Shown here piece after piece: positions 1 to 64,000 of a DNA stretch of 64,000 bases. Position 1 is the stretch's first letter. Each line of letters opens with the position of its first letter. The translations under genes and the position numbers were made by a program. The notes beneath the pieces are model-generated. The model was not told the origin of the DNA and made no database searches. It saw nothing but the letters and a program-made list of their open reading frames with translations. The DNA is from Methanospirillum hungatei (GTDB lineage: Archaea; Halobacteriota; Methanomicrobia; Methanomicrobiales; Methanospirillaceae): contig NZ_CP077107.1 of NCBI RefSeq assembly GCF_019263745.1, positions 682,001 through 746,000 on the forward strand, written 5' to 3'.

Positions 1-239
1 AGCATGATGCTTTGATAATTGTGTATTCTGATAATGGCACGGGCATTGAAGAACATATGAAATCAAAAATATTTGACCGGGGGGTCGGTTCTCACACCGG
101 TTACGGACTCTTTTTAATTAGGGAAATATTGTCTATAACACATATAAAAATCCAGGAGATTGGAATAAATGGAAAAGGAGTTATATTTGAATTGGTCGTA
201 CCATCTGGATTTTTCAGACATCATGAATTTATTCCATAG
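1..239 (+). CDS. Sensor histidine kinase, C-terminal end (partial)
   Basis: The reading frame is open from the left edge of the window, so only the last ~79 residues are present. They form the end of a GHKL (HATPase_c) ATP-binding domain: the G1 box 'SDNGTGI' binds ADP/ATP and the G2 box 'GYGLFLI' forms part of the ATP lid, followed by the usual 'REILSITHIKIQEIG...GKGVIFEL' ending. The tail is closely similar to those of the kinases at 2403-4703 and 35321-38224, so it is probably the same type of PAS-rich methanogen kinase. The TTG at 12 is an internal codon, not the real start. It overlaps by 11 bases with the convergent membrane protein gene. Input domains and partner cannot be seen. Confidence 0.85.
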   Translation, partial: HDALIIVYSDNGTGIEEHMKSKIFDRGVGSHTGYGLFLIREILSITHIKIQEIGINGKGVIFELVVPSGFFRHHEFIP

Positions 240-1374
240 ATTTTTGATCAGGTAAAAAGATATCCTGTAATGATTTCAGATTATTGATAGATAACAAAAC
301 AGGGATATTTACCCCGATTGAATATGATGGATATAAACCTAGCATCTTTCGTCTGTTATATGCATATAGCCGGCTCTCTAATACCAGACTTTCAATTCTT
401 TGTAAACAAGAAACCATGTGAGTTGTCTCAGAGGTTAATACTATTTTTTGAGCATCGGTAAGTTGTTCATATTTTTGATCCACCATATCATAAGCGATTT
501 TTCGGCTCAGAATACTTTGGAGAAACTGCATAATCACAAACTGAGAACAGAGCAAAAATACAACAATAATACTTCTTCCTGCATAGTAAAAACCTGCCAT
601 ATTCACAAATTTTGTTAATGTAAATGCGGGTAACACCATCGCAATTATCATCAGGATGACAAGGACTGTAGAGAGCAGAATAAGGACACACGCAATAATA
701 GCCATAAAAACCAGCCTTTTGTGATTTTCAATCTTACTTTGAAGTCGGATATGAGTATTATAAAGCATCCTGCCTTTAAATAAAAAAATTTCGCTATAAA
801 ATAAAATTATTCCCATACATTGTATTAAAATTAAAAAAAGTGTCTCATTTGAGAAATTACTGAAATACCCAATTATCATGGTAAATGTAATTGATATTCC
901 ATAGATGCATAATACTCCATATGTAATGGGAATCATGCTTAAGAGAAAAAATCTCATGAACAGATTATATCCAATCCGTTTATTGGAGAAAATATGCAGA
1001 TTCTTTGCCCAGGTTACCATTGACTGGCTTTTTTTCTTTATTGGCGCAGTTCCGGTAGCTTTTTGATATATCATTCTGAATGGAAAAAGAAAAAGAGGTA
1101 ACATTGGATAAAATAAATAAAAATAAAGGCTTGATGCGACCCAGAAGAAGAGATAATCAAATTTTAAAAACGCAATTAACAAAATATTAAGGAAACATAT
1201 TCCTATCAACACTCCAAACGATACAGGGCTTATTTTTTCTTGTGAGATATCTTCTCGAATACCAGATAAGCGGTTTATCTCATCTGATAAGGATGATAAT
1301 ATTCCTTCATGAGATTGAGGCACATCATTAGAAGAGTCAAAAATGGTATTCACCATATAGTATATTATTTCCAT
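229..1374 (-). CDS. Polytopic membrane protein of unknown function
   Basis: I do not recognise this 381-residue protein. It has a short polar N-terminus (about residues 1-50) and then six or seven hydrophobic stretches (around 52-72, 75-97, 140-165, 167-200, 222-250 and 262-290), separated by basic loops such as 'PIKKKSQS' and 'SNKRIGYN'. The last ~90 residues are soluble and include a probable helical part ('QKYEQLTDAQKIVLTSE'). No enzymatic motif is visible. The start could also be the ATG/GTG at codons 7-8. It lies between signalling genes and converges on a kinase gene, so a sensory or kinase-associated membrane role is possible, but this is only contextual. Confidence 0.6.
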   Translation of the reverse strand: MEIIYYMVNTIFDSSNDVPQSHEGILSSLSDEINRLSGIREDISQEKISPVSFGVLIGICFLNILLIAFLKFDYLFFWVASSLYFYLFYPMLPLFLFPFRMIYQKATGTAPIKKKSQSMVTWAKNLHIFSNKRIGYNLFMRFFLLSMIPITYGVLCIYGISITFTMIIGYFSNFSNETLFLILIQCMGIILFYSEIFLFKGRMLYNTHIRLQSKIENHKRLVFMAIIACVLILLSTVLVILMIIAMVLPAFTLTKFVNMAGFYYAGRSIIVVFLLCSQFVIMQFLQSILSRKIAYDMVDQKYEQLTDAQKIVLTSETTHMVSCLQRIESLVLESRLYAYNRRKMLGLYPSYSIGVNIPVLLSINNLKSLQDIFLPDQKSME

Positions 1375-1480
1375 TTTTCATAAGGAGATCGAATGAACCG
1401 GTGAATTTTCATCTGATGAACACAGATATACTAAATGTTCAAATAACTTTACCTGTGTATTACGAGAGGTTGCATTTTGT

Positions 1481-2386
1481 ATGCCGGATATTTACGAATT
1501 TTTGCCTGCTCTACACCAGGGAGTATGGGAAGTAGTCATTCCAAAAGATCTCCTGACAGTCCCTCTTGGCCCAGAATGGAAGTTTTCACCCATTAATGTA
1601 CCGAGCCATGAAACCATTGCCAGTTACCGGAACGGGCAATACCATATGCATGTGACAAATGATGAATATCGTATTCATTTGGACAGGTATGATCCAGAAA
1701 AAAACCCTTTCCTTCATCTGATTGACGATGCTCCGCTGGTTCTCATGATCTATGAAACTCTGGAAACGCTATACATAACCGCTCGAGATGCTAAAAAAAA
1801 TCCTGGTCCGGATTTTATTCAGGATCAACGATTAACATGGAAGTTCAGGATCATTCTTGGAATTGGTCTACTGACAACAGCAGGTATACTTGGATTGATT
1901 GCATTAGAGCAAAATACTGTGCTGTTTTCAACTCTCCTTCCTGCCATAGTATTTATAGGAGGCATTCTCGTCCTCATGAACGGTCTGATAATGCAGAGGA
2001 GAAATGAATATTCAAGGAATGATATTATGAATGGACTCCTGATTATTGTCGGTGCTGTCCTGATGTCATTATTATGGGTATTCTATCTCGCGATCATTCT
2101 CCTCATTTTGGCAATATGGTTTTTCGGAAGTGCTGTTGTAACTATAAAAAGAGTGTTAAGAGATAAAACAAAAATCCCGCAAGGTTTCTGGCTATCAATG
2201 GGAATGGGACTCGGGTCACTGGCTTTTGGGGGGCTGACGATTATTGCACCGGATATATTACTTGAAATTCTGGTTGGAATACTTGCCGCAATTGTCGGGA
2301 TTATTGGTTTCGGGTTTTTTATGGACGGATATGGTCTTCGAAATGCCGAGCATCTGATGAGAGAACACCATCAGATTCAGAGGTAA
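1481..2386 (+). CDS. Membrane protein with HdeD/DUF308-like C-terminal half
   Basis: The 301-residue protein has a soluble N-terminal part of about 115 residues followed by six closely spaced, Gly/Ala/Ile/Leu-rich transmembrane helices (about 125-290). Helices in pairs with 'GIL.LI..' and 'GF.F...GYGLR' endings resemble the HdeD/DUF308 family of small membrane proteins, but the N-terminal domain ('YEFLPALHQGVWEVVIPKDL') is not one I recognise. Function is unknown. It is divergent from the membrane protein at 229-1374 and convergent with the kinase at 2403, with 16 bases between the stops. Confidence 0.55.
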   Translation: MPDIYEFLPALHQGVWEVVIPKDLLTVPLGPEWKFSPINVPSHETIASYRNGQYHMHVTNDEYRIHLDRYDPEKNPFLHLIDDAPLVLMIYETLETLYITARDAKKNPGPDFIQDQRLTWKFRIILGIGLLTTAGILGLIALEQNTVLFSTLLPAIVFIGGILVLMNGLIMQRRNEYSRNDIMNGLLIIVGAVLMSLLWVFYLAIILLILAIWFFGSAVVTIKRVLRDKTKIPQGFWLSMGMGLGSLAFGGLTIIAPDILLEILVGILAAIVGIIGFGFFMDGYGLRNAEHLMREHHQIQR

Positions 2387-2402
2387 TTTTTATAAACTAA
2401 TA

Positions 2403-4703
2403 TTATTCCATAATAGTTCGATATACTCCCTGAGGAACGGTAATCTCAAATCGTACTCCTTTTCCTGGTATTCCATTTTCCTTTATTGAAAGGCCAGTGA
2501 TTGAAAGTATCTCCCGGATCAAAAACAACCCAAAGCCGGTATTTTTTCCATATCCTCTCTCAAATATCATTTCTTTTTCAGATGAAGGTATTCCTACCCC
2601 ATTATCCTCAAACACAAGTAACAGGTTTTGTCCGTCATTCACAATTTTAAGAGCAATATGTGTTACGATCTCCCCATGCATAACACTATTTTGGATAAGA
2701 TTTTCAAACACAATTCCAAGCATTTGATCTGCAAAAATCTCAATACCTGAAACGTCATGAGAAAACTGCACGCCATTTAGTGAGATGGATCCAATAATTG
2801 CAGAAAGGTTTTGCCATTCAGGATTTTCTGCACCTATTTTTTGATATGCGCTGGTGAAATCAATTTTTCTGGTAATGTCACCTGCAATAGAAGTGATTTT
2901 TTGAACTAACTCCTTGTCACCAGCATCTTTCATATTCTCAGATAAAAGGTAGAGAAATCCTTTCAAAGCGGTCAGGCTGTTTTTCACATCATGACGTGTA
3001 ATACTTGTCAGAAGTGATAATTTCTTATTAACCATTGATAAAGCCTGACTTGTCCGTTTTTGTTCACCTATGTCTTGAAAAGAAATAATAGAGCCATACC
3101 CCTTGATATTTAAATTTGATGAAGTAGCGACGATCCAGGCTAGGTGTCCATAAGGATTTTGGACACCAAGTTCAATACCGGACAACCCCCTTCCTACTTT
3201 GAGGTTAGTAATGATAGAGGAGTCATCATTGATGATGGGAGTTCCATCCTGTGAAAAAATTGACCATTCAGGCCTTGTAATACCACGAGTAATCAACTCA
3301 TCCCGTGTAACCTGAAGGATTTTTGCTGCATCCTGATTCGCTTCAATTATTTTTCCGGATTCATCTGTTACAACAATCCCGGATGGAACATTGTTAAAAA
3401 GTATTTCATATTTCTTCATCGCCTCCCGAATAATTTCCTCATTCATTTTTCGTTCGGTGATATCTGTAACAATTCCCTGTAATCCGGTAAGTCGGTTTCC
3501 ATCATCATAAATAGGGGTATTTCTCTGATTAACCCACTTGATCTCACCAGATTTTGTGATAATCTGAAATTCATACTCATCAGGAATATTTCCTTGAATC
3601 AGATCATCAAATGCTTTCTCAAAAAAATCCTGAAATGATGGTGCAATACAATGTTTGAGAAGCTCAGGAGATTGATAAAACTCATCCTGGCTATATCCGG
3701 TCAGGTTTTTCACTGAAGGACTAATATATTCATATATTATTTCCGGAATTTTTAACAAAAAGATGAGATCCTTGGATTTATCAGCAAGTATCCGGTACTT
3801 TTCTTCACTTACAAGTAAGGCATCCTCTATTCGTTTCCGGTCAGTAATATCAATATGTGAACCCACCATTCGGACAGCATTTCCATCAGAATCCCAGGAG
3901 ACTACTCTCCCCCTCCCATGAATCCACCGATAAAATCCTTGCTTTGTTTTTATTCTGAATTCAACATTAAATTCTGCCCCCGGATGAGTTATAGAATATG
4001 ATACCTCTGATTCAGCCCGGCTTATATCATCAGGATGAACCAGTGTTCGCCAGTTATCATAACTCCCTTCAAACTCACCTGGTTCATATCCAATCATTTT
4101 GTAATACCAATCACTAAAAAATGCTTTTTTTGATTTCAAATCCAGATCCCATATTCCATCGCTGGTCGCCTCCATAACCAGTCGGTATCGTTCTTCACTC
4201 TCATGAAGAATTTTGCTCTGGATATTCATCTCATATAAATTCTGACGAAGTTCTTCTTCTATCGAAGCAAGTTCTTCGTTTAAAGATGATAATTCTTCAT
4301 TCTTTTTTTCAAGTTCAGATGTTGCCTGAAAATGGGTGATGGCTTTTTCAGCCATATGAATGAGTTCAGCAAATTGTGATGTGGGATCCCCTCCTTTCTG
4401 AAGGTAAAACGAAGCTCCGGAATTAAGGGCCTCAATGACAACCTCTTCTCTTCCTCTTCCTGTGAAGATGATAAACGGGATGCGTGGATAGCGACTTCTG
4501 ACTTCTTTTAATAATTGCAATCCATCCATTTCAGGCATTTCATAATCTGATATAATTACGTCAAACGACTCTTTTTGCAATAATTCAAGAGCATTTTTTC
4601 CAGAAATAACCGTTTGTACATGTAAAAAGCCTGACCGCTCTAGAAAAACCTTACCTATTTCCAGAAGTGGTGTATCATCATCAATATACAGAACTGAGAA
4701 CAT
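2403..4703 (-). CDS. Receiver-PAS-PAS-PAS histidine kinase
   Basis: This 766-residue hybrid signalling protein has no transmembrane segment and should be cytoplasmic. Residues 1-120 form a receiver domain with the acidic pocket D8-D10, phosphoacceptor D53 in 'IISDYEMPEMDG' and the conserved Lys in 'LQKGGD'. A coiled coil (about 128-170, Glu-rich) leads to three PAS domains (about 172-295, 298-420 and 425-545), the first two ending in 'DITDRKR' and 'DITERKM'. The kinase core has an H-box 'SITRHDVKNS' (H571), an N-box 'ENLIQNSVMHGE', G1 'EDNGVGI' and G2 'GFGLFLI'. The N-terminal receiver suggests that it is itself a target in a phosphorelay. The signal is unknown; no paired output regulator adjoins it. 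Confidence 0.88.
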   Translation of the reverse strand: MFSVLYIDDDTPLLEIGKVFLERSGFLHVQTVISGKNALELLQKESFDVIISDYEMPEMDGLQLLKEVRSRYPRIPFIIFTGRGREEVVIEALNSGASFYLQKGGDPTSQFAELIHMAEKAITHFQATSELEKKNEELSSLNEELASIEEELRQNLYEMNIQSKILHESEERYRLVMEATSDGIWDLDLKSKKAFFSDWYYKMIGYEPGEFEGSYDNWRTLVHPDDISRAESEVSYSITHPGAEFNVEFRIKTKQGFYRWIHGRGRVVSWDSDGNAVRMVGSHIDITDRKRIEDALLVSEEKYRILADKSKDLIFLLKIPEIIYEYISPSVKNLTGYSQDEFYQSPELLKHCIAPSFQDFFEKAFDDLIQGNIPDEYEFQIITKSGEIKWVNQRNTPIYDDGNRLTGLQGIVTDITERKMNEEIIREAMKKYEILFNNVPSGIVVTDESGKIIEANQDAAKILQVTRDELITRGITRPEWSIFSQDGTPIINDDSSIITNLKVGRGLSGIELGVQNPYGHLAWIVATSSNLNIKGYGSIISFQDIGEQKRTSQALSMVNKKLSLLTSITRHDVKNSLTALKGFLYLLSENMKDAGDKELVQKITSIAGDITRKIDFTSAYQKIGAENPEWQNLSAIIGSISLNGVQFSHDVSGIEIFADQMLGIVFENLIQNSVMHGEIVTHIALKIVNDGQNLLLVFEDNGVGIPSSEKEMIFERGYGKNTGFGLFLIREILSITGLSIKENGIPGKGVRFEITVPQGVYRTIME

Positions 4704-4823
4704 GGATTGTCCTGGTTATATGGATTATTGACTGATGAGGATTTATAACCAGACGTTGGGGATTTTTCTGCAGGATGTTTATACATATACCAGATATAGC
4801 ACCAGCACCAACCCATTAGTCGT

Positions 4824-7800
4824 ATGGCTGGTCAGTCAGTTCTTGTTCATGCTATTCCAGGGGAAACCCTTGAACATGAGATTTTAAAATTTTGTTCTCA
4901 AATAACACATTATCCCTTTAATTCCTGGATGATTCTTCCGACCAGACGTCTTGTCAAAATGGTACAGGGAAAACTTATTGAAATGAAACAGTCTTTCCTC
5001 CCGGATCATATCTGTACATTAGACGAACTATGTGAACATCTCATAGACCAACACGGGCAGGAAATTGTCCGAATCAACTCCACAGCATCCCGACTGTTAC
5101 TGATAGATATCATGCATGAACATGAAGATGACCTTACCCTTTTTTTCACTAATAAAAATCCATCACCGAGGGCGATTCAGGATCTTCAGACATTGTTGCA
5201 GGTCATTATCAGAAGGGAGATTAACTATCCGGCCTGTCTTGGCTCACTTGCTTCAGAAAAAAGTTATCAGATTGATATTCTCATATCAGCCTACAAAAAC
5301 AGACTTGTTGAAAAAAACCTCGTCGATCCTGATACACTTCTTATTTGGGTGATTGACTTTTTATCAAAAATAAACCAGGAACATGCGACATCAATTCTCG
5401 GACATGTTCACCTATATGGACTTTTTGAGCCGCTGCCTCTTGAAAAACGACTGATTACATCCATCAAAAAAGTGTGTTCATCTCTGACATATACCATCCC
5501 ATTCGGGAGAGATCCAGAAGTTTTTTCAGATTCAGGATCCTGGTTATCGCCTGATTATGAAGAGGATCTCGATATACATATCGAAAAATCCCAGATAACG
5601 ACGATTTTTTCATATGAACCTTCCCAAACCGGAGATCAGCTTTCCTTCTCTCATATAACCGGAATGGGATTTTCTGATCCTGTTATGGAAATGAATAGTG
5701 TTGCACGTGAAATTTCCCGATTGTTATCATTAGGAGCTTCATATGATGATATTGTTGTTGTATCTCCTGATGTTCGAACCTCTCTTGGATATGCAACCGA
5801 AACATTTGCAGACTTTCATATTCCGATAACCTCTTCACAAGGCCCTCATATAAGCACAACCCCACTCATTGCATATTATCTTACAATTTTTGATGTTATA
5901 GAGAAGGGGTTCCGATATGAAGAACTTATCAGGGTAATCCAAAGTCCCTATTGCAGATTCAGATGGACTGAGTATGGGGAAACAGGCTATTCAGACATTT
6001 CTCCAGATAAAGCAATTACTGATCAAACAGGAAATTATCGTATATTATTATATGACCACGTGGATCTTATATGTCGGAGTTATGGACTTGACGGAGGTCA
6101 TATAGACTGGGATTTCAGACTTTCCGAAATTGTGCGGATGTGCAAAGAAACCAAGGAGGATCCTTCGAAGGAACAAAAACAGAATACTGAAGAAAAAAGC
6201 AAGTCTGAATCTTCTCATTCATATTCGCCTCGTCCTCCACTTCCTGTTGAGCAAATTGAAATTACAGTCAGCGGGATCCTACGGTTTATTGCCTTACTCC
6301 GAACTCTTCAGGAAAAACAAACAATACCTGAACATATTGATCAGTTTAACAACATTCTTCGCGAATTTGGATCACCTGTTCCTGGAACAGATAGAGATGC
6401 TCCAGAAAATGCATGGCTTTCGGATGAAGAATTCTCTCTTTTGAAGTCTTTTGAAAGTGTGTATCAAGAATTGAAGAATATCTCACGAGCAGGTATCGTA
6501 TCATCCATCTCATCAAAAGGCCCCATTTCATTTATAAAATTTATACGTTCTTTCAGACACCTGATTCAGGATAAAACCCTGAATACAGAACCAGGTATTC
6601 CGGGAATAATGTTAACTGGTATTCGGGAGATTGTTCATCAGCATTATCCATATGTGTTCCTTATTTCTCTCAATGAAGGGTTTATCCCCCGCCTTACAAC
6701 ACGACTACCATTTACCAATGCTAGTGAAAATGCACGGATGGATACTCGTACTCTTTCCGATATCTTACGACAGGAAAAATATCAATTCATTGCTGCACTT
6801 CTTTCAGGCACGTCCCATGTCTACCTCAGTTGGTATGAACATAAAGATGAACGAACAACGCTCCCATCAGTATTCATTGATCACCTGAGAACCTCCACTC
6901 TCCTTCCTGAATGGGAATACAGAGCGACGAATGAAACCGAAAATCCTCCTCATCCATATGAGTATGGTGCGATTGAGGCATCCATAGTCGCGGGTAAATG
7001 TATCCACAATAAAAGATGGAGAGAGGCACAGTCCCTCATCCCTCATGATGTTTCATTATTCTCTCTTTTTGACCGGATTACTATAGAACGGTCATATCGA
7101 TTTCGTCTGAACCGATCAGAATATGATGGGATTATTGGATACGACCACGTGATACGAAAAATGCTTTCCAAAAAATTTGGTACCGACTATCACTGGTCAG
7201 CGTCAATGTTTGAGACGTATGCAAAATGTCCATTCAGATTTTATCTCGAACGAGTAGTTCACATAAGACCTCTCCCAGACATAGGAAGCGATCTGCCCCC
7301 GGAAACAAAAGGTAATCTGATTCATACAATTTTGAGCAGATTTGAACGTACTATGTATGAACGAAACCTTCTACCATTACACGAAGACATAATTGATCAA
7401 GCACTTTCAACAATAAAGGAAATTGCAATAGAAGAATGTGACAAAGTCCCTTATGCAACCCCGCTCTGGCATGCGAAAAAAAGACAACTCATGGGTGATG
7501 ACAAGGTTGGTGATGGGATGCTTGATCGGTTTGTTTTTGCAGAGATTGAACGGTTACAACAAGATGATGATGGAAGAGTACCCCATCCTTACAAACCTTC
7601 CCTTTTTGAATTCTCATTTGGAGCAGTGAAAGGACCTGATGATGATCCACATTCTCTCCATAAACCAGTTGACCTCATAGACATACAAAAAGACTGGAAT
7701 CAGTCTGACGGAGATCAAATAGGCAAAAAATCATCTGATATCGTACGGTTTATTGGAAAAATAGACCGGATTGATTGTACTCCTGATGGACTATTTGGTA

Positions 7801-8252
7801 TCATTGATTATAAAACCGGAAAAAAAATTCCAGGCCCGTCAGATCTCACCCGGATGACCGCTTTACAACTACCCCTTTATCTCCTGGCATATCACAAAAT
7901 CTCACACCTCACTCCGGCTTTTGGATCGTATGTGCAATTACAACGAAAAATTATGCATAGTCTCATCCTCTACGATCCAGCTCATAAAAGAACTCTCCCA
8001 AAAGGAAAATTACCAAAGTCAGAGCCCAAATGGCGTGACATCCTCGAGTGTGCTCTTGACTCTTCCATATCACATGTTCATACTATTCGTGACGGACAAT
8101 TTCCCATTCAGGCAACATCAGAATGCAATACTGACTGGTACTGTCCCTACAAGACCATTTGTAGATTTCAGCCGGACAGGGGATCACAACTTGGAGAATG
8201 GTCCCACTATCCATCCGAAGAGTACAGTGACATGAAGAAAGGTGATGCATAA
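4824..8252 (+). CDS. addB: AddB/RexB-like nuclease subunit
   Basis: The 1142-residue protein has the size and layout of AddB, the second subunit of the AddAB helicase-nuclease that resects double-strand breaks for recombination. The C-terminal part is a PD-(D/E)XK nuclease: 'IIDYKTGKK' supplies D995 and K997. The Fe-S cluster of the family is supported by C802 in 'YAKCPFRFYLE' and C1101, C1107 and C1113 near the end, although the Cys spacing (C-x5-C-x5-C) differs from the usual AddB pattern. No Walker A is visible at the N-terminus, unlike Bacillus AddB. Its TAA overlaps the ATG of the AddA-like gene by one base, implying translational coupling. Probable promoter: TTTATACAT at about 4778-4786. 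Confidence 0.8.
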   Translation: MAGQSVLVHAIPGETLEHEILKFCSQITHYPFNSWMILPTRRLVKMVQGKLIEMKQSFLPDHICTLDELCEHLIDQHGQEIVRINSTASRLLLIDIMHEHEDDLTLFFTNKNPSPRAIQDLQTLLQVIIRREINYPACLGSLASEKSYQIDILISAYKNRLVEKNLVDPDTLLIWVIDFLSKINQEHATSILGHVHLYGLFEPLPLEKRLITSIKKVCSSLTYTIPFGRDPEVFSDSGSWLSPDYEEDLDIHIEKSQITTIFSYEPSQTGDQLSFSHITGMGFSDPVMEMNSVAREISRLLSLGASYDDIVVVSPDVRTSLGYATETFADFHIPITSSQGPHISTTPLIAYYLTIFDVIEKGFRYEELIRVIQSPYCRFRWTEYGETGYSDISPDKAITDQTGNYRILLYDHVDLICRSYGLDGGHIDWDFRLSEIVRMCKETKEDPSKEQKQNTEEKSKSESSHSYSPRPPLPVEQIEITVSGILRFIALLRTLQEKQTIPEHIDQFNNILREFGSPVPGTDRDAPENAWLSDEEFSLLKSFESVYQELKNISRAGIVSSISSKGPISFIKFIRSFRHLIQDKTLNTEPGIPGIMLTGIREIVHQHYPYVFLISLNEGFIPRLTTRLPFTNASENARMDTRTLSDILRQEKYQFIAALLSGTSHVYLSWYEHKDERTTLPSVFIDHLRTSTLLPEWEYRATNETENPPHPYEYGAIEASIVAGKCIHNKRWREAQSLIPHDVSLFSLFDRITIERSYRFRLNRSEYDGIIGYDHVIRKMLSKKFGTDYHWSASMFETYAKCPFRFYLERVVHIRPLPDIGSDLPPETKGNLIHTILSRFERTMYERNLLPLHEDIIDQALSTIKEIAIEECDKVPYATPLWHAKKRQLMGDDKVGDGMLDRFVFAEIERLQQDDDGRVPHPYKPSLFEFSFGAVKGPDDDPHSLHKPVDLIDIQKDWNQSDGDQIGKKSSDIVRFIGKIDRIDCTPDGLFGIIDYKTGKKIPGPSDLTRMTALQLPLYLLAYHKISHLTPAFGSYVQLQRKIMHSLILYDPAHKRTLPKGKLPKSEPKWRDILECALDSSISHVHTIRDGQFPIQATSECNTDWYCPYKTICRFQPDRGSQLGEWSHYPSEEYSDMKKGDA

Positions 8253-11200
8253 TGGCTGCTACTCCCCGTCAACATCAGGCAATAACCAGGCATGATATGA
8301 GTATGGTGGTAACAGCAGGAGCAGGAACCGGAAAAACATTTGTTCTTGTTGAAAAATATTTAAACCTCATTCAGGACGAAGGTTTTCGAATTCGGGATGT
8401 TCTGGCCCTTACATTTACCGACAAGGCTGCTGCAGAGATGAAAGAACGAGTCAGGAAGACTATTGCTGACCGCTTGAGAGATGATCCTGAAAACCAGATC
8501 TGGAAGGATGCTCATGAGGAACTGGTCATTGCACCAGTTATGACTTTCCATTCATTTTGCGCACAGATCCTTCGTGAGTTTGCAATTGAGGCGGGATTGG
8601 ATCCAGGATTTGTTATCCTTGATGAAGGACAAAATCTCGCAGTCCAAAGAGAAGCATTTGATACACTTGTCCGAAAACCACCTGGAGAGATATATGAACC
8701 ACTTGTCCGTCTGCTTGCGCAGGTTGAAAAATACCAGTTATACCAGATATTAACATCTATATCTACCGAAAGTGAGAGATTTTCACAATTTTGTGCTGAT
8801 ATCACGTCAGATCCCGATGGTATCATCAATACCTGGGAAATATTTCTCGAACAGGTCAGAACCCCAGTAATAAAGGAATTTTTTCAGAACGGTGAAGTAC
8901 GAGATGCCATTGCTGACTTTATTCGATTTGAAAAGATCTATCAAAATACCGGAGATAGGGCGGCAATATATCTGACCCAGGTCTGTTCATCACTCAAGAG
9001 GATAAGGGCAGATGTATCACTAGAAGAACTGTCTAAAGCAGTACGCGAATTTTTGTCAGTGCGACCAAAAGGAACTCTCGGTTCACAAAAGATATGGAAT
9101 AATGATGATCTCAAACTGTTTCGAAGAGAAAAAACATTTCTTATCGAAAAACTAGAAAAAACTCTGCCTTACTTTGAATTATACATAAAACCTGACTCAG
9201 CTTTTACTACAGCAACTATGAGCTTTTTTTTCGACCTTGCATTGGTTGGAGTTACATATACGAGCGCCCTACAAGCGTTAAAAAAGCAGGCAAACGGACT
9301 GGATTTTAATGATCTCATTACCTGTACACGGGAATTTTTACATCAACACCAGGATATCGTTGCCCGACATATAAGGCCACGGTTTCGTTATATCCTTGTG
9401 GATGAATTTCAGGACACTGACCCATCACAATTTGAAATTATAACATCCATAATCGGTGATCTCACACCAGAAACAAAAGGTCTCTTTATTGTAGGTGATC
9501 CAAAACAGTCCATATATCTATTTAGAAATGCAGATGTAACACGGTTTAAAGAAGCCCAAAACAGGATTCTTACAGATTGTAACGGAGATTTGATAAATCT
9601 CGACACGAGTTTCAGAAGCTGCCGTGAAGTTATCGGGTGTGTAAATTATCTCTTCTCCCGAATCTTTTCATCAACAGAAAAGCCCTGGGAATTTGGATAT
9701 GAACCAATACAGGTCTGTGAAGAACGGAAAAGATCTTCAGGTTCTATTACAGTGTTAATGCCGGAAAAAGCTCCGAAAGGAAGTGAACAATCCGAGTCCA
9801 AAGAGATAGAGGCAGGGATGGTTGCAGACCTGGTCCATAGAATCGCATCATCAGGATCTTTTTTGATTACTGATCGGGACAATATAATTCGTCCTGCCGG
9901 ATATGGAGACATTGCTATACTTATCGAGAGACGTACTCATCTATCCCGATATACCACTGCTTTATCCAGAAAAGAAGCTCCCTACTATGTGCATGGTGGA
10001 ATAGGTTTTTATTCGAGACAGGAGATATACGACATTTACTCAATTTTATCATTCCTGCTCAGACCTTTTGATACGGCTGCTCTGTATGGTGTCCTGCGAT
10101 CACCATATTTTGGTCTTTCAGACATCGCTTTATTTCATATTCTTCACATACATGAATCCAAGAAAGGATGGACACTTTTTGATACACTGAAAATAATTGC
10201 TCAGGAACTGACCACCTTATCCGGAGATTATGAAGAACAATATTCCTGTTTCTCTTCTTCAGTCCGTGAAAAAATAATTCGTGCTTTTTCATTATTGAAC
10301 TCCTGGAAAAAACATGCAGGGAGGGAACCAGTCGTTTCATTCATCTCCCGGATAATCCGTGAGTCAGGAATTTTTACCATATATAGTGCGATGGAACAGG
10401 GAGAACAACAGGTTGCTAATCTGTTAAAACTACAGAGAATTATCAAAGGGAAAACAGAATCCGGGGCATATAATCTCTTTGATCTGATATCAGATATGAC
10501 AGTATCAATTGCTGACGAGGAACGGGAAGGAGAAGCAGCTCTTGATACGCTTTCAAAAACATCTGTAAACATTATGACTGTCCATGCAGCAAAAGGCCTT
10601 GAATTTCCAATTGTTATCCTTCCGGATATGGGATCATCCAGGGAAGGAAAGTTAGGACCTATTCTATCCGGTGATCATACAGCAATTTTCGGCGTAAAAA
10701 TTCCTGATCCGGATCATGACTATGAAATACGTGAAACCCCGGTATACTCGGCATTATCACTGATACAAAAAGAGAAAGAATCTGCAGAACGAAAACGTCT
10801 TTTTTATGTTGGAACTACACGGGCACGTGACCATCTCATCCTCTGTGGAAAACAGCCTGAAAAATATTATGATACAATTGATAAAAGCAATAACCGGATA
10901 GACTGGATATGCACTATCTTTGGTATTACCAAGGAGATAGCAGAACAAGGAGGGGTATTGTCATTTGATCCAAAAGATGGAGGAGATGAAATTGAGGTAA
11001 CAGTACTTTCAGATCCTGACCAGTTAACCCGAATCTGGGCAGATGAAAAATTACCACCTCTTTTTATACCAGATGAGTTCATTACGCAATCGGGTACAAG
11101 AATCGTAAAATCTCAAAATTCCCGGGAGAGAGTAATTCATCGACCTGTCCCGGTGACAGACGTCGTGGAATCCCGATATCCTGAACCAGAAAATAAGGAT

Positions 11201-11710
11201 TTCGTTCAGCAGATAAACATCCCAGATGCCCCGACTCTTCAGAAGAATGAAGCAGGTATCCTTCTTCACCAGATCTTTTCCGGAAAAAGCCCACAAACGG
11301 TCCTTGCAGAATATGGGATTACCAGTCTTGCTGCAGAAATATATTGTACCTCTTTATACGAACAATTTTGTTCACTTCCTTTGATACAGGATTCTTCAGT
11401 TTCATATCAGGAACTTTCATTTGTTACCTATATCGGACCGTATCCGGTTACCGGGAGAATTGATCGACTCATTCAGATCTCTGATGGAACATGGGCCGTG
11501 ATAGATTATAAATCGGGTAATTACTCTGGAGCAGAATGGCAACTGAATTTTTATCGAAAAGCTGCTGAAAGAATCACCGGTCAAACGGTCCGGATGTTTG
11601 TTTACTCAATTCAGACTGGAAAAATGACAGAAGCACCATACCTTTCAGATGAAGAAATGATTCAATATTTAAAGGAATGGACAGATTCTCATATCCAAAA
11701 AATGGTCTGA
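8252..11710 (+). CDS. addA: AddA/RecB-like UvrD-family helicase-nuclease
   Basis: The 1152-residue protein is a superfamily 1A DNA helicase fused to a nuclease. The Q-motif 'TPRQHQAI' and Walker A 'TAGAGTGKT' (K28) are at the N-terminus. Motif Ia/Ib is 'ALTFTDKAAAEMKER', Walker B is 'VDEFQDTDP' (D384, E385), followed by 'FIVGDPKQSIYLFRNAD' (motif III), 'TVHAAKGLEFPIVILPD' (motif V) and 'KRLFYVGTTRARDHLIL' (motif VI). The C-terminal nuclease has 'AVIDYKSGNYS' (D1085, K1087). With the upstream AddB-like subunit it should form an ATP-driven end-resection complex. Archaea normally use HerA-NurA with Mre11-Rad50, so this pair is probably bacterial in origin. Confidence 0.88.
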   Translation: MAATPRQHQAITRHDMSMVVTAGAGTGKTFVLVEKYLNLIQDEGFRIRDVLALTFTDKAAAEMKERVRKTIADRLRDDPENQIWKDAHEELVIAPVMTFHSFCAQILREFAIEAGLDPGFVILDEGQNLAVQREAFDTLVRKPPGEIYEPLVRLLAQVEKYQLYQILTSISTESERFSQFCADITSDPDGIINTWEIFLEQVRTPVIKEFFQNGEVRDAIADFIRFEKIYQNTGDRAAIYLTQVCSSLKRIRADVSLEELSKAVREFLSVRPKGTLGSQKIWNNDDLKLFRREKTFLIEKLEKTLPYFELYIKPDSAFTTATMSFFFDLALVGVTYTSALQALKKQANGLDFNDLITCTREFLHQHQDIVARHIRPRFRYILVDEFQDTDPSQFEIITSIIGDLTPETKGLFIVGDPKQSIYLFRNADVTRFKEAQNRILTDCNGDLINLDTSFRSCREVIGCVNYLFSRIFSSTEKPWEFGYEPIQVCEERKRSSGSITVLMPEKAPKGSEQSESKEIEAGMVADLVHRIASSGSFLITDRDNIIRPAGYGDIAILIERRTHLSRYTTALSRKEAPYYVHGGIGFYSRQEIYDIYSILSFLLRPFDTAALYGVLRSPYFGLSDIALFHILHIHESKKGWTLFDTLKIIAQELTTLSGDYEEQYSCFSSSVREKIIRAFSLLNSWKKHAGREPVVSFISRIIRESGIFTIYSAMEQGEQQVANLLKLQRIIKGKTESGAYNLFDLISDMTVSIADEEREGEAALDTLSKTSVNIMTVHAAKGLEFPIVILPDMGSSREGKLGPILSGDHTAIFGVKIPDPDHDYEIRETPVYSALSLIQKEKESAERKRLFYVGTTRARDHLILCGKQPEKYYDTIDKSNNRIDWICTIFGITKEIAEQGGVLSFDPKDGGDEIEVTVLSDPDQLTRIWADEKLPPLFIPDEFITQSGTRIVKSQNSRERVIHRPVPVTDVVESRYPEPENKDFVQQINIPDAPTLQKNEAGILLHQIFSGKSPQTVLAEYGITSLAAEIYCTSLYEQFCSLPLIQDSSVSYQELSFVTYIGPYPVTGRIDRLIQISDGTWAVIDYKSGNYSGAEWQLNFYRKAAERITGQTVRMFVYSIQTGKMTEAPYLSDEEMIQYLKEWTDSHIQKMV

Positions 11711-11727
11711 TACGAGGATACTATCTG

Positions 11728-13224
11728 TCATAGCCGACCATATGTTGTTGTAAGTGTCCGGATATAATAAGCAAGATCCTCGGTAATCATCCTTTCCTGC
11801 ATCATCCATCTCCAATTCCCTTTTTCAGATCCAGGCCTGTTCATCCTGGCTGATATGTCAAGACCCAGTACATCCTGCATCGAGATGATGGCGGTATTTG
11901 CACTGCTCATCATCGCAAGCCGGACAAATACATCAGATACTTTCTCAGAAGAAACTTCATATCCGATATATGAAACGAATCTTTGTTTCTCTTCAGGTGT
12001 TGCTTCATGTAAAAACCATCCAAGAACCGGAGTATTATCATGAGTACCCGTATAAACAACAGTATTGGGAGGAATGTTATGAAGAATATATGGATTATCT
12101 CCGGTTTCAGAGCTGAACGCAAAAATCAAAACTTTCATTCCAGGAATATCAAACTCTCTCATTACTTCCCTGACGTCGGGGGTAATAATGCCTAAATCTT
12201 CTGCAATTACAGGAAAACAGGGAAATTTTTTCGTCCATGTCCGGAGAAGATCCCAGACTGGTGCAGAGATCCATCGTCCATCAATTGCGGTATCAGAACC
12301 AGCTTTTATCTCCCAATATCCTACAAGCCCCCGGAAATGATCTATCCTGACATAATCAACGAACTTTAATTCATGTTCCATTCGTTTAACCCACCAGGAA
12401 AACCCGGATTTTTTCATCTCGTCCCAATCATATATTGGATTATTCCAGACCTGACCAGTTGCACTAAAATAATCAGGAGGGACACCAGCTACGTATAATG
12501 GCTTTTTGTCCTCATTTAATTGAAAGAGATGCTGATGTGTCCAGGCATCACTGCTATCATAGTCGACATATATCGGAATATCACCAATGAGCCATATACC
12601 TAGTTCATGAGATCGTTTTCGGAGAGCAGCCCATTGATGGAAAAAGATAAATTGAAGAAACTGCTCTCGTTCTATAACAGAATGATATAATTTTTTAAAT
12701 TCATGAAGCTCGTTCTCATTATGGTTTCTTAATCCAGACGGCCAGTCAGACCAGAGAATATCAGGATAGTGTTTTTTTATGGCAATAAAGAGAGCATAAT
12801 CATCAAGCCACCATGCCTGTTCTTCACAAAAAGTCAAAAAAGCTGGATCGGTTCCAAAAAATACAAACCGATTATATGCCATATCAAATAACCTGTTTTT
12901 ATATGCAATAACGGCAGGGAAATCTACCAAATCTGAAGAAAAATCCGGCAACGGTTCCAGATCAGACTCATCCAGATATCCATCTTTGACAAGCATCTCA
13001 GGACTAATAAGTAAAGGATTTCCGGCAAAAGCAGAGAGAGCATGATAAGGTGAATTATCATACATATGTTCAGTTGGGTGAAGAGGGAGCACCTGCCAGT
13101 ACCGTTGACCTGCCTTTTGTAAAAATTCCACAAACCGATATGCTGCTGGCCCGAGATCACCAATTCCAAATTTCGTTGGGATTGATGTAATATGAAGGAG
13201 TGTACCACATCCTCGTGTTTTCAT
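11728..13224 (-). CDS. malQ: 4-alpha-glucanotransferase (amylomaltase, GH77)
   Basis: MalQ transfers alpha-1,4-glucan segments between maltodextrins. At 498 residues it has the length of the compact bacterial and archaeal amylomaltases. Visible family signatures are the N-terminal 'GTLLHITSIPTKFGIGDLG', 'GDIPIYVDYDSSDAW', 'VRIDHFRGLVGYW' holding the nucleophile D295, 'VIAEDLGIITPDV' with the acid/base Glu, and 'YTGTHDNTPVLGWF'. It is followed on the same strand by the GH57 gene upstream (67 bases apart), which together with the phosphofructokinase nearby suggests use of an internal storage glucan rather than growth on external starch. Confidence 0.93.
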   Translation of the reverse strand: MKTRGCGTLLHITSIPTKFGIGDLGPAAYRFVEFLQKAGQRYWQVLPLHPTEHMYDNSPYHALSAFAGNPLLISPEMLVKDGYLDESDLEPLPDFSSDLVDFPAVIAYKNRLFDMAYNRFVFFGTDPAFLTFCEEQAWWLDDYALFIAIKKHYPDILWSDWPSGLRNHNENELHEFKKLYHSVIEREQFLQFIFFHQWAALRKRSHELGIWLIGDIPIYVDYDSSDAWTHQHLFQLNEDKKPLYVAGVPPDYFSATGQVWNNPIYDWDEMKKSGFSWWVKRMEHELKFVDYVRIDHFRGLVGYWEIKAGSDTAIDGRWISAPVWDLLRTWTKKFPCFPVIAEDLGIITPDVREVMREFDIPGMKVLIFAFSSETGDNPYILHNIPPNTVVYTGTHDNTPVLGWFLHEATPEEKQRFVSYIGYEVSSEKVSDVFVRLAMMSSANTAIISMQDVLGLDISARMNRPGSEKGNWRWMMQERMITEDLAYYIRTLTTTYGRL

Positions 13225-13291
13225 TGATAAAATCCTTTATTTATAATAGTATGATTCTTCCATTCAATACAGGTAATAAACGGACTATTAT

Positions 13292-15796
13292 TCATAATGA
13301 GCATCTTATCCCCAGATATTCACCCAGGGTGGAGTATTCCATGACCCATCGTTTAGCATTCTCATCACCAATATTCATCTGCTCTTTCATGAGAGGACAC
13401 ATCTTCTCACCAATTCGATGATAGGTATTCTGACATGCCCATAAATCAAGGGTTAATGAGAGTGGAGCGAGAAGGGTGAATAGTCGGTTAACTTCAATGA
13501 TCAATAGTAAATTTGTTGGATCTTCTGCTATTTTTTCCAAAGATCTCAATATGGCTCTTCCAGCATGAACAGAGAGGGTTTTTCTTTCCGGAACATAATT
13601 ACCCCGGTTCATATCGTCCAAGATCTGTGCTATTCTAGATATATCAATCATTTCTGCATCGATACAGGTGATAAGTTCCCGATTTAAAGTGTACTCGATA
13701 GGAAAGTCCAGAGCTTTCGGAGATGATATCCGTAATTCTTTCATTGCAGTCACGAGAGAAGAGTACCTCCGATATAACTGTCGGTATTCATACTCTATAT
13801 CTAAAAGAACTCCATCAAGGATATTATACAGAACTTTTCTTTTTCCATCTCGAAAAAGATGCCAGAGAGAATACGAGTGTACATCAAAATGCCTGTCAAT
13901 CTGAAGAATCATTCCAGGAAGATCACTCTTCCGGTAAGAAATCCAGATATCCTCTTTGATTTCCTCGTACTCCTTTTCATGTGAAAAGGGTCTGATACCA
14001 CCCATGAAATTATGTCCTCCCATGTGAAGAGCTGCAAACATGAGGTGGGATTCCTTTAAAGTACTCTTTGATCTGAATTGTGCATGTCCGACAGCAAGCT
14101 TGATGGTACCTGTCTCTGCTTGTTCAAAAGTATTGCAGTAAATATCATACATGCTCACCTGCGTGGTGTCTGGTATACCCCCAATAAGAGAAGTAATTGC
14201 AAATTGAAATGCAACCCGGTTAATGTCAAATATCGAGGTCTGCACATATTTTTCATAGATATCTTTTCCATTACCAAGAGTAGAAAGATTGGAGGTTGCC
14301 TTTGATAATTGAGCTAAAAAATCGGGCTCCAGATCCACTCCGGTAATATCTCTGGAAATCTGAATGGCCCGACAAGCATACATAAGAATCTGAATAGTTT
14401 CAATACCAGCAAGATCATCAAAGAACCATCCGCAACTCGTCTGCATAAATAAGGAGTTTTTTTGCATCTCTAGTAATTTCAGGCACCTGGTTATCTCTTG
14501 TGGATTCGGTGTTCTTTTCGCATGATTAGAGAAGAACGCAATTATTGCATCATATGATCGGTTAATAATCAGTTCGCCATATGCATCTCTGATTGTCCAT
14601 GGTTCATGAAAAAGACCCTCCATTTCATGCTCATATATTCTGGCAAGTTCGGTTGATAACCATTGTATCGCCCCCCGAAGGGGTTTCCGCCATTTCTGAT
14701 TCCAAGGTTTAATATTATGCTGAGATGTTGATCCTGATGAGAGTAGATAACAAACTGAGGTATCAGAAATCAGACATGCGTACATAGCACGACAGCCACA
14801 ATCATCTTCCCAACGCTTCACACCGTGAATACAACTCCAGGACGTATTTTCTGCAATGGCGACTTCATGTGTCGGAGGGTATTTTTCGAGGTATTCTCCA
14901 TATACTGTTATTTGAGCACTTTTTTTAGATTCAATATCATGAAGTGCATATGCGAGAGCCATGTCAGCAAATCGGTGATGATGCCCATAGGTTTCTCCAT
15001 CAGTAGCAATTGACAAAAGATAAGGGTCATCAGTATTTTGTGGAAATGAATCAATCATTCGTTTAGCAAATGTTTCGCCATTATCGAGAAGATGGCCAAA
15101 TGCTGCTTCTGCTCCTATTACTGCATTATAAAAAAATATGGCAATTTTTTTCCCGGAAGGAAGAATACAAAGATATGGCATCCCAATGTGAAGTGTATCT
15201 TTCGTTACATATGTCCAGTCTTGATGACCGACTCTTCGAATTCTCTTTGCCTGATGCGGGGCGAGAATAGTGAACCTGATGCCATGTTCCGCAAGCATCT
15301 CCAGGGTTTCGATATCAACAGCAGTTTCAGAAAGCCACATTCCTTCGGGTATCCGCCCAAATCTGTAGACAAAATCTTTAATTCCCCAGATTATCTCTGT
15401 TCGCTTATCCCGACTGCATGCAAGAGGCATAATGAGATGATTATATATTTGGGCTATAGCCGATCCATGACCGGAAAATTTTATCAGACTATCCTTATCT
15501 GCCCGTAATATTTCCGAGTATACTTCCGGATTATGAGTTTCAAGCCAGGAAAGAAGAGTTGGACCAAAATTAAAACTGATATTTGAATAATTATTGACAA
15601 TATCAATAATCCGCCTGTCAGAACCCAGAATTCGGGATGCTGCATTTGGAGCATAACATTCAGCTGTAACCCGTTCATTCCAGTCATGAAAGGGAAATGC
15701 AGACTCTTCTACTTCTATCTCCTCAAGCCAGGGATTTTCCCGTGGAGGCTGGTAAAAATGTCCATGAATGCAGATATATCGGTTTATGGTATTCAC
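13292..15796 (-). CDS. Glycoside hydrolase family 57 protein with DUF3536
   Basis: The 834-residue protein belongs to GH57, retaining enzymes acting on alpha-glucans. Conserved region 1 is 'ICIHGHFYQPPREN' at the N-terminus. 'GMWLSETAVD' carries the predicted nucleophile E157, and 'IATDGETYGHHH' carries the predicted acid/base D266. The C-terminal ~500 residues correspond to the long helical extension found in DUF3536-type members. No signal peptide is seen, so it acts in the cytoplasm. It is probably transcribed with malQ. The exact specificity (amylase, branching or debranching-like) cannot be read from sequence. Confidence 0.85.
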   Translation of the reverse strand: MNTINRYICIHGHFYQPPRENPWLEEIEVEESAFPFHDWNERVTAECYAPNAASRILGSDRRIIDIVNNYSNISFNFGPTLLSWLETHNPEVYSEILRADKDSLIKFSGHGSAIAQIYNHLIMPLACSRDKRTEIIWGIKDFVYRFGRIPEGMWLSETAVDIETLEMLAEHGIRFTILAPHQAKRIRRVGHQDWTYVTKDTLHIGMPYLCILPSGKKIAIFFYNAVIGAEAAFGHLLDNGETFAKRMIDSFPQNTDDPYLLSIATDGETYGHHHRFADMALAYALHDIESKKSAQITVYGEYLEKYPPTHEVAIAENTSWSCIHGVKRWEDDCGCRAMYACLISDTSVCYLLSSGSTSQHNIKPWNQKWRKPLRGAIQWLSTELARIYEHEMEGLFHEPWTIRDAYGELIINRSYDAIIAFFSNHAKRTPNPQEITRCLKLLEMQKNSLFMQTSCGWFFDDLAGIETIQILMYACRAIQISRDITGVDLEPDFLAQLSKATSNLSTLGNGKDIYEKYVQTSIFDINRVAFQFAITSLIGGIPDTTQVSMYDIYCNTFEQAETGTIKLAVGHAQFRSKSTLKESHLMFAALHMGGHNFMGGIRPFSHEKEYEEIKEDIWISYRKSDLPGMILQIDRHFDVHSYSLWHLFRDGKRKVLYNILDGVLLDIEYEYRQLYRRYSSLVTAMKELRISSPKALDFPIEYTLNRELITCIDAEMIDISRIAQILDDMNRGNYVPERKTLSVHAGRAILRSLEKIAEDPTNLLLIIEVNRLFTLLAPLSLTLDLWACQNTYHRIGEKMCPLMKEQMNIGDENAKRWVMEYSTLGEYLGIRCSL

Positions 15797-15981
15797 CTCT
15801 TGATAGTCAATGGATAATATATCCAGTATTTCATAAGTATCGTTTCATGGATTGAAAGTCCCACTCTAAATAGGTATCTCAAGATTAAATCCTGATTGAA
15901 AAAACCTAATCCATCCTTGGATTTATGTTTGAAATGCCAAAAAACATATATATCAATGTCAGTACTGTTTTTATTAGATTT

Positions 15982-17022
15982 ATGAGCCCTGATAATCGCA
16001 ATGCACAGGTTCAGACAATCATGGCGACAATATCCTCCCTGATTGCAAGCAGAAGAATTGAGGATAAATTACGAGCCGCCACATTATTGAATGAATATGC
16101 ACCAACACTTCCAAAATCCTTCACGGAACGAATAATTGAAGAATTAAAGAAAGACTCGCATACAGAAATTCAGGAAGCATTAGTGCCTTTGTTAATAAAA
16201 GAAGAAAATAGTCCTTTACTCCAGGAAGTAACAAATGCTGAAATTGTTGCAGGGTATTCCGGGTTAATTGAAACTGCCTTACAAAAAGTAATTGACATAG
16301 CACAAATGTTTGATCTGTCTCATATGACTGCCCGTGCCTTAAGGCAACACTTTTCCGAGGGGAAGAATGGGTCAGATAATGGAGTGTATTCTGATTTTTT
16401 AAAACAAAAAACTAAAGTATCCCCGGAACTTACTTTTTTTCCCCAGGTATCTCTTAAACTATCTCCGATTAATGCATTGTCAGAAGTTATCCGGATAATT
16501 CCAGAACTTTCAAAGAAAAATGATACTAATCATGTCCAGGTTTTAGCAGACAAGAAAAATATAGAAAAAGAACTTGATGAAATAATAGGAACTGAACAGG
16601 AGATATCATTTAACATTGTTGGTTATGAGCTGCTCTACACGCTTGAGCGAATGATGCGGGACCTAATTCATCAACGAATAATAAAACCCAATATGGAGAA
16701 CCTCCAGACAAAAATTCCTCCTGATGTTCTTGAAGGAATGAAAAAAAGAAAATCGGTTGAAGAGAATAATCCAATCTCATCAGGAACGTATGAACTAGTA
16801 GAATATTGTGACTTTACAGACCTGAAAAAAATTCTTGAAAAAGGTAGAAATCATGAATTTTTTACTGATATTTTCTCATTTGACGAGATGAAAGCTGTAT
16901 ATAGTAAACTCGGCGAATTGGATCCGATTAGAAAAAAGATAGCTCACTCACGGCCTCTTACAAGAAAAGAGTTTGAAAGATTACGTATGTATGCAACCGA
17001 TATTCTGGGCCAGATAAAATAA
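15982..17022 (+). CDS. Hypothetical protein with HEPN-like C-terminus
   Basis: I do not recognise the full protein (about 346 residues). The N-terminal half is helical and repeat-like ('EDKLRAATLLNEYAPTLPKSFTERIIEELKKD'). The last ~110 residues ('YELLYTLERMMRDLIHQRI' ... 'DPIRKKIAHSRPLT') look like a HEPN domain of the Swt1/RiboL-PSP type: the R-x4-H motif 'RKKIAH' is the feature that forms the RNase site in active HEPN proteins. The frame is open from an ATG at 15925, but a TATA-like stretch at about 15942-15952 would start transcription near 15975, favouring the ATG at 15982. It stands alone between divergently oriented sugar genes. RNase or RNA-binding activity is only inferred. Confidence 0.6.
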   Translation: MSPDNRNAQVQTIMATISSLIASRRIEDKLRAATLLNEYAPTLPKSFTERIIEELKKDSHTEIQEALVPLLIKEENSPLLQEVTNAEIVAGYSGLIETALQKVIDIAQMFDLSHMTARALRQHFSEGKNGSDNGVYSDFLKQKTKVSPELTFFPQVSLKLSPINALSEVIRIIPELSKKNDTNHVQVLADKKNIEKELDEIIGTEQEISFNIVGYELLYTLERMMRDLIHQRIIKPNMENLQTKIPPDVLEGMKKRKSVEENNPISSGTYELVEYCDFTDLKKILEKGRNHEFFTDIFSFDEMKAVYSKLGELDPIRKKIAHSRPLTRKEFERLRMYATDILGQIK

Positions 17023-17068
17023 CCTTCAGGATAGAAATTATATAAATCCGGATCAGTATACTCCACAT

Positions 17069-18058
17069 ATGGATGGACGAGCACCCGGAAAATCCCGTAT
17101 AGGGATCCTTACTTCTGGTGGCGACGCACCAGGGATGAATGCTGCAATCAGGGCAGTATTTCGAGCTGCCAGCGAATGTAACATTGAAATAGTAGGTATT
17201 CGAAGAGGATTTGCCGGTCTTATTGATGGAGATCTCTTTCTGATGGACCGGTCACATGTCGCAAATATTATCCATCAGGGTGGAACTATTCTTGGAACCT
17301 CTCGAAGTGAAACATTTAAAACACCGGAAGGGCGCAGAATAGCAGCTGATGTCCTCCAGAACGCTGAGGTTGATGCCTTGTTTGTCATCGGTGGTGATGG
17401 ATCATTCAGAGGAGCCGACCTTTTTAATGATGAAACCGGAATTCCGACAATAGGTATTCCCGGTTCTATTGATAATGATATTCCGGGAACAGACTTTTCT
17501 ATCGGATTTGATACAGCCATAAATACTGCTCTTGAATCCATCGACAAGATCAGAGATACCGCGTCATCTCACGGAAGGCTCTTTTTTGTTGAAGTGATGG
17601 GGAAATCTTCAGATTTGATAGCAATTGAGAGTGGGATTGCAGGGGGAGCAGAATACCTTATTCTACCAGACAATAAACACGCGATGGATGATCTTTGTTC
17701 CCGGCTCACTCAGGCATTTGATGCAGGAAAACGGTATGCAATCGTTGTTGTAGCTGAAGGTGCGTGTCCTGGATGCAGTTTTCAAATTGCAAAAGAAGTA
17801 TCATCCAGGATATCCATGGAATCACGGGTTTGTGTTCTTGGTCATACACAGCGGGGAGGAAGTCCGACAGCACGGGATCGGGTTCTTGCCGCAAAACTCG
17901 GGGTAAGTGCAGTAAACGCATATATGAAAGGTTATGCCGGAGTAATGGTAGGAGAAGTCAGACGAAGTGTAATTCTGACACCTTTTGATAAAGTCATAAC
18001 CGGAAGACAAAAACCAGAGCCAAATATCATCCGTCTATCACATATTTTAACAAAATAA
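17069..18058 (+). CDS. pfkA: 6-phosphofructokinase, bacterial PfkA type
   Basis: PfkA phosphorylates fructose 6-phosphate to fructose 1,6-bisphosphate. The 329-residue protein has the N-terminal 'TSGGDAPGMNAAIRA' phosphate-binding loop, 'VIGGDGSFRGA' (G108-S112) and the catalytic 'PGSIDNDIPGTD'. The Gly in GGDGS and the Gly-Ser before IDND are typical of ATP-using enzymes; PPi-dependent forms usually have GGDD and PKTIDND, so ATP is the predicted donor. 'GHTQRGGSPTARDR' is the fructose-phosphate site. A TATA-like 'TATAAAT' at 17041 lies about 25 bases before the ATG, consistent with a leaderless mRNA. Most methanogens that have a phosphofructokinase use the unrelated ADP-dependent type. Confidence 0.9.
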   Translation: MDGRAPGKSRIGILTSGGDAPGMNAAIRAVFRAASECNIEIVGIRRGFAGLIDGDLFLMDRSHVANIIHQGGTILGTSRSETFKTPEGRRIAADVLQNAEVDALFVIGGDGSFRGADLFNDETGIPTIGIPGSIDNDIPGTDFSIGFDTAINTALESIDKIRDTASSHGRLFFVEVMGKSSDLIAIESGIAGGAEYLILPDNKHAMDDLCSRLTQAFDAGKRYAIVVVAEGACPGCSFQIAKEVSSRISMESRVCVLGHTQRGGSPTARDRVLAAKLGVSAVNAYMKGYAGVMVGEVRRSVILTPFDKVITGRQKPEPNIIRLSHILTK

Positions 18059-18070
18059 AAAGATTTGTCA

Positions 18071-19180
18071 TTAATGATTCAATCGCACCCGGGTACCAAT
18101 CCTGTACCCACAGACAACCAGGATGGTATCTCCAAATTTACTATTCAGGTCAGGATCACCAGTATCTATAAAAAGATTCTGTGTTCGCTTCATCTTTTCG
18201 TCTATTGCAATTACAATGAGTGAATCAATACCTGCATTTGATAAAACAGTTGAACTAATCTGTTGATTTCCTCTTCCCAGGATAAAACCCTGTGCTCCGA
18301 TTGGACTGATGATGATTTTTACCTTATTATAGATTTTTAGCAACCGAAGGATATCCTGTTCATTTACATCAGAGCCGACTACTTGTTTCTGATATATTGC
18401 ATCGATACCAAGAAGAGTTTTTGAGATTCCAAGCATATCAGCAATTGCCTGAGTTGTAGTTCCGGCTCCTAGGAGATACAGTGTGTCATCTCTCATAATT
18501 TCTACAATAAAACGAGCAATCTCCTGCCTTTCATGAGATTCATCACCAAATGAGATCTGCTTGGATGACTGACAATGAACCGGAGAAGATGGTACCTTTG
18601 CAAATCCAAATAGGTGTGTGTCTAATACTCCGTTTCGATATTCTTCCTCATTAACATCCATAACTTCTCCATCACCTAGTGATGTTAGATTCCACTCGGA
18701 CAATATCTGGGCAGCAGCAATGGGTGTAGTGGCAAATACTCCGGAATATATTTTTACTCCTGCAGGGATGCCTAATATTGGTATATTTTGCCTCGTGCAT
18801 GAGAAAATATCACGAGCGGTTCCATCTCCTCCGGCAAAAACTATCACGTGTACACCTTGACGGATCATTTCATTACAGGCATGTTTCGTATCTGTTGCAC
18901 TGGTTTTCAGGAGAGGATCTGATTCAGATAAATCGCTCCTATACACACATTCATGCAAAATTCCAAGAGAGGTCAGTTCAGCCTCACCCATCTCCCCACC
19001 GGCAGTTAAAAAATAGAGATCGTTCCGGGAAAGGGAGGATAAAAACCGGATGGCCTTTTCCGGAGCATGAGGAACAGCACCTCTCGCGAATGCCTCTTTA
19101 ATATACCCATCTGTTCCTTTCAAACCAACTGATCCTCCAAGACCGGCATATGGATTAACGATAAATCCGACCCGAATCAT
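18071..19180 (-). CDS. ATP-NAD kinase family protein
   Basis: The 369-residue protein belongs to the archaeal ATP-NAD/AcoX kinase family (COG3199 type). It starts with '[22 protein letters not shown]' and carries the '[13 protein letters not shown]' motif, whose GGDGT loop binds the nucleotide in diacylglycerol/NAD kinases. '[16 protein letters not shown]' and '[12 protein letters not shown]' are also typical of this family. The substrate is likely NAD or a related small molecule, but the true activity of this branch is not certain. Its ATG overlaps the stop of trpB2 upstream by four bases, so the two are translated from one message. Confidence 0.75.
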
Positions 19181-20535
19181 GAGATGACAGGGAGATGATT
19201 CAACGATTCCGCAATCAAATCAGCAGGGTACTCATAATCGGTCAGAGAACCTGCAAAGTATGCTTCATAACTGGAGAGATCAAAATGTCCGTGACCACTG
19301 TTGTTAAACAGAATTGTTTTTGCTTCTCCGGTCTTTTTACATTCAATGGCCTTATCAATAGCAACACGAATTGCATGAGCTGATTCCGGAGCAGGAATAA
19401 TTCCTTCCGCCCGGGCAAACATGACTGCGGCGTCAAAAACCTCATTCTGGTAGACTGAAGTAGAATCTATCATATTGTCAGCATGAAGCCTTGAAACCAG
19501 CGGAGCCATTCCATGATACCGAAGTCCACCTGCATGAATGGAAGGTGGAATAAAATCATGTCCTAATGTGAACATCTTAAGAAGTGGGGTTAGACCAGCA
19601 ACATCTCCAAAATCATATGCATATATTCCCCGGGTCAGCGATGGACAGGCTGAAGGTTCAACGGCTAATACTTCGAGATCGGGATTTTTACCATCAATTT
19701 TATCTTTAATGAAGGGGAAACAGAGCCCTGCACAATTTGAACCACCACCTGCTGAAGCAATGACAATATCTGCTTTTTCATCGACCATATCCAGTTGCTT
19801 TTGCGCTTCCTGGCCGATAATTGTCTGATGAAGACAGACATGATTGAGTACACTCCCAAGTGAATAGTTAGTGTTATCATGGGTTGCCGCATCTTCTACT
19901 GCTTCAGATATCGCGATACCCAGACTTCCTGGCGTATTAGGATCTTTTTCAAGGATAGCCCGTCCAGAATTCGTGTCAGGAGAAGGAGAAGGAACACAGG
20001 TTGCTCCCCAGGTCTGCATCATCATTTTTCTATATGGTTTTTGATCATAACTGCCTCTGACCATATACACCTTACACTCCATCCCGAATAGCTGGGTTGC
20101 GAATGCAAGCGAAGAACCCCATTGACCAGCTCCTGTTTCGGTTGCAATCCGCTCTATTCCCTCTTTCATATTATAATAAGCCTGAGCGATGGCCGTGTTT
20201 GGTTTATGTGATCCAGGCGGACTGACCCCTTCGTATTTGTAATAAATCTTAGCCGGAGTTTTCAGTAACTTTTCCAGTCTGAATGCTCGAAAGAGTGGTG
20301 AAGGCCTCCATAATGTGTAAATGTCCCTTATCTCTTCTGGAATGTCAATATACCGATCCTGACACATCTCCTGCCTGATTAATTCCTTTGGGAAGATTGG
20401 CTCCAGATCCCCTGGTGTCACGGGTTTTTTCGTTTGGGGATGCATCGGTGGATCCAGCGGTGTCTTCAAATCTGCTTGAATATTATACCATTTTTTGGGT
20501 ATCTCATTCTCATCAAGGATTATTTTCGTATTCAT
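19177..20535 (-). CDS. trpB2: Tryptophan synthase beta chain, TrpB2 type
   Basis: The 452-residue PLP enzyme is of the longer TrpB2 class, recognisable by the N-terminal '[12 protein letters not shown]...PLDPPMHP' segment absent from ordinary TrpB. The PLP lysine is K111 in 'PGSHKPNTA', the TrpB-like catalytic Glu lies in '[12 protein letters not shown]', and '[11 protein letters not shown]' binds the cofactor phosphate. TrpB2 condenses indole (or phosphoserine-derived aminoacrylate) with serine to tryptophan and often occurs without TrpA, as here. A TATA element (TATAAATATG read on the minus strand) lies at about 20560-20570, close before the start. It overlaps the NAD-kinase-like gene by four bases. 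Confidence 0.92.
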
Positions 20536-20639
20536 GTATACTTTAGTTTATTGATGCACATATTTATACATTGTTGAAGGATGAAGAACATCTTATATTC
20601 AAGTTCATAAAAAAAGGAAAACGAAAAAAAGAAGAATGG

Positions 20640-21911
20640 TTATTTTCTCACTTTTACATACACTGTCCAAATAAGTACTAATATTACCGGCCATATCATT
20701 GCCCATCCGGTAAAACAAAAAATTGCAGCAGTTAAGAGAAGAGATATGCCACTCACTGCCATTGCGGTTTTATTCTCTTTCATCAGGACAAGTCCGGCAG
20801 CACAACCAGCTAAATACGTGAGAATAAAAGTGGTATTTGGGATTTGTATCAATATATCAAGGGGAATAAATCCGCTCATATAAATAAGAAGAATTATCAG
20901 AAAACAACCAAGAAGAAAAACCAGACTGATTCCCGGGGTTTTAAACCGGCAATGGAGCATTGAAAAAGATCGGGGAGCGTATCCTGCTTTAGATATTGCA
21001 TAAGCAAGTCGTCCTGCTGCCCCGGTGTAGGCAATTGCTGGTGCGGTTGTTATAAACAGAGTCATAATTCCTGCTATAATCATCCCGGATGTTCCAAATG
21101 AGAGTTGAATCAGGTGGATGAGAGATACTTCAGAGATGCCAGGGCCATAACTCTTTGTTCCAATAACAGCACCGGCTGCACCGAGGTAGAGAAGACTAAT
21201 AATTACCGATGCAATGATGGTTCCCCGCACAACATCACGACCAGGATCCTCAAATTCTTCAGTGACATGGGAAATCGCCTCCCACCCGAGAAAACACCAG
21301 AATATAAGGGTTGCTGCATGCCCGACACTTCCCCATCCGTTTGGCATGAATGGTTCAAAATTCACCAGATCTATGGCATGAATACTACCCGCTACTGCAC
21401 CAATGAGAATAATTATCGTGGTAGCAACAACCATCATCTGGATCCTGCCGGTCAGTTTCATACCGGTAAAGTTTGTGGCAACAGATATTACAAGAATTAT
21501 TCCGGCGATAATGAGCCTTCCCGTCTCTCCGAGTCCAAATGCTGCAGCAGCATATCCTGCACCGGTGAGCGCAATAATCGGTACTGCCATAATTGCCGAG
21601 AGGAGAAAAAACCATCCGACAAGCATACCAATGTCCTGGTTCCATGCCTTTGAGACAAAATACGAGACTCCTCCGGCATTAGGAAATTTTACCGAGAGAA
21701 AACCCATACTCAATGCCATAGGGATTGCTAAAATACTCATTAAAACCCAGGCAAGAAGTGATGCAGGACCGGCTGAGTCTGCTGTGAGACCAGGTAATAG
21801 AAGGATTCCAGAACCCAGGACTGAACCGATATAGAGAGGAATTATCTGCCAAAGTGAAAGAGATGCAGTTTTGGGTATAGATGGCTCCACGGATATCACT
21901 AGCGAATTCAA
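20640..21911 (-). CDS. APC-superfamily amino acid permease
   Basis: The 423-residue protein has twelve or so hydrophobic helices and no soluble domain. The first helix contains 'GSVLGSGILLLPG', the unwound Gly-rich substrate/cation-binding stretch of the amino acid-polyamine-organocation superfamily, and 'FWCFLGWEAISHVTEEFEDPGRDVVRG' matches the conserved segment after helix 6. It should import amino acids or a related compound across the membrane. The substrate cannot be deduced. It stands alone, 104 bases upstream (in its own direction) of trpB2's promoter side; a role in uptake of an aromatic amino acid is possible but not supported by more than proximity. Confidence 0.85.
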   Translation of the reverse strand: MNSLVISVEPSIPKTASLSLWQIIPLYIGSVLGSGILLLPGLTADSAGPASLLAWVLMSILAIPMALSMGFLSVKFPNAGGVSYFVSKAWNQDIGMLVGWFFLLSAIMAVPIIALTGAGYAAAAFGLGETGRLIIAGIILVISVATNFTGMKLTGRIQMMVVATTIIILIGAVAGSIHAIDLVNFEPFMPNGWGSVGHAATLIFWCFLGWEAISHVTEEFEDPGRDVVRGTIIASVIISLLYLGAAGAVIGTKSYGPGISEVSLIHLIQLSFGTSGMIIAGIMTLFITTAPAIAYTGAAGRLAYAISKAGYAPRSFSMLHCRFKTPGISLVFLLGCFLIILLIYMSGFIPLDILIQIPNTTFILTYLAGCAAGLVLMKENKTAMAVSGISLLLTAAIFCFTGWAMIWPVILVLIWTVYVKVRK

Positions 21912-22038
21912 TAGATGAATCAGATGAAACCCTATGTATAGCAGTCAGAGAAGAAAAAAAGAGCGGGTGAAACATATCCTTCCAGAGATGAACAATAATT
22001 AAATGAGAAATACTGCTAAAAAACGTTGATTCTTAGTT

Positions 22039-22416
22039 TTATGCGAAGCCAGCCCACATCATCCCCACCTCAAATGCTTTCACATATTCATCTTCAGAAA
22101 AACCAGGATTTTTATCTGAAAGCATCTTGATTGCAGATTCAATGGCTTGCTCATCATCCCCGAACGATCCTTGGAGATAATCAACAGATATATCATAAGA
22201 ATTAATTGATAGTTTTCTTACACGATCTATAGCTTGGATGCAAAGTTCATCAGAACTTCCCGGAACCATCGACTGGATACGTAAACATAATGCAGATTTA
22301 TCAGGATTGGGGCATGATGGGGGGGAACGGCCTTTTCGAAAGATAAGATCAAATGCGACTGAAAGTAAAGAATTATCTGATGAATGATTTTTTTGAGATA
22401 TATTCTTTTTTTCCAT
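22039..22416 (-). CDS. Small hypothetical protein
   Basis: I do not recognise this 125-residue soluble protein. It has an unstructured polar N-terminus ('MEKKNISQKNHSSDNS') and a helical remainder with two Cys in 'PSCPNPDKSALCLRIQ'. The C-terminal half ('EQAIESAIKMLSDKNPGFSEDEYVKAFEVGMMWAGFA') looks like a compact helical domain. Its start is preceded by an AT-rich stretch. It sits between the permease and the AIR-synthase-like gene on the same strand, 55 bases after the latter, so it could be its downstream operon partner. Confidence 0.55.
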   Translation of the reverse strand: MEKKNISQKNHSSDNSLLSVAFDLIFRKGRSPPSCPNPDKSALCLRIQSMVPGSSDELCIQAIDRVRKLSINSYDISVDYLQGSFGDDEQAIESAIKMLSDKNPGFSEDEYVKAFEVGMMWAGFA

Positions 22417-22471
22417 ACACTTTTGAATGTAATGAGCAGGTGTTTATTTCTGAACTGAAAATAATTATTAA

Positions 22472-23794
22472 TTATTTGCCTGAAAGTTTCTGAATTACCC
22501 GTTCTTTCTTTGCAATTGCTGCCTTTGCCGCATGGTCTACTTTCTGTTTCATCATCTCAAAATCCTGCTGTTCTCTCTCGACAAGTTTTTTCAGAGGAGT
22601 GTATGCAGCCTCACGGAACCTTGGATTAAATGGCTCTTCTTTTCCATCCCTGATTAAAACCGGTTCAGGAGTTCCAACTTCCACCTTTCCAACTACCGAC
22701 GATTTCACTCCGATTCCTGACAGAAGAGACTGAACCTGATAAATAACATCGGGTGGAGCAATTATCAACATAGCATCAAGGGATACACCAAGTGGATCTA
22801 TCTCCAGATCCATCAGCATCCGGTATACCATTGGATCAACCAGATCCTGGACAGCATCCTCTATTACGACGAACCGAAGTCCTGCAGTTTTTGCCATTTC
22901 ATGAACATCACCCCGAAGACCTCCATTTGTCACATCAGTCATAGCATGAATGGAACCAAGCAGATCACTTGAGAGAATTTTGTCTGCTGCACGAAGGAAG
23001 GTAAGGTTAATTGTCCGGTCAACCACATCGTGATATCCGTAATACAGAGCAGTTGTTGCAATGGTCCCTCCTCCGGCTCCCTCGGTCATGAGAAGAAGGT
23101 CACCATCTGCTGCCTGTCGTCGTGCGGTAATATGCTCAGCAACTCCGACAGTACCAACGCACCCGGTCATCCGGTCTCCGATAACCATATCTCCTCCTAT
23201 TCGAAGAGTAGACCCGCTTACAAGGGGAACACCGGTTAGTTCACCAACAGTAGTCACTCCAGCAGTATAATCAAAAATTTTCGCAACATCACCATCATCA
23301 GCAACATGGATGTCAGAAAAAAGCATTACCGGACGAGCACCCATGACATAACAATCTCGAAGTGTGGCCCGGGTGACATGGAATCCTGCTAAATATGGAA
23401 AGTCTGACAGCCGGGAATGCATCCCGTCCACTGTACAGACGATAAACTGACCACCAGCCTGTACAACCCCGGCATCATCCATATCCTCAACTCCAACAGT
23501 TGCCCCGGATGTTCCTATGATCTCTGCAATCTTCCGATGTGCATAAAAATCTCCAGTACCTCTTGATCCGACACCGAAGGCCCCCATCGATACACCGGCT
23601 TTTTCATATTTCAGAATATCAGCGGTTAGGTTTGACGTAGCCTGAACTTCTACAAGAACAGCGTGTGCAAAATTGAGGGCATGTTCATGGCTTATTTTTT
23701 TGATTTCAACGATGCGACCAGCGAGATCTGTAATAATATCCTGGGGAGCCCTGCCTCTTTCAAGATTCCGACGGGCATAACCCTCAACATCCAT
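22472..23794 (-). CDS. AIR synthase-related (PurM/HypE/SelD superfamily) protein
   Basis: The 440-residue protein has the two-domain PurM fold that binds ATP in a cleft between dimers. Recognisable pieces are 'GSRGTGDFYAHRKIAEIIG', the N-terminal-domain 'VGVEDMDDAGVVQ...FIVCTVDGMHSRL', and the C-terminal 'TEGAGGGTIATTALYYG' and 'AMTDVTNGGLRGDVHEMAKTAG', which matches the 'DxTxGGL' signature shared with HypE and thiamine-phosphate kinase. The family includes methanogenesis-marker proteins; this might be one (marker 2-like), but I cannot confirm that. The last ~50 residues are a Lys/Glu-rich helix not typical of PurM. The substrate is unknown. Confidence 0.75.
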   Translation of the reverse strand: MDVEGYARRNLERGRAPQDIITDLAGRIVEIKKISHEHALNFAHAVLVEVQATSNLTADILKYEKAGVSMGAFGVGSRGTGDFYAHRKIAEIIGTSGATVGVEDMDDAGVVQAGGQFIVCTVDGMHSRLSDFPYLAGFHVTRATLRDCYVMGARPVMLFSDIHVADDGDVAKIFDYTAGVTTVGELTGVPLVSGSTLRIGGDMVIGDRMTGCVGTVGVAEHITARRQAADGDLLLMTEGAGGGTIATTALYYGYHDVVDRTINLTFLRAADKILSSDLLGSIHAMTDVTNGGLRGDVHEMAKTAGLRFVVIEDAVQDLVDPMVYRMLMDLEIDPLGVSLDAMLIIAPPDVIYQVQSLLSGIGVKSSVVGKVEVGTPEPVLIRDGKEEPFNPRFREAAYTPLKKLVEREQQDFEMMKQKVDHAAKAAIAKKERVIQKLSGK

Positions 23795-23889
23795 GACATC
23801 AGGTTTGCCGTATACAAATAAAATAAGTGGTTACCTGGCGAAAGACTTCTTAAGATCTGTTGGTAAACCTATTTCCCAGTGGTGAACAG

Positions 23890-26496
23890 GTGAGAAAGCG
23901 GATTTTATGGTTTATATTATTGACAATCCTGTTAATCGTATTGAATCAATCAGTTATTGCAGGCATTGAAGAAAACCACTCTCCTGAAGCAGGCACTCAA
24001 AAATATTCATCATTGTCAAGTGATCTTCTCCAGCTTCTTGATAAATCATTATGTCCCCCTGGCATGTCTCCGGATGACATTATGAAAAGCATGGAGATTA
24101 ATCATCAGATTCGCAGGAACGATGAAGGAGACTGGTTGGTTCACATCACAATAGAACTGGATGACAATGAAACGAGCAAAAAAATCCTTCCCTTTTTATC
24201 ACATCCAATAGAAGATCCTTCATATAATTTAATTTCTGGTTGGGTTACTTCAGATAATCTTTCATTACTTGGAAATTATGTCGGGATTCGAAGCATTACT
24301 CCGGTGTTTCCTCCGGCAGGCTCCGGATCACTTGAAGTATTACCTGACGATCTGACAACCCCTGATATCCCGGGTACTTTATGGAAGACAAAACTCTCGA
24401 CAGATCTTCTCCAGCTTCTTGATGACTCGTATCTTTCTCCCGGACAGTCCAGAGCAGACATAATGGCGCTCATGGAAAAAACCGGTGAAATTCGGATTGA
24501 AGACAGAGAAATAGAAGTCAGGATCTCGGCAAAAACAAAACCGACCACCTCTCCTTCAGTGTTTGAACAATTCTTTTTACAACCAGCCCTTGATTCCGTA
24601 TATGGACGCATTAGTGGATGGATCAGTGCGGAGAACATCACAAATCTGGCAATGCAGGAAGGAATAGTATCCTTAGTTGTTCAAATTCCCCCACGGACTT
24701 CTAAGATACAAACAGAAGGAGATTATCTTCTGATGACCAGAGACTTTCGTAACACATCAGGTTTATCAGGAGAAGGGATTTGTGTCGGAGTGATTTCAGA
24801 CGGAGTAGATGGCCTTGAATCATTAAAAAAAATTGGTGAACTCCCAAATGTTACTGTCTTGTCAGACACTATTGGCGGTGATGAAGGGCTTGCCATGCTT
24901 CAGATCGTTCATGACATTGCACCGAATGCGTCACTCTATTTTCATGACAGGGGATCAAGCCAGATAGAATACGTCAGAGCCCTTGATCAACTCATCATTC
25001 ATGGATGTAACATCATTTGTGACGATATCACCTATGTTGAACCATTTTTTGAAGATGGATATATTGCCCAGAATATCATTGACAGGATACTCTCCTATAA
25101 TATTCTATACATAACTGCGGCTGGAAATTTTGCAAAAGAACATTATCAAGCACCATTTAACGGATATGAAGAACAGGGTTATCTATGGCAGAATTTTAAT
25201 GGCTCAAAGGGTCGTGATTTGCACTTTTCTGTATCTCCCGGTCTAGCCGGCCATGTGATTTTACAATGGGATGACAGGGTTGGATATTCCTCAAATAACT
25301 ATGATCTCTTTCTTTATGATGAGTCAGGGCGTGAAATTGCCCGAAGTGTAAACCTGCAGGATGGCGATGATGATCCCATGGAATGGGTGAGATTTGTCAA
25401 TAACGGAGATAAAATTAAAGAATACACCGTTAAAGTGGTGCAGGCAGCCGCCGATGAAGCTCTCCTTGAAATTTATGTACTCCCGTTATCAGGAAGATCT
25501 GTTATTATGGATCCATATACTACCGAAGATTCGATTTTTGGTCAGCAGGCAGTAAAACAAGCAATTGTAGTTGGAGCAGCAGCACCTGATCCAAAAAATA
25601 TTACCGTTCAGGAGTATTCATCCCGCGGACCAGTTCTCATCAGGCACCCAGCATATGAACTTCGGAAGAAACCTGATCTTGTTGCACCAGACCATATAAC
25701 CGTACTAACCGGAACAATGCAACAGGCTGTATTTAGCGGAACAAGTGCGGCAGCTCCGCACATTGCAGGTCTTGCTGCCCTAATATGGAGCGTGAATCCA
25801 AATTTTAAAGAAAGTGACGTTCGAAGGATTCTATTAAACACAACAAATACCGAAGAAGAATCCTGGAATGCAACCTATGGCCTGGGGATACCACGTGCTT
25901 CTAATCTGACCATCCCAAATTCCACCCATAACATGCACTGGCTGCCTTTGATAAATGGGTGCAGTTTTGAACCCAGAACAAACGATCCCGTAGAAAAAAT
26001 AACAGTATATCCGGGATGGAATATGATCTCAATCCCTTTCCCACTTAAATTAGGTTCAACAGCACGAATTTTTGAAGTAATTAATACTGTGCATCATACA
26101 ATCTGGAGATTTAATGCTGCCAAAGGATCCTGGAATGCCGTTAAACCAGATGATACTCTACTTCAAATGGATGTTGTCTGGATATATTCAGCTGATGAGA
26201 CCTCTCTGAATCTGGAGTTTGACACTACATCAGTAAACCAGACGATGAAACAGCTTCATCCTGGCTGGAATCCGGTTGGTGTTCCAGGAAGAGAAAGTAT
26301 AACAGCTCGGGAGCTTCTCTCTCCACTTACTGATGCATGGACGTATGTTCTTGTTTTTGATGCAAAAACTCAGGAATTCAGACCTTCTATCATCAATGGT
26401 GGGGCAGGAACGTATTCTCCATCACGTCTTTTATACCCGTCTGAAGGGTGGTGGATATACATGACTCGTCCAGGTATTTTGTTTCCAGTCTGTTAA
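23890..26496 (+). CDS. Secreted subtilase-fold protease with Glu in the His position
   Basis: The protein (~868 residues) starts with a signal peptide 'RKRILWFILLTILLIVL'. GTG 23890 is preferred because GGTGA precedes it, but an in-frame TTG lies at 23860. Two copies of a ~105-residue module follow (about 41-145 and 168-270), each beginning 'S(S/T)DLLQLLD'. The peptidase domain has D304 in 'GVISDGVDG', 'GNFAKE' for the oxyanion region and S619 in 'FSGTSAAAPHIAGL'. The usual HGT motif is absent; 'GGDEGLAMLQIVHDIAP' puts E332 there, as in the S53-like subset of S8 proteins. Residues ~705-868 form a Trp-rich C-terminal domain shared with the next gene. It is probably a cell-surface protease. Confidence 0.82.
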   Translation: MRKRILWFILLTILLIVLNQSVIAGIEENHSPEAGTQKYSSLSSDLLQLLDKSLCPPGMSPDDIMKSMEINHQIRRNDEGDWLVHITIELDDNETSKKILPFLSHPIEDPSYNLISGWVTSDNLSLLGNYVGIRSITPVFPPAGSGSLEVLPDDLTTPDIPGTLWKTKLSTDLLQLLDDSYLSPGQSRADIMALMEKTGEIRIEDREIEVRISAKTKPTTSPSVFEQFFLQPALDSVYGRISGWISAENITNLAMQEGIVSLVVQIPPRTSKIQTEGDYLLMTRDFRNTSGLSGEGICVGVISDGVDGLESLKKIGELPNVTVLSDTIGGDEGLAMLQIVHDIAPNASLYFHDRGSSQIEYVRALDQLIIHGCNIICDDITYVEPFFEDGYIAQNIIDRILSYNILYITAAGNFAKEHYQAPFNGYEEQGYLWQNFNGSKGRDLHFSVSPGLAGHVILQWDDRVGYSSNNYDLFLYDESGREIARSVNLQDGDDDPMEWVRFVNNGDKIKEYTVKVVQAAADEALLEIYVLPLSGRSVIMDPYTTEDSIFGQQAVKQAIVVGAAAPDPKNITVQEYSSRGPVLIRHPAYELRKKPDLVAPDHITVLTGTMQQAVFSGTSAAAPHIAGLAALIWSVNPNFKESDVRRILLNTTNTEEESWNATYGLGIPRASNLTIPNSTHNMHWLPLINGCSFEPRTNDPVEKITVYPGWNMISIPFPLKLGSTARIFEVINTVHHTIWRFNAAKGSWNAVKPDDTLLQMDVVWIYSADETSLNLEFDTTSVNQTMKQLHPGWNPVGVPGRESITARELLSPLTDAWTYVLVFDAKTQEFRPSIINGGAGTYSPSRLLYPSEGWWIYMTRPGILFPVC

Positions 26497-26557
26497 CAAA
26501 TGAGAGGGTTTTTGTCTCTCAGGGACAGAACAAGAAGTACTCGGGCAGGAGACAAAG

Positions 26558-28369
26558 GTGGGGCGAAAAAGGGGATGCCTGAATTTGAGCGTTAGCTTTA
26601 CTGGCTTTCTACATATTTCATGCGCAATCTTGCTGATATTCTGTGGGCTGTGTTCAATTCAGGGAATGGCAGAACAATCGCCAGATGTGCGCCTGGTTGT
26701 GTATTCTGCCCAGAATGAATCTGGAGGATACGAACCTGTTCCACCTGAGGTTATACTTCCAGATAATATTACATACTCTCTTCGATGCCCTGAACTTGGA
26801 TTTATCACGGTCGATACCGATCCAAATAAAACCGAATACATCACAAATGAACTTTTAAATCTGCCCTGGGTCGATGAAATTGAGCGGGATGCCCTGCGCA
26901 TTTCTGGAACCGTACAGTACGATGAGAAAATAACGAATAATTCTCCAGACCAATGGGCATATTCCCGTATTGGCATACATAATGTTCGAAAACCAACCCA
27001 GAACCTCTCAATATGTACTATCGCAGTAATCGATACCGGAGCTGATTTTGATCATCCGGATATAGGGAAATTAATCAGGGGTTATGACTGGGTGGAGCAA
27101 GACAGCAGACCAGAAGACATAGACGGGCATGGAACTGCTTTAAGTGACATCGTCTCCCAGATTGGAGGATTTATTTCATCTCCTGCAAATAATTCTACAC
27201 TATCCATCATAGCGGAAAGAATTGGGGCAACGAATGTCTCCTTACCTGCTTCTCATTCAGCACTGGCAATAACTCATGCAACAGATGCAGGAGCTGGCAT
27301 TATTCTGATGGGTTATGGGGGGACTGAACCTTCGTTGGCTGAAGAACGTGCTATTACCTATGCAAAAGAAAAAGGTGTTCTTCTTATTGCACCGGCAGGA
27401 AATGAAGACTCAAACACCGTACACTATCCATCAGATAATTTTAATGTAATATCTGTAGGTTCAGTTGCCAAAACTGATGGACTCTCTTATTTTTCCAACT
27501 ATGGCATATATACAGAACTGGTAGCTCCAGGTGAAGACCTAATATCTGCATGTACCAAGAACGGTTATTGTATGAGTTCGGGAACCAGTTTTGCTGCTGC
27601 GCAGGTTGCCGGAGTTGCGGGTAGGATAAAAAATGAGTACCCTGGACTTACCGCTGATGAAATACGTTCAATCCTGCAGACCACAGCGACTGATCTTGGG
27701 CGTACCGGAAGAGACATTTATTATGGATATGGCCTTCTGAATGCTCCTGATGCCATGAAAGCAGCTGAGGAATTACGGCTCCAAAAAACCTTAAAGGAGT
27801 TTTCAAGCGGAAATAATTTCTTTGAAATGAAAAGAAACCTTGGGCAGAAAAATTCGACTTTGTATGATCTAACTCTGAATAAGGGATGGAATTTTGTATC
27901 AATTCCGGCACCTCTTCGATCCCAAAAGACCTGTCGTGATCTTTTTTCAAAAGTAAACACTGATAGCCATACCATATGGACTTACAGAGGAGTGAATTCA
28001 GAATGGATGCCACATAATCCGGATATCTCACCAGTGCCAATGGAGGGGATTCTCGTATTTTCAGATAAGTTAGTGTCAGTGCCACTGGTACTTGAAACTA
28101 ATCGTAATAGTTCAAAAGGAGTCTCTCCAGGTTGGAACCTAATTGGATCACCATCACTCACAGAAATATCTGCATGTGATCTTCTGACTGGTTCAAATTC
28201 CACATGGGTAAGTATTCTTCAATTTAACGGGACCAGACAACAATACGATCCAGCCATTATAAGTGGTGCTCAGGGCACATTTGCAGATACCAGGAAAATA
28301 CAACCATTTAGTTCCTTCTGGATATACATGGAGACAAACGGAACTTTTATCCGGTCATCAGCGTCATAA
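26558..28369 (+). CDS. Secreted subtilisin-like serine protease (S8)
   Basis: The 603-residue protein has an N-terminal hydrophobic signal segment (about 12-36, ending 'GMAEQS') and a short propeptide. The S8 domain carries the classical triad D159 ('VIDTGADFDHPD'), H191 ('DGHGTALSD') and S344 ('SSGTSFAAAQVAG'), with N282 in 'APAGNEDS' as oxyanion residue. Residues ~438-603 repeat the Trp-rich 'GWN.(V/I)SIP ... WIYM' domain of the upstream protease. The GTG start is supported by GGAG at 26548-26551 with six bases of spacing. The 61-base gap and same orientation suggest co-transcription with the upstream protease. Confidence 0.88.
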   Translation: MGRKRGCLNLSVSFTGFLHISCAILLIFCGLCSIQGMAEQSPDVRLVVYSAQNESGGYEPVPPEVILPDNITYSLRCPELGFITVDTDPNKTEYITNELLNLPWVDEIERDALRISGTVQYDEKITNNSPDQWAYSRIGIHNVRKPTQNLSICTIAVIDTGADFDHPDIGKLIRGYDWVEQDSRPEDIDGHGTALSDIVSQIGGFISSPANNSTLSIIAERIGATNVSLPASHSALAITHATDAGAGIILMGYGGTEPSLAEERAITYAKEKGVLLIAPAGNEDSNTVHYPSDNFNVISVGSVAKTDGLSYFSNYGIYTELVAPGEDLISACTKNGYCMSSGTSFAAAQVAGVAGRIKNEYPGLTADEIRSILQTTATDLGRTGRDIYYGYGLLNAPDAMKAAEELRLQKTLKEFSSGNNFFEMKRNLGQKNSTLYDLTLNKGWNFVSIPAPLRSQKTCRDLFSKVNTDSHTIWTYRGVNSEWMPHNPDISPVPMEGILVFSDKLVSVPLVLETNRNSSKGVSPGWNLIGSPSLTEISACDLLTGSNSTWVSILQFNGTRQQYDPAIISGAQGTFADTRKIQPFSSFWIYMETNGTFIRSSAS

Positions 28370-28400
28370 AATATTTGGAATTGCAGGAGTATACAGCAAT

Positions 28401-28619
28401 ATGGTTCAGCTCGGTGAACGGTTTTTATATGCTTTTGAGATAACCGGGGCCTGCATCATTGGTCTCATCTTCGTAGCTATGGCTGTAACATCAGAATCCG
28501 CAGATATGGCGTGGAAACTAATTATAGCTGCAGTTCTTTGTTTTTGTATCGCCCTGTTCTTTGGGGTGATGTATATTACAAATAATAAAGAACGCCAAAA
28601 AAGACAATTTCAAATGTAA
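28401..28619 (+). CDS. Small two-helix membrane protein
   Basis: A 72-residue protein with two hydrophobic helices (about 9-31 and 37-58) joined by the short loop 'SESADMAW' and ending in a basic tail 'NNKERQKRQFQM'. The open frame extends upstream to 28263, but that part overlaps the protease gene. AGGAG at 28385-28389 supports the ATG at 28401. I do not recognise a family. It follows the two secreted proteases by 31 bases, so it may be the last gene of that group. Confidence 0.55.
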   Translation: MVQLGERFLYAFEITGACIIGLIFVAMAVTSESADMAWKLIIAAVLCFCIALFFGVMYITNNKERQKRQFQM

Positions 28620-28636
28620 TCTGCAAAAAAAAAAGA

Positions 28637-30256
<1,620 letters not shown>

Positions 30257-30529
30257 CTAGTTCATTTTTGCGACAACATTCTTAAACTCGACAATAACAT
30301 AATCTTCCTTGTCAAGTTCAATCTCTTCCTGGCTGTATCCACCATAGAGAATGATATCTCCTGCTTTGAGAGGGAGTTCTTTTCCATCTTCAAATGTTCC
30401 GACGGCGATTACTTCTCCCTGTTTCTTCTTCTCTTTGGCAGAGTCAGGGATGTAAATGCCTCCCTTGGTCTTCTCTTCCTGTTTATAAGGTTTAATCAGG
30501 ACACGGGGTCCGATTGGTGTAATTGCCAT
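30257..30529 (-). CDS. groES: Co-chaperonin GroES (Hsp10)
   Basis: The 90-residue protein is the lid of the GroEL chamber. It begins 'ITPIGPRVLIKPYKQEEKTKGGIYIPDSAKEKKKQGEVIAVG', the beta-barrel with the mobile loop that docks on GroEL, and continues 'LKAGDIILYGGYSQEEIELDKEDYVIVEFKNVVA'. AAAGGAG ends a few bases before the ATG, an unusually clear Shine-Dalgarno for this window. groES and groEL are adjacent and transcribed together from a TATA box at about 30582-30589. Confidence 0.97.
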   Translation of the reverse strand: MAITPIGPRVLIKPYKQEEKTKGGIYIPDSAKEKKKQGEVIAVGTFEDGKELPLKAGDIILYGGYSQEEIELDKEDYVIVEFKNVVAKMN

Positions 30530-30581
30530 ACGTTAAACTCCTTTGAAATGCAATATGCACATAATTGTTGATTAAAAATTC

Positions 30582-30589
30582 TATATAAA
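30582..30589 (-). promoter_or_regulatory. TATA box of the groES-groEL operon
   Basis: On the minus strand the sequence reads TTTATATA, a near-consensus archaeal TATA element. It is about 53 bases before the groES ATG, giving a predicted leader of roughly 25-30 bases that includes the AAAGGAG ribosome site. Confidence 0.6.
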
Positions 30590-30623
30590 TCTTATTCATC
30601 TGCTCGGAATCATTTCAACAATA

Positions 30624-30638
30624 TTGATATGATATCAA
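30624..30638. promoter_or_regulatory. Perfect palindrome between groES and a winged-helix gene
   Basis: TTGATAT-G-ATATCAA is a 7-1-7 perfect inverted repeat, flanked by two direct copies of TCAACAAT (30615-30622 and 30635-30642). It lies 25 bases before the ATG of the divergent winged-helix gene, where the TATA box of a leaderless transcript would be, and about 35 bases upstream of the groES TATA box. This is a candidate operator for the regulator encoded next to it; the link is inferred from position. Confidence 0.45.
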
Positions 30639-30663
30639 CAATAACCTGATCGGCATCTCATCC

Positions 30664-31128
30664 ATGCAAAAACGGCTAATCCTTCAAACTCTCCCCAGAC
30701 CAAACAGAAGAGATCTAATCGAAGAAATTTACTGGCTTTGTGATACACTCGGTCTCTCCTCGGGCCGGGATGTTGATAATTTGTCAACACAGATCATTCT
30801 GAAAATACTTCAGCATTCATCCAATTATGCCGGAATATCTTCAGATGAACTTGGTTCACTCCTCGCAATATCACAAGGCAGGGTGAATCATCACCTGAGA
30901 AATCTGTCACGATCTGGTATGGTTTACCGGGACCGACGGCTTATCCATCTCCGTGGACGAAGTCTTCGGGAATCAATCAGGGAGATCCGCCGGGATGCAA
31001 ACCGGATTTTTGATGAACTTGAATCGGTTGCAGATGAAATTGATACTCTTGCAGGAGTTTCGAGCAAGCCGGAAGAAAAAAAGGCACTCATTCTCATGGC
31101 AAAAGCAGGGATTATTCTCAAAGATTAA
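30664..31128 (+). CDS. Winged-helix DNA-binding transcriptional regulator
   Basis: The 154-residue protein carries a winged helix-turn-helix at about residues 38-100: 'TQIILKILQHSSNYAGISSDELGSLLAISQGRVNHHLRNLSRSGMVYRDRRLIHL', where 'SQGRVNHHLRNL' is the recognition helix. The remainder is a basic and acidic helix ('SLRESIREIRRDANRIFDELESVADEID') that probably dimerises. It is divergent from groES with 134 bases between starts and a perfect palindrome in that gap, so control of itself and of groESL is a reasonable guess. No ligand or metal site is evident. Confidence 0.8.
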   Translation: MQKRLILQTLPRPNRRDLIEEIYWLCDTLGLSSGRDVDNLSTQIILKILQHSSNYAGISSDELGSLLAISQGRVNHHLRNLSRSGMVYRDRRLIHLRGRSLRESIREIRRDANRIFDELESVADEIDTLAGVSSKPEEKKALILMAKAGIILKD

Positions 31129-31163
31129 GTTCCATATGTAACAACAGGGCACGCAGGTAATAA

Positions 31164-31649
31164 TTATCCTTTTTCGCAATTGCCAGTCATTTCTTCTAAC
31201 CGAACTCTCATATTCCTGGTATGGGTTCCTTCCCAGTACTGTCGGTAGCATACCGGGCAGTGCATGAGTGTCTCATCATCAGGGGCAAACGGATTGACTG
31301 GGTTAATACCAGGTCCCTTCATAAGAAGTGCATTACACCGTGAACATCGAGTTAACCTTATCCGGGGAGAGATGAGTCCTGCAGAAACCAACTGACTGAT
31401 TTGGTCACCTAGATCTGACGATATCAACCGGATCGCAATACCTTCACCTCGTCTGGCTAGTTCAGAATCCTGAGTTAAAATATATCGGTGTTCTGTTTTG
31501 GCAATGTTCAGTATTATCGTATCCTCACGTGAATTTCCGGGCGGCATATCATTAGCACTGATGCAATCATATCCCATAAACCGGAGATATTTGCATAAAG
31601 AGCCTGCCATTCGGTCGCAGAAAAATTTTGTACCAGATTCGGAATTCAT
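31164..31649 (-). CDS. Mut7-C RNase domain protein with zinc ribbon
   Basis: The protein (~161 residues) has a PIN-like Mut7-C domain (formerly DUF82): 'FFCDRMAGSLCKYLRFMGYD' with the first Asp, and 'YILTQDSELARRG' with a second acidic pair. The C-terminus has a zinc ribbon made of 'CSRCNALL' and 'CPVCYRQYWEG'. An RNase role is predicted by family; the substrate is unknown. The frame extends to 31691, but the ATG at 31649 forms an ATGA overlap with the stop of the upstream radical SAM gene and is preferred. Confidence 0.8.
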   Translation of the reverse strand: MNSESGTKFFCDRMAGSLCKYLRFMGYDCISANDMPPGNSREDTIILNIAKTEHRYILTQDSELARRGEGIAIRLISSDLGDQISQLVSAGLISPRIRLTRCSRCNALLMKGPGINPVNPFAPDDETLMHCPVCYRQYWEGTHTRNMRVRLEEMTGNCEKG

Positions 31650-32659
31650 AACCGAGTAATTATACCGGTTTTCTCTCCACAGTGAGCACACAATCCATCT
31701 TGGAGATGTACAGGCCCGACAGAGTAGCCGGAACGTCCGATTAGCAGGTTATTACAATGAGGACACCACGTCTGTTCATATTCATGTCCTGGCACATTTC
31801 CAAGGTAGGGAAACCGAAGCCCCTTTTCTTTGGCAATATGAAAAGCCCGTTCCAGAGTTGGAACAGGTGTCGCTACAGTTTCCTGCATTTGAAAATCAGG
31901 ATGAAATCTGGTAAAATGAATGGGAATATCTGGCCCAAGATTGTCCACTACCCAAGAAACCAATCGCCCGGTCTCATCTGGCGAATCATTCAGACCGGGT
32001 ATGATAAGATTTACAATCTCAATATGAAGTCCCAGTTCTTTTGCCCTGATAGTTGTATCAAGTACCGGTTGCAAGCGGGCCCTACAAATTTTATGATAGA
32101 ATCCTTCGGTAAAAGCTTTAATATCCACCCGCCAGGCATCAAGATCAGGAGCAAGATCAGTCAGAGCATCTTCGGTCATGTAACCATTCGTTACATATAC
32201 AGTCTTCAGGCCCTGCTGGTGAGCAAGCCGTGCCATGTCCTGTGTATATTCAAACCAGATGGTCGGTTCATTATATGTCCAGGATATCGACGAACAACCT
32301 GACGCTATGGCCCTTTTTACTCCTTCTTCCGGTGACAATGTTTTCAATCTGACACTGTCAAATCCAGCATGAGATATGTGCCAGTTCTGGCAATGACTAC
32401 ACGAAAAATTACATCCAACACTGCCAAGAGAATAGGATAAAGTCCCTGGAAGAAAATGGTAGAGAGGTTTCTTTTCAATCGGGTCAACGGCCTCAGACGA
32501 GATCCGCCCATATGTTTCAGCAATAAGCTGGCCCCGTATCGATCTTCTCACTCCACATATCCCAGTTTTCGTCTCCGCAATGTTACAACGATGATTGCAC
32601 AGGTTACAGTGCATAATACCTGAATCATCACGGGAGTAATGTCTCGCTTCCATGGTCAC
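31646..32659 (-). CDS. amrS: AmmeMemoRadiSam system radical SAM enzyme
   Basis: The 337-residue protein belongs to the PflA-like radical SAM family (COG1180). The Fe-S/SAM motif is 'GCNFSCSHCQNW', a CX3CX2C. An N-terminal Cys-rich segment ('CNLCNHRCNIAETKTGICGVR') and a C-terminal pair of CxxC motifs ('WCPHCNN', 'CAHCGEKTG') are typical of AmrS. The other members of the system (AmmeMemo proteins) are not next to it here. The reaction is not established. It is transcribed with the Mut7-C gene through a four-base ATGA overlap. Confidence 0.85.
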   Translation of the reverse strand: MTMEARHYSRDDSGIMHCNLCNHRCNIAETKTGICGVRRSIRGQLIAETYGRISSEAVDPIEKKPLYHFLPGTLSYSLGSVGCNFSCSHCQNWHISHAGFDSVRLKTLSPEEGVKRAIASGCSSISWTYNEPTIWFEYTQDMARLAHQQGLKTVYVTNGYMTEDALTDLAPDLDAWRVDIKAFTEGFYHKICRARLQPVLDTTIRAKELGLHIEIVNLIIPGLNDSPDETGRLVSWVVDNLGPDIPIHFTRFHPDFQMQETVATPVPTLERAFHIAKEKGLRFPYLGNVPGHEYEQTWCPHCNNLLIGRSGYSVGPVHLQDGLCAHCGEKTGIITRL

Positions 32660-32753
32660 CTGTTTGTTAGTGAAAGTTCCATCCTTTATTTATAAATGAT
32701 TTCATTGTTCTGAATAACCTATATGGTTTCGATTAGGTAACGTATGAGGTTGA

Positions 32754-33464
32754 ATGGCTATTATTGTACTCTCACTGGGCGGGTCAATTCTTCTTCCTGA
32801 GATAGATCGTCCAAACATTAAACCATATATCTCTGTTTTAACCAGAATTTCTGCTCACCATAGTCTTTTTGTTGTTGTTGGCGGGGGAGGGACTGCCCGT
32901 CAGTATATCTCTCTTGCCCGGTCATTTGATGCCGATGATGCATTTTCAGATGAACTAGGTATTATGGTTACCAGGCTGAATGCAACTTTACTTGTCGGTG
33001 CTCTTGGGAAGGCAGCATATCCGGGAGTTGTAGAGACTCATACTGAGGCCCTCTGTGCAGCTGAAACTGGTAAGATTGTAGTCATGGGAGGCATCACGCC
33101 AGGCCAGACTACTGATGCGGTGGCTGCAGTATTAGCAGAGCGTGTACAGGCTGATCTTTTCATTAATCTTACAGCTGTTGACGGAATATATTCAGCAGAT
33201 CCAAGGAAAGATACCTCTGCAAAACGTTACGATGTTATGACGGCCTCTGAATTACTCGGAGTTGTTATTGGTCAGCAGGCGGTGGCAGGAGTGAACACAG
33301 TCATGGATATTGTAGCCGTGAAGATGGTTGAGCGATGCGGAATCCCCCTCCTTGTCATGGATGGAAGAGATCCCACCCAATTGGAAAAAGCCATTGAAAC
33401 TGGCAGATATACCGGAACACTCGTATCTCCGGATGGGAAATCACCTTTCCCACTCCAAAAGTAA
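32754..33464 (+). CDS. pyrH: UMP kinase, archaeal type
   Basis: The 236-residue protein belongs to the amino acid kinase fold and phosphorylates UMP to UDP. It begins 'IIVLSLGGSILLPEID', with the Gly-rich phosphate loop, and contains 'FVVVGGGGTARQYISLA' for UMP binding and 'LFINLTAVDGIYSADPRKD', the ATP-site signature of the family. Length and divergence fit the archaeal branch (~225-235 residues). The start ATG follows a divergent 94-base spacer shared with amrS. Confidence 0.92.
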   Translation: MAIIVLSLGGSILLPEIDRPNIKPYISVLTRISAHHSLFVVVGGGGTARQYISLARSFDADDAFSDELGIMVTRLNATLLVGALGKAAYPGVVETHTEALCAAETGKIVVMGGITPGQTTDAVAAVLAERVQADLFINLTAVDGIYSADPRKDTSAKRYDVMTASELLGVVIGQQAVAGVNTVMDIVAVKMVERCGIPLLVMDGRDPTQLEKAIETGRYTGTLVSPDGKSPFPLQK

Positions 33465-33473
33465 AAAGAAAGA

Positions 33474-33481
33474 ATATATAT
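33474..33481 (+). promoter_or_regulatory. TATA box for tRNA-Pro
   Basis: TATATATA lies about 30 bases before the first base of the tRNA, the expected distance plus a few bases of leader. No other promoter-like element is seen between the tRNA and the endonuclease III gene. Confidence 0.55.
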
Positions 33482-33509
33482 AGTACTGGCATCAACATAT
33501 ATCCCGCAC

Positions 33510-33584
33510 GGGGTAATAGGGTAGCCTGGTCCATCCTAGAGCGTTTGGGACGCTTTGACCGCAGTTCGAATCTGCGTTACCCCA
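33510..33584 (+). tRNA. tRNA-Pro (anticodon TGG)
   Basis: A complete cloverleaf can be drawn by hand. The acceptor stem GGGGTAA pairs with TTACCCC. The D-stem and loop contain GGTAGCCTGGTCCATCC. The anticodon stem GAGCG/CGCTT encloses loop TTTGGGA with anticodon TGG at 33546-33548, and the T-arm is CGCAG-TTCGAAT-CTGCG. The discriminator is A at 33584. No intron is present, and CCA is not encoded. The nth start codon follows only seven bases later. Confidence 0.95.
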
Positions 33585-33591
33585 TGTTTTT

Positions 33592-34239
33592 ATGTCTGTT
33601 TTTGATCCTGAAACAATCATTACGCGTCTTCGTTCACGATATGATCTTTCTCAAAGCAGAGATGAATTTCTTCATTTCAGAAATCCATATGAAACTCTAA
33701 TCGCCACCATTCTTTCCGCACAAACGACAGATAAATGTGTGAATATAGTGACAAAGGAGCTCTTTGCAAGATATCCTGATGTCTTCTCTCTTGCAAATGC
33801 AGTTTTGGATGATGTTGAAAAAATCATACACCCTACCGGATTTTTCCATACGAAAGCCAGGAATATTATTGCAGCATCGAAATTAGTTGCCACAGAGTTT
33901 CATGGAGAAATTCCCGACCATATGGAAGATCTGGTTAGGTTGCCGGGAGTAGGGAGAAAAACTGCAAATATTGTGCTTGATCACGCTTTTTCCAAGACTG
34001 AAGGAATTGCAGTTGATACCCATGTCCGTCGTATCTCCATGCGCCTTGGGCTGACGGATAATAGTGAACCAAACCGAATTGAAACAGACCTAACATGCAT
34101 TTTCCCACAATATATGTGGGGAGAAATTAACGGACTATTCATTCTTCATGGGAGGAGAGTATGTACAGCACGAAGACCTTCATGCTCAATCTGTAATCTG
34201 TCAGACATATGTCGATATTATCGAGAGATTTGTGAATGA
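33592..34239 (+). CDS. nth: Endonuclease III (DNA glycosylase/AP lyase)
   Basis: Nth removes oxidised pyrimidines and cuts the abasic site in base-excision repair. The 215-residue protein shows the helix-hairpin-helix 'LPGVGRKTANIVL' with the catalytic Lys, the catalytic Asp in 'GIAVDTHVRRIS', and the 4Fe-4S loop 'CTARRPSCSICNLSDIC' (C-x6-C-x2-C-x5-C) near the end. It begins seven bases after tRNA-Pro with no room for a promoter, so it is probably expressed from the tRNA promoter and released by tRNA 3' processing. Confidence 0.95.
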   Translation: MSVFDPETIITRLRSRYDLSQSRDEFLHFRNPYETLIATILSAQTTDKCVNIVTKELFARYPDVFSLANAVLDDVEKIIHPTGFFHTKARNIIAASKLVATEFHGEIPDHMEDLVRLPGVGRKTANIVLDHAFSKTEGIAVDTHVRRISMRLGLTDNSEPNRIETDLTCIFPQYMWGEINGLFILHGRRVCTARRPSCSICNLSDICRYYREICE

Positions 34240-34336
34240 TTCTCAACTGTTACGAAATAAAGAAAAATAAGATGTAATTGACTCTATCAGAAAAATCCAG
34301 ATCGTTAAACGACATTCAATATTTGAAAAATAATAA

Positions 34337-34408
34337 TGGACCGAGCGGGAATTGAACCCGCGGCCTCTACCATGCCAAGGTAGCGATCTCCCACTGATCT
34401 ACCGGCCC
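34337..34408 (-). tRNA. tRNA-Ala (anticodon GGC)
   Basis: Read on the minus strand the gene starts GGGCCGG and ends TCGGTCC plus discriminator A. The third acceptor pair is G3-U70, the identity element of alanine tRNAs. The anticodon stem CTACC/GGTAG holds loop TTGGCAT with anticodon GGC. The T-arm is GCGGG-TTCAATT-CCCGC. There is no intron, and CCA is not encoded. Confidence 0.95.
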
Positions 34409-34433
34409 GCCTTATTAGGTTGCAACTCCTGCC

Positions 34434-34441
34434 ATATATAA
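34434..34441 (-). promoter_or_regulatory. TATA box for tRNA-Ala
   Basis: On the minus strand the sequence reads TTATATAT, centred about 29 bases before the first base of tRNA-Ala. It lies inside the upstream extension of the phosphorylase frame, which argues that this extension is not translated. Confidence 0.5.
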
Positions 34442-34545
34442 TCATCCATTTATCATTACTCAGATCATCATCACTCATATCAATACCATATCACGAAAAT
34501 CTGAAAGGATTTTTTTACCAGAGGACCAATAGATTCCGCACATTT

Positions 34546-35220
34546 ATGCTTGGAATAATTGGCGGAACATCTCTACTCGATTACAAGGGATCTGAGTTAT
34601 CAAAATTTGAACAAAATACCCCGTATGGAACCAGTGAACTTTTCAAGGGTGATGGATTTCTTCTCCTCCTTCGACATCAAAACAGATGTGCCCCACATAA
34701 AATCCCCTATAGATCTCATATTGCTGCTCTCAAACTCGCAGGAGCAGAACAAATCATAGCACTTGGATCCACCGGTTCACTCAGAGAAGACATTCCCCCT
34801 GGAACACGAATCATTCCTGATGACTTTGTAAGTCTTGCACCTATACCTTCCATATACAATCATTCCATTGGTCATGCAAACCCTATGTTTGATTCTTATC
34901 TCCGTTCACATCTAGCCAATCTCTGTCCGGATGCAAAAAAAGGTGGAACATATATACAAACCTGTGGGCCCAGACTTGAAAGCAGACCAGAGATTATCTG
35001 GATGTCTCAATTAGCGCATGTGGTAGGAATGACTATAGGAAGTGAACTTACGGTTGCTCATGAACTCAATCTCCCTTTTGCTGCAATATGTACTATAGAT
35101 AATTATGCAAATGGGATATGTAACGCTGAAATCAGCTATGATTCAATATTAAAGACCGTCCGGGAGAACCAAGAAAAAACATTAGAATTATTAAACCATA
35201 TTATTGAATCTGTTTCATAA
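34546..35220 (+). CDS. MTAP/PNP-family nucleoside phosphorylase
   Basis: The protein (224 residues) belongs to the family of 5'-methylthioadenosine and purine nucleoside phosphorylases. It begins 'MLGIIGGTSLLD', the phosphate-binding N-terminus of MTAP, and shows 'ALGSTGSLREDIPPGTRIIPDDFV', 'TCGPRLESRPEI' and 'GMTIGSELTVAHELNLPFAAICTIDNYANG', with the base-contacting Asp near the end. The open frame reaches back to 34420, but those 42 residues lack homology features and cover the tRNA-Ala promoter, so the ATG at 34546 is chosen. Methanogen relatives can act on methylthioinosine rather than methylthioadenosine; the substrate is not certain. Confidence 0.85.
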   Translation: MLGIIGGTSLLDYKGSELSKFEQNTPYGTSELFKGDGFLLLLRHQNRCAPHKIPYRSHIAALKLAGAEQIIALGSTGSLREDIPPGTRIIPDDFVSLAPIPSIYNHSIGHANPMFDSYLRSHLANLCPDAKKGGTYIQTCGPRLESRPEIIWMSQLAHVVGMTIGSELTVAHELNLPFAAICTIDNYANGICNAEISYDSILKTVRENQEKTLELLNHIIESVS

Positions 35221-35320
35221 ATGTAAGTTCCAAAAAACATACTATGAAACTGTTGTCAGATGGTTTTAACCACTAAGCAACGTATCATAAGATATTCATT
35301 CATGCATCGGGTGATTCGAT

Positions 35321-38224
35321 CTGGTTGCAATTTCAATCCTTACCATAGGAGATCCTAACCAATATACCCAGATAACCCATCTGTTCTCAGAGAGCGGGGC
35401 TAAGGTATCTATTAGCGCAGCAGCCGATCTGAAGGATGCCATCCATCAATTGCAGACTAATCATTTTGATGCAGTAATCAGCGAATTTGATTTAGGGAAA
35501 GAAAACGGCCTTGATTTTATTGCGAAGATTAAAAAGCACATTCAATACAGTCCGGTTACCATTCTCACTGGTGAACAGGCTCAAGGAGTGGTGAAAGAAG
35601 CAATAAAAGCCGGAGTGGATTATTTCTTTTTACGTAATGAAGAATCTGAACTGGAAATTATCCGGCTAAACACATTTATCAGGCAGACAGTAAAGCAAAA
35701 ACAAAACCAGGAAGCATTACATTACGCAGATACGAACTTTCGAACGATAGTAGAAGCAACTGACGATTCTATATATATGGTCGATCGTCATTTCAGATAT
35801 CTTTTTATCAATAGTCCTCATCAGAAACGTCTGGGCGTTTTTGGAGAGGAATATGAATCTAAATCCTATAAGGATCTCCATACCGATGATGAAACCAAGC
35901 GGTTTGTCCACTCCTTAAACCAGGTTATCACTCACAGCAACTACTTTTCAGAAGAATATGAAAAAGATGGGAGATATTATAACCGTAAGTTCATTCCGGT
36001 CAGATATCAGACATCACAACAGACACTTGCAGTAACGGTTGTCTCAATTGATATCACCGATCGGGTAAAACTGGAAGATGAAGTTGCCAGAGGAGCTTCA
36101 CTGGTTACAGCAACATTTGAATCTACATCAGATGGTATCTTTGTCGTTGACCGGGGCGGCAAAATCATCAATTATAATCAAAAGTTCCTTGATATGTGGT
36201 TTATTCCGGAAACTGTCATTGAGGAACGAGATGAAGAAGTTTTACTTGCATATATAGAAGACCAGCTGGAAGACCGTGAGACATTTATTGAAAAACTCAA
36301 TTATCTGAAAACCCATCCAGAAAAAGAAGCATTTGATGTACTCGAATTTCGCGATGGGAGAATATTTGAACGAAACACGCTCCCACAGCGAATAGGAGGA
36401 ACTATTATCGGGAGGGTCTGGAGTTTTCGTGATGTAACAGAGCAGCGGAAAACTCTCTCATCCCTCCAGATCACCCAGGCTAATTATCGGAGCGTTGTTG
36501 AATCAACGGGAGATTCTATCTTCATGGTTGATCATGAAGGGTGTTACCTCTTCATGAATTCATATCACCGGAATAAACTTGGAGATATCGCCGATAAATA
36601 TCTTGAAAAACGAATGCGTGTTATGCTGCCGCCAGGAGAAGAACAACGATTTGATCAGGCTCTCGAGCGGGTTTTCTCTACAAAACGTCAGCTTCAAGAT
36701 GAATTCCATTGGATTTCAAAAGATTATATTCGTCGGTTTACCCCGGTTAAGGATGATGACTCTGATGAGGTCCGGGCAGTGACTATTGTTCTGACTGATA
36801 TTTCTGATATGAAAGCTGCAGAGCAGGAGGTAAAAAACAATGAGGAACGATTGAAAATCCTCTTTGATTATGCACCAGAAGCATACCTTCTAACTGACAT
36901 TAAAGGAACCTTTATTGAATCCAACCGGGCTGCAACAGAGTTGACTGGATATACACCCGATGATCTCAGGGGTCGAAATATCTTTACGATGGGGCTTATC
37001 GGTTCGATGCATATTACAAAAACAGCAGTACTGTTTGCGAAAAATGCTCTTGGCAGGCCCACTGGACCTGACGAGGTGAATATCAGCAAAAAAGATGGAA
37101 AATCACTCTTTGCGGAGGTTATGACCTATCCAATTCGGATCCGAAACCAAAGCCTTGTTATGACCATAGCCAGGGATATAACCGAACGCAAAATTTCTGA
37201 AGAAGCATTAAAACAACGCGAGGAACAGTACCGACTCCTGGTCAACAATGCAGGAGAAGGTGTTTTTGTTATCCGTGATACTCGGATTATATTTGCAAAT
37301 CCCAAATCATCAGATATTTTTGGATATTCATCAATTGATCTTCAAAATTTCGGAATAATGGATATTATTCACCCTGATGACCAGGGGGAATTTTCAGGTC
37401 TTTTAGAGCGAGCCCGACATGGAGAACAAATACATGCAGGAGTATCTCTCCGAGCCTTCACGATGGCTGGAGAACTTCGATGGCTTGAGGTTGGTATGGC
37501 CGAGATTGTCTGGCAGAATCAATCATCAATACTGCTATTATGCATGGATGTCACAAAGCAGAAGATAGCCCAGGATGCATTGGTCCAGAGCAACAGGAAA
37601 TTAAACCTGCTCTCGTCAATAACCCGTCATGATGTATTGAACCAGATTACAATCCTCCTGGCATATCTGGATCTTTTAACTAAGAAGAATAAAGATCCAG
37701 ACCTTGAACCCTTTATTGCGAAACAGGTTGAAGCAACCCAGTCAATACGAAGCCAGATAGTGTTTACCAAAGAATACCAGGATGTTGGTGTAAAAGAACC
37801 CCAATGGCAAAACCTAGGGGCCGCAATTGCTGCAGCGAAGGAAGTAGGACGGATTCAATATGTAAAATGGGCAGATAATCTGAATTCAATAGAGGTTTAT
37901 GCTGATCCATTACTTGAAAAAGTTTTTTCAAACCTTATCTCCAACTCACTGATGCATGGTGAACATGTATCTGAGATCACATTCTTTACAGAAGAAATAC
38001 CATCAGGACTCATCCTTATCTATGAGGATAATGGGATTGGCATAATAGAAAAGAATAAAAAGAAAATTTTTCATCATGGGTTTGGAAAAAATACCGGCTT
38101 CGGACTCTTTTTATCCCGGGAGATCCTCTCAATTACCGGTCTTTCGATCTCTGAAACCGGCAAGGAAGGAAAAGGAGTCAGGTTTGAAATAACGATACCA
38201 AGAAACCTGTATCGGTTAATTTAA
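35321..38224 (+). CDS. Five-PAS histidine kinase with degenerate receiver domain
   Basis: The C-terminal core has an H-box 'SSITRHDVLNQI' (His codon at 37628-37630), N-box 'FSNLISNSLMHGE', G1 'YEDNGIGI' and G2 'GFGLFLS'. Five PAS domains precede it (about residues 98-205, 220-335, 345-455, 468-580 and 590-700 counted from TTG 35450). The N-terminus is a receiver whose phosphoacceptor Asp is Glu ('VISEFDL', versus 'IISDYEM' in the sister proteins). Receiver-like coding sequence continues upstream of TTG 35450 to about 35321 ('LVAISILTIGDPNQ') without ATG, GTG or TTG. Either CTG 35321 or ATT is used, or a frameshift separates it from ATG 35302. It is cytoplasmic; the ligand is unknown. Confidence 0.82.
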   Translation: MVAISILTIGDPNQYTQITHLFSESGAKVSISAAADLKDAIHQLQTNHFDAVISEFDLGKENGLDFIAKIKKHIQYSPVTILTGEQAQGVVKEAIKAGVDYFFLRNEESELEIIRLNTFIRQTVKQKQNQEALHYADTNFRTIVEATDDSIYMVDRHFRYLFINSPHQKRLGVFGEEYESKSYKDLHTDDETKRFVHSLNQVITHSNYFSEEYEKDGRYYNRKFIPVRYQTSQQTLAVTVVSIDITDRVKLEDEVARGASLVTATFESTSDGIFVVDRGGKIINYNQKFLDMWFIPETVIEERDEEVLLAYIEDQLEDRETFIEKLNYLKTHPEKEAFDVLEFRDGRIFERNTLPQRIGGTIIGRVWSFRDVTEQRKTLSSLQITQANYRSVVESTGDSIFMVDHEGCYLFMNSYHRNKLGDIADKYLEKRMRVMLPPGEEQRFDQALERVFSTKRQLQDEFHWISKDYIRRFTPVKDDDSDEVRAVTIVLTDISDMKAAEQEVKNNEERLKILFDYAPEAYLLTDIKGTFIESNRAATELTGYTPDDLRGRNIFTMGLIGSMHITKTAVLFAKNALGRPTGPDEVNISKKDGKSLFAEVMTYPIRIRNQSLVMTIARDITERKISEEALKQREEQYRLLVNNAGEGVFVIRDTRIIFANPKSSDIFGYSSIDLQNFGIMDIIHPDDQGEFSGLLERARHGEQIHAGVSLRAFTMAGELRWLEVGMAEIVWQNQSSILLLCMDVTKQKIAQDALVQSNRKLNLLSSITRHDVLNQITILLAYLDLLTKKNKDPDLEPFIAKQVEATQSIRSQIVFTKEYQDVGVKEPQWQNLGAAIAAAKEVGRIQYVKWADNLNSIEVYADPLLEKVFSNLISNSLMHGEHVSEITFFTEEIPSGLILIYEDNGIGIIEKNKKKIFHHGFGKNTGFGLFLSREILSITGLSISETGKEGKGVRFEITIPRNLYRLI

Positions 38225-38640
38225 ATTTTTTTATACAATCTTCGACCTCTTCCATAAACTGATAAATATCAGCCCTTCCATAAAAAATGTTGTTGTAAAC
38301 GAGAGTATCATTGAGCGATTCATATCCATGTACAAGGATATTTCGAAAACCATTCATATGTCTGACTTTTTCACACAGCTCAGGTGAAAGACAATGTTCG
38401 GATAATTTTTCCAATATTATCAATTCATCTCCCGCTAATCCTGAAAAGAAATACCGATATAGCAAGGCAGATATGTCATTTACTTGTTTAATTATTATCT
38501 GAATTTGTCGCTCGGATGATCTTCTTATGATGAGTGATTCCTTATATGAATCATAATTATCCGAAAATATTTTATTTTAATTCTTCAATATATTGGTCTA
38601 ACAAACGGATAGAATTTTGTATTCGTTCTTTACTTATCAT
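38178..38640 (-). pseudogene. hepT: HepT-like HEPN toxin, frameshifted
   Basis: HepT is the HEPN RNase toxin of HepT/MntA modules. On the minus strand an ATG at 38640 opens 'MISKERIQNSIRLLDQYIEELK', which stops at TAA 38572-38574. The next frame continues without a break in sense as 'KIFSDNYDSYKESL' through 'FRNILVHGY', whose R-x4-H is the HEPN catalytic motif, to the stop at 38178. One extra base in the A-rich stretch near 38572-38577 explains the break. The ATG overlaps the end of the mntA remnant by four bases, the usual arrangement. The 3' end overlaps the convergent kinase gene by 47 bases. An intact 95-residue C-terminal frame remains (38178-38465), probably inactive. Confidence 0.75.
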
Positions 38641-39011
38641 TCTATCATTATCCTGTATGATGGTTCATAATCATCCCATTGCCTATTCGTTTGTAAAATT
38701 TTTTCAAAAAGAATATCTCCATCCCTGACAAAAATCGGGATCCCTTCTCTTATTATCTGAATTTTAATATAAAGAGGGAGGAGAGAGAATAAAGTTATAT
38801 CTAGGGGAATCTGAGCCATTGCTGCATATGATCCTGAATAATGGAGAAATCTGTCAAAGAAAGCTGATTGCTCATCATTTTATGAAATAATGCAGATATC
38901 AATGTCTCTGAAATCACCTCTGGCTACCGAGCTTCCATAGTGATATACTGCAAGAATCTCATTATCTTCTATTACCTCTCTAATAAACCCTGAAAATAAT
39001 GGATGATTCAT
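38637..39011 (-). pseudogene. mntA: MntA-like nucleotidyltransferase antitoxin, in-frame stop
   Basis: MntA antitoxins AMPylate HepT with a minimal nucleotidyltransferase domain. From the ATG at 39011 the frame reads 'MNHPLFSGFIREVIEDNEI' and then 'YGSSVARGDFRDIDICII', the GS(x)10DxD-type motif with both metal-binding Asp. A TAA at 38880-38882 interrupts it, after which the same frame continues as 'NDEQSAFFDRFLHYSG' to 'YEPSYRIMIE' and TGA at 38637. The total of 124 sense-length codons fits the family. It is therefore disrupted by one nonsense codon. It lies 78 bases after gyrA. Confidence 0.75.
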
Positions 39012-39089
39012 GAGCGGATAAAAGCTGAAAATGAAAGAGACATTCTTTCAAACTCTGCTTTGAAAAAATATAAGTATATACAAAAATTT

Positions 39090-43656
<4,567 letters not shown>

Positions 43657-43717
43657 CTATAGGTGTTTGAAAGACTAAAACATGGTGTTTTAAGTACGGG
43701 TAAAAAAAGAAGATAAA

Positions 43718-44644
43718 TCAGGCATCAGGACTGTTCTTTTCAGAATCACGAACAGATTTCAGGTAAAACAAGCCTACAACGCCAAAAGTAATCACCGGTG
43801 AGACAAACTCGGGAATGTGAAAACCAAAACTGTCTATAAGCATAATGATACCTAGACAGAGAATGGAATACATTGCTCCATTTTTCAAAAACCGGTATTT
43901 TTTTATCCTATCGATATTGCCAACGGTAATCTGTCTGACTGCAATTGCACCGAGCGCATTTCCTACCAGAATCAATGGGACAGACATGGTAAAGGCGAAT
44001 GCCCCAAGCACTCCATCAATGGAGAAGGTAGCATCGATAACTTCAAGATAGAGGATCTTGCTGATATCAGAGAGATCCCCTCCCATGAGTTTTTGTTCCT
44101 GCAACTCTGCATTCTGACGGAAACCATGAACGATAAAAAACGCCGTTGATCCAACAACAGCACCAAAAGCCATCATTGGATTTCTCTCAATTGCAAACCA
44201 GACAATAGCCATCAACAGGATTGATACCACTGCGTAAAACCATACTCCTTTAGAAAAAAAGTACCGTTCTCCACGCAGGCCGAAGTTTTTCTCCTCGAGA
44301 AAAAGCCAGTGAAAGAAGAGAAATATGAGAAATGTTCCTCCTCCAATCAGCAGGATAGGGGATGATGTCTCAATTGCTTCTTTGACATCCGGATTATCAC
44401 TAAACATCGCGGTAAAGGCTTCCCAGGGTGTGAGATCCGGAGTGGAAAGCCAGACCAGTAAAAGAGGTAATAGTCCCCGCACAAGAAAGACTGCAAATAA
44501 AATCCCCCAGAGAAGAAACCATCTTCGGTATTTTGGGTGCATTGTTCCGAGGACTTCTGCATTAATTATTGCATTATCAATACTGCAGATTATCTCGAAC
44601 ATACAAAGACCCATGATGGTCAGGATGATCGTGAAGAGTTCCAC
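43718..44644 (-). CDS. DUF475 / TerC-like integral membrane protein
   Basis: The 308-residue protein has about eight hydrophobic helices. 'MCSIDNAI'-like sequence 'ICSIDNAIINAEVLGTMHPKYRR' in helix 1-2 and 'DATFSIDGVLGAFAFT' in the second half are the paired acidic motifs of the DUF475 branch of the TerC superfamily. TerC-type proteins have been linked to metal (Mn) efflux at the membrane, so a divalent-cation transport role is plausible but not proved. It stands alone downstream of gyrB's promoter, convergent to nothing, and divergent from the lipoprotein gene. Confidence 0.8.
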   Translation of the reverse strand: MELFTIILTIMGLCMFEIICSIDNAIINAEVLGTMHPKYRRWFLLWGILFAVFLVRGLLPLLLVWLSTPDLTPWEAFTAMFSDNPDVKEAIETSSPILLIGGGTFLIFLFFHWLFLEEKNFGLRGERYFFSKGVWFYAVVSILLMAIVWFAIERNPMMAFGAVVGSTAFFIVHGFRQNAELQEQKLMGGDLSDISKILYLEVIDATFSIDGVLGAFAFTMSVPLILVGNALGAIAVRQITVGNIDRIKKYRFLKNGAMYSILCLGIIMLIDSFGFHIPEFVSPVITFGVVGLFYLKSVRDSEKNSPDA

Positions 44645-44814
44645 ATTTCAAGGTTTGATGCGAAAAGGATATCAATCCCATGTATCATCTACCAAAATAG
44701 GGTCATTTTTCATCTCATTCTATGAGAGATGAAGGGACATGAGGGGGAATGATGCAGGATAAACTCTCCCAGATCCAGATCACTTTTTTATACTCAGTTC
44801 TCCTATCCGATGTT

Positions 44815-45498
44815 ATGAAGGATCAGGGATTGCTAATTGCAATATTCCTCATGATAATCTGTATTCTTTCATCCGGATGTATAAACCAGGATCTTGGATC
44901 GCTCTCAGATAACGGGCCGATACAACCTGTACCCACAACATCTTCACCTGTAACAGAAAAACCAGTCATGACGAAAAACCTGGGTGAACCTGTTCAAGAA
45001 CGTGTTATGACACCTGATACACCTGGTTCAATGCAATTAAAAGCATTCATCGAAAAAACATTCCCTGAACTGACAAAGGCCTATATGGATATCAGGGCAT
45101 CAGATCGTGCTCTGGATGCAGCAGGAATACAAAATAAGGCTCTGGCTCTTGAAACGCTAGTCCAGGAGCTAACCAACGAATATCATCTTGACCGCTCACT
45201 CCCTGAGAAAAATGTTTTCCCAGGACTCACTTCAAAAGAAGAAGTAATTTTTAATAAATATCTCGGATTTATCCGTTCTCAGGGATCATATGCTTCAAGT
45301 CTAAAACAGGCCGTGTATTGGAAAAATGCCGGATCAGATCCAGCATCACTGGGAAATTATCGAAGAAACCAGGATCTTACAGATCAGTATGGGAAAAAGG
45401 TAATAACCGACCTAAAAACCCTTGATGGATATTGTACCGAATGGGGATTTCCATATCTGGACAAAAAATATGTTCGTGAATATTCCTTTACGTCCTAA
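44815..45498 (+). CDS. Predicted lipoprotein of unknown function
   Basis: The protein (227 residues) starts with a hydrophobic signal 'GLLIAIFLMIICILSSGC', ending in the lipobox 'LSSGC', then a Pro/Thr-rich linker ('PIQPVPTTSSPVTEKPVM') and a helical domain. It should be lipid-anchored outside the cell membrane. The open frame begins at 44749, but a TATA-like 'TTTTTATAC' at about 44785-44792 lies ~25 bases before ATG 44815, and the lipoprotein signal starts there. I do not recognise the C-terminal domain. Confidence 0.65.
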   Translation: MKDQGLLIAIFLMIICILSSGCINQDLGSLSDNGPIQPVPTTSSPVTEKPVMTKNLGEPVQERVMTPDTPGSMQLKAFIEKTFPELTKAYMDIRASDRALDAAGIQNKALALETLVQELTNEYHLDRSLPEKNVFPGLTSKEEVIFNKYLGFIRSQGSYASSLKQAVYWKNAGSDPASLGNYRRNQDLTDQYGKKVITDLKTLDGYCTEWGFPYLDKKYVREYSFTS

Positions 45499-45510
45499 TC
45501 AATAACCCTT

Positions 45511-45909
45511 TTATCCGAAAATTGTCAGTGTTCCTGTATTTCCATCTACTTCTGCTTCCTTTCCTGTCGGAAGATCAATCAGAGGAGTTCCTATCCGATC
45601 TATCATGGGGATCTTTCCCATAATTGCCCCGACTGCAATTATCGTCTCTGCTTCCTTGTTAATAATCGCAGCAGGAGCATGACCATTGCGCGAGAGAGCA
45701 TAGAGGATGTAGCTCCCCACTGTTGAACCTTTCCCATACTCAAACGCCAGAACAGAACCGGTTATGTCAGTTCCTTTTAGAGGATGGCCTGGTTCGATTA
45801 CTATTCCGGTTTCCGGATCTACGCCGGATAGAAATGAGATTGGATCAGGACCTATGAGCAATGGCCCTTTTCCAATACCACGCGATATACCGCGTCCATG
45901 GATTATCAT
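45511..45909 (-). CDS. Aconitase X swivel-domain protein (DUF126)
   Basis: The ~132-residue protein is the small swivel subunit of aconitase X. In archaea the two-subunit form is mevalonate 5-phosphate dehydratase, a step of the archaeal mevalonate pathway to isoprenoid lipids. Family features are 'IHGRGISRGIGKGPLLI', 'GHPLKGTDITGSVLAFEYGKGSTVGSYILYAL' and 'GAIMGKIPMIDRIG'. The large Fe-S subunit is not adjacent. ATG 45909 is preferred to GTG 45915. It converges on the lipoprotein gene and is divergent from the PAN gene. Confidence 0.85.
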   Translation of the reverse strand: MIIHGRGISRGIGKGPLLIGPDPISFLSGVDPETGIVIEPGHPLKGTDITGSVLAFEYGKGSTVGSYILYALSRNGHAPAAIINKEAETIIAVGAIMGKIPMIDRIGTPLIDLPTGKEAEVDGNTGTLTIFG

Positions 45910-45951
45910 GCACACTCACGTATAAGTAGGACCACTTGATAATTATGTACT

Positions 45952-47115
45952 ATGGAACAGCCTCTTGCACGTATCTCCTGTGAAAATGAGATTCATTATC
46001 AGATCCGGATCCAGGAGCTGGAGGCCCAGAATCTTGAGTTGTCTATCCGTTCAGAGGAATTAATCAAGGAAAATTCCGTTCTGAAACGTGAAAATTCACA
46101 GCTCAAACGAATGCCCCTCTTTGTAGCACTGGTTGTGGATGTTTTTGAAAATGGTGAGATCTATCTGCGTCAGATGGGTAATAATCAGGAATATGTTACC
46201 CTTGTTGCAGATGAGCTGCGCCCCTACATCTATCCGGGATGTAAAGTTGCCGTGAATAATGCTTTGTCAGTTGTCAAAGTTCTTGAAGAGACGTATGACT
46301 CACGAGTCAGAGTGATGGAGCTTGATGAGTCACCTGATGTCACCTTTGAGTATGTTGGTGGGCTCTTACGTGAGATTGAGGAGATCAGGGAAGCAGTAGA
46401 ATACCCCCTGACCATGCCTGAGGTCTTTGAGCGGATAGGAGTTGAGCCACCGAAAGGAATTCTTCTGTACGGACCTCCGGGAACAGGAAAAACACTTCTG
46501 GCAAAAGCGGTAGCTCATAATGCAAAAGCAACGTTTATCCGTATGAGCGGGAGTGAACTGGTTCATAAATATATTGGAGAAGGAGCCCAGATGGTCCGTG
46601 AACTCTTCTCACTAGCACGTGACCGGGCACCATCTATTGTATTTATTGACGAAATTGACGCTATAGGGACTACCAGAACCAATGACGGAACCAGTGGTAG
46701 TGCTGAAGTTCAAAGAACGCTTATGCAGTTATTAGCCGAGATGGATGGATTTGACAACCGAGGAGATGTCAGAATCATGGCAGCAACCAACCGGGTTGAT
46801 ATGCTGGATGCAGCACTTCTCCGTCCTGGACGATTTGACCGGATTATTGAGATCCCGGTTCCCGACATCATTGCACGGGAAGAAATCATCAAAATCCACG
46901 CCAGGAAAATGACACTTTCTCCGGACATAAATCTGGCAGAGATATCACTCTTAACCGAGGGCCTTACCGGAGCACAAATCCAGGCAGTATGCCGGGAAGC
47001 AGGTATGTTTGCGGTACGAAAAAGTGCTTTTGAAGTGACAAATCAGGATTTGCTTGATGCCATCAGTAAAGTTAGTGGCGAAGAGCATGATATTGAAGAG
47101 CGGATGTTCCGCTAA
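45952..47115 (+). CDS. pan: Proteasome-activating nucleotidase (PAN), copy 1
   Basis: PAN is the AAA+ ring that unfolds proteins for the archaeal 20S proteasome. The 387-residue protein has an N-terminal coiled coil (about 5-45, 'EIHYQIRIQELEAQNLELS'), an OB domain, Walker A 'GPPGTGKT' (174-181), Walker B D233-E234 in 'FIDEIDAIG', and the second region of homology '[15 protein letters not shown]'. It ends 'ERMFR'; the penultimate aromatic fits a variant of the HbYX gate-opening motif. A TATA-like 'GTATAAGTAG' near 45918 lies about 28 bases before the start, consistent with a leaderless mRNA. A second PAN is encoded 480 bases further on, on the other strand. Confidence 0.93.
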   Translation: MEQPLARISCENEIHYQIRIQELEAQNLELSIRSEELIKENSVLKRENSQLKRMPLFVALVVDVFENGEIYLRQMGNNQEYVTLVADELRPYIYPGCKVAVNNALSVVKVLEETYDSRVRVMELDESPDVTFEYVGGLLREIEEIREAVEYPLTMPEVFERIGVEPPKGILLYGPPGTGKTLLAKAVAHNAKATFIRMSGSELVHKYIGEGAQMVRELFSLARDRAPSIVFIDEIDAIGTTRTNDGTSGSAEVQRTLMQLLAEMDGFDNRGDVRIMAATNRVDMLDAALLRPGRFDRIIEIPVPDIIAREEIIKIHARKMTLSPDINLAEISLLTEGLTGAQIQAVCREAGMFAVRKSAFEVTNQDLLDAISKVSGEEHDIEERMFR

Positions 47116-47123
47116 CCTTTTTT

Positions 47124-47585
47124 ATGAATCTGCTGATATTCAGCAGACCAGGAATTCGGATCTACCAGGAGTTGCGAAGATCCGAGACAGCCTGGCATGC
47201 ACTCAGGTTTTATAATCCGCTCGAAATACCGGTAGGTATATTCATTCAGGTAAGTTCACTATCAGCAGCACTTTCCCTTGCATCTGATTTAAAATATTTT
47301 ATCAGGAAATATGGAGCAGAACACTTATTTGAGATATCAAAAGAACTATATTGCACTGCTGCATTTGCGACAGGACGATATACCACCCGTGAAAAACTTC
47401 CTGATCCCTGGCCATGGAAATTGTGGTACTGGGTTGTTGGAGATGGAACAATTCTAAAAACCCAAACCCCTCCAGGGAGTATCTCTCAGGTGAAAACGAC
47501 GCAGGGAGGATACCTTTTTGAAGTAATTTGCACCGAAGAGGAATTTTCGGTTCACCAATTTGTCCATCCTAACAAAGAACAGTAA
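47124..47585 (+). CDS. Hypothetical protein between two PAN genes
   Basis: I do not recognise this 153-residue soluble protein. It is rich in aromatic residues ('DPWPWKLWYWVVGDGTILKTQ') and seems to be an alpha/beta domain without metal-binding or catalytic signatures. It starts eight bases after the first PAN stop, so it is very likely co-transcribed with it, and it converges on the second PAN with 12 bases between stops. A role linked to proteasome function is suggested by position only. Confidence 0.6.
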   Translation: MNLLIFSRPGIRIYQELRRSETAWHALRFYNPLEIPVGIFIQVSSLSAALSLASDLKYFIRKYGAEHLFEISKELYCTAAFATGRYTTREKLPDPWPWKLWYWVVGDGTILKTQTPPGSISQVKTTQGGYLFEVICTEEEFSVHQFVHPNKEQ

Positions 47586-47597
47586 AAAAAGAAAAGA

Positions 47598-48836
47598 TCA
47601 GGCAAACATAACACCGGCAGTAGTAAGCCGGTGATCTTTCTCTAAGTCATACCTGAATTTATTCAGAGCAGTCAGGAAATCCTCGTGAGAAACCTGGGGA
47701 TGCTCTTTTCGGATTGCAAACATCCCGGCCTCCATGCAGATTGCATTCAGTTCTGCTCCATTCCTTCCTTCGGTGAGCTGGGCAATCTCCATAAGGTCCA
47801 CATCATCTGCAAGATTCATGCACCTGGTATGGACTTTCAGGATAGAATGTCTGCCCCCGGTATCAGGAAGAGGAATCTCAATAATCCGGTCAAATCGTCC
47901 CGGCCGCAGGAGTGCTGCATCAAGAATATCGATCCGGTTTGTTGCGCCGATTATTTTCACATCCCCACGAGGCTCAAAACCATCCATTGCCGCGAGAAGC
48001 TGCATGAGAGTCCGCTGAACCTCACGATCTCCTGAAGTCATAGCTTCTGTGCGTGATGCTCCGATTGCATCTATCTCGTCAATAAATACTATGGATGGAG
48101 CCTTTTCTTTTGCCAGGTCAAATAGTTCTCTGACAAGACGTGCTCCTTCTCCAATATATTTCTGGACAAGTTCAGAACCGACGGTATGCAGGAAGATTGC
48201 ATGTGTTTCATGCGCTACTGCCTTCGCGAGAAGGGTTTTTCCCGTTCCCGGAGGCCCATAGAGCAGGACACCTTTTGGCGGGTTGATCCCGATCTTCTCA
48301 AAGAGATCCGGTCTGGTCATCGGCAGTTCTACCGATTCACGAATCTCCATGATCTGTTTTTCAAGACCACCAATATCTTCATACGTCTCGGTTGGAGCAT
48401 CGACAAGTTCCATGCCATATACCTGTGAATCATAGGTGCCTGGAAGAACTTCGACAATCGCAAGGGACTGCTGATTCAGCGTGCACCTGACACCTGCTTT
48501 TATGGTATCCGGGTTTACTGCCTGGGAAACCCTGACAAGAAACCTGGGCCCCGCACTAGAGCGTACTACGACGCGTCCGGAATCGATGATATCAGTCACG
48601 GTGCCGACAATAAGCGGGGGGGTTTTCAGGTGTTCAATCTCGCTTTTGAGCTTGCGAACCTCCCGCTCATATCGAATCTTCTGGGTCTCGACATACCGCT
48701 TATCAGACTCCAGTTGCCGGATCTGCTCCTTCAATTCCTGGTTTTGCGATTCCATTCCTGCAACCCGGTCTACAAGGTACCGGTATAACTCCTCTGGAGT
48801 CTTCATGTCATCCGGGTGACGGGCTGCTTCTGCCAT
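47598..48836 (-). CDS. pan: Proteasome-activating nucleotidase (PAN), copy 2
   Basis: The 412-residue paralogue has a longer coiled coil (about 20-72, '[23 protein letters not shown]' region), an OB domain ('[19 protein letters not shown]'), Walker A 'GPPGTGKT', Walker B 'FIDEIDAIG' and '[15 protein letters not shown]'. It ends 'GVMFA', again with a penultimate aromatic preceded by a hydrophobic residue, so it may open the proteasome gate. It shares a short, 49-base divergent control region with the aMBF1 gene, containing a TATATA at 48850-48855. The different N- and C-termini suggest it is not a simple recent duplicate of copy 1. Confidence 0.93.
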
Positions 48837-48885
48837 CTGATCAATCAGGTATATAGGGGTAAGTGACTATATGATGTTTGCGAAA

Positions 48886-49386
48886 ATGCAGTGTGAAATG
48901 TGCGGCGCAGAAGCCAAAGGCCCTCTGAAAAGGATCAAGATCGAAGGGGCCGAGCTCTCGGTGTGTAATGCCTGTGCAAAATATGGTACTGAAGTACAGG
49001 GAGCTCCCCGAACATCTGCAGCACAGTCTGTGAGACCATCCGGGTATGCAGGTGCCAGCAAACCTCCTGCTCAACGGTCCAGAGATCTGTTTGACCGGAT
49101 GGGTGGTGATCTTGTTGAAGATTACCCTGACCGGATACGGGATGCACGGATGAAGCTGGGGATGACCCAGAAAGATCTTGCCCTTGCAATGATGGAGCGA
49201 GAACTCCTGGTAAAGAAAATTGAAAAAGGCGAACTGATTCCTGAAGATGAAGTTCGAAAGAAATTAGAGAAAACACTCAATATCAGTCTTCTCGATGAGG
49301 GTTCATCAGAACCAACCGATCTTCACCATGCACGGATGACCACCACAATGGGGGATGTCATCCAGATTAAGAAGGCGAAGAAGTAA
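48886..49386 (+). CDS. Archaeal multiprotein bridging factor 1
   Basis: aMBF1 links to the transcription and translation machinery in archaea. The protein (~166 residues) has an N-terminal zinc ribbon with 'MQCEMCG' and 'CNACAKYG', a flexible Pro/Ser linker, and a Cro-type helix-turn-helix ('RIRDARMKLGMTQKDLALAMMERELLVKKIEKGELIPEDEVRKKLEKTL'), ending in a basic tail 'QIKKAKK'. The frame opens at 48871, but TATATA at 48850-48855 would place the transcription start near 48877, and family members begin at the 'MxCExCG' Met, so 48886 is preferred. It is divergent from PAN copy 2. Confidence 0.88.
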   Translation: MQCEMCGAEAKGPLKRIKIEGAELSVCNACAKYGTEVQGAPRTSAAQSVRPSGYAGASKPPAQRSRDLFDRMGGDLVEDYPDRIRDARMKLGMTQKDLALAMMERELLVKKIEKGELIPEDEVRKKLEKTLNISLLDEGSSEPTDLHHARMTTTMGDVIQIKKAKK

Positions 49387-49402
49387 TTTCTCTATTTTTC
49401 TA
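49387..49402 (+). terminator. T-rich terminator after aMBF1
   Basis: The 16 bases after the aMBF1 stop are a T-rich run (TTTCTCTATTTTTCTA) without a stem-loop, the form archaeal terminators usually take. It would isolate the downstream leader region from read-through. This is a base-composition argument only. Confidence 0.35.
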
Positions 49403-49444
49403 TGCGTGATCCTGAATCATGCCAGTGTCTTCCATACCATGCCA

Positions 49445-49459
49445 TGCCATATCATGGCA
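49445..49459. promoter_or_regulatory. Palindrome upstream of the aromatic-operon promoter
   Basis: TGCCAT-ATC-ATGGCA is a six-base inverted repeat, preceded by further CCATGCCAT-like units. It lies 13 bases before the TATA box at 49473, the zone where archaeal activators or BRE-blocking repressors bind. No T-run follows it, so it is less likely to be a terminator. It is a candidate operator only. Confidence 0.35.
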
Positions 49460-49472
49460 CGACGACGATACA

Positions 49473-49480
49473 TTTATATT
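49473..49480 (+). promoter_or_regulatory. TATA box (P1) of the aromatic operon leader
   Basis: TTTATATT is close to the archaeal TATA consensus and is preceded by purine-rich bases that could serve as BRE. Its centre lies about 25 bases before the ATG at 49502, so transcription should begin at or next to that ATG, giving a leaderless leader peptide. A second TATA-like TTTTATAC lies at 49600-49607 and would instead give a short leader starting near 49630. Confidence 0.5.
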
Positions 49481-49501
49481 CAGTCCGATTGACCCCTGAT
49501 C

Positions 49502-49645
49502 ATGACACACTGTGCGGAGGGCGTGAAGACTGTAATACACAGTAACTCAGCCATAGCCAGTCCGTCACTCATTTTGAACACGAATTCATTTGATTATCGC
49601 TTTTATACGTTCTTTTTTCGTTTTTATTCATTTTTCTGGTACTGA
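49502..49645 (+). CDS. Putative aromatic-rich leader peptide of the aro operon
   Basis: A 47-codon frame starts at the first ATG after promoter P1 and ends with TGA at 49643-49645. Residues 30-47 read FDYRFYTFFFRFYSFFWY: 13 of 18 are Phe, Tyr or Trp, the end products of the operon that begins 34 bases downstream. Codons are TTT/TTC, TAT/TAC and TGG. The stop codon lies inside an inverted repeat. This is the arrangement of an amino-acid attenuator, with the ribosome stalling near the peptide end when charged tRNAs are scarce. Against it: the region is T-rich, which yields Phe by chance; translation is unproved; and a second TATA-like element lies within it. Confidence 0.45.
   Translation: MTHCAEGVKTVIHSNSAIASPSLILNTNSFDYRFYTFFFRFYSFFWY
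49600..49607 (+). promoter_or_regulatory. Alternative TATA-like element (P2)
   Basis: CTTTTATAC-type sequence (TTTTATAC at 49600-49607) could act as an internal promoter starting transcription around 49630, just before the inverted repeat. If this is the only active promoter, the leader peptide would not be made. It is therefore the main competing reading of this region. Confidence 0.35.
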
Positions 49646-49660
49646 GTGATCACTCGTACC
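49638..49660 (+). promoter_or_regulatory. Inverted repeat overlapping leader stop, with alternative pairing to the SD
   Basis: GGTAC and GAGTGA on the left pair with TCACTC and GTACC on the right, with one unpaired T. As RNA it can fold as a hairpin with a GATC loop. The segment GATCACTC (49648-49655) is also exactly complementary to GAGTGATC at 49668-49675, which overlaps the Shine-Dalgarno (GGAG, 49667-49670) of the ADTH synthase gene. The two pairings exclude each other. As DNA, the duplicated GAGTGATC could instead be a repressor site. Confidence 0.5.
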
Positions 49661-49679
49661 GGAATTGGAGTGATCTATT

Positions 49680-50480
49680 ATGAGAGGGAAAGATATCAGA
49701 CTTGAAAGAATCATGAACCGCAACACAAGAAAGACAATCATAGTTCCGATGGACCATGGTGTAACCCTTGGACCAATACAAGGACTTGTTGATCTTCCTG
49801 ATGCGGTAAACTCGGTTGCGGAAGGTGGAGCAAATGCAGTACTTGGTCATGTAGGATTAGCTTTACATGGTCACCGGCAGCGTGGTCATGATGTCGGACT
49901 AATTTTGCATCTGTCAGCATCAACAGCAATAGGACCAGATCCAAATGAAAAAGTTCTCGTCAATTCTGTAACGAATGCTCTGAAAATGGGAGCAGATGCA
50001 GTTTCTATGCATGTAAATATCGGAGCGGATTCAGAAGCCAAGATGCTCACTGACCTTGGGAAAGTTGCAATTGAATGTATGGAATGGGGAGTTCCGCTCC
50101 TGGCAATGATGTACCCCCGTGGTCGGAATATCAAGGATGAACATGCTGTCGAACACGTCTGTCTGGCTGCGAGGGTTGCAGCAGAACTTGGAGCAGATCT
50201 AGTCAAAACAAACTACACCGGAGATCCTGATTCATTCCGGGAAGTCACCAGGGGATGTCCGGTCCCGGTTGTCGTAGCAGGTGGATCAAAAACTGATGAT
50301 CTCACGACACTCGAACTTATCGAAGGATCAATGGAAGGTGGTGCTGCCGGACTCTCAATTGGACGAAATGCTTTCCAACATGCAAATCCGGCGGCTTTTG
50401 TACGGGCATGTGCAAAGATCGTACATGACGGGTTGAGTGCCTCTGAAGTGAATGAGATGCTGAAAGGTGGTATGATATGA
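49680..50480 (+). CDS. aroA': 2-amino-3,7-dideoxy-D-threo-hept-6-ulosonate (ADTH) synthase
   Basis: This class I aldolase-like enzyme (266 residues) condenses 6-deoxy-5-ketofructose 1-phosphate with aspartate semialdehyde, the first committed step of the methanogen route to dehydroquinate. It begins 'RGKDIRLERIMNRNTRKTIIVPMDHGVTLGP' and has the Schiff-base Lys in 'LVKTNYTGD', with 'VVAGGSKTDD' and 'GLSIGRNAFQH' binding phosphate. GGAG at 49667-49670 gives the ribosome site. It is the first enzyme gene of the operon and is preceded by the putative attenuator. Its stop overlaps the start of its paralogue by four bases. Confidence 0.88.
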   Translation: MRGKDIRLERIMNRNTRKTIIVPMDHGVTLGPIQGLVDLPDAVNSVAEGGANAVLGHVGLALHGHRQRGHDVGLILHLSASTAIGPDPNEKVLVNSVTNALKMGADAVSMHVNIGADSEAKMLTDLGKVAIECMEWGVPLLAMMYPRGRNIKDEHAVEHVCLAARVAAELGADLVKTNYTGDPDSFREVTRGCPVPVVVAGGSKTDDLTTLELIEGSMEGGAAGLSIGRNAFQHANPAAFVRACAKIVHDGLSASEVNEMLKGGMI

Positions 50481-51250
50481 TTGGAAAACAGATTCGACTG
50501 GAACGGATAATGGACCGGAACACAGGAAAAGCGGTCATAATCCCTATGGATCATGGAATGACACTCGGGCAGATTGATGGTCTTTTAAATATGACCGAAA
50601 CTGTTGCAGAGGTGTCTGATGGAGGAGCAAATGCAATTATCCTTCATAAAGGGCTTGTCCGTCCTGGACACCGCAGAAAAGGGAGGGATATCGGGCTCAT
50701 CATCCATCTTTCAGCCGGGACCAGTATGAACCCGGATCCAAATGACAAAGTCCTCATCTGTACTGTTGAAGAGGCAGTATCCCTGGGAGCAGATGCAGTC
50801 TCCATTCATATCAACCTAGGTGCACCTCAGGAGTCTAAGATGATGGAATCTGCCGGACAAGTGGTCCGGGATTGCAACCGGTGGGGGATTCCTCTTCTCG
50901 CAATGATATACCCCCGGGGAGAAGGGATTGATCCGACAGATCCGAGGCATGTCGGCCACGCGGTTCGTGTTGCAGAAGAACTGGGTGCTGATCTTGTCAA
51001 GACAAACTACACCGGAGACCCTCAGACATTTGCAAAGATAGTAAAGGCATCCTCCATACCGGTTCTGATCGCCGGTGGTGAGAAAGGAGAAGATATTGAC
51101 ACCTACAAAACAATCTACGATGCCGTTCACTTTGCAAAGTGTGCCGGTGTCTGCATGGGAAGAAATGCCTTCCAGCGAGATAATGTAGCAAAATTTGTAT
51201 CCAATGTTTCAAAGGTTGTTCTTGAAGGAACCAAACCGGAAAATGTCTGA
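50477..51250 (+). CDS. ADTH synthase/class I FBP aldolase paralogue (possibly DKFP synthase)
   Basis: The 257-residue protein is a diverged paralogue of the preceding gene, sharing the start 'GKQIRLERIMDRNTGKAVIIPMDHGMTLGQ', 'LVKTNYTGD' with the Schiff-base Lys, and the ending 'GVCMGRNAFQRDN'. In Methanocaldococcus two such paralogues exist: one makes 6-deoxy-5-ketofructose 1-phosphate (DKFP) and the other ADTH. Finding both in tandem suggests the same split here, with this copy as DKFP synthase or fructose-bisphosphate aldolase. Which copy does which cannot be settled from sequence by eye. Confidence 0.75.
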   Translation: MIGKQIRLERIMDRNTGKAVIIPMDHGMTLGQIDGLLNMTETVAEVSDGGANAIILHKGLVRPGHRRKGRDIGLIIHLSAGTSMNPDPNDKVLICTVEEAVSLGADAVSIHINLGAPQESKMMESAGQVVRDCNRWGIPLLAMIYPRGEGIDPTDPRHVGHAVRVAEELGADLVKTNYTGDPQTFAKIVKASSIPVLIAGGEKGEDIDTYKTIYDAVHFAKCAGVCMGRNAFQRDNVAKFVSNVSKVVLEGTKPENV

Positions 51251-51256
51251 GGAATT

Positions 51257-52243
51257 ATGAAACAGGTATTTGTTGATCTCAGGCCATGGAACAAGGATCT
51301 TGCAATAGCAGCACTTGAATCAGGTGCTGACGGAGTAGTTGCTGATTCTGCCGGACCGGTCAGGGAGCTTGGGCGTATACCAGTCATTGCCCCGGATGGA
51401 GATCTTATCCCGGAGCAGGATATCAAGGAGATAATAATATCGAATACAGAAGATCAGGCTGTTGCGATGGAGGCTGCAAAGATATGTCGCATCATCGTTC
51501 ATACACCTGACTGGACCATCATTCCCCTTGAAAATCTGGTTGCCTGTGGTGACAATGTCATTGCAGTTGTCACGAATCTGAAAGAAGCAGAACAAGCACT
51601 TACCGTTCTTGAGAAAGGTGTCGCCGGTGTCCTTGTTAAAACTGATGATCCAGACATTGTCAGATCTATCTCCCGAATGGTCCAGTCAGGAACCTGTGGT
51701 CAGCAACTTAATAGACTCACCATTACTGCAGTACAGCCAGCTGGAATGGGTGAACGAGTCTGTGTTGATACATGTTCACTGATGGTTGACGGGGAAGGTA
51801 TGCTGGTTGGGAATACTTCATCCGGATTTTTTCTGGTTCATGCAGAAACTCTGGTTAATCCATATGTTGCACCCCGGCCATTTCGGGTGAATGCCGGTGG
51901 CGTGCATGCGTACCTGCAGGTTCCGGGCGGAAAGACTGCATACCTTGCCGACCTGAAAGCAGGCGATCGGGTGATGGTTATTCATGGAAACGGATCCTGC
52001 CGGGAGGCCACTGTCGGGCGTGTAAAAATTGAACGAAGACCACTCTTTCTAGTGGAAGCAGAAAGCGAAGGACAAAAACTCTCCGTGATTTTACAGAATG
52101 CAGAAACAATCCGACTTGTAAAGCCAGATTATTCAGCAGTATCGGTCACCTCACTCAACCCCGGAGATGTCATTTTAGGAAAAGTTGAGAGTGGAGGCCG
52201 CCATTTCGGCATGGCAATTGATGAGACCATTATTGAGAAATAA
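51257..52243 (+). CDS. aroB': 3-dehydroquinate synthase II
   Basis: The 328-residue enzyme oxidatively deaminates and cyclises ADTH to 3-dehydroquinate in archaea that lack classical AroB. It matches the family in its start '[31 protein letters not shown]', in '[34 protein letters not shown]' and in '[35 protein letters not shown]'. It follows the aldolase paralogue by six bases and precedes tyrA by one base, consistent with one polycistronic message. Confidence 0.93.
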
Positions 52244-52244
52244 C

Positions 52245-53069
52245 ATGAAGATAGGCATCATTGGCGGGACAGGAGGTATGGGAAACCTGTTTTCACAGGT
52301 CTTTGAAAAAGCCGGTCATGAAGTACTTATTGTCGGCAGAAAAACAGAAATTACAAAAGAAGATATTGCCCGTCTTGCAGATGTCATAATTGTATCAGTC
52401 CCAATTCGGGACACTATACCAGTCATCAATGATATTTCACCCCTCCTTCGGGAAGATCAGATACTGGCCGATCTGACCTCGATAAAAGTCGGACCGGTTC
52501 ATGCAATGCTCTCCTCCCATGCACAGGTTATTGGATTTCATCCTATGTTTGGTCCGACGGTTGGTACAATCCAGGGACAAACTATTGTTGCTACTCCGAC
52601 ACGGTGTGTTGAAGAAAATATCCGATTCTTTGAAGATATCTTCACATTCCAGGGTGCCAGAGTAACCAGAACCACACCTGAGGAACATGATCGGATGATG
52701 GCAGTTATCCAGGGACTTACCCACTTTAAAGCCATTCTCCTCGCAGGAACAATGCGAAGACTCGGGATATCACCTGCAGACACAGAATTGTATATGAGCC
52801 CGGTATACCGGATTGAGACAGGAATTGCCGGAAGACTGCTTTCACAAAACCCCGATCTGTATGCAGATATTCTTTGTCTGAATCCTAGTGTACCATCAGT
52901 TCTGGAAACATGTGAAGAAGCAGCAAAAGAAATTCTCGAAATGATCACTCGTGGTGATAGGAATGGGTTTACAGCCGAATTTCTTGCATCACGGGAATGG
53001 TTTGGTCCCTTCTGTGATCAGGCACAAAAAGAAACCGATCATCTTATCCATGCTATGGTGAACCAATGA
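52245..53069 (+). CDS. tyrA: Prephenate dehydrogenase
   Basis: TyrA oxidatively decarboxylates prephenate to 4-hydroxyphenylpyruvate for tyrosine synthesis. The 274-residue protein begins with the NAD(P)-binding 'MKIGIIGGTGGMGNLFSQVFEKAGHEVLIVGR'. 'VIVSVPIRDTIPVI' and 'VIGFHPMFGPTVGTIQGQ' mark the rest of the Rossmann domain and the substrate site, and a helical dimerisation domain follows. No chorismate mutase domain is fused. The frame is open from 52185, but ATG 52245 is the family start. Its stop overlaps pheA by four bases. Confidence 0.92.
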   Translation: MKIGIIGGTGGMGNLFSQVFEKAGHEVLIVGRKTEITKEDIARLADVIIVSVPIRDTIPVINDISPLLREDQILADLTSIKVGPVHAMLSSHAQVIGFHPMFGPTVGTIQGQTIVATPTRCVEENIRFFEDIFTFQGARVTRTTPEEHDRMMAVIQGLTHFKAILLAGTMRRLGISPADTELYMSPVYRIETGIAGRLLSQNPDLYADILCLNPSVPSVLETCEEAAKEILEMITRGDRNGFTAEFLASREWFGPFCDQAQKETDHLIHAMVNQ

Positions 53070-53860
53070 CTCTTATTACACTCGGGCCTGAAGGAACATT
53101 TTCTCATGACCTCGCCCGCACAATGGACAGTTCAATAATTCTTGTTCCATCAATAGGCCGGGTATTTTCTGAAGTTGAAAAGACCGGCATTCCCGGACTT
53201 GTTCCAATTGAAAACAGTGAAGCAGGTGGTGTCATTGCAACAATGGATGGTCTGATGCTCCATGATGTTTTTATTACCTCCGAACATTACCTGCACATCC
53301 ATCACAGTTATGCATCAGATGCTCCAAAAGAAAGCATTGAAGTGATTTTTGCCCATCCCCAAAGTCATGAACAATGTAGTAAATTTATAGATACTCTTGG
53401 TATTCAGGTCATCCATACTGAAAGTAATGCCGCAAGTGCGAATGCTCAAAAGCAGCGAGTCGGTTCTGCAGCGATCATCTCAAGTACTCTGGCACAACAA
53501 TCAGAAATCCCAATCCTTGCAGATAATATTGAAAATAATCCGGATAATATCACCCGGTTTATAGTAATCTCAAAAACTCCAGGAACGGGTGTAAATCCTA
53601 AAAAGTGTAGCATAATCATAGATCCCGGAGAAAACCGGGCAGGACTGCTTTATGATCTGCTAAGTCCTTTTAAAGATATTGGGGTCAACCTGACCCGGAT
53701 TGAATCACGTCCCTCAAAACGTTGCATGGGAAATTATGTTTTCTTCATCGATCTGGAATGTGAAGGAGATTGGAAACGTGCAATTGAGAAGATTTCTACC
53801 ATTACAAAAGTAAAGCATCTTGGATGCTATCATGTTATCGGAGATGATCCATGCAGATAA
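53066..53860 (+). CDS. pheA: Prephenate dehydratase
   Basis: PheA converts prephenate to phenylpyruvate for phenylalanine synthesis. The 264-residue protein has the catalytic-domain motifs 'LGPEGTFSHDLA', 'VPIENSEAGGV' and 'DNITRFIVIS' (the TRF motif). The C-terminal ACT domain, 'RAGLLYDLLSPFKDIGVNLTRIESRPSK', carries the ESRP phenylalanine-binding motif, so feedback inhibition by phenylalanine is expected. There is no fused chorismate mutase. It overlaps tyrA by four bases and aroA by ten. Confidence 0.94.
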   Translation: MTLITLGPEGTFSHDLARTMDSSIILVPSIGRVFSEVEKTGIPGLVPIENSEAGGVIATMDGLMLHDVFITSEHYLHIHHSYASDAPKESIEVIFAHPQSHEQCSKFIDTLGIQVIHTESNAASANAQKQRVGSAAIISSTLAQQSEIPILADNIENNPDNITRFIVISKTPGTGVNPKKCSIIIDPGENRAGLLYDLLSPFKDIGVNLTRIESRPSKRCMGNYVFFIDLECEGDWKRAIEKISTITKVKHLGCYHVIGDDPCR

Positions 53861-55146
53861 CAATCGGTGCATGCGGACCGGTTCATTTATCCTGCATTGC
53901 TCCTCCCTCAAAAAGTTTCACTCACCGGGCATTGATAATCGCAGCCTTAGCTAACGGAGAGTCGGAAATAATCGGGCAACTGGATGCTGATGATACCAGG
54001 ATGACTGCACGGGCTCTCATGCAGTTAGGAATATGTCTGGAGTGGGGAAGAGAGAGCATTAAGGTGCAGGGGAAAGGGGGTGTTCTCACTTCACCTGCAG
54101 AAGAGATAAACATTCAGGATTCCGGAACCTCAATGCGGCTTTTGACTGCAATATCCCTTCTTGCTGATGGACCGGTTACCCTTACCGGAAGTGCACGGAT
54201 GCAGGAACGGCCACTTGGTCCTCTTATTGACACACTGAACACAGCCGGAGCCAAAATTTCCTCCCTGAACCATCCAGGTTGTCCCCCGATCAGGATAGAG
54301 GGTTCAATCCCCGGAGGGGATATCTCAATTGATGGCAGCATATCAAGCCAGTTTATCTCATCACTCCTGATTGCAGCCCCATATGCAAACCAGGAGACTC
54401 GGATACATCTTATTGGAGAACCGGTTTCTCTTCCGTACATTCTGATGACGATTCATAGTATGCATGCATTTGGTGCGAAAGTGGTCGTTGATGAAAATCC
54501 ATCAGGGGAGACGGTGTTTATTGTATCACCTGACTACCAGTATAAACCACGAACGTACCAAATCGAGGGAGATTTTTCATCTGCATCATACTGGTTTGCG
54601 CTTGCCGCTCTATGCGGAGGAACCGCAACCGTTTCCGACCTAAATCCATTCTCCACCCAGGGTGACCGAAGGCTTGTGGACATTCTTGAAAAGATGGGGT
54701 GTACATGTTCAAAAGAGAAAAACTCCATCACAATCACCCGTGATATGGATAAACCTCTAACCGGAATTGAGGTAAATATGGCGGACTGCCCGGATATTGT
54801 GCAGACAGTCTGCATGGTTGCTGCAACTGCTATCACAACGACTCGCATTACCGGTGTTCATCATCTCCGGATAAAAGAAAGTGACCGGATTGCAGCGATT
54901 GCTAACGGGCTTCGCTCTCTTGGAGGAATTATTGAGACTGATGAAGATGCTATCACCATTCATCCTGCACCCCTTCATGGAGGAGTAATACACCCTCACA
55001 ATGATCACAGGACTGCAATGAGCTTTGCAATACTGGGATGTTTTATCGGTGGTGTCACAATCCTTGATGCCGGATGCGTGACAAAATCATATCCAGGATT
55101 TTGGGAGGAGTTACGACGAATATGGCAAAACGCCGTATTGTGCTAA
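53851..55146 (+). CDS. aroA: 3-phosphoshikimate 1-carboxyvinyltransferase (EPSP synthase)
   Basis: AroA joins PEP to shikimate 3-phosphate. The 431-residue protein shows 'PPSKSFTHRALIIAALANGES' (the SKSxTxR phosphate site), 'IQDSGTSMRLLTAIS' (variant of the NSGTSMR PEP site), 'QERPLGPLIDTLNTAGA' and 'HHLRIKESDRIAAIANGLRSLGG', and ends with 'NDHRTAMSFAILGC'. It overlaps pheA by ten bases and the kinase-dehydrogenase fusion by 25, so it lies fully inside the operon. Confidence 0.95.
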   Translation: MQITIGACGPVHLSCIAPPSKSFTHRALIIAALANGESEIIGQLDADDTRMTARALMQLGICLEWGRESIKVQGKGGVLTSPAEEINIQDSGTSMRLLTAISLLADGPVTLTGSARMQERPLGPLIDTLNTAGAKISSLNHPGCPPIRIEGSIPGGDISIDGSISSQFISSLLIAAPYANQETRIHLIGEPVSLPYILMTIHSMHAFGAKVVVDENPSGETVFIVSPDYQYKPRTYQIEGDFSSASYWFALAALCGGTATVSDLNPFSTQGDRRLVDILEKMGCTCSKEKNSITITRDMDKPLTGIEVNMADCPDIVQTVCMVAATAITTTRITGVHHLRIKESDRIAAIANGLRSLGGIIETDEDAITIHPAPLHGGVIHPHNDHRTAMSFAILGCFIGGVTILDAGCVTKSYPGFWEELRRIWQNAVLC

Positions 55147-56504
55147 TCGGATACCGGGGAACAGGAAAAAGCAGTATTGGAAAAGCTCTTGCTCTCCAAA
55201 CCGGACAAAGCCACCTAGATACAGATCAGTTGATCGTTGATGCAACCGGTAAAACAATACCGGAAATTTTTAATTCAGAAGGAGAAGCAGGATTTCGTGA
55301 GATAGAACAACATGTCATAGCACGAATCCCATCCGGAGCCGGGATTATCAGTACCGGAGGAGGAGCTGTTATTCGTCCTGCTAACGTGCAGATGCTCCGA
55401 ATGAACAGTGTGATTGTCCTTCTGACTTCAAAGCCAGAGATTATTTTCAAGCGAATTCATAAAACTGACAGGCCATCACTTACCGGACTTCCTCCCAAGG
55501 AAGAGATAGAAAATGTCCTGGAAGAGCGGATGCCGACTTACCGTAGTGCTGCAGATTTTGTGCTGGATACGAGTACGACAACAGCCCGGGAAGCTGCTAC
55601 TCAGATTCTTGAGTTGATACAAAGCGGGATATGTAATCCTGAAAAGCGGATGAAATTAATCTCATCAGTGATACAAACCTCAATTCCATCAGGAGAAAAG
55701 ATCCATCTGAAAAAGAATGCAGGGTGCTCAGATATTTTTCTGTATGGTATCCTTGGATATCCCTGCATGCATAGTAAGAGTCCTGCTATCTATAATCACC
55801 TGTTTGCAGATTATGGAATTCCTGCTCACTATACCTGGTTTGAACAAAAAGATCCGGGAGATTTTTTACAATCTCTCCCAGAAACTGGTGTCCGGGGCCT
55901 TTCAGTTACGATTCCTCATAAAGTCACAATTATGCCTCATCTTGATGAAGTGAAACATGATGCAGAATCCATTGGTGCTGTAAATACGGTCCTTATTCTG
56001 AATGATGAGAAATTTGGATACAATACTGACTGGAAAGGGATTTATCGTCCACTAGAAGGTGTTACTGGTGAAAAGGCCGCTATTTTGGGAGCAGGTGGAG
56101 CAGCTGCAGCAGCAGTGTATGCTGTTTCCATGCGAGGATATACCCCCGTCATCTTAAACCGTTCACCTGAGCGTGCAATACACCTTGCACGAAAAACCGG
56201 AGCAGAGACAGGAATGCTGGAGGATATCGGAAAATTTTCTCCAGACCTCATTATTAACACCACTCCTGTCGGTATGGGGAAAGATCCGAATATTCCAATT
56301 CCTCCACAGGCATTAAAACCAGAGATGAAAGTTTTTGATCTGGTATACACACCAAAAGATACACCCCTGCTTCAGGCAGCCCTCGCAACCGGATGTTCAG
56401 TAATCCCCGGTACGGAGATGTTCATTCATCAGCTTGCTGAACAATTCAGAATCCTCACAGGAATTGAAGCACCAGTATCACGAATCAGGGAGATGCTTGG
56501 GTGA
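55122..56504 (+). CDS. aroKE: Shikimate kinase-shikimate dehydrogenase fusion
   Basis: The protein (460 residues) joins two consecutive enzymes. Residues ~1-170 are a bacterial-type AroK with Walker A 'GYRGTGKSSIG', 'LDTDQLI' for shikimate, 'GFREIEQHVI' and 'STGGGAVIRP'. Residues ~205-460 are AroE: 'GYPCMHSKSPAIYNHLF', 'VTIPHKVTIMPHLDE' with the catalytic Lys, the NADP loop 'ILGAGGAAAAAVYAV' and 'NTTPVGM'. ATG 55122 is chosen because GGGAGGAG precedes it by 11 bases. Archaea normally have a GHMP-type shikimate kinase, so the AroK half is probably of bacterial origin. It overlaps aroA and, by four bases, aroC. Confidence 0.92.
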   Translation: MAKRRIVLIGYRGTGKSSIGKALALQTGQSHLDTDQLIVDATGKTIPEIFNSEGEAGFREIEQHVIARIPSGAGIISTGGGAVIRPANVQMLRMNSVIVLLTSKPEIIFKRIHKTDRPSLTGLPPKEEIENVLEERMPTYRSAADFVLDTSTTTAREAATQILELIQSGICNPEKRMKLISSVIQTSIPSGEKIHLKKNAGCSDIFLYGILGYPCMHSKSPAIYNHLFADYGIPAHYTWFEQKDPGDFLQSLPETGVRGLSVTIPHKVTIMPHLDEVKHDAESIGAVNTVLILNDEKFGYNTDWKGIYRPLEGVTGEKAAILGAGGAAAAAVYAVSMRGYTPVILNRSPERAIHLARKTGAETGMLEDIGKFSPDLIINTTPVGMGKDPNIPIPPQALKPEMKVFDLVYTPKDTPLLQAALATGCSVIPGTEMFIHQLAEQFRILTGIEAPVSRIREMLG

Positions 56505-57508
56505 ATACGTTTGGATCCAATTTCAAGGTTACCACCTTTGGTGAAAGTCATGGAGCAGCCATTGGAGTAGTGATCGATGGTTGCCCTCCGGGATTTTCAA
56601 TTTCTGAAACTGACATTCAGATCTTTCTGGATAAGCGTCGGCCGGGTCAGTGTGATCTGGTCACTCCTAGACAGGAGGCTGATGCTGTTCAGATACTCTC
56701 CGGTGTATTTGAAGGAAAAACACTAGGCACACCAATCTGTCTGCTCATTCATAATACCTCGATGAAATCTTCTGACTATGATGAACTCAAAGAAATATTC
56801 AGGCCAGGTCATGCTGATCGCGGATATCTTCAAAAATATGGCATTCGGGATCATCGGGGAGGAGGACGAAGTTCAGGTCGGGAGACTGCAGCCCGTGTCG
56901 CTGCCGGTGCAGTCGCACGCCTCTACCTTCAAAAAAAGGGCATAATAATCTCCGGATCACTCATTGAAGTGCACGGAGAAACGAATTCGGATGCAATTGA
57001 AAAAGCCATCCGTGATGCCCGGGATACTGGAGAATCTATCGGAGGCATAGTACAACTTCAGGTATCCGGATGCCCAGCAGGCCTTGGTGATCCTGTATTT
57101 GGAAAACTCGATGCACGAATCGCGTATGCAATGATGGGAATTGGAGGTGTGAAAGCAGTCGAGATTGGATCAGGGGTGCAGGCTTCTAAGATGATCGGAT
57201 CAGAACATAATGATCAGATGACACCAGAAGGATACTGTTCAAATCATGCAGGAGGCATTCTGGGTGGTATATCCACTGGACAGGAAATCCTGGTAAGGCT
57301 GAGTGTAAAGCCAACCCCGTCAATTCGAACCCTTCAGCGTACTATTGGAACCGACGGATATGAAAAAACCCTATCAGTTCATGGAAGGCATGATCCCTGT
57401 ATTGCAGTAAGAATTGTGCCGGTAGCAGAAGCAATGATGGCTCTTGTTCTCATGGACGTTCTTCTTGAACAAAGAAAAATTGATCCTGACAAAAAACCAG
57501 GGTTCTGA
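56501..57508 (+). CDS. aroC: Chorismate synthase
   Basis: AroC eliminates phosphate from EPSP to give chorismate and needs reduced FMN. The 335-residue protein shows 'FGESHGAAIGVVIDGCPPG', 'RPGHADRGYLQKYGIRDHRGGGRSSGRETAARVAAGA' in part, and 'GGILGGISTGQEI', the three family signatures. The GTG start overlaps the stop of the upstream gene by four bases (GTGA). It completes the route to chorismate within this operon. Confidence 0.95.
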   Translation: MNTFGSNFKVTTFGESHGAAIGVVIDGCPPGFSISETDIQIFLDKRRPGQCDLVTPRQEADAVQILSGVFEGKTLGTPICLLIHNTSMKSSDYDELKEIFRPGHADRGYLQKYGIRDHRGGGRSSGRETAARVAAGAVARLYLQKKGIIISGSLIEVHGETNSDAIEKAIRDARDTGESIGGIVQLQVSGCPAGLGDPVFGKLDARIAYAMMGIGGVKAVEIGSGVQASKMIGSEHNDQMTPEGYCSNHAGGILGGISTGQEILVRLSVKPTPSIRTLQRTIGTDGYEKTLSVHGRHDPCIAVRIVPVAEAMMALVLMDVLLEQRKIDPDKKPGF

Positions 57509-57513
57509 ATGGC

Positions 57514-60021
57514 ATGAATCCGCATATCCCACTTCTCCTTGCTCCTGCAGGATCACCTGATGCTTTAAAAGCAGCCTGTGCTGCCGGGGCTGATGCTGTG
57601 TATCTTGGAGGCAGGCAATTTGGAGCACGTCAATTTGCAGCAAATTTTTCAGATGATGAACTTGAAGACGCAATCAGGTATGCCCATCTTCGTGGAATTC
57701 AGGTCTTTGTTACAGTTAATACACTCATTACAGAATCGGAAATTCCACATGTTCTTAAATATCTCGTTTTTCTATATCGCATAGGTGTCGATGCTGTCCT
57801 TGTGCAAGATATCGGATTATTGTCTCTTGCACACCGTCTAATCCCGGGACTTCACCTTCATGCCTCTACCCAGATGGGTGTTCACAATGTTCCCGGAGCT
57901 CTCTTTGCTGCAAAAAACGGTTGTAAGAGAATTGTTCTCGCACGTGAGTTATCAGGCGAAGAGATCAAAACGATATCAGATGCCTGCTCCGGAAGAGATG
58001 TGGATCTTGAGATTTTTGCTCATGGTGCACTGTGTTATGGATATTCAGGTAGGTGTCTTTTCTCTTCTCTGCTTGGAGGAAGAAGTGGAAACAGAGGAAT
58101 GTGTGCTCAACCATGCAGAAAGCAGTACCAATTTCTTATCGGAAAACCGGATAAATGGGGAAGGATAGATGAAGCAGATCCTTTTCAGAATTCAAGGTAC
58201 CTTCTTTCTACAAAAGATCTCGCCCTGTATCCAGTTCTGGATAATATTGTCAACCTTCCCGTAGCAGCTTTAAAAATTGAAGGGAGGATGCGATCACCAG
58301 AATATGTGGGAATAGTAACATCCACGTACCGAAAAGCCCTTGATGCAATTCAAAATGGTACATTTGTCCCCCAACCAGAAGATTTCGCAGATCTGTCCAT
58401 CGCCTTTTCACGAGGGTTTACTTCCGGATATGTCAGTGGTTCAACCTGTTCTGAGGTAATGGGACGTGATTACCCGGGAAACCGGGGATATTTCATTGGT
58501 ACTGTATTATCATATTGGAAAGGAAAGGTTCAGGTCCATTTAAATTCTGAAATAATTCCCCGTACTGGAGATGGTCTGGTCATCAGGGATAGAGAGAGGG
58601 AAGAAGGTCTGGTTCTGCGTGAAAATCCGGACATAAATGGAACCGTCGTTGAACTTCCTTCTCCCTTCAAAGCGTACAAAGGCGCTCAAGTATTCATTAC
58701 CAATCGGAAAGAACTTGAAAAAAGGATTGTCAACCTCCTTTCTCATCCGGATGAACAATTTTCCGGATCATATCCCATTTCTTGTTCAATTGTTTTTTCC
58801 CCAGAGGGACAGATATTTGGGACAGGGGAGGTCAGAGATCATGCATCACACACACACCAGTTTACTTTTACCAGTGCTGAACAGGTAGAAGCCGCCAAAA
58901 CGCGATCTCTCACGCAGGATCAAGTACGAGAACAACTGAATAAAACCGGAGGGACGCTCTTTTCATTTCGGGGAATTTCTATATCCGGTGAAGAGGGGTG
59001 GTTTGCTCCAGTCAGGGTGTTAAATGCACTCAGACGAGAAATTCTCAATGCCGCACAAGAGGCAATTCTCCAGTCCCTGATTCCACATCCTGATACCATT
59101 TCATTGGTACAGAAAAGCATTCAGGACTATCTTGGTACTATACGTACGAATTTTCCAAAACAAGTCACAGATTCATGGTTGATAGTGATTGTTTCATCAA
59201 AATCTGAAGCTGTTGCTGCTCTTCAAGCAGGAGCAGATCAGGTTTACCTACTCTGGAATCCACTGTTAGAAAACATTGATGGGTTATCTGAAAAATCAGA
59301 CCGTTGGGGGATTATGGTACCCGGCGTCATCAGACAGAATGAATTAGAAGCTTTCGTCCATTTCATTACAAATAACCAATATTCCATAACTCACCGGTTT
59401 TTAGTAGATTCAGTAGGAATGGGAGAGTACTTATCTGAAAAATTTCCGGGTTCTTTAATATCGTCGTATTATGGACTTCCAATTGCTAATAGTGCAGCAC
59501 GGTATTTATGTAAGGAATTTGAGTTTTGTACACTTTCACCTGAATTATCCGAGCAGGAGATTCGTGATGTATTGGCACAACAGAATCAGTCTTCTCCAGA
59601 TGTGGCAATATGTTGTCAGGGTCTGATTGAGGCGATAGTATCAGAAGACCACCTGTGTGCATGTACAACTGTCAATAAAGACCGGAGTTTAGTAATTCGG
59701 GATGAAAAAAAGTATACATTTCCTGTTATCTGTGAACATTCCGGAAGAACCCATATCATGAATTCATCCGAACATTCTCTGATTGACGAGGTCACTACCC
59801 TTCAGAATCTTGGTATCAGACGATATATCCTTGATGCCAGAAATCGTGGAGAGCATTATGCTGAAAACATGACACGACTTTGGAAAAAAGTTCTCCAATC
59901 AAATCTTCATGATAAAGAAAAAGCGCAAATTCGAGAACAAATTGTACGGATGAGTTATGGTGGTATTACCAGATCCGGGTACCGGAGAGGGTTAAGCGGG
60001 ATGAAAACCAATAATGGATGA
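57514..60021 (+). CDS. Peptidase U32 family protein (with DUF3656-like region)
   Basis: The 835-residue protein belongs to the U32 family, now associated mainly with prephenate-dependent RNA hydroxylation as well as putative collagenases. It begins 'PLLLAPAGSPDALKAACAAGADAVYLGG' and has the family core 'EIFAHGALCYGYSGRCLFSSLLGGRSGNRGMCAQPCR', whose four Cys likely bind an Fe-S cluster. The C-terminal half is a beta-rich extension and a second TIM-barrel-like segment. It starts five bases after aroC. Bacterial U32 RNA hydroxylases (RlhA, TrhP) have been linked to prephenate or chorismate supply, which makes its place at the end of an aromatic operon meaningful, though this protein's substrate is unknown. 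Confidence 0.82.
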   Translation: MNPHIPLLLAPAGSPDALKAACAAGADAVYLGGRQFGARQFAANFSDDELEDAIRYAHLRGIQVFVTVNTLITESEIPHVLKYLVFLYRIGVDAVLVQDIGLLSLAHRLIPGLHLHASTQMGVHNVPGALFAAKNGCKRIVLARELSGEEIKTISDACSGRDVDLEIFAHGALCYGYSGRCLFSSLLGGRSGNRGMCAQPCRKQYQFLIGKPDKWGRIDEADPFQNSRYLLSTKDLALYPVLDNIVNLPVAALKIEGRMRSPEYVGIVTSTYRKALDAIQNGTFVPQPEDFADLSIAFSRGFTSGYVSGSTCSEVMGRDYPGNRGYFIGTVLSYWKGKVQVHLNSEIIPRTGDGLVIRDREREEGLVLRENPDINGTVVELPSPFKAYKGAQVFITNRKELEKRIVNLLSHPDEQFSGSYPISCSIVFSPEGQIFGTGEVRDHASHTHQFTFTSAEQVEAAKTRSLTQDQVREQLNKTGGTLFSFRGISISGEEGWFAPVRVLNALRREILNAAQEAILQSLIPHPDTISLVQKSIQDYLGTIRTNFPKQVTDSWLIVIVSSKSEAVAALQAGADQVYLLWNPLLENIDGLSEKSDRWGIMVPGVIRQNELEAFVHFITNNQYSITHRFLVDSVGMGEYLSEKFPGSLISSYYGLPIANSAARYLCKEFEFCTLSPELSEQEIRDVLAQQNQSSPDVAICCQGLIEAIVSEDHLCACTTVNKDRSLVIRDEKKYTFPVICEHSGRTHIMNSSEHSLIDEVTTLQNLGIRRYILDARNRGEHYAENMTRLWKKVLQSNLHDKEKAQIREQIVRMSYGGITRSGYRRGLSGMKTNNG

Positions 60022-60132
60022 ATATCCCGTCTAATAGAGAACCAAGTTAATTCCTCCGGAATGAAAGAACGGACCAAGAGACTATCTCTCGCACCGCTTC
60101 TGATAAGTAATACAAAAACCAACTATAGGCCT

Positions 60133-60816
60133 ATGAAACCGACCACTCTTAAAACCCCACTGGTTCTGGTCAACCTTAAATGTTATACCGAATCAATAGG
60201 TAACGGAGCCCACCGGATTGCCAGAGCAGCCAGGGAAGTATCTGACGAGTCCGGTATTACCATCGCTCTTGCTCCGCTGTATATGGACATTCATCCTATT
60301 ATCCACCATTATGATATTCCTGTCTTCGCCCAGCATGTAGACCCAGTGGAACCCGGGGCCCATACCGGACGGATGCCCCTACCTGCAATAAAATCTGCCG
60401 GAGCCATCGGTTCATTAGTTAACCACTCTGAATACCGGCTTTCTGTTGCTGACATCGAAAAGAATGTTACGGCCCTACGCCAAGCACAAATGCTCTCCTG
60501 TGTCTGTTCAAACAATGTTGCAACCACGAAGGCGCTTGCTGCTCTGGGTCCGGATTATGTAGCAATAGAACCCCCGGAATTAATCGGAGGAAAAATATCA
60601 GTGTCTGAAGCAAACCCAGAGATTATCACAGGTTCTGTTGATGCAGTCAGAAATATCAATTCATCAGTAAAAGTTTTGACCGGAGCAGGTATTCATTCAG
60701 GAACATGTGTGAAAACTGCAGTCGAACTGGGCACAGAGGGTGTTCTGCTCGCATCAAGTGTGGTCAAGGCAGAAGATCCGGCTGCAATTCTCCGTGACCT
60801 TGTCTCTCTTCTGTGA
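60133..60816 (+). CDS. tpiA: Triosephosphate isomerase, archaeal type
   Basis: TpiA interconverts glyceraldehyde 3-phosphate and dihydroxyacetone phosphate. From ATG 60133 the protein has 227 residues, the length of archaeal TIM, with 'PLVLVNLKCYTESIG' (catalytic Lys), 'GSLVNHSEYRL' (catalytic His), 'YVAIEPPELIGG' (catalytic Glu) and 'VLTGAGIHSG' as phosphate loop. The frame is open from 60061, but the extra 24 residues have no counterpart in the family. It is convergent with the receiver protein gene; their stops touch with no bases between. Confidence 0.93.
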   Translation: MKPTTLKTPLVLVNLKCYTESIGNGAHRIARAAREVSDESGITIALAPLYMDIHPIIHHYDIPVFAQHVDPVEPGAHTGRMPLPAIKSAGAIGSLVNHSEYRLSVADIEKNVTALRQAQMLSCVCSNNVATTKALAALGPDYVAIEPPELIGGKISVSEANPEIITGSVDAVRNINSSVKVLTGAGIHSGTCVKTAVELGTEGVLLASSVVKAEDPAAILRDLVSLL

Positions 60817-62499
60817 TTACCAGGAGAGATGAGGATCAAGAGTAATCAACACTTCCGCAGGACCACCATTTTCCGGGACAAGTAACCGGACCATACAATA
60901 TAGTTCTCCGGAGGAACTCACACCCTCATTTGAAATAATCCGTGATATTCCCCTTCCGGTATTCACAACCTCACGGATCATATCACACATCTCAAGTTTA
61001 CAAAGAACCGGATGAACATTCAGATGTTTATTCAGGATATCTTCTTTTGGAATGTCAAGGAGTTCTTGTGCACAAGGATTTATTTCTCTGATTATCCCTT
61101 CTTTATCTACCAGGATAACACCGATATTGATGGCTTCTATAATATTTTCATATCGATGTTGGGATCGTCTGAGAGCTTTTTCTATCTGACAATAACTGGT
61201 GATATCCCGCCCCAATGTCACTGAACCAATCTGTGAGCCTTCATTATTCACAAATGGAACAGTAATAATATCAAATTCAGTCAGTCCGGTTCGGGTGCGT
61301 ACTGATATCCGCTCCTTAAGATCACAAAAAATTGCATCTGCATCATTATCTTCACGCGGGTGATATATGACGCCACAGGGAAAATCTTCCTCTTTTTTCC
61401 CCACCGGTTCAGTTGTGTCCCTTGCATCAAGAAAATCTGATCCTGCCTTATTTACAAAAATAAATGAACCTTCATTATCTTTAGCCCATAAAACATCAGG
61501 AACCGTGTCACATAATCTCCGCATCAAGGCATACATTGATGCATATTCCTCTTTTGCTGATAGGAGCGACTTTTTCATCCGATCCTGCTGAATTGCAGAC
61601 CCAATCATGGCTGCAGCTGCCTGAAGAGCATCTATTTCCACACCGGTCCAGTTCCGATCTCCAAGGTAATCTGCAAAAGAAAATAAACCCCATACCTGTT
61701 GATTTACAAAGACAGGAAAAATCGCAATGGCTTTTGCCGTATATTCCGTCCAATTAATGGACATCTTCTGGATTTGAGAAGAGTCATAGATAAGTGTCTC
61801 TCCCCTCGTGAGACGCTCAATTATTTCATCAACTTCAAAAAATTTGTGTTTTCTGAGATATTCCTCAGTGACAGGATTCTGAACAGAGGCTCTGGTCCAG
61901 GAAGCCTCGTAGGAAAAATATGACAGGCAAGTTCCCTGCACCTCTTCAGTTTTGAGTCTGAACAGCCTGACTGCATCCACTTCTGTTGCCAGACCAAATA
62001 AGGTAATTGCTTCCTGTAATGCACGATCAAATGCCTCACCTCCCAAAAAAAGGTTTGAAACTAAACTTACTGCCTCAAGAATCCCGTCACGACGCTTCAA
62101 GGCATTGCGCGTGTTTCTCTGCTGAATGGCATAATTGACTTTATGATTGAGCTCGACAAAGAGAGCTTTTGTCTCGCCACCTTTTTGTATGTAAAAATCA
62201 GCTCCGGAATTGATTGCATCAATGATAACTGTTTCTCTGCCTCTGCCGGAAAACAAAATGAAGGGAATATCTTTGTCTATATCACGAACAGCTTTTAAAA
62301 AATCAAGTCCGTTCATCTGAGGCATTTCATAATCAGATATTATGCACGAATACGAACCGCTTTTGATTAGATCCAAGGCTACATGTGCAGAGGTTACCGC
62401 ATCTACCTTGATTTTCCCATCTTTTTCCAGTAATAATTTTGTTAAATCACAAATAACCGGCTCATCATCTACATGGAGTACTCGGACTTCAGAAATCAC
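60817..62499 (-). CDS. Receiver-GAF-PAS-PAS signalling protein without kinase core
   Basis: The 560-residue cytoplasmic protein starts (GTG) with a receiver domain: D11-D12, phosphoacceptor D56 in 'IISDYEMPQMNG' and Lys in 'IQKGGETK'. A GAF-like domain occupies about 140-300 ('ITLFGLATEVDAVRLFRLK', 'FVNQQVWGLFSFADYLGDRNWTGVEI'). Two PAS domains follow (about 320-435 with 'VPDVLWAKDNEGSFIFVNKAG', and 440-560). There is no H-box or ATPase domain, so it cannot phosphorylate itself by the usual route. It may relay signals by protein contact with kinases such as that at 2403-4703. Confidence 0.82.
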   Translation of the reverse strand: MISEVRVLHVDDEPVICDLTKLLLEKDGKIKVDAVTSAHVALDLIKSGSYSCIISDYEMPQMNGLDFLKAVRDIDKDIPFILFSGRGRETVIIDAINSGADFYIQKGGETKALFVELNHKVNYAIQQRNTRNALKRRDGILEAVSLVSNLFLGGEAFDRALQEAITLFGLATEVDAVRLFRLKTEEVQGTCLSYFSYEASWTRASVQNPVTEEYLRKHKFFEVDEIIERLTRGETLIYDSSQIQKMSINWTEYTAKAIAIFPVFVNQQVWGLFSFADYLGDRNWTGVEIDALQAAAAMIGSAIQQDRMKKSLLSAKEEYASMYALMRRLCDTVPDVLWAKDNEGSFIFVNKAGSDFLDARDTTEPVGKKEEDFPCGVIYHPREDNDADAIFCDLKERISVRTRTGLTEFDIITVPFVNNEGSQIGSVTLGRDITSYCQIEKALRRSQHRYENIIEAINIGVILVDKEGIIREINPCAQELLDIPKEDILNKHLNVHPVLCKLEMCDMIREVVNTGRGISRIISNEGVSSSGELYCMVRLLVPENGGPAEVLITLDPHLSW

Positions 62500-62665
62500 G
62501 CCTCGACCTGCCCTTACATTTTGACACTGAATTTTCTTAATAGTATCATCTATCTAACTTGTCATACCGCTTCTTCGAAACACATCAGGGCATAGTGGGG
62601 GTTGATACCTTCAAATGTCTCCAGAGTTAATCTCTTTATAACGTAGAAATTTATAGGAGATAATT

Positions 62666-63217
62666 ATGCGGTTATGCTCAACGAATTTGCTCATCACATC
62701 CATTCTGCTATTCACCTTAACCGGTATTCTTCCCTGTTATGGGGAAGATATCGGAATGTCAGGTAATTTTACTGAAAATGATTCAGAATTTTTGTTTATG
62801 ATGAATCAGTACTGGATCCCGGATCTCTACGAAATAAAAGGCAGAATCGATAATTCTGTCAGTTACACAATTCCGGATATGCTTAACTTATCAGTAGAAT
62901 ACGCGAATATCCGTTTGAAAAAGAACCTGAATGAAACGCACTCCTATAATGTATCTCCAGATCTCGTGTATTTAAGATCCGCATACAACCAGACCGTACA
63001 ATCTGAACTCGTGAAATTAAACCTTCTTCCAGCGTTGAATCGATCTGATCCCCAGTATGTAACCAGGGTATCGGGAGTTACCGCACAGTTATCGCTTTAT
63101 GGTGCATGGCTTGAGTACCAGGTAATGCAGCGGTATTCAGTTCAAAACAGAACGTTTCCCGAACTTGCAAAGGTTCCGGCAGATGAATTTTTTAAAATTA
63201 TGGGTAACATGACCTGA
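62666..63217 (+). CDS. Secreted hypothetical protein
   Basis: I do not recognise this 183-residue protein. It has a clear signal peptide ('LLITSILLFTLTGILPCYG') and a mature helical region with several N-x-S/T sequons ('NFTEND', 'NLS', 'NETHSYNVS'), compatible with glycosylation outside the cell. No catalytic motif is seen. Spacer 62500-62665 before it is AT-rich, with TTTATAACG near 62634-62642 as a possible TATA box. Its general design is like that of the lipoprotein at 44815. Confidence 0.6.
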   Translation: MRLCSTNLLITSILLFTLTGILPCYGEDIGMSGNFTENDSEFLFMMNQYWIPDLYEIKGRIDNSVSYTIPDMLNLSVEYANIRLKKNLNETHSYNVSPDLVYLRSAYNQTVQSELVKLNLLPALNRSDPQYVTRVSGVTAQLSLYGAWLEYQVMQRYSVQNRTFPELAKVPADEFFKIMGNMT

Positions 63218-63320
63218 TTGAACCAATGCAGAATAACTCTCTCCTCCCTCTCTTTCAATGGCTATATGATAACGGTGAACAGCCGAATATCTCATATCCT
63301 TTCAGGTACTATCAGAGCAT

Positions 63321-63953
63321 ATGCGAATACGGGACATAATTCTCCCGGAAGATCAATTTTTTCTCCAGGTTTTTCGTGAAATATCTGATAAGACAGTTCA
63401 GGCTTCCGCTCATTTGACCGAACTGGTTTCTGATCTTGAACATAGAACAGGACAGACATGTCAGAAGATTCATCAACTTGAACATGAGTCAGACGAACTT
63501 CTCAGGAAGATTTTTGAGCGACTTGAGGAATCTTTAATAACTCCTCTTGAACCGGATGAGATACACCGGCTTGCCAAGGCACTTGATGATGTTATTGATA
63601 TCATTGACTGGGTAGCTCACCAGATTTGTAATTATCAACTCTCCGGATCATATCCACATCTGGGAAAATTTGCTGAATACATTGCCATTTCATCAATTGA
63701 AATACAAAAGGGGGTTCATCTTCTTGGATCCTGGGATGAGATCAGGGAGATAAAAAACGCCTGTGCTACCATAAACCAGGTCTGGAATAGGTCCAGCGAC
63801 CTGCTATCATCGGCAGTCACGGAACTATTCACCATGCAGGATCCGATTCAGGTGATAAAACTCAAAGATATTTATGAAAACCTGGAAGAGGTGTTACAGG
63901 AATGTAATGATGTCGGTCATGTTTTAAATGAGATCGTGATCAGGCATACCTGA
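63321..63953 (+). CDS. DUF47 (PhoU-like) protein
   Basis: The 210-residue all-helical protein belongs to the DUF47 family, related to PhoU and typically encoded directly before a PiT-type phosphate transporter. Matching features are the start 'RDIILPEDQFFLQVFREISDKTVQASAHLTELV', 'KIHQLEHESDELLRKIFERLEESLITPLEPDEIHRLAKALDDVID' (in parts), and the C-terminal 'LKDIYENLEEVLQECNDVGHVLNEIVI'. It should regulate phosphate uptake at the membrane. The next gene starts five bases downstream. Confidence 0.88.
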   Translation: MRIRDIILPEDQFFLQVFREISDKTVQASAHLTELVSDLEHRTGQTCQKIHQLEHESDELLRKIFERLEESLITPLEPDEIHRLAKALDDVIDIIDWVAHQICNYQLSGSYPHLGKFAEYIAISSIEIQKGVHLLGSWDEIREIKNACATINQVWNRSSDLLSSAVTELFTMQDPIQVIKLKDIYENLEEVLQECNDVGHVLNEIVIRHT

Positions 63954-63957
63954 AATC

Positions 63958-64000
63958 ATGGAATACATCTTTATTATCGGGATATTTCTAGCATTCCTTT
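63958..64000 (+). CDS. Start of a membrane protein, probably PiT phosphate transporter (partial)
   Basis: An ATG four bases after the DUF47 stop opens 'MEYIFIIGIFLAFL', the beginning of a hydrophobic helix, and runs off the window. DUF47 genes are usually followed by inorganic phosphate transporters of the PiT family, which start with such a helix. Only 14 residues are visible, so the identity rests on context. Confidence 0.45.
   Translation, partial: MEYIFIIGIFLAFL

Follow-up and report, generated by a model that had tools for sequence, protein, structure and literature searches.

A candidate ribosome-mediated attenuator upstream of the aro operon in Methanospirillum hungatei and other Methanomicrobiales

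Does the short open reading frame (ORF) ahead of the aro operon of Methanospirillum hungatei, which ends in a dense run of codons for aromatic amino acids, encode a leader peptide through which ribosomes could sense the supply of Phe, Tyr and Trp? The window analyzed here is a 64,000-nt stretch of contig NZ_CP077107.1 (positions 682,001 to 746,000), and all coordinates refer to it. We assign a probability of about 0.7 to the reading that the ORF is the leader peptide of a ribosome-mediated attenuator that chiefly controls how translation of the aro operon is initiated. The comparison of genomes presented below gives good support to the leader and its frame, to the aromatic codons in it and to an adjoining hairpin with covariation.

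The operon is led by 2-amino-3,7-dideoxy-D-threo-hept-6-ulosonate (ADTH) synthase and serves synthesis of chorismate, Phe and Tyr. NCBIfam models identified two ADTH synthase paralogues, 3-dehydroquinate (DHQ) synthase II, prephenate dehydrogenase, prephenate dehydratase, AroA and an AroK-AroE fusion, and the ORF at 56501 is a probable chorismate synthase, an assignment read from the ORF. The ADTH synthase paralogues are adjacent (49680-51250) and 52% identical, and opening the operon with such a pair is conserved across the order. Features of the locus are listed in Table 1.

Table 1. Features of the aro leader region and operon in the M. hungatei window
Feature	Positions	Strand	Remarks
Palindrome-like motif TGNCATGCNATNNCATGGCA	49436..49462	+	Just upstream of the TATA box; found by alignment in 12/12 Methanospirillum
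TATA box TTTATAT	49473..49479	+	First base 29 nt before the leader ATG; same spacing in 12/12 congeners
Leader peptide ORF	49502..49645	+	47 codons plus TGA; open in 12/12 Methanospirillum
Control-codon tail	49589..49642	+	Phe/Tyr/Trp at 13/18 codons
Arm A GGTACTGAGT	49638..49647	+	Overlaps Trp, Tyr and stop codons; predicted to pair with B (anti-sequestor)
Arm B GATCACTCGTACC	49648..49660	+	Predicted to pair with A, or with Shine-Dalgarno arm C
Arm C, ADTH synthase Shine-Dalgarno GGAGTGATC	49667..49675	+	Predicted to be masked when paired with B
ADTH synthase, first gene of the operon	49680..50480	+	NCBIfam TIGR01949
Remaining aro operon	50477..57508	+	ADTH synthase paralogue, DHQ synthase II, prephenate dehydrogenase, prephenate dehydratase, AroA, AroK-AroE fusion, probable chorismate synthase

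The 47-codon frame with its aromatic tail exists as the original prediction described it, running from an ATG at 49502 to a TGA at 49643-49645 with the product MTHCAEGVKTVIHSNSAIASPSLILNTNSFDYRFYTFFFRFYSFFWY, and the predicted gap of 34 nt between its stop and the ADTH synthase ATG (49680) was likewise borne out. The 64 kb contains 61,961 stop-free 18-codon windows when all six frames are read; the leader tail ranks first among them in aromatic content, and the runner-up, which is unrelated, has 11 aromatic codons. When the 250-nt upstream region was subjected to 300 dinucleotide shuffles, the best aromatic count in an ORF tail averaged 4.15 and never exceeded 8. The promoter-like sequence noted at 49473 is a TATA box; the accompanying gap was put at about 25 nt, and the ATG begins 29 nt after the first base of the box; in all twelve Methanospirillum genomes the ATG follows TTTA(T/A) by 29 nt. 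Because the first base of the TATA box is only this far from the leader ATG, transcription probably begins at that ATG or a few nt before it, which would yield a leaderless mRNA. The motif at 49436-49462 is a possible transcription-factor site.

Within Methanospirillum, the frame is kept in 12 of 12 genomes at 47 or 60 codons, lengths that differ by whole codons, and it invariably ends in F-W-Y-stop, with TGA or TAG as the stop. Codon changes were analyzed in an eight-genome clade, using codon pairs that differ by one base and include an aromatic codon, and an expectation drawn from the local mutation spectrum. The aromatic class was retained in 61% of these differences against 29% expected; the corresponding values for the other two frames were 3% and 10%. 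In the same clade pN/pS was 0.33 in the aromatic tail and 0.69 in the leader before it, and the N-terminal two thirds are weakly constrained and wholly different between clades and genera. What the alignments retain is the aromatic codons beside the stop, a pattern that fits a control-codon run and is unlike T-rich DNA. A conserved small protein (a membrane peptide, for example) that lies before the operon by happenstance would agree with the conservation of the ORF and with its hydrophobic, aromatic tail. We consider this very unlikely, as the bulk of the peptide turns over while the codons next to the stop persist, and as both the constant location ahead of the operon and the neighboring hairpin at the Shine-Dalgarno suit a cis element.

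Leaders of this kind are found throughout the Methanomicrobiales. Almost all genera tested, from six of six families, have an ORF ahead of ADTH synthase whose tail is rich in F/Y(/W); tails from other genera include YHRYFGYFWYFY, FGFFGFFSFYYRFYYWY, FCFGSYFYLFYFYFWF and GFFFGFSYFFSYYFWFRQ. The aromatic count was significant against dinucleotide shuffles (p<=0.05) in 27 of 32 representatives, with L023, L030 and L114 among the weak ones, and Fisher's combined p over the representatives was 3e-32, a value that overstates independence since the genomes are related. Counting back from the stop, the aromatic frequency was 0.64-0.89 at codons -1 to -5, 0.50-0.64 at -6 to -9 and <0.2 beyond -14. The ORF directly upstream of the operon is thus enriched in codons for the operon's end products, as in attenuators of the trp/phe type, and by this comparison the aromatic leader is well supported and far beyond chance. 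No similar leader was seen upstream of hisG, trpE or tyrS in the same Methanomicrobiales genomes, and none occurred at ADTH synthase in a small sample of eight Halobacteriota loci from other orders.

Chance encoding of Phe and Tyr by T-rich, TATA-containing promoter DNA had been named as the serious alternative, and to it can be joined the reading of the palindrome at 49638-49660 as a DNA operator. The region is indeed AT-rich, GGTACTGAGTGATCACTCGTACC is a nearly perfect dyad in the M. hungatei strain, and a second palindromic motif precedes the TATA box. Chance coding was rejected by the shuffles, which fell below the observed count in most genomes, by the frame controls, with the aromatic class retained in the leader frame only, and by conservation. 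The TATA-like sequence at about 49599 is itself unconserved. That the dyad serves purely as an operator is disfavored by compensatory and length changes: its arms covary and its center varies in length, as an RNA hairpin would. Taken together, this alternative is extremely improbable. As evidence against a leader peptide, we looked for homologues in which the frame was broken, or in which the aromatic codons were missing despite retained T-richness; frame, stop and aromatic codons were all kept in the Methanomicrobiales, the conserved TATA box is the one upstream, and the leader was not refuted.

A hairpin follows or overlaps the leader stop in every representative folded. Its sequence differs between genera, and in most of them its 3' arm contains or abuts the operon Shine-Dalgarno. 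The folding z-score after the stop averaged -2.0, with 22 of 42 values below -2, compared with -0.8 and 7 of 42 in the leader body. The Shine-Dalgarno-masking hairpin that the original prediction had offered as one option is in agreement with these results, the pairing being kept while the sequence changes. No Rfam covariance model for riboswitches, T-boxes or leader RNA families matched the leader region. Three arms can be recognized in Methanospirillum, where 97.2% of alignment cells are paired in the A:B helix, with three compensatory pairs, and 94.8% in the B:C helix, with two. A:B and B:C are predicted to be mutually exclusive helices, of which B:C would mask the Shine-Dalgarno, an arrangement recognized in Methanospirillum.

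Switching was modeled with a ribosome footprint and RNA energies that are both approximations. In all twelve Methanospirillum the free RNA was predicted to form A:B, which in most also formed with an upstream ribosome; B:C resulted when the ribosome stood at about codons -5 to -2, and one at the stop disrupted both helices. It counts against the model that in this genus the Shine-Dalgarno was predicted to change its mean unpaired fraction only modestly with ribosome position. Across 42 genomes of the order, opening the start region was predicted to take a median of 11.3 kcal/mol in free RNA, about 9-11 kcal/mol with the A site at -10 to -3, and 8.3, 7.0 and 6.7 kcal/mol with the ribosome at -2, -1 and the stop. 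A Shine-Dalgarno-masking hairpin, as in translational attenuators of the erm/cat type, is present in most genera but not in the f2 genomes (L111, L116, L121) or L129. There the hairpin is located far 5' of the ADTH synthase ATG and therefore cannot mask the start site directly; these genomes fall outside the translation model, and transcriptional or processing effects are possible in them.

We infer the transcription start, translation of the leader, tRNA sensing, switching and the sign of the response from these features. Ribosomes would translate the leaderless mRNA from the leader ATG, their position on the run of Phe/Tyr/Trp codons would report the charging of tRNA-Phe, tRNA-Tyr and tRNA-Trp, and the hairpin would make the ADTH synthase start accessible or not according to that position. 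In Methanospirillum, expression would be ON when a ribosome is held on the upstream aromatic codons, leaving A:B paired and the Shine-Dalgarno free of B, and OFF when a ribosome that has run on covers A, at about codons -5 to -2, and lets B pair with the Shine-Dalgarno. In most other genera, a simple two-arm sequestor would be melted while a ribosome dwells on the final aromatic codons, so that expression is ON during dwelling and OFF after release. Two points count against the reading: this hairpin would stay closed if the ribosome stalled farther upstream than about 5 codons, and the ON/OFF logic of the three-arm model is unlike that of the general two-arm model. A ribosome at the leader end is predicted to open the hairpin in most genera, which would also fit constitutive translational coupling, whereby translation of the leader exposes the Shine-Dalgarno and supplies the operon with ribosomes irrespective of aromatics. 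We think this quite unlikely, since it leaves unexplained both the retention of codons for Phe, Tyr and Trp, the operon's own products, and the three-arm switch of Methanospirillum.

A ribosome-mediated attenuator could instead act on transcription. Archaeal termination uses T-rich tracts. The U-rich Phe codons might themselves be an archaeal terminator, with a stalled ribosome shielding the RNA and the polymerase passing. This reading draws on the T runs of 6 in the tail of the M. hungatei leader, on the known use of T-rich tracts in termination and on the f2 hairpin, which lies far from the start codon and is uncovered by a translation-only model. However, the longest T runs are only 3-7 across genera, and TTT is in no excess, the TTT:TTC ratio being 131:51 in the tails and 61:20 in genes of the window. 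In most genera the hairpin's 3' arm is at the Shine-Dalgarno; no terminator hairpin with a U run was found between leader and gene, none overlaps the leader, and no T run follows the hairpins. Bacterial ADTH synthase operons (Desulfobacterales, Gracilibacteria; L099-L105, L081, L082) have an F/Y-rich leader frame before the same downstream gene, and one of them (L101), unlike the archaeal leaders, has a conventional terminator between leader and gene. Transcription attenuation is unlikely on this evidence, and a U-rich stretch selected as a terminator, as originally envisaged, finds no backing. Of the original interpretation, a leader peptide sensing Phe/Tyr/Trp supply stands as by far the best reading, given its order-wide conservation and hairpin, and the termination branch is not supported.

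Leader architecture varies outside Methanospirillum. The leaderless ATG of most other genera begins a first ORF (ORF1) of 14-17 codons, longer in a few, with the pattern M-x-G-E-C-F-F-A-x-E-x-F-Y-x-x-stop, about 140-205 nt before the leader stop (L013, L015, L016, L019, L021, L024, L028, L029, L058, L063, L074, L111-L115 and L125). The aromatic ORF2 overlaps it in the +1 frame, and a slippery T-TTT-TTC lies in the overlap. The distance from the ATG to the ORF2 stop is 139-205 nt and equals 1 mod 3 in 17 of 17 genomes of other genera, and this constancy indicates that the frame relation of the two ORFs was kept through many indels. Possible entries to ORF2 are a conserved GTG (ATG in Methanoregula) or a +1 frameshift at T-TTT-TTC. 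At leuA, no run of Leu/Ile/Val codons was found; a different mini-ORF, M-S/R-D/E-C-F-I-x-stop, is conserved order-wide at the leuA start (L278-L307; G000:C1:3036337-3036354, minus strand). It lies 3' of a TATA box and overlaps a possible LeuA GTG start in another frame, and D/E-C-F is common to it and ORF1 of the aro leaders. That leader-peptide control is an established layer in the Methanomicrobiales, comprising overlapping and possibly frameshift-joined aro leader ORFs together with the leuA mini-ORF (M-S-D/E-C-F-I) in architectures not seen in bacteria, is a tentative and rather doubtful suggestion; if true, archaea evolved ribosome-mediated attenuation of their own architecture.

The candidate attenuator shares with the bacterial pheL, trpL and hisL systems a short leader ORF with product codons beside mutually exclusive helices. 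It differs from them in its archaeal host, in having no terminator hairpin with a U run, in its predicted effect on the Shine-Dalgarno, in a leader ORF that is probably leaderless and in its many control codons, which reach right up to the stop. Bacterial ermC/cat translational attenuators likewise combine a leader peptide with a structure that masks a downstream Shine-Dalgarno, and in the actinobacterial LEU element a codon run pairs with the leuA Shine-Dalgarno (PMC1262725). In contrast to these, the archaeal signal is presumably tRNA charging and not an antibiotic, and there is no sequence relation. Aromatic control known from archaea is exerted by DNA-binding proteins. The TrpY site is TGTACA, and neither it nor the Tar site TGGACA-N8-TGTCCA occurs in 49300-49700. 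Unlike the leader, TrpY (Methanothermobacter) and Tar/TK0271 (Thermococcus) control archaeal aromatic amino acid operons by binding DNA (PMC6737238).

According to a 2021 paper, neither attenuation of transcription nor antitermination had been described in archaea (PMC8448881). Control by upstream ORFs in archaea receives a general mention in a 2023 tool paper (PMC10219788), and ribosome profiling in Methanosarcina described small ORFs in 5' UTRs without a leader-peptide mechanism (PMC11456600). No archaeal amino-acid attenuator was found in the open-access literature searched, and the original prediction had remarked that ribosome-mediated attenuation is not known to be an established archaeal mechanism. 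If our reading is true, the aro leader would be, as far as we have found, the first candidate for ribosomal amino-acid sensing in archaea, operating on a leaderless mRNA and probably at the level of translation. Such a leader would matter for how transcription and translation are coupled in archaea and for the question of a single or repeated origin of attenuation.
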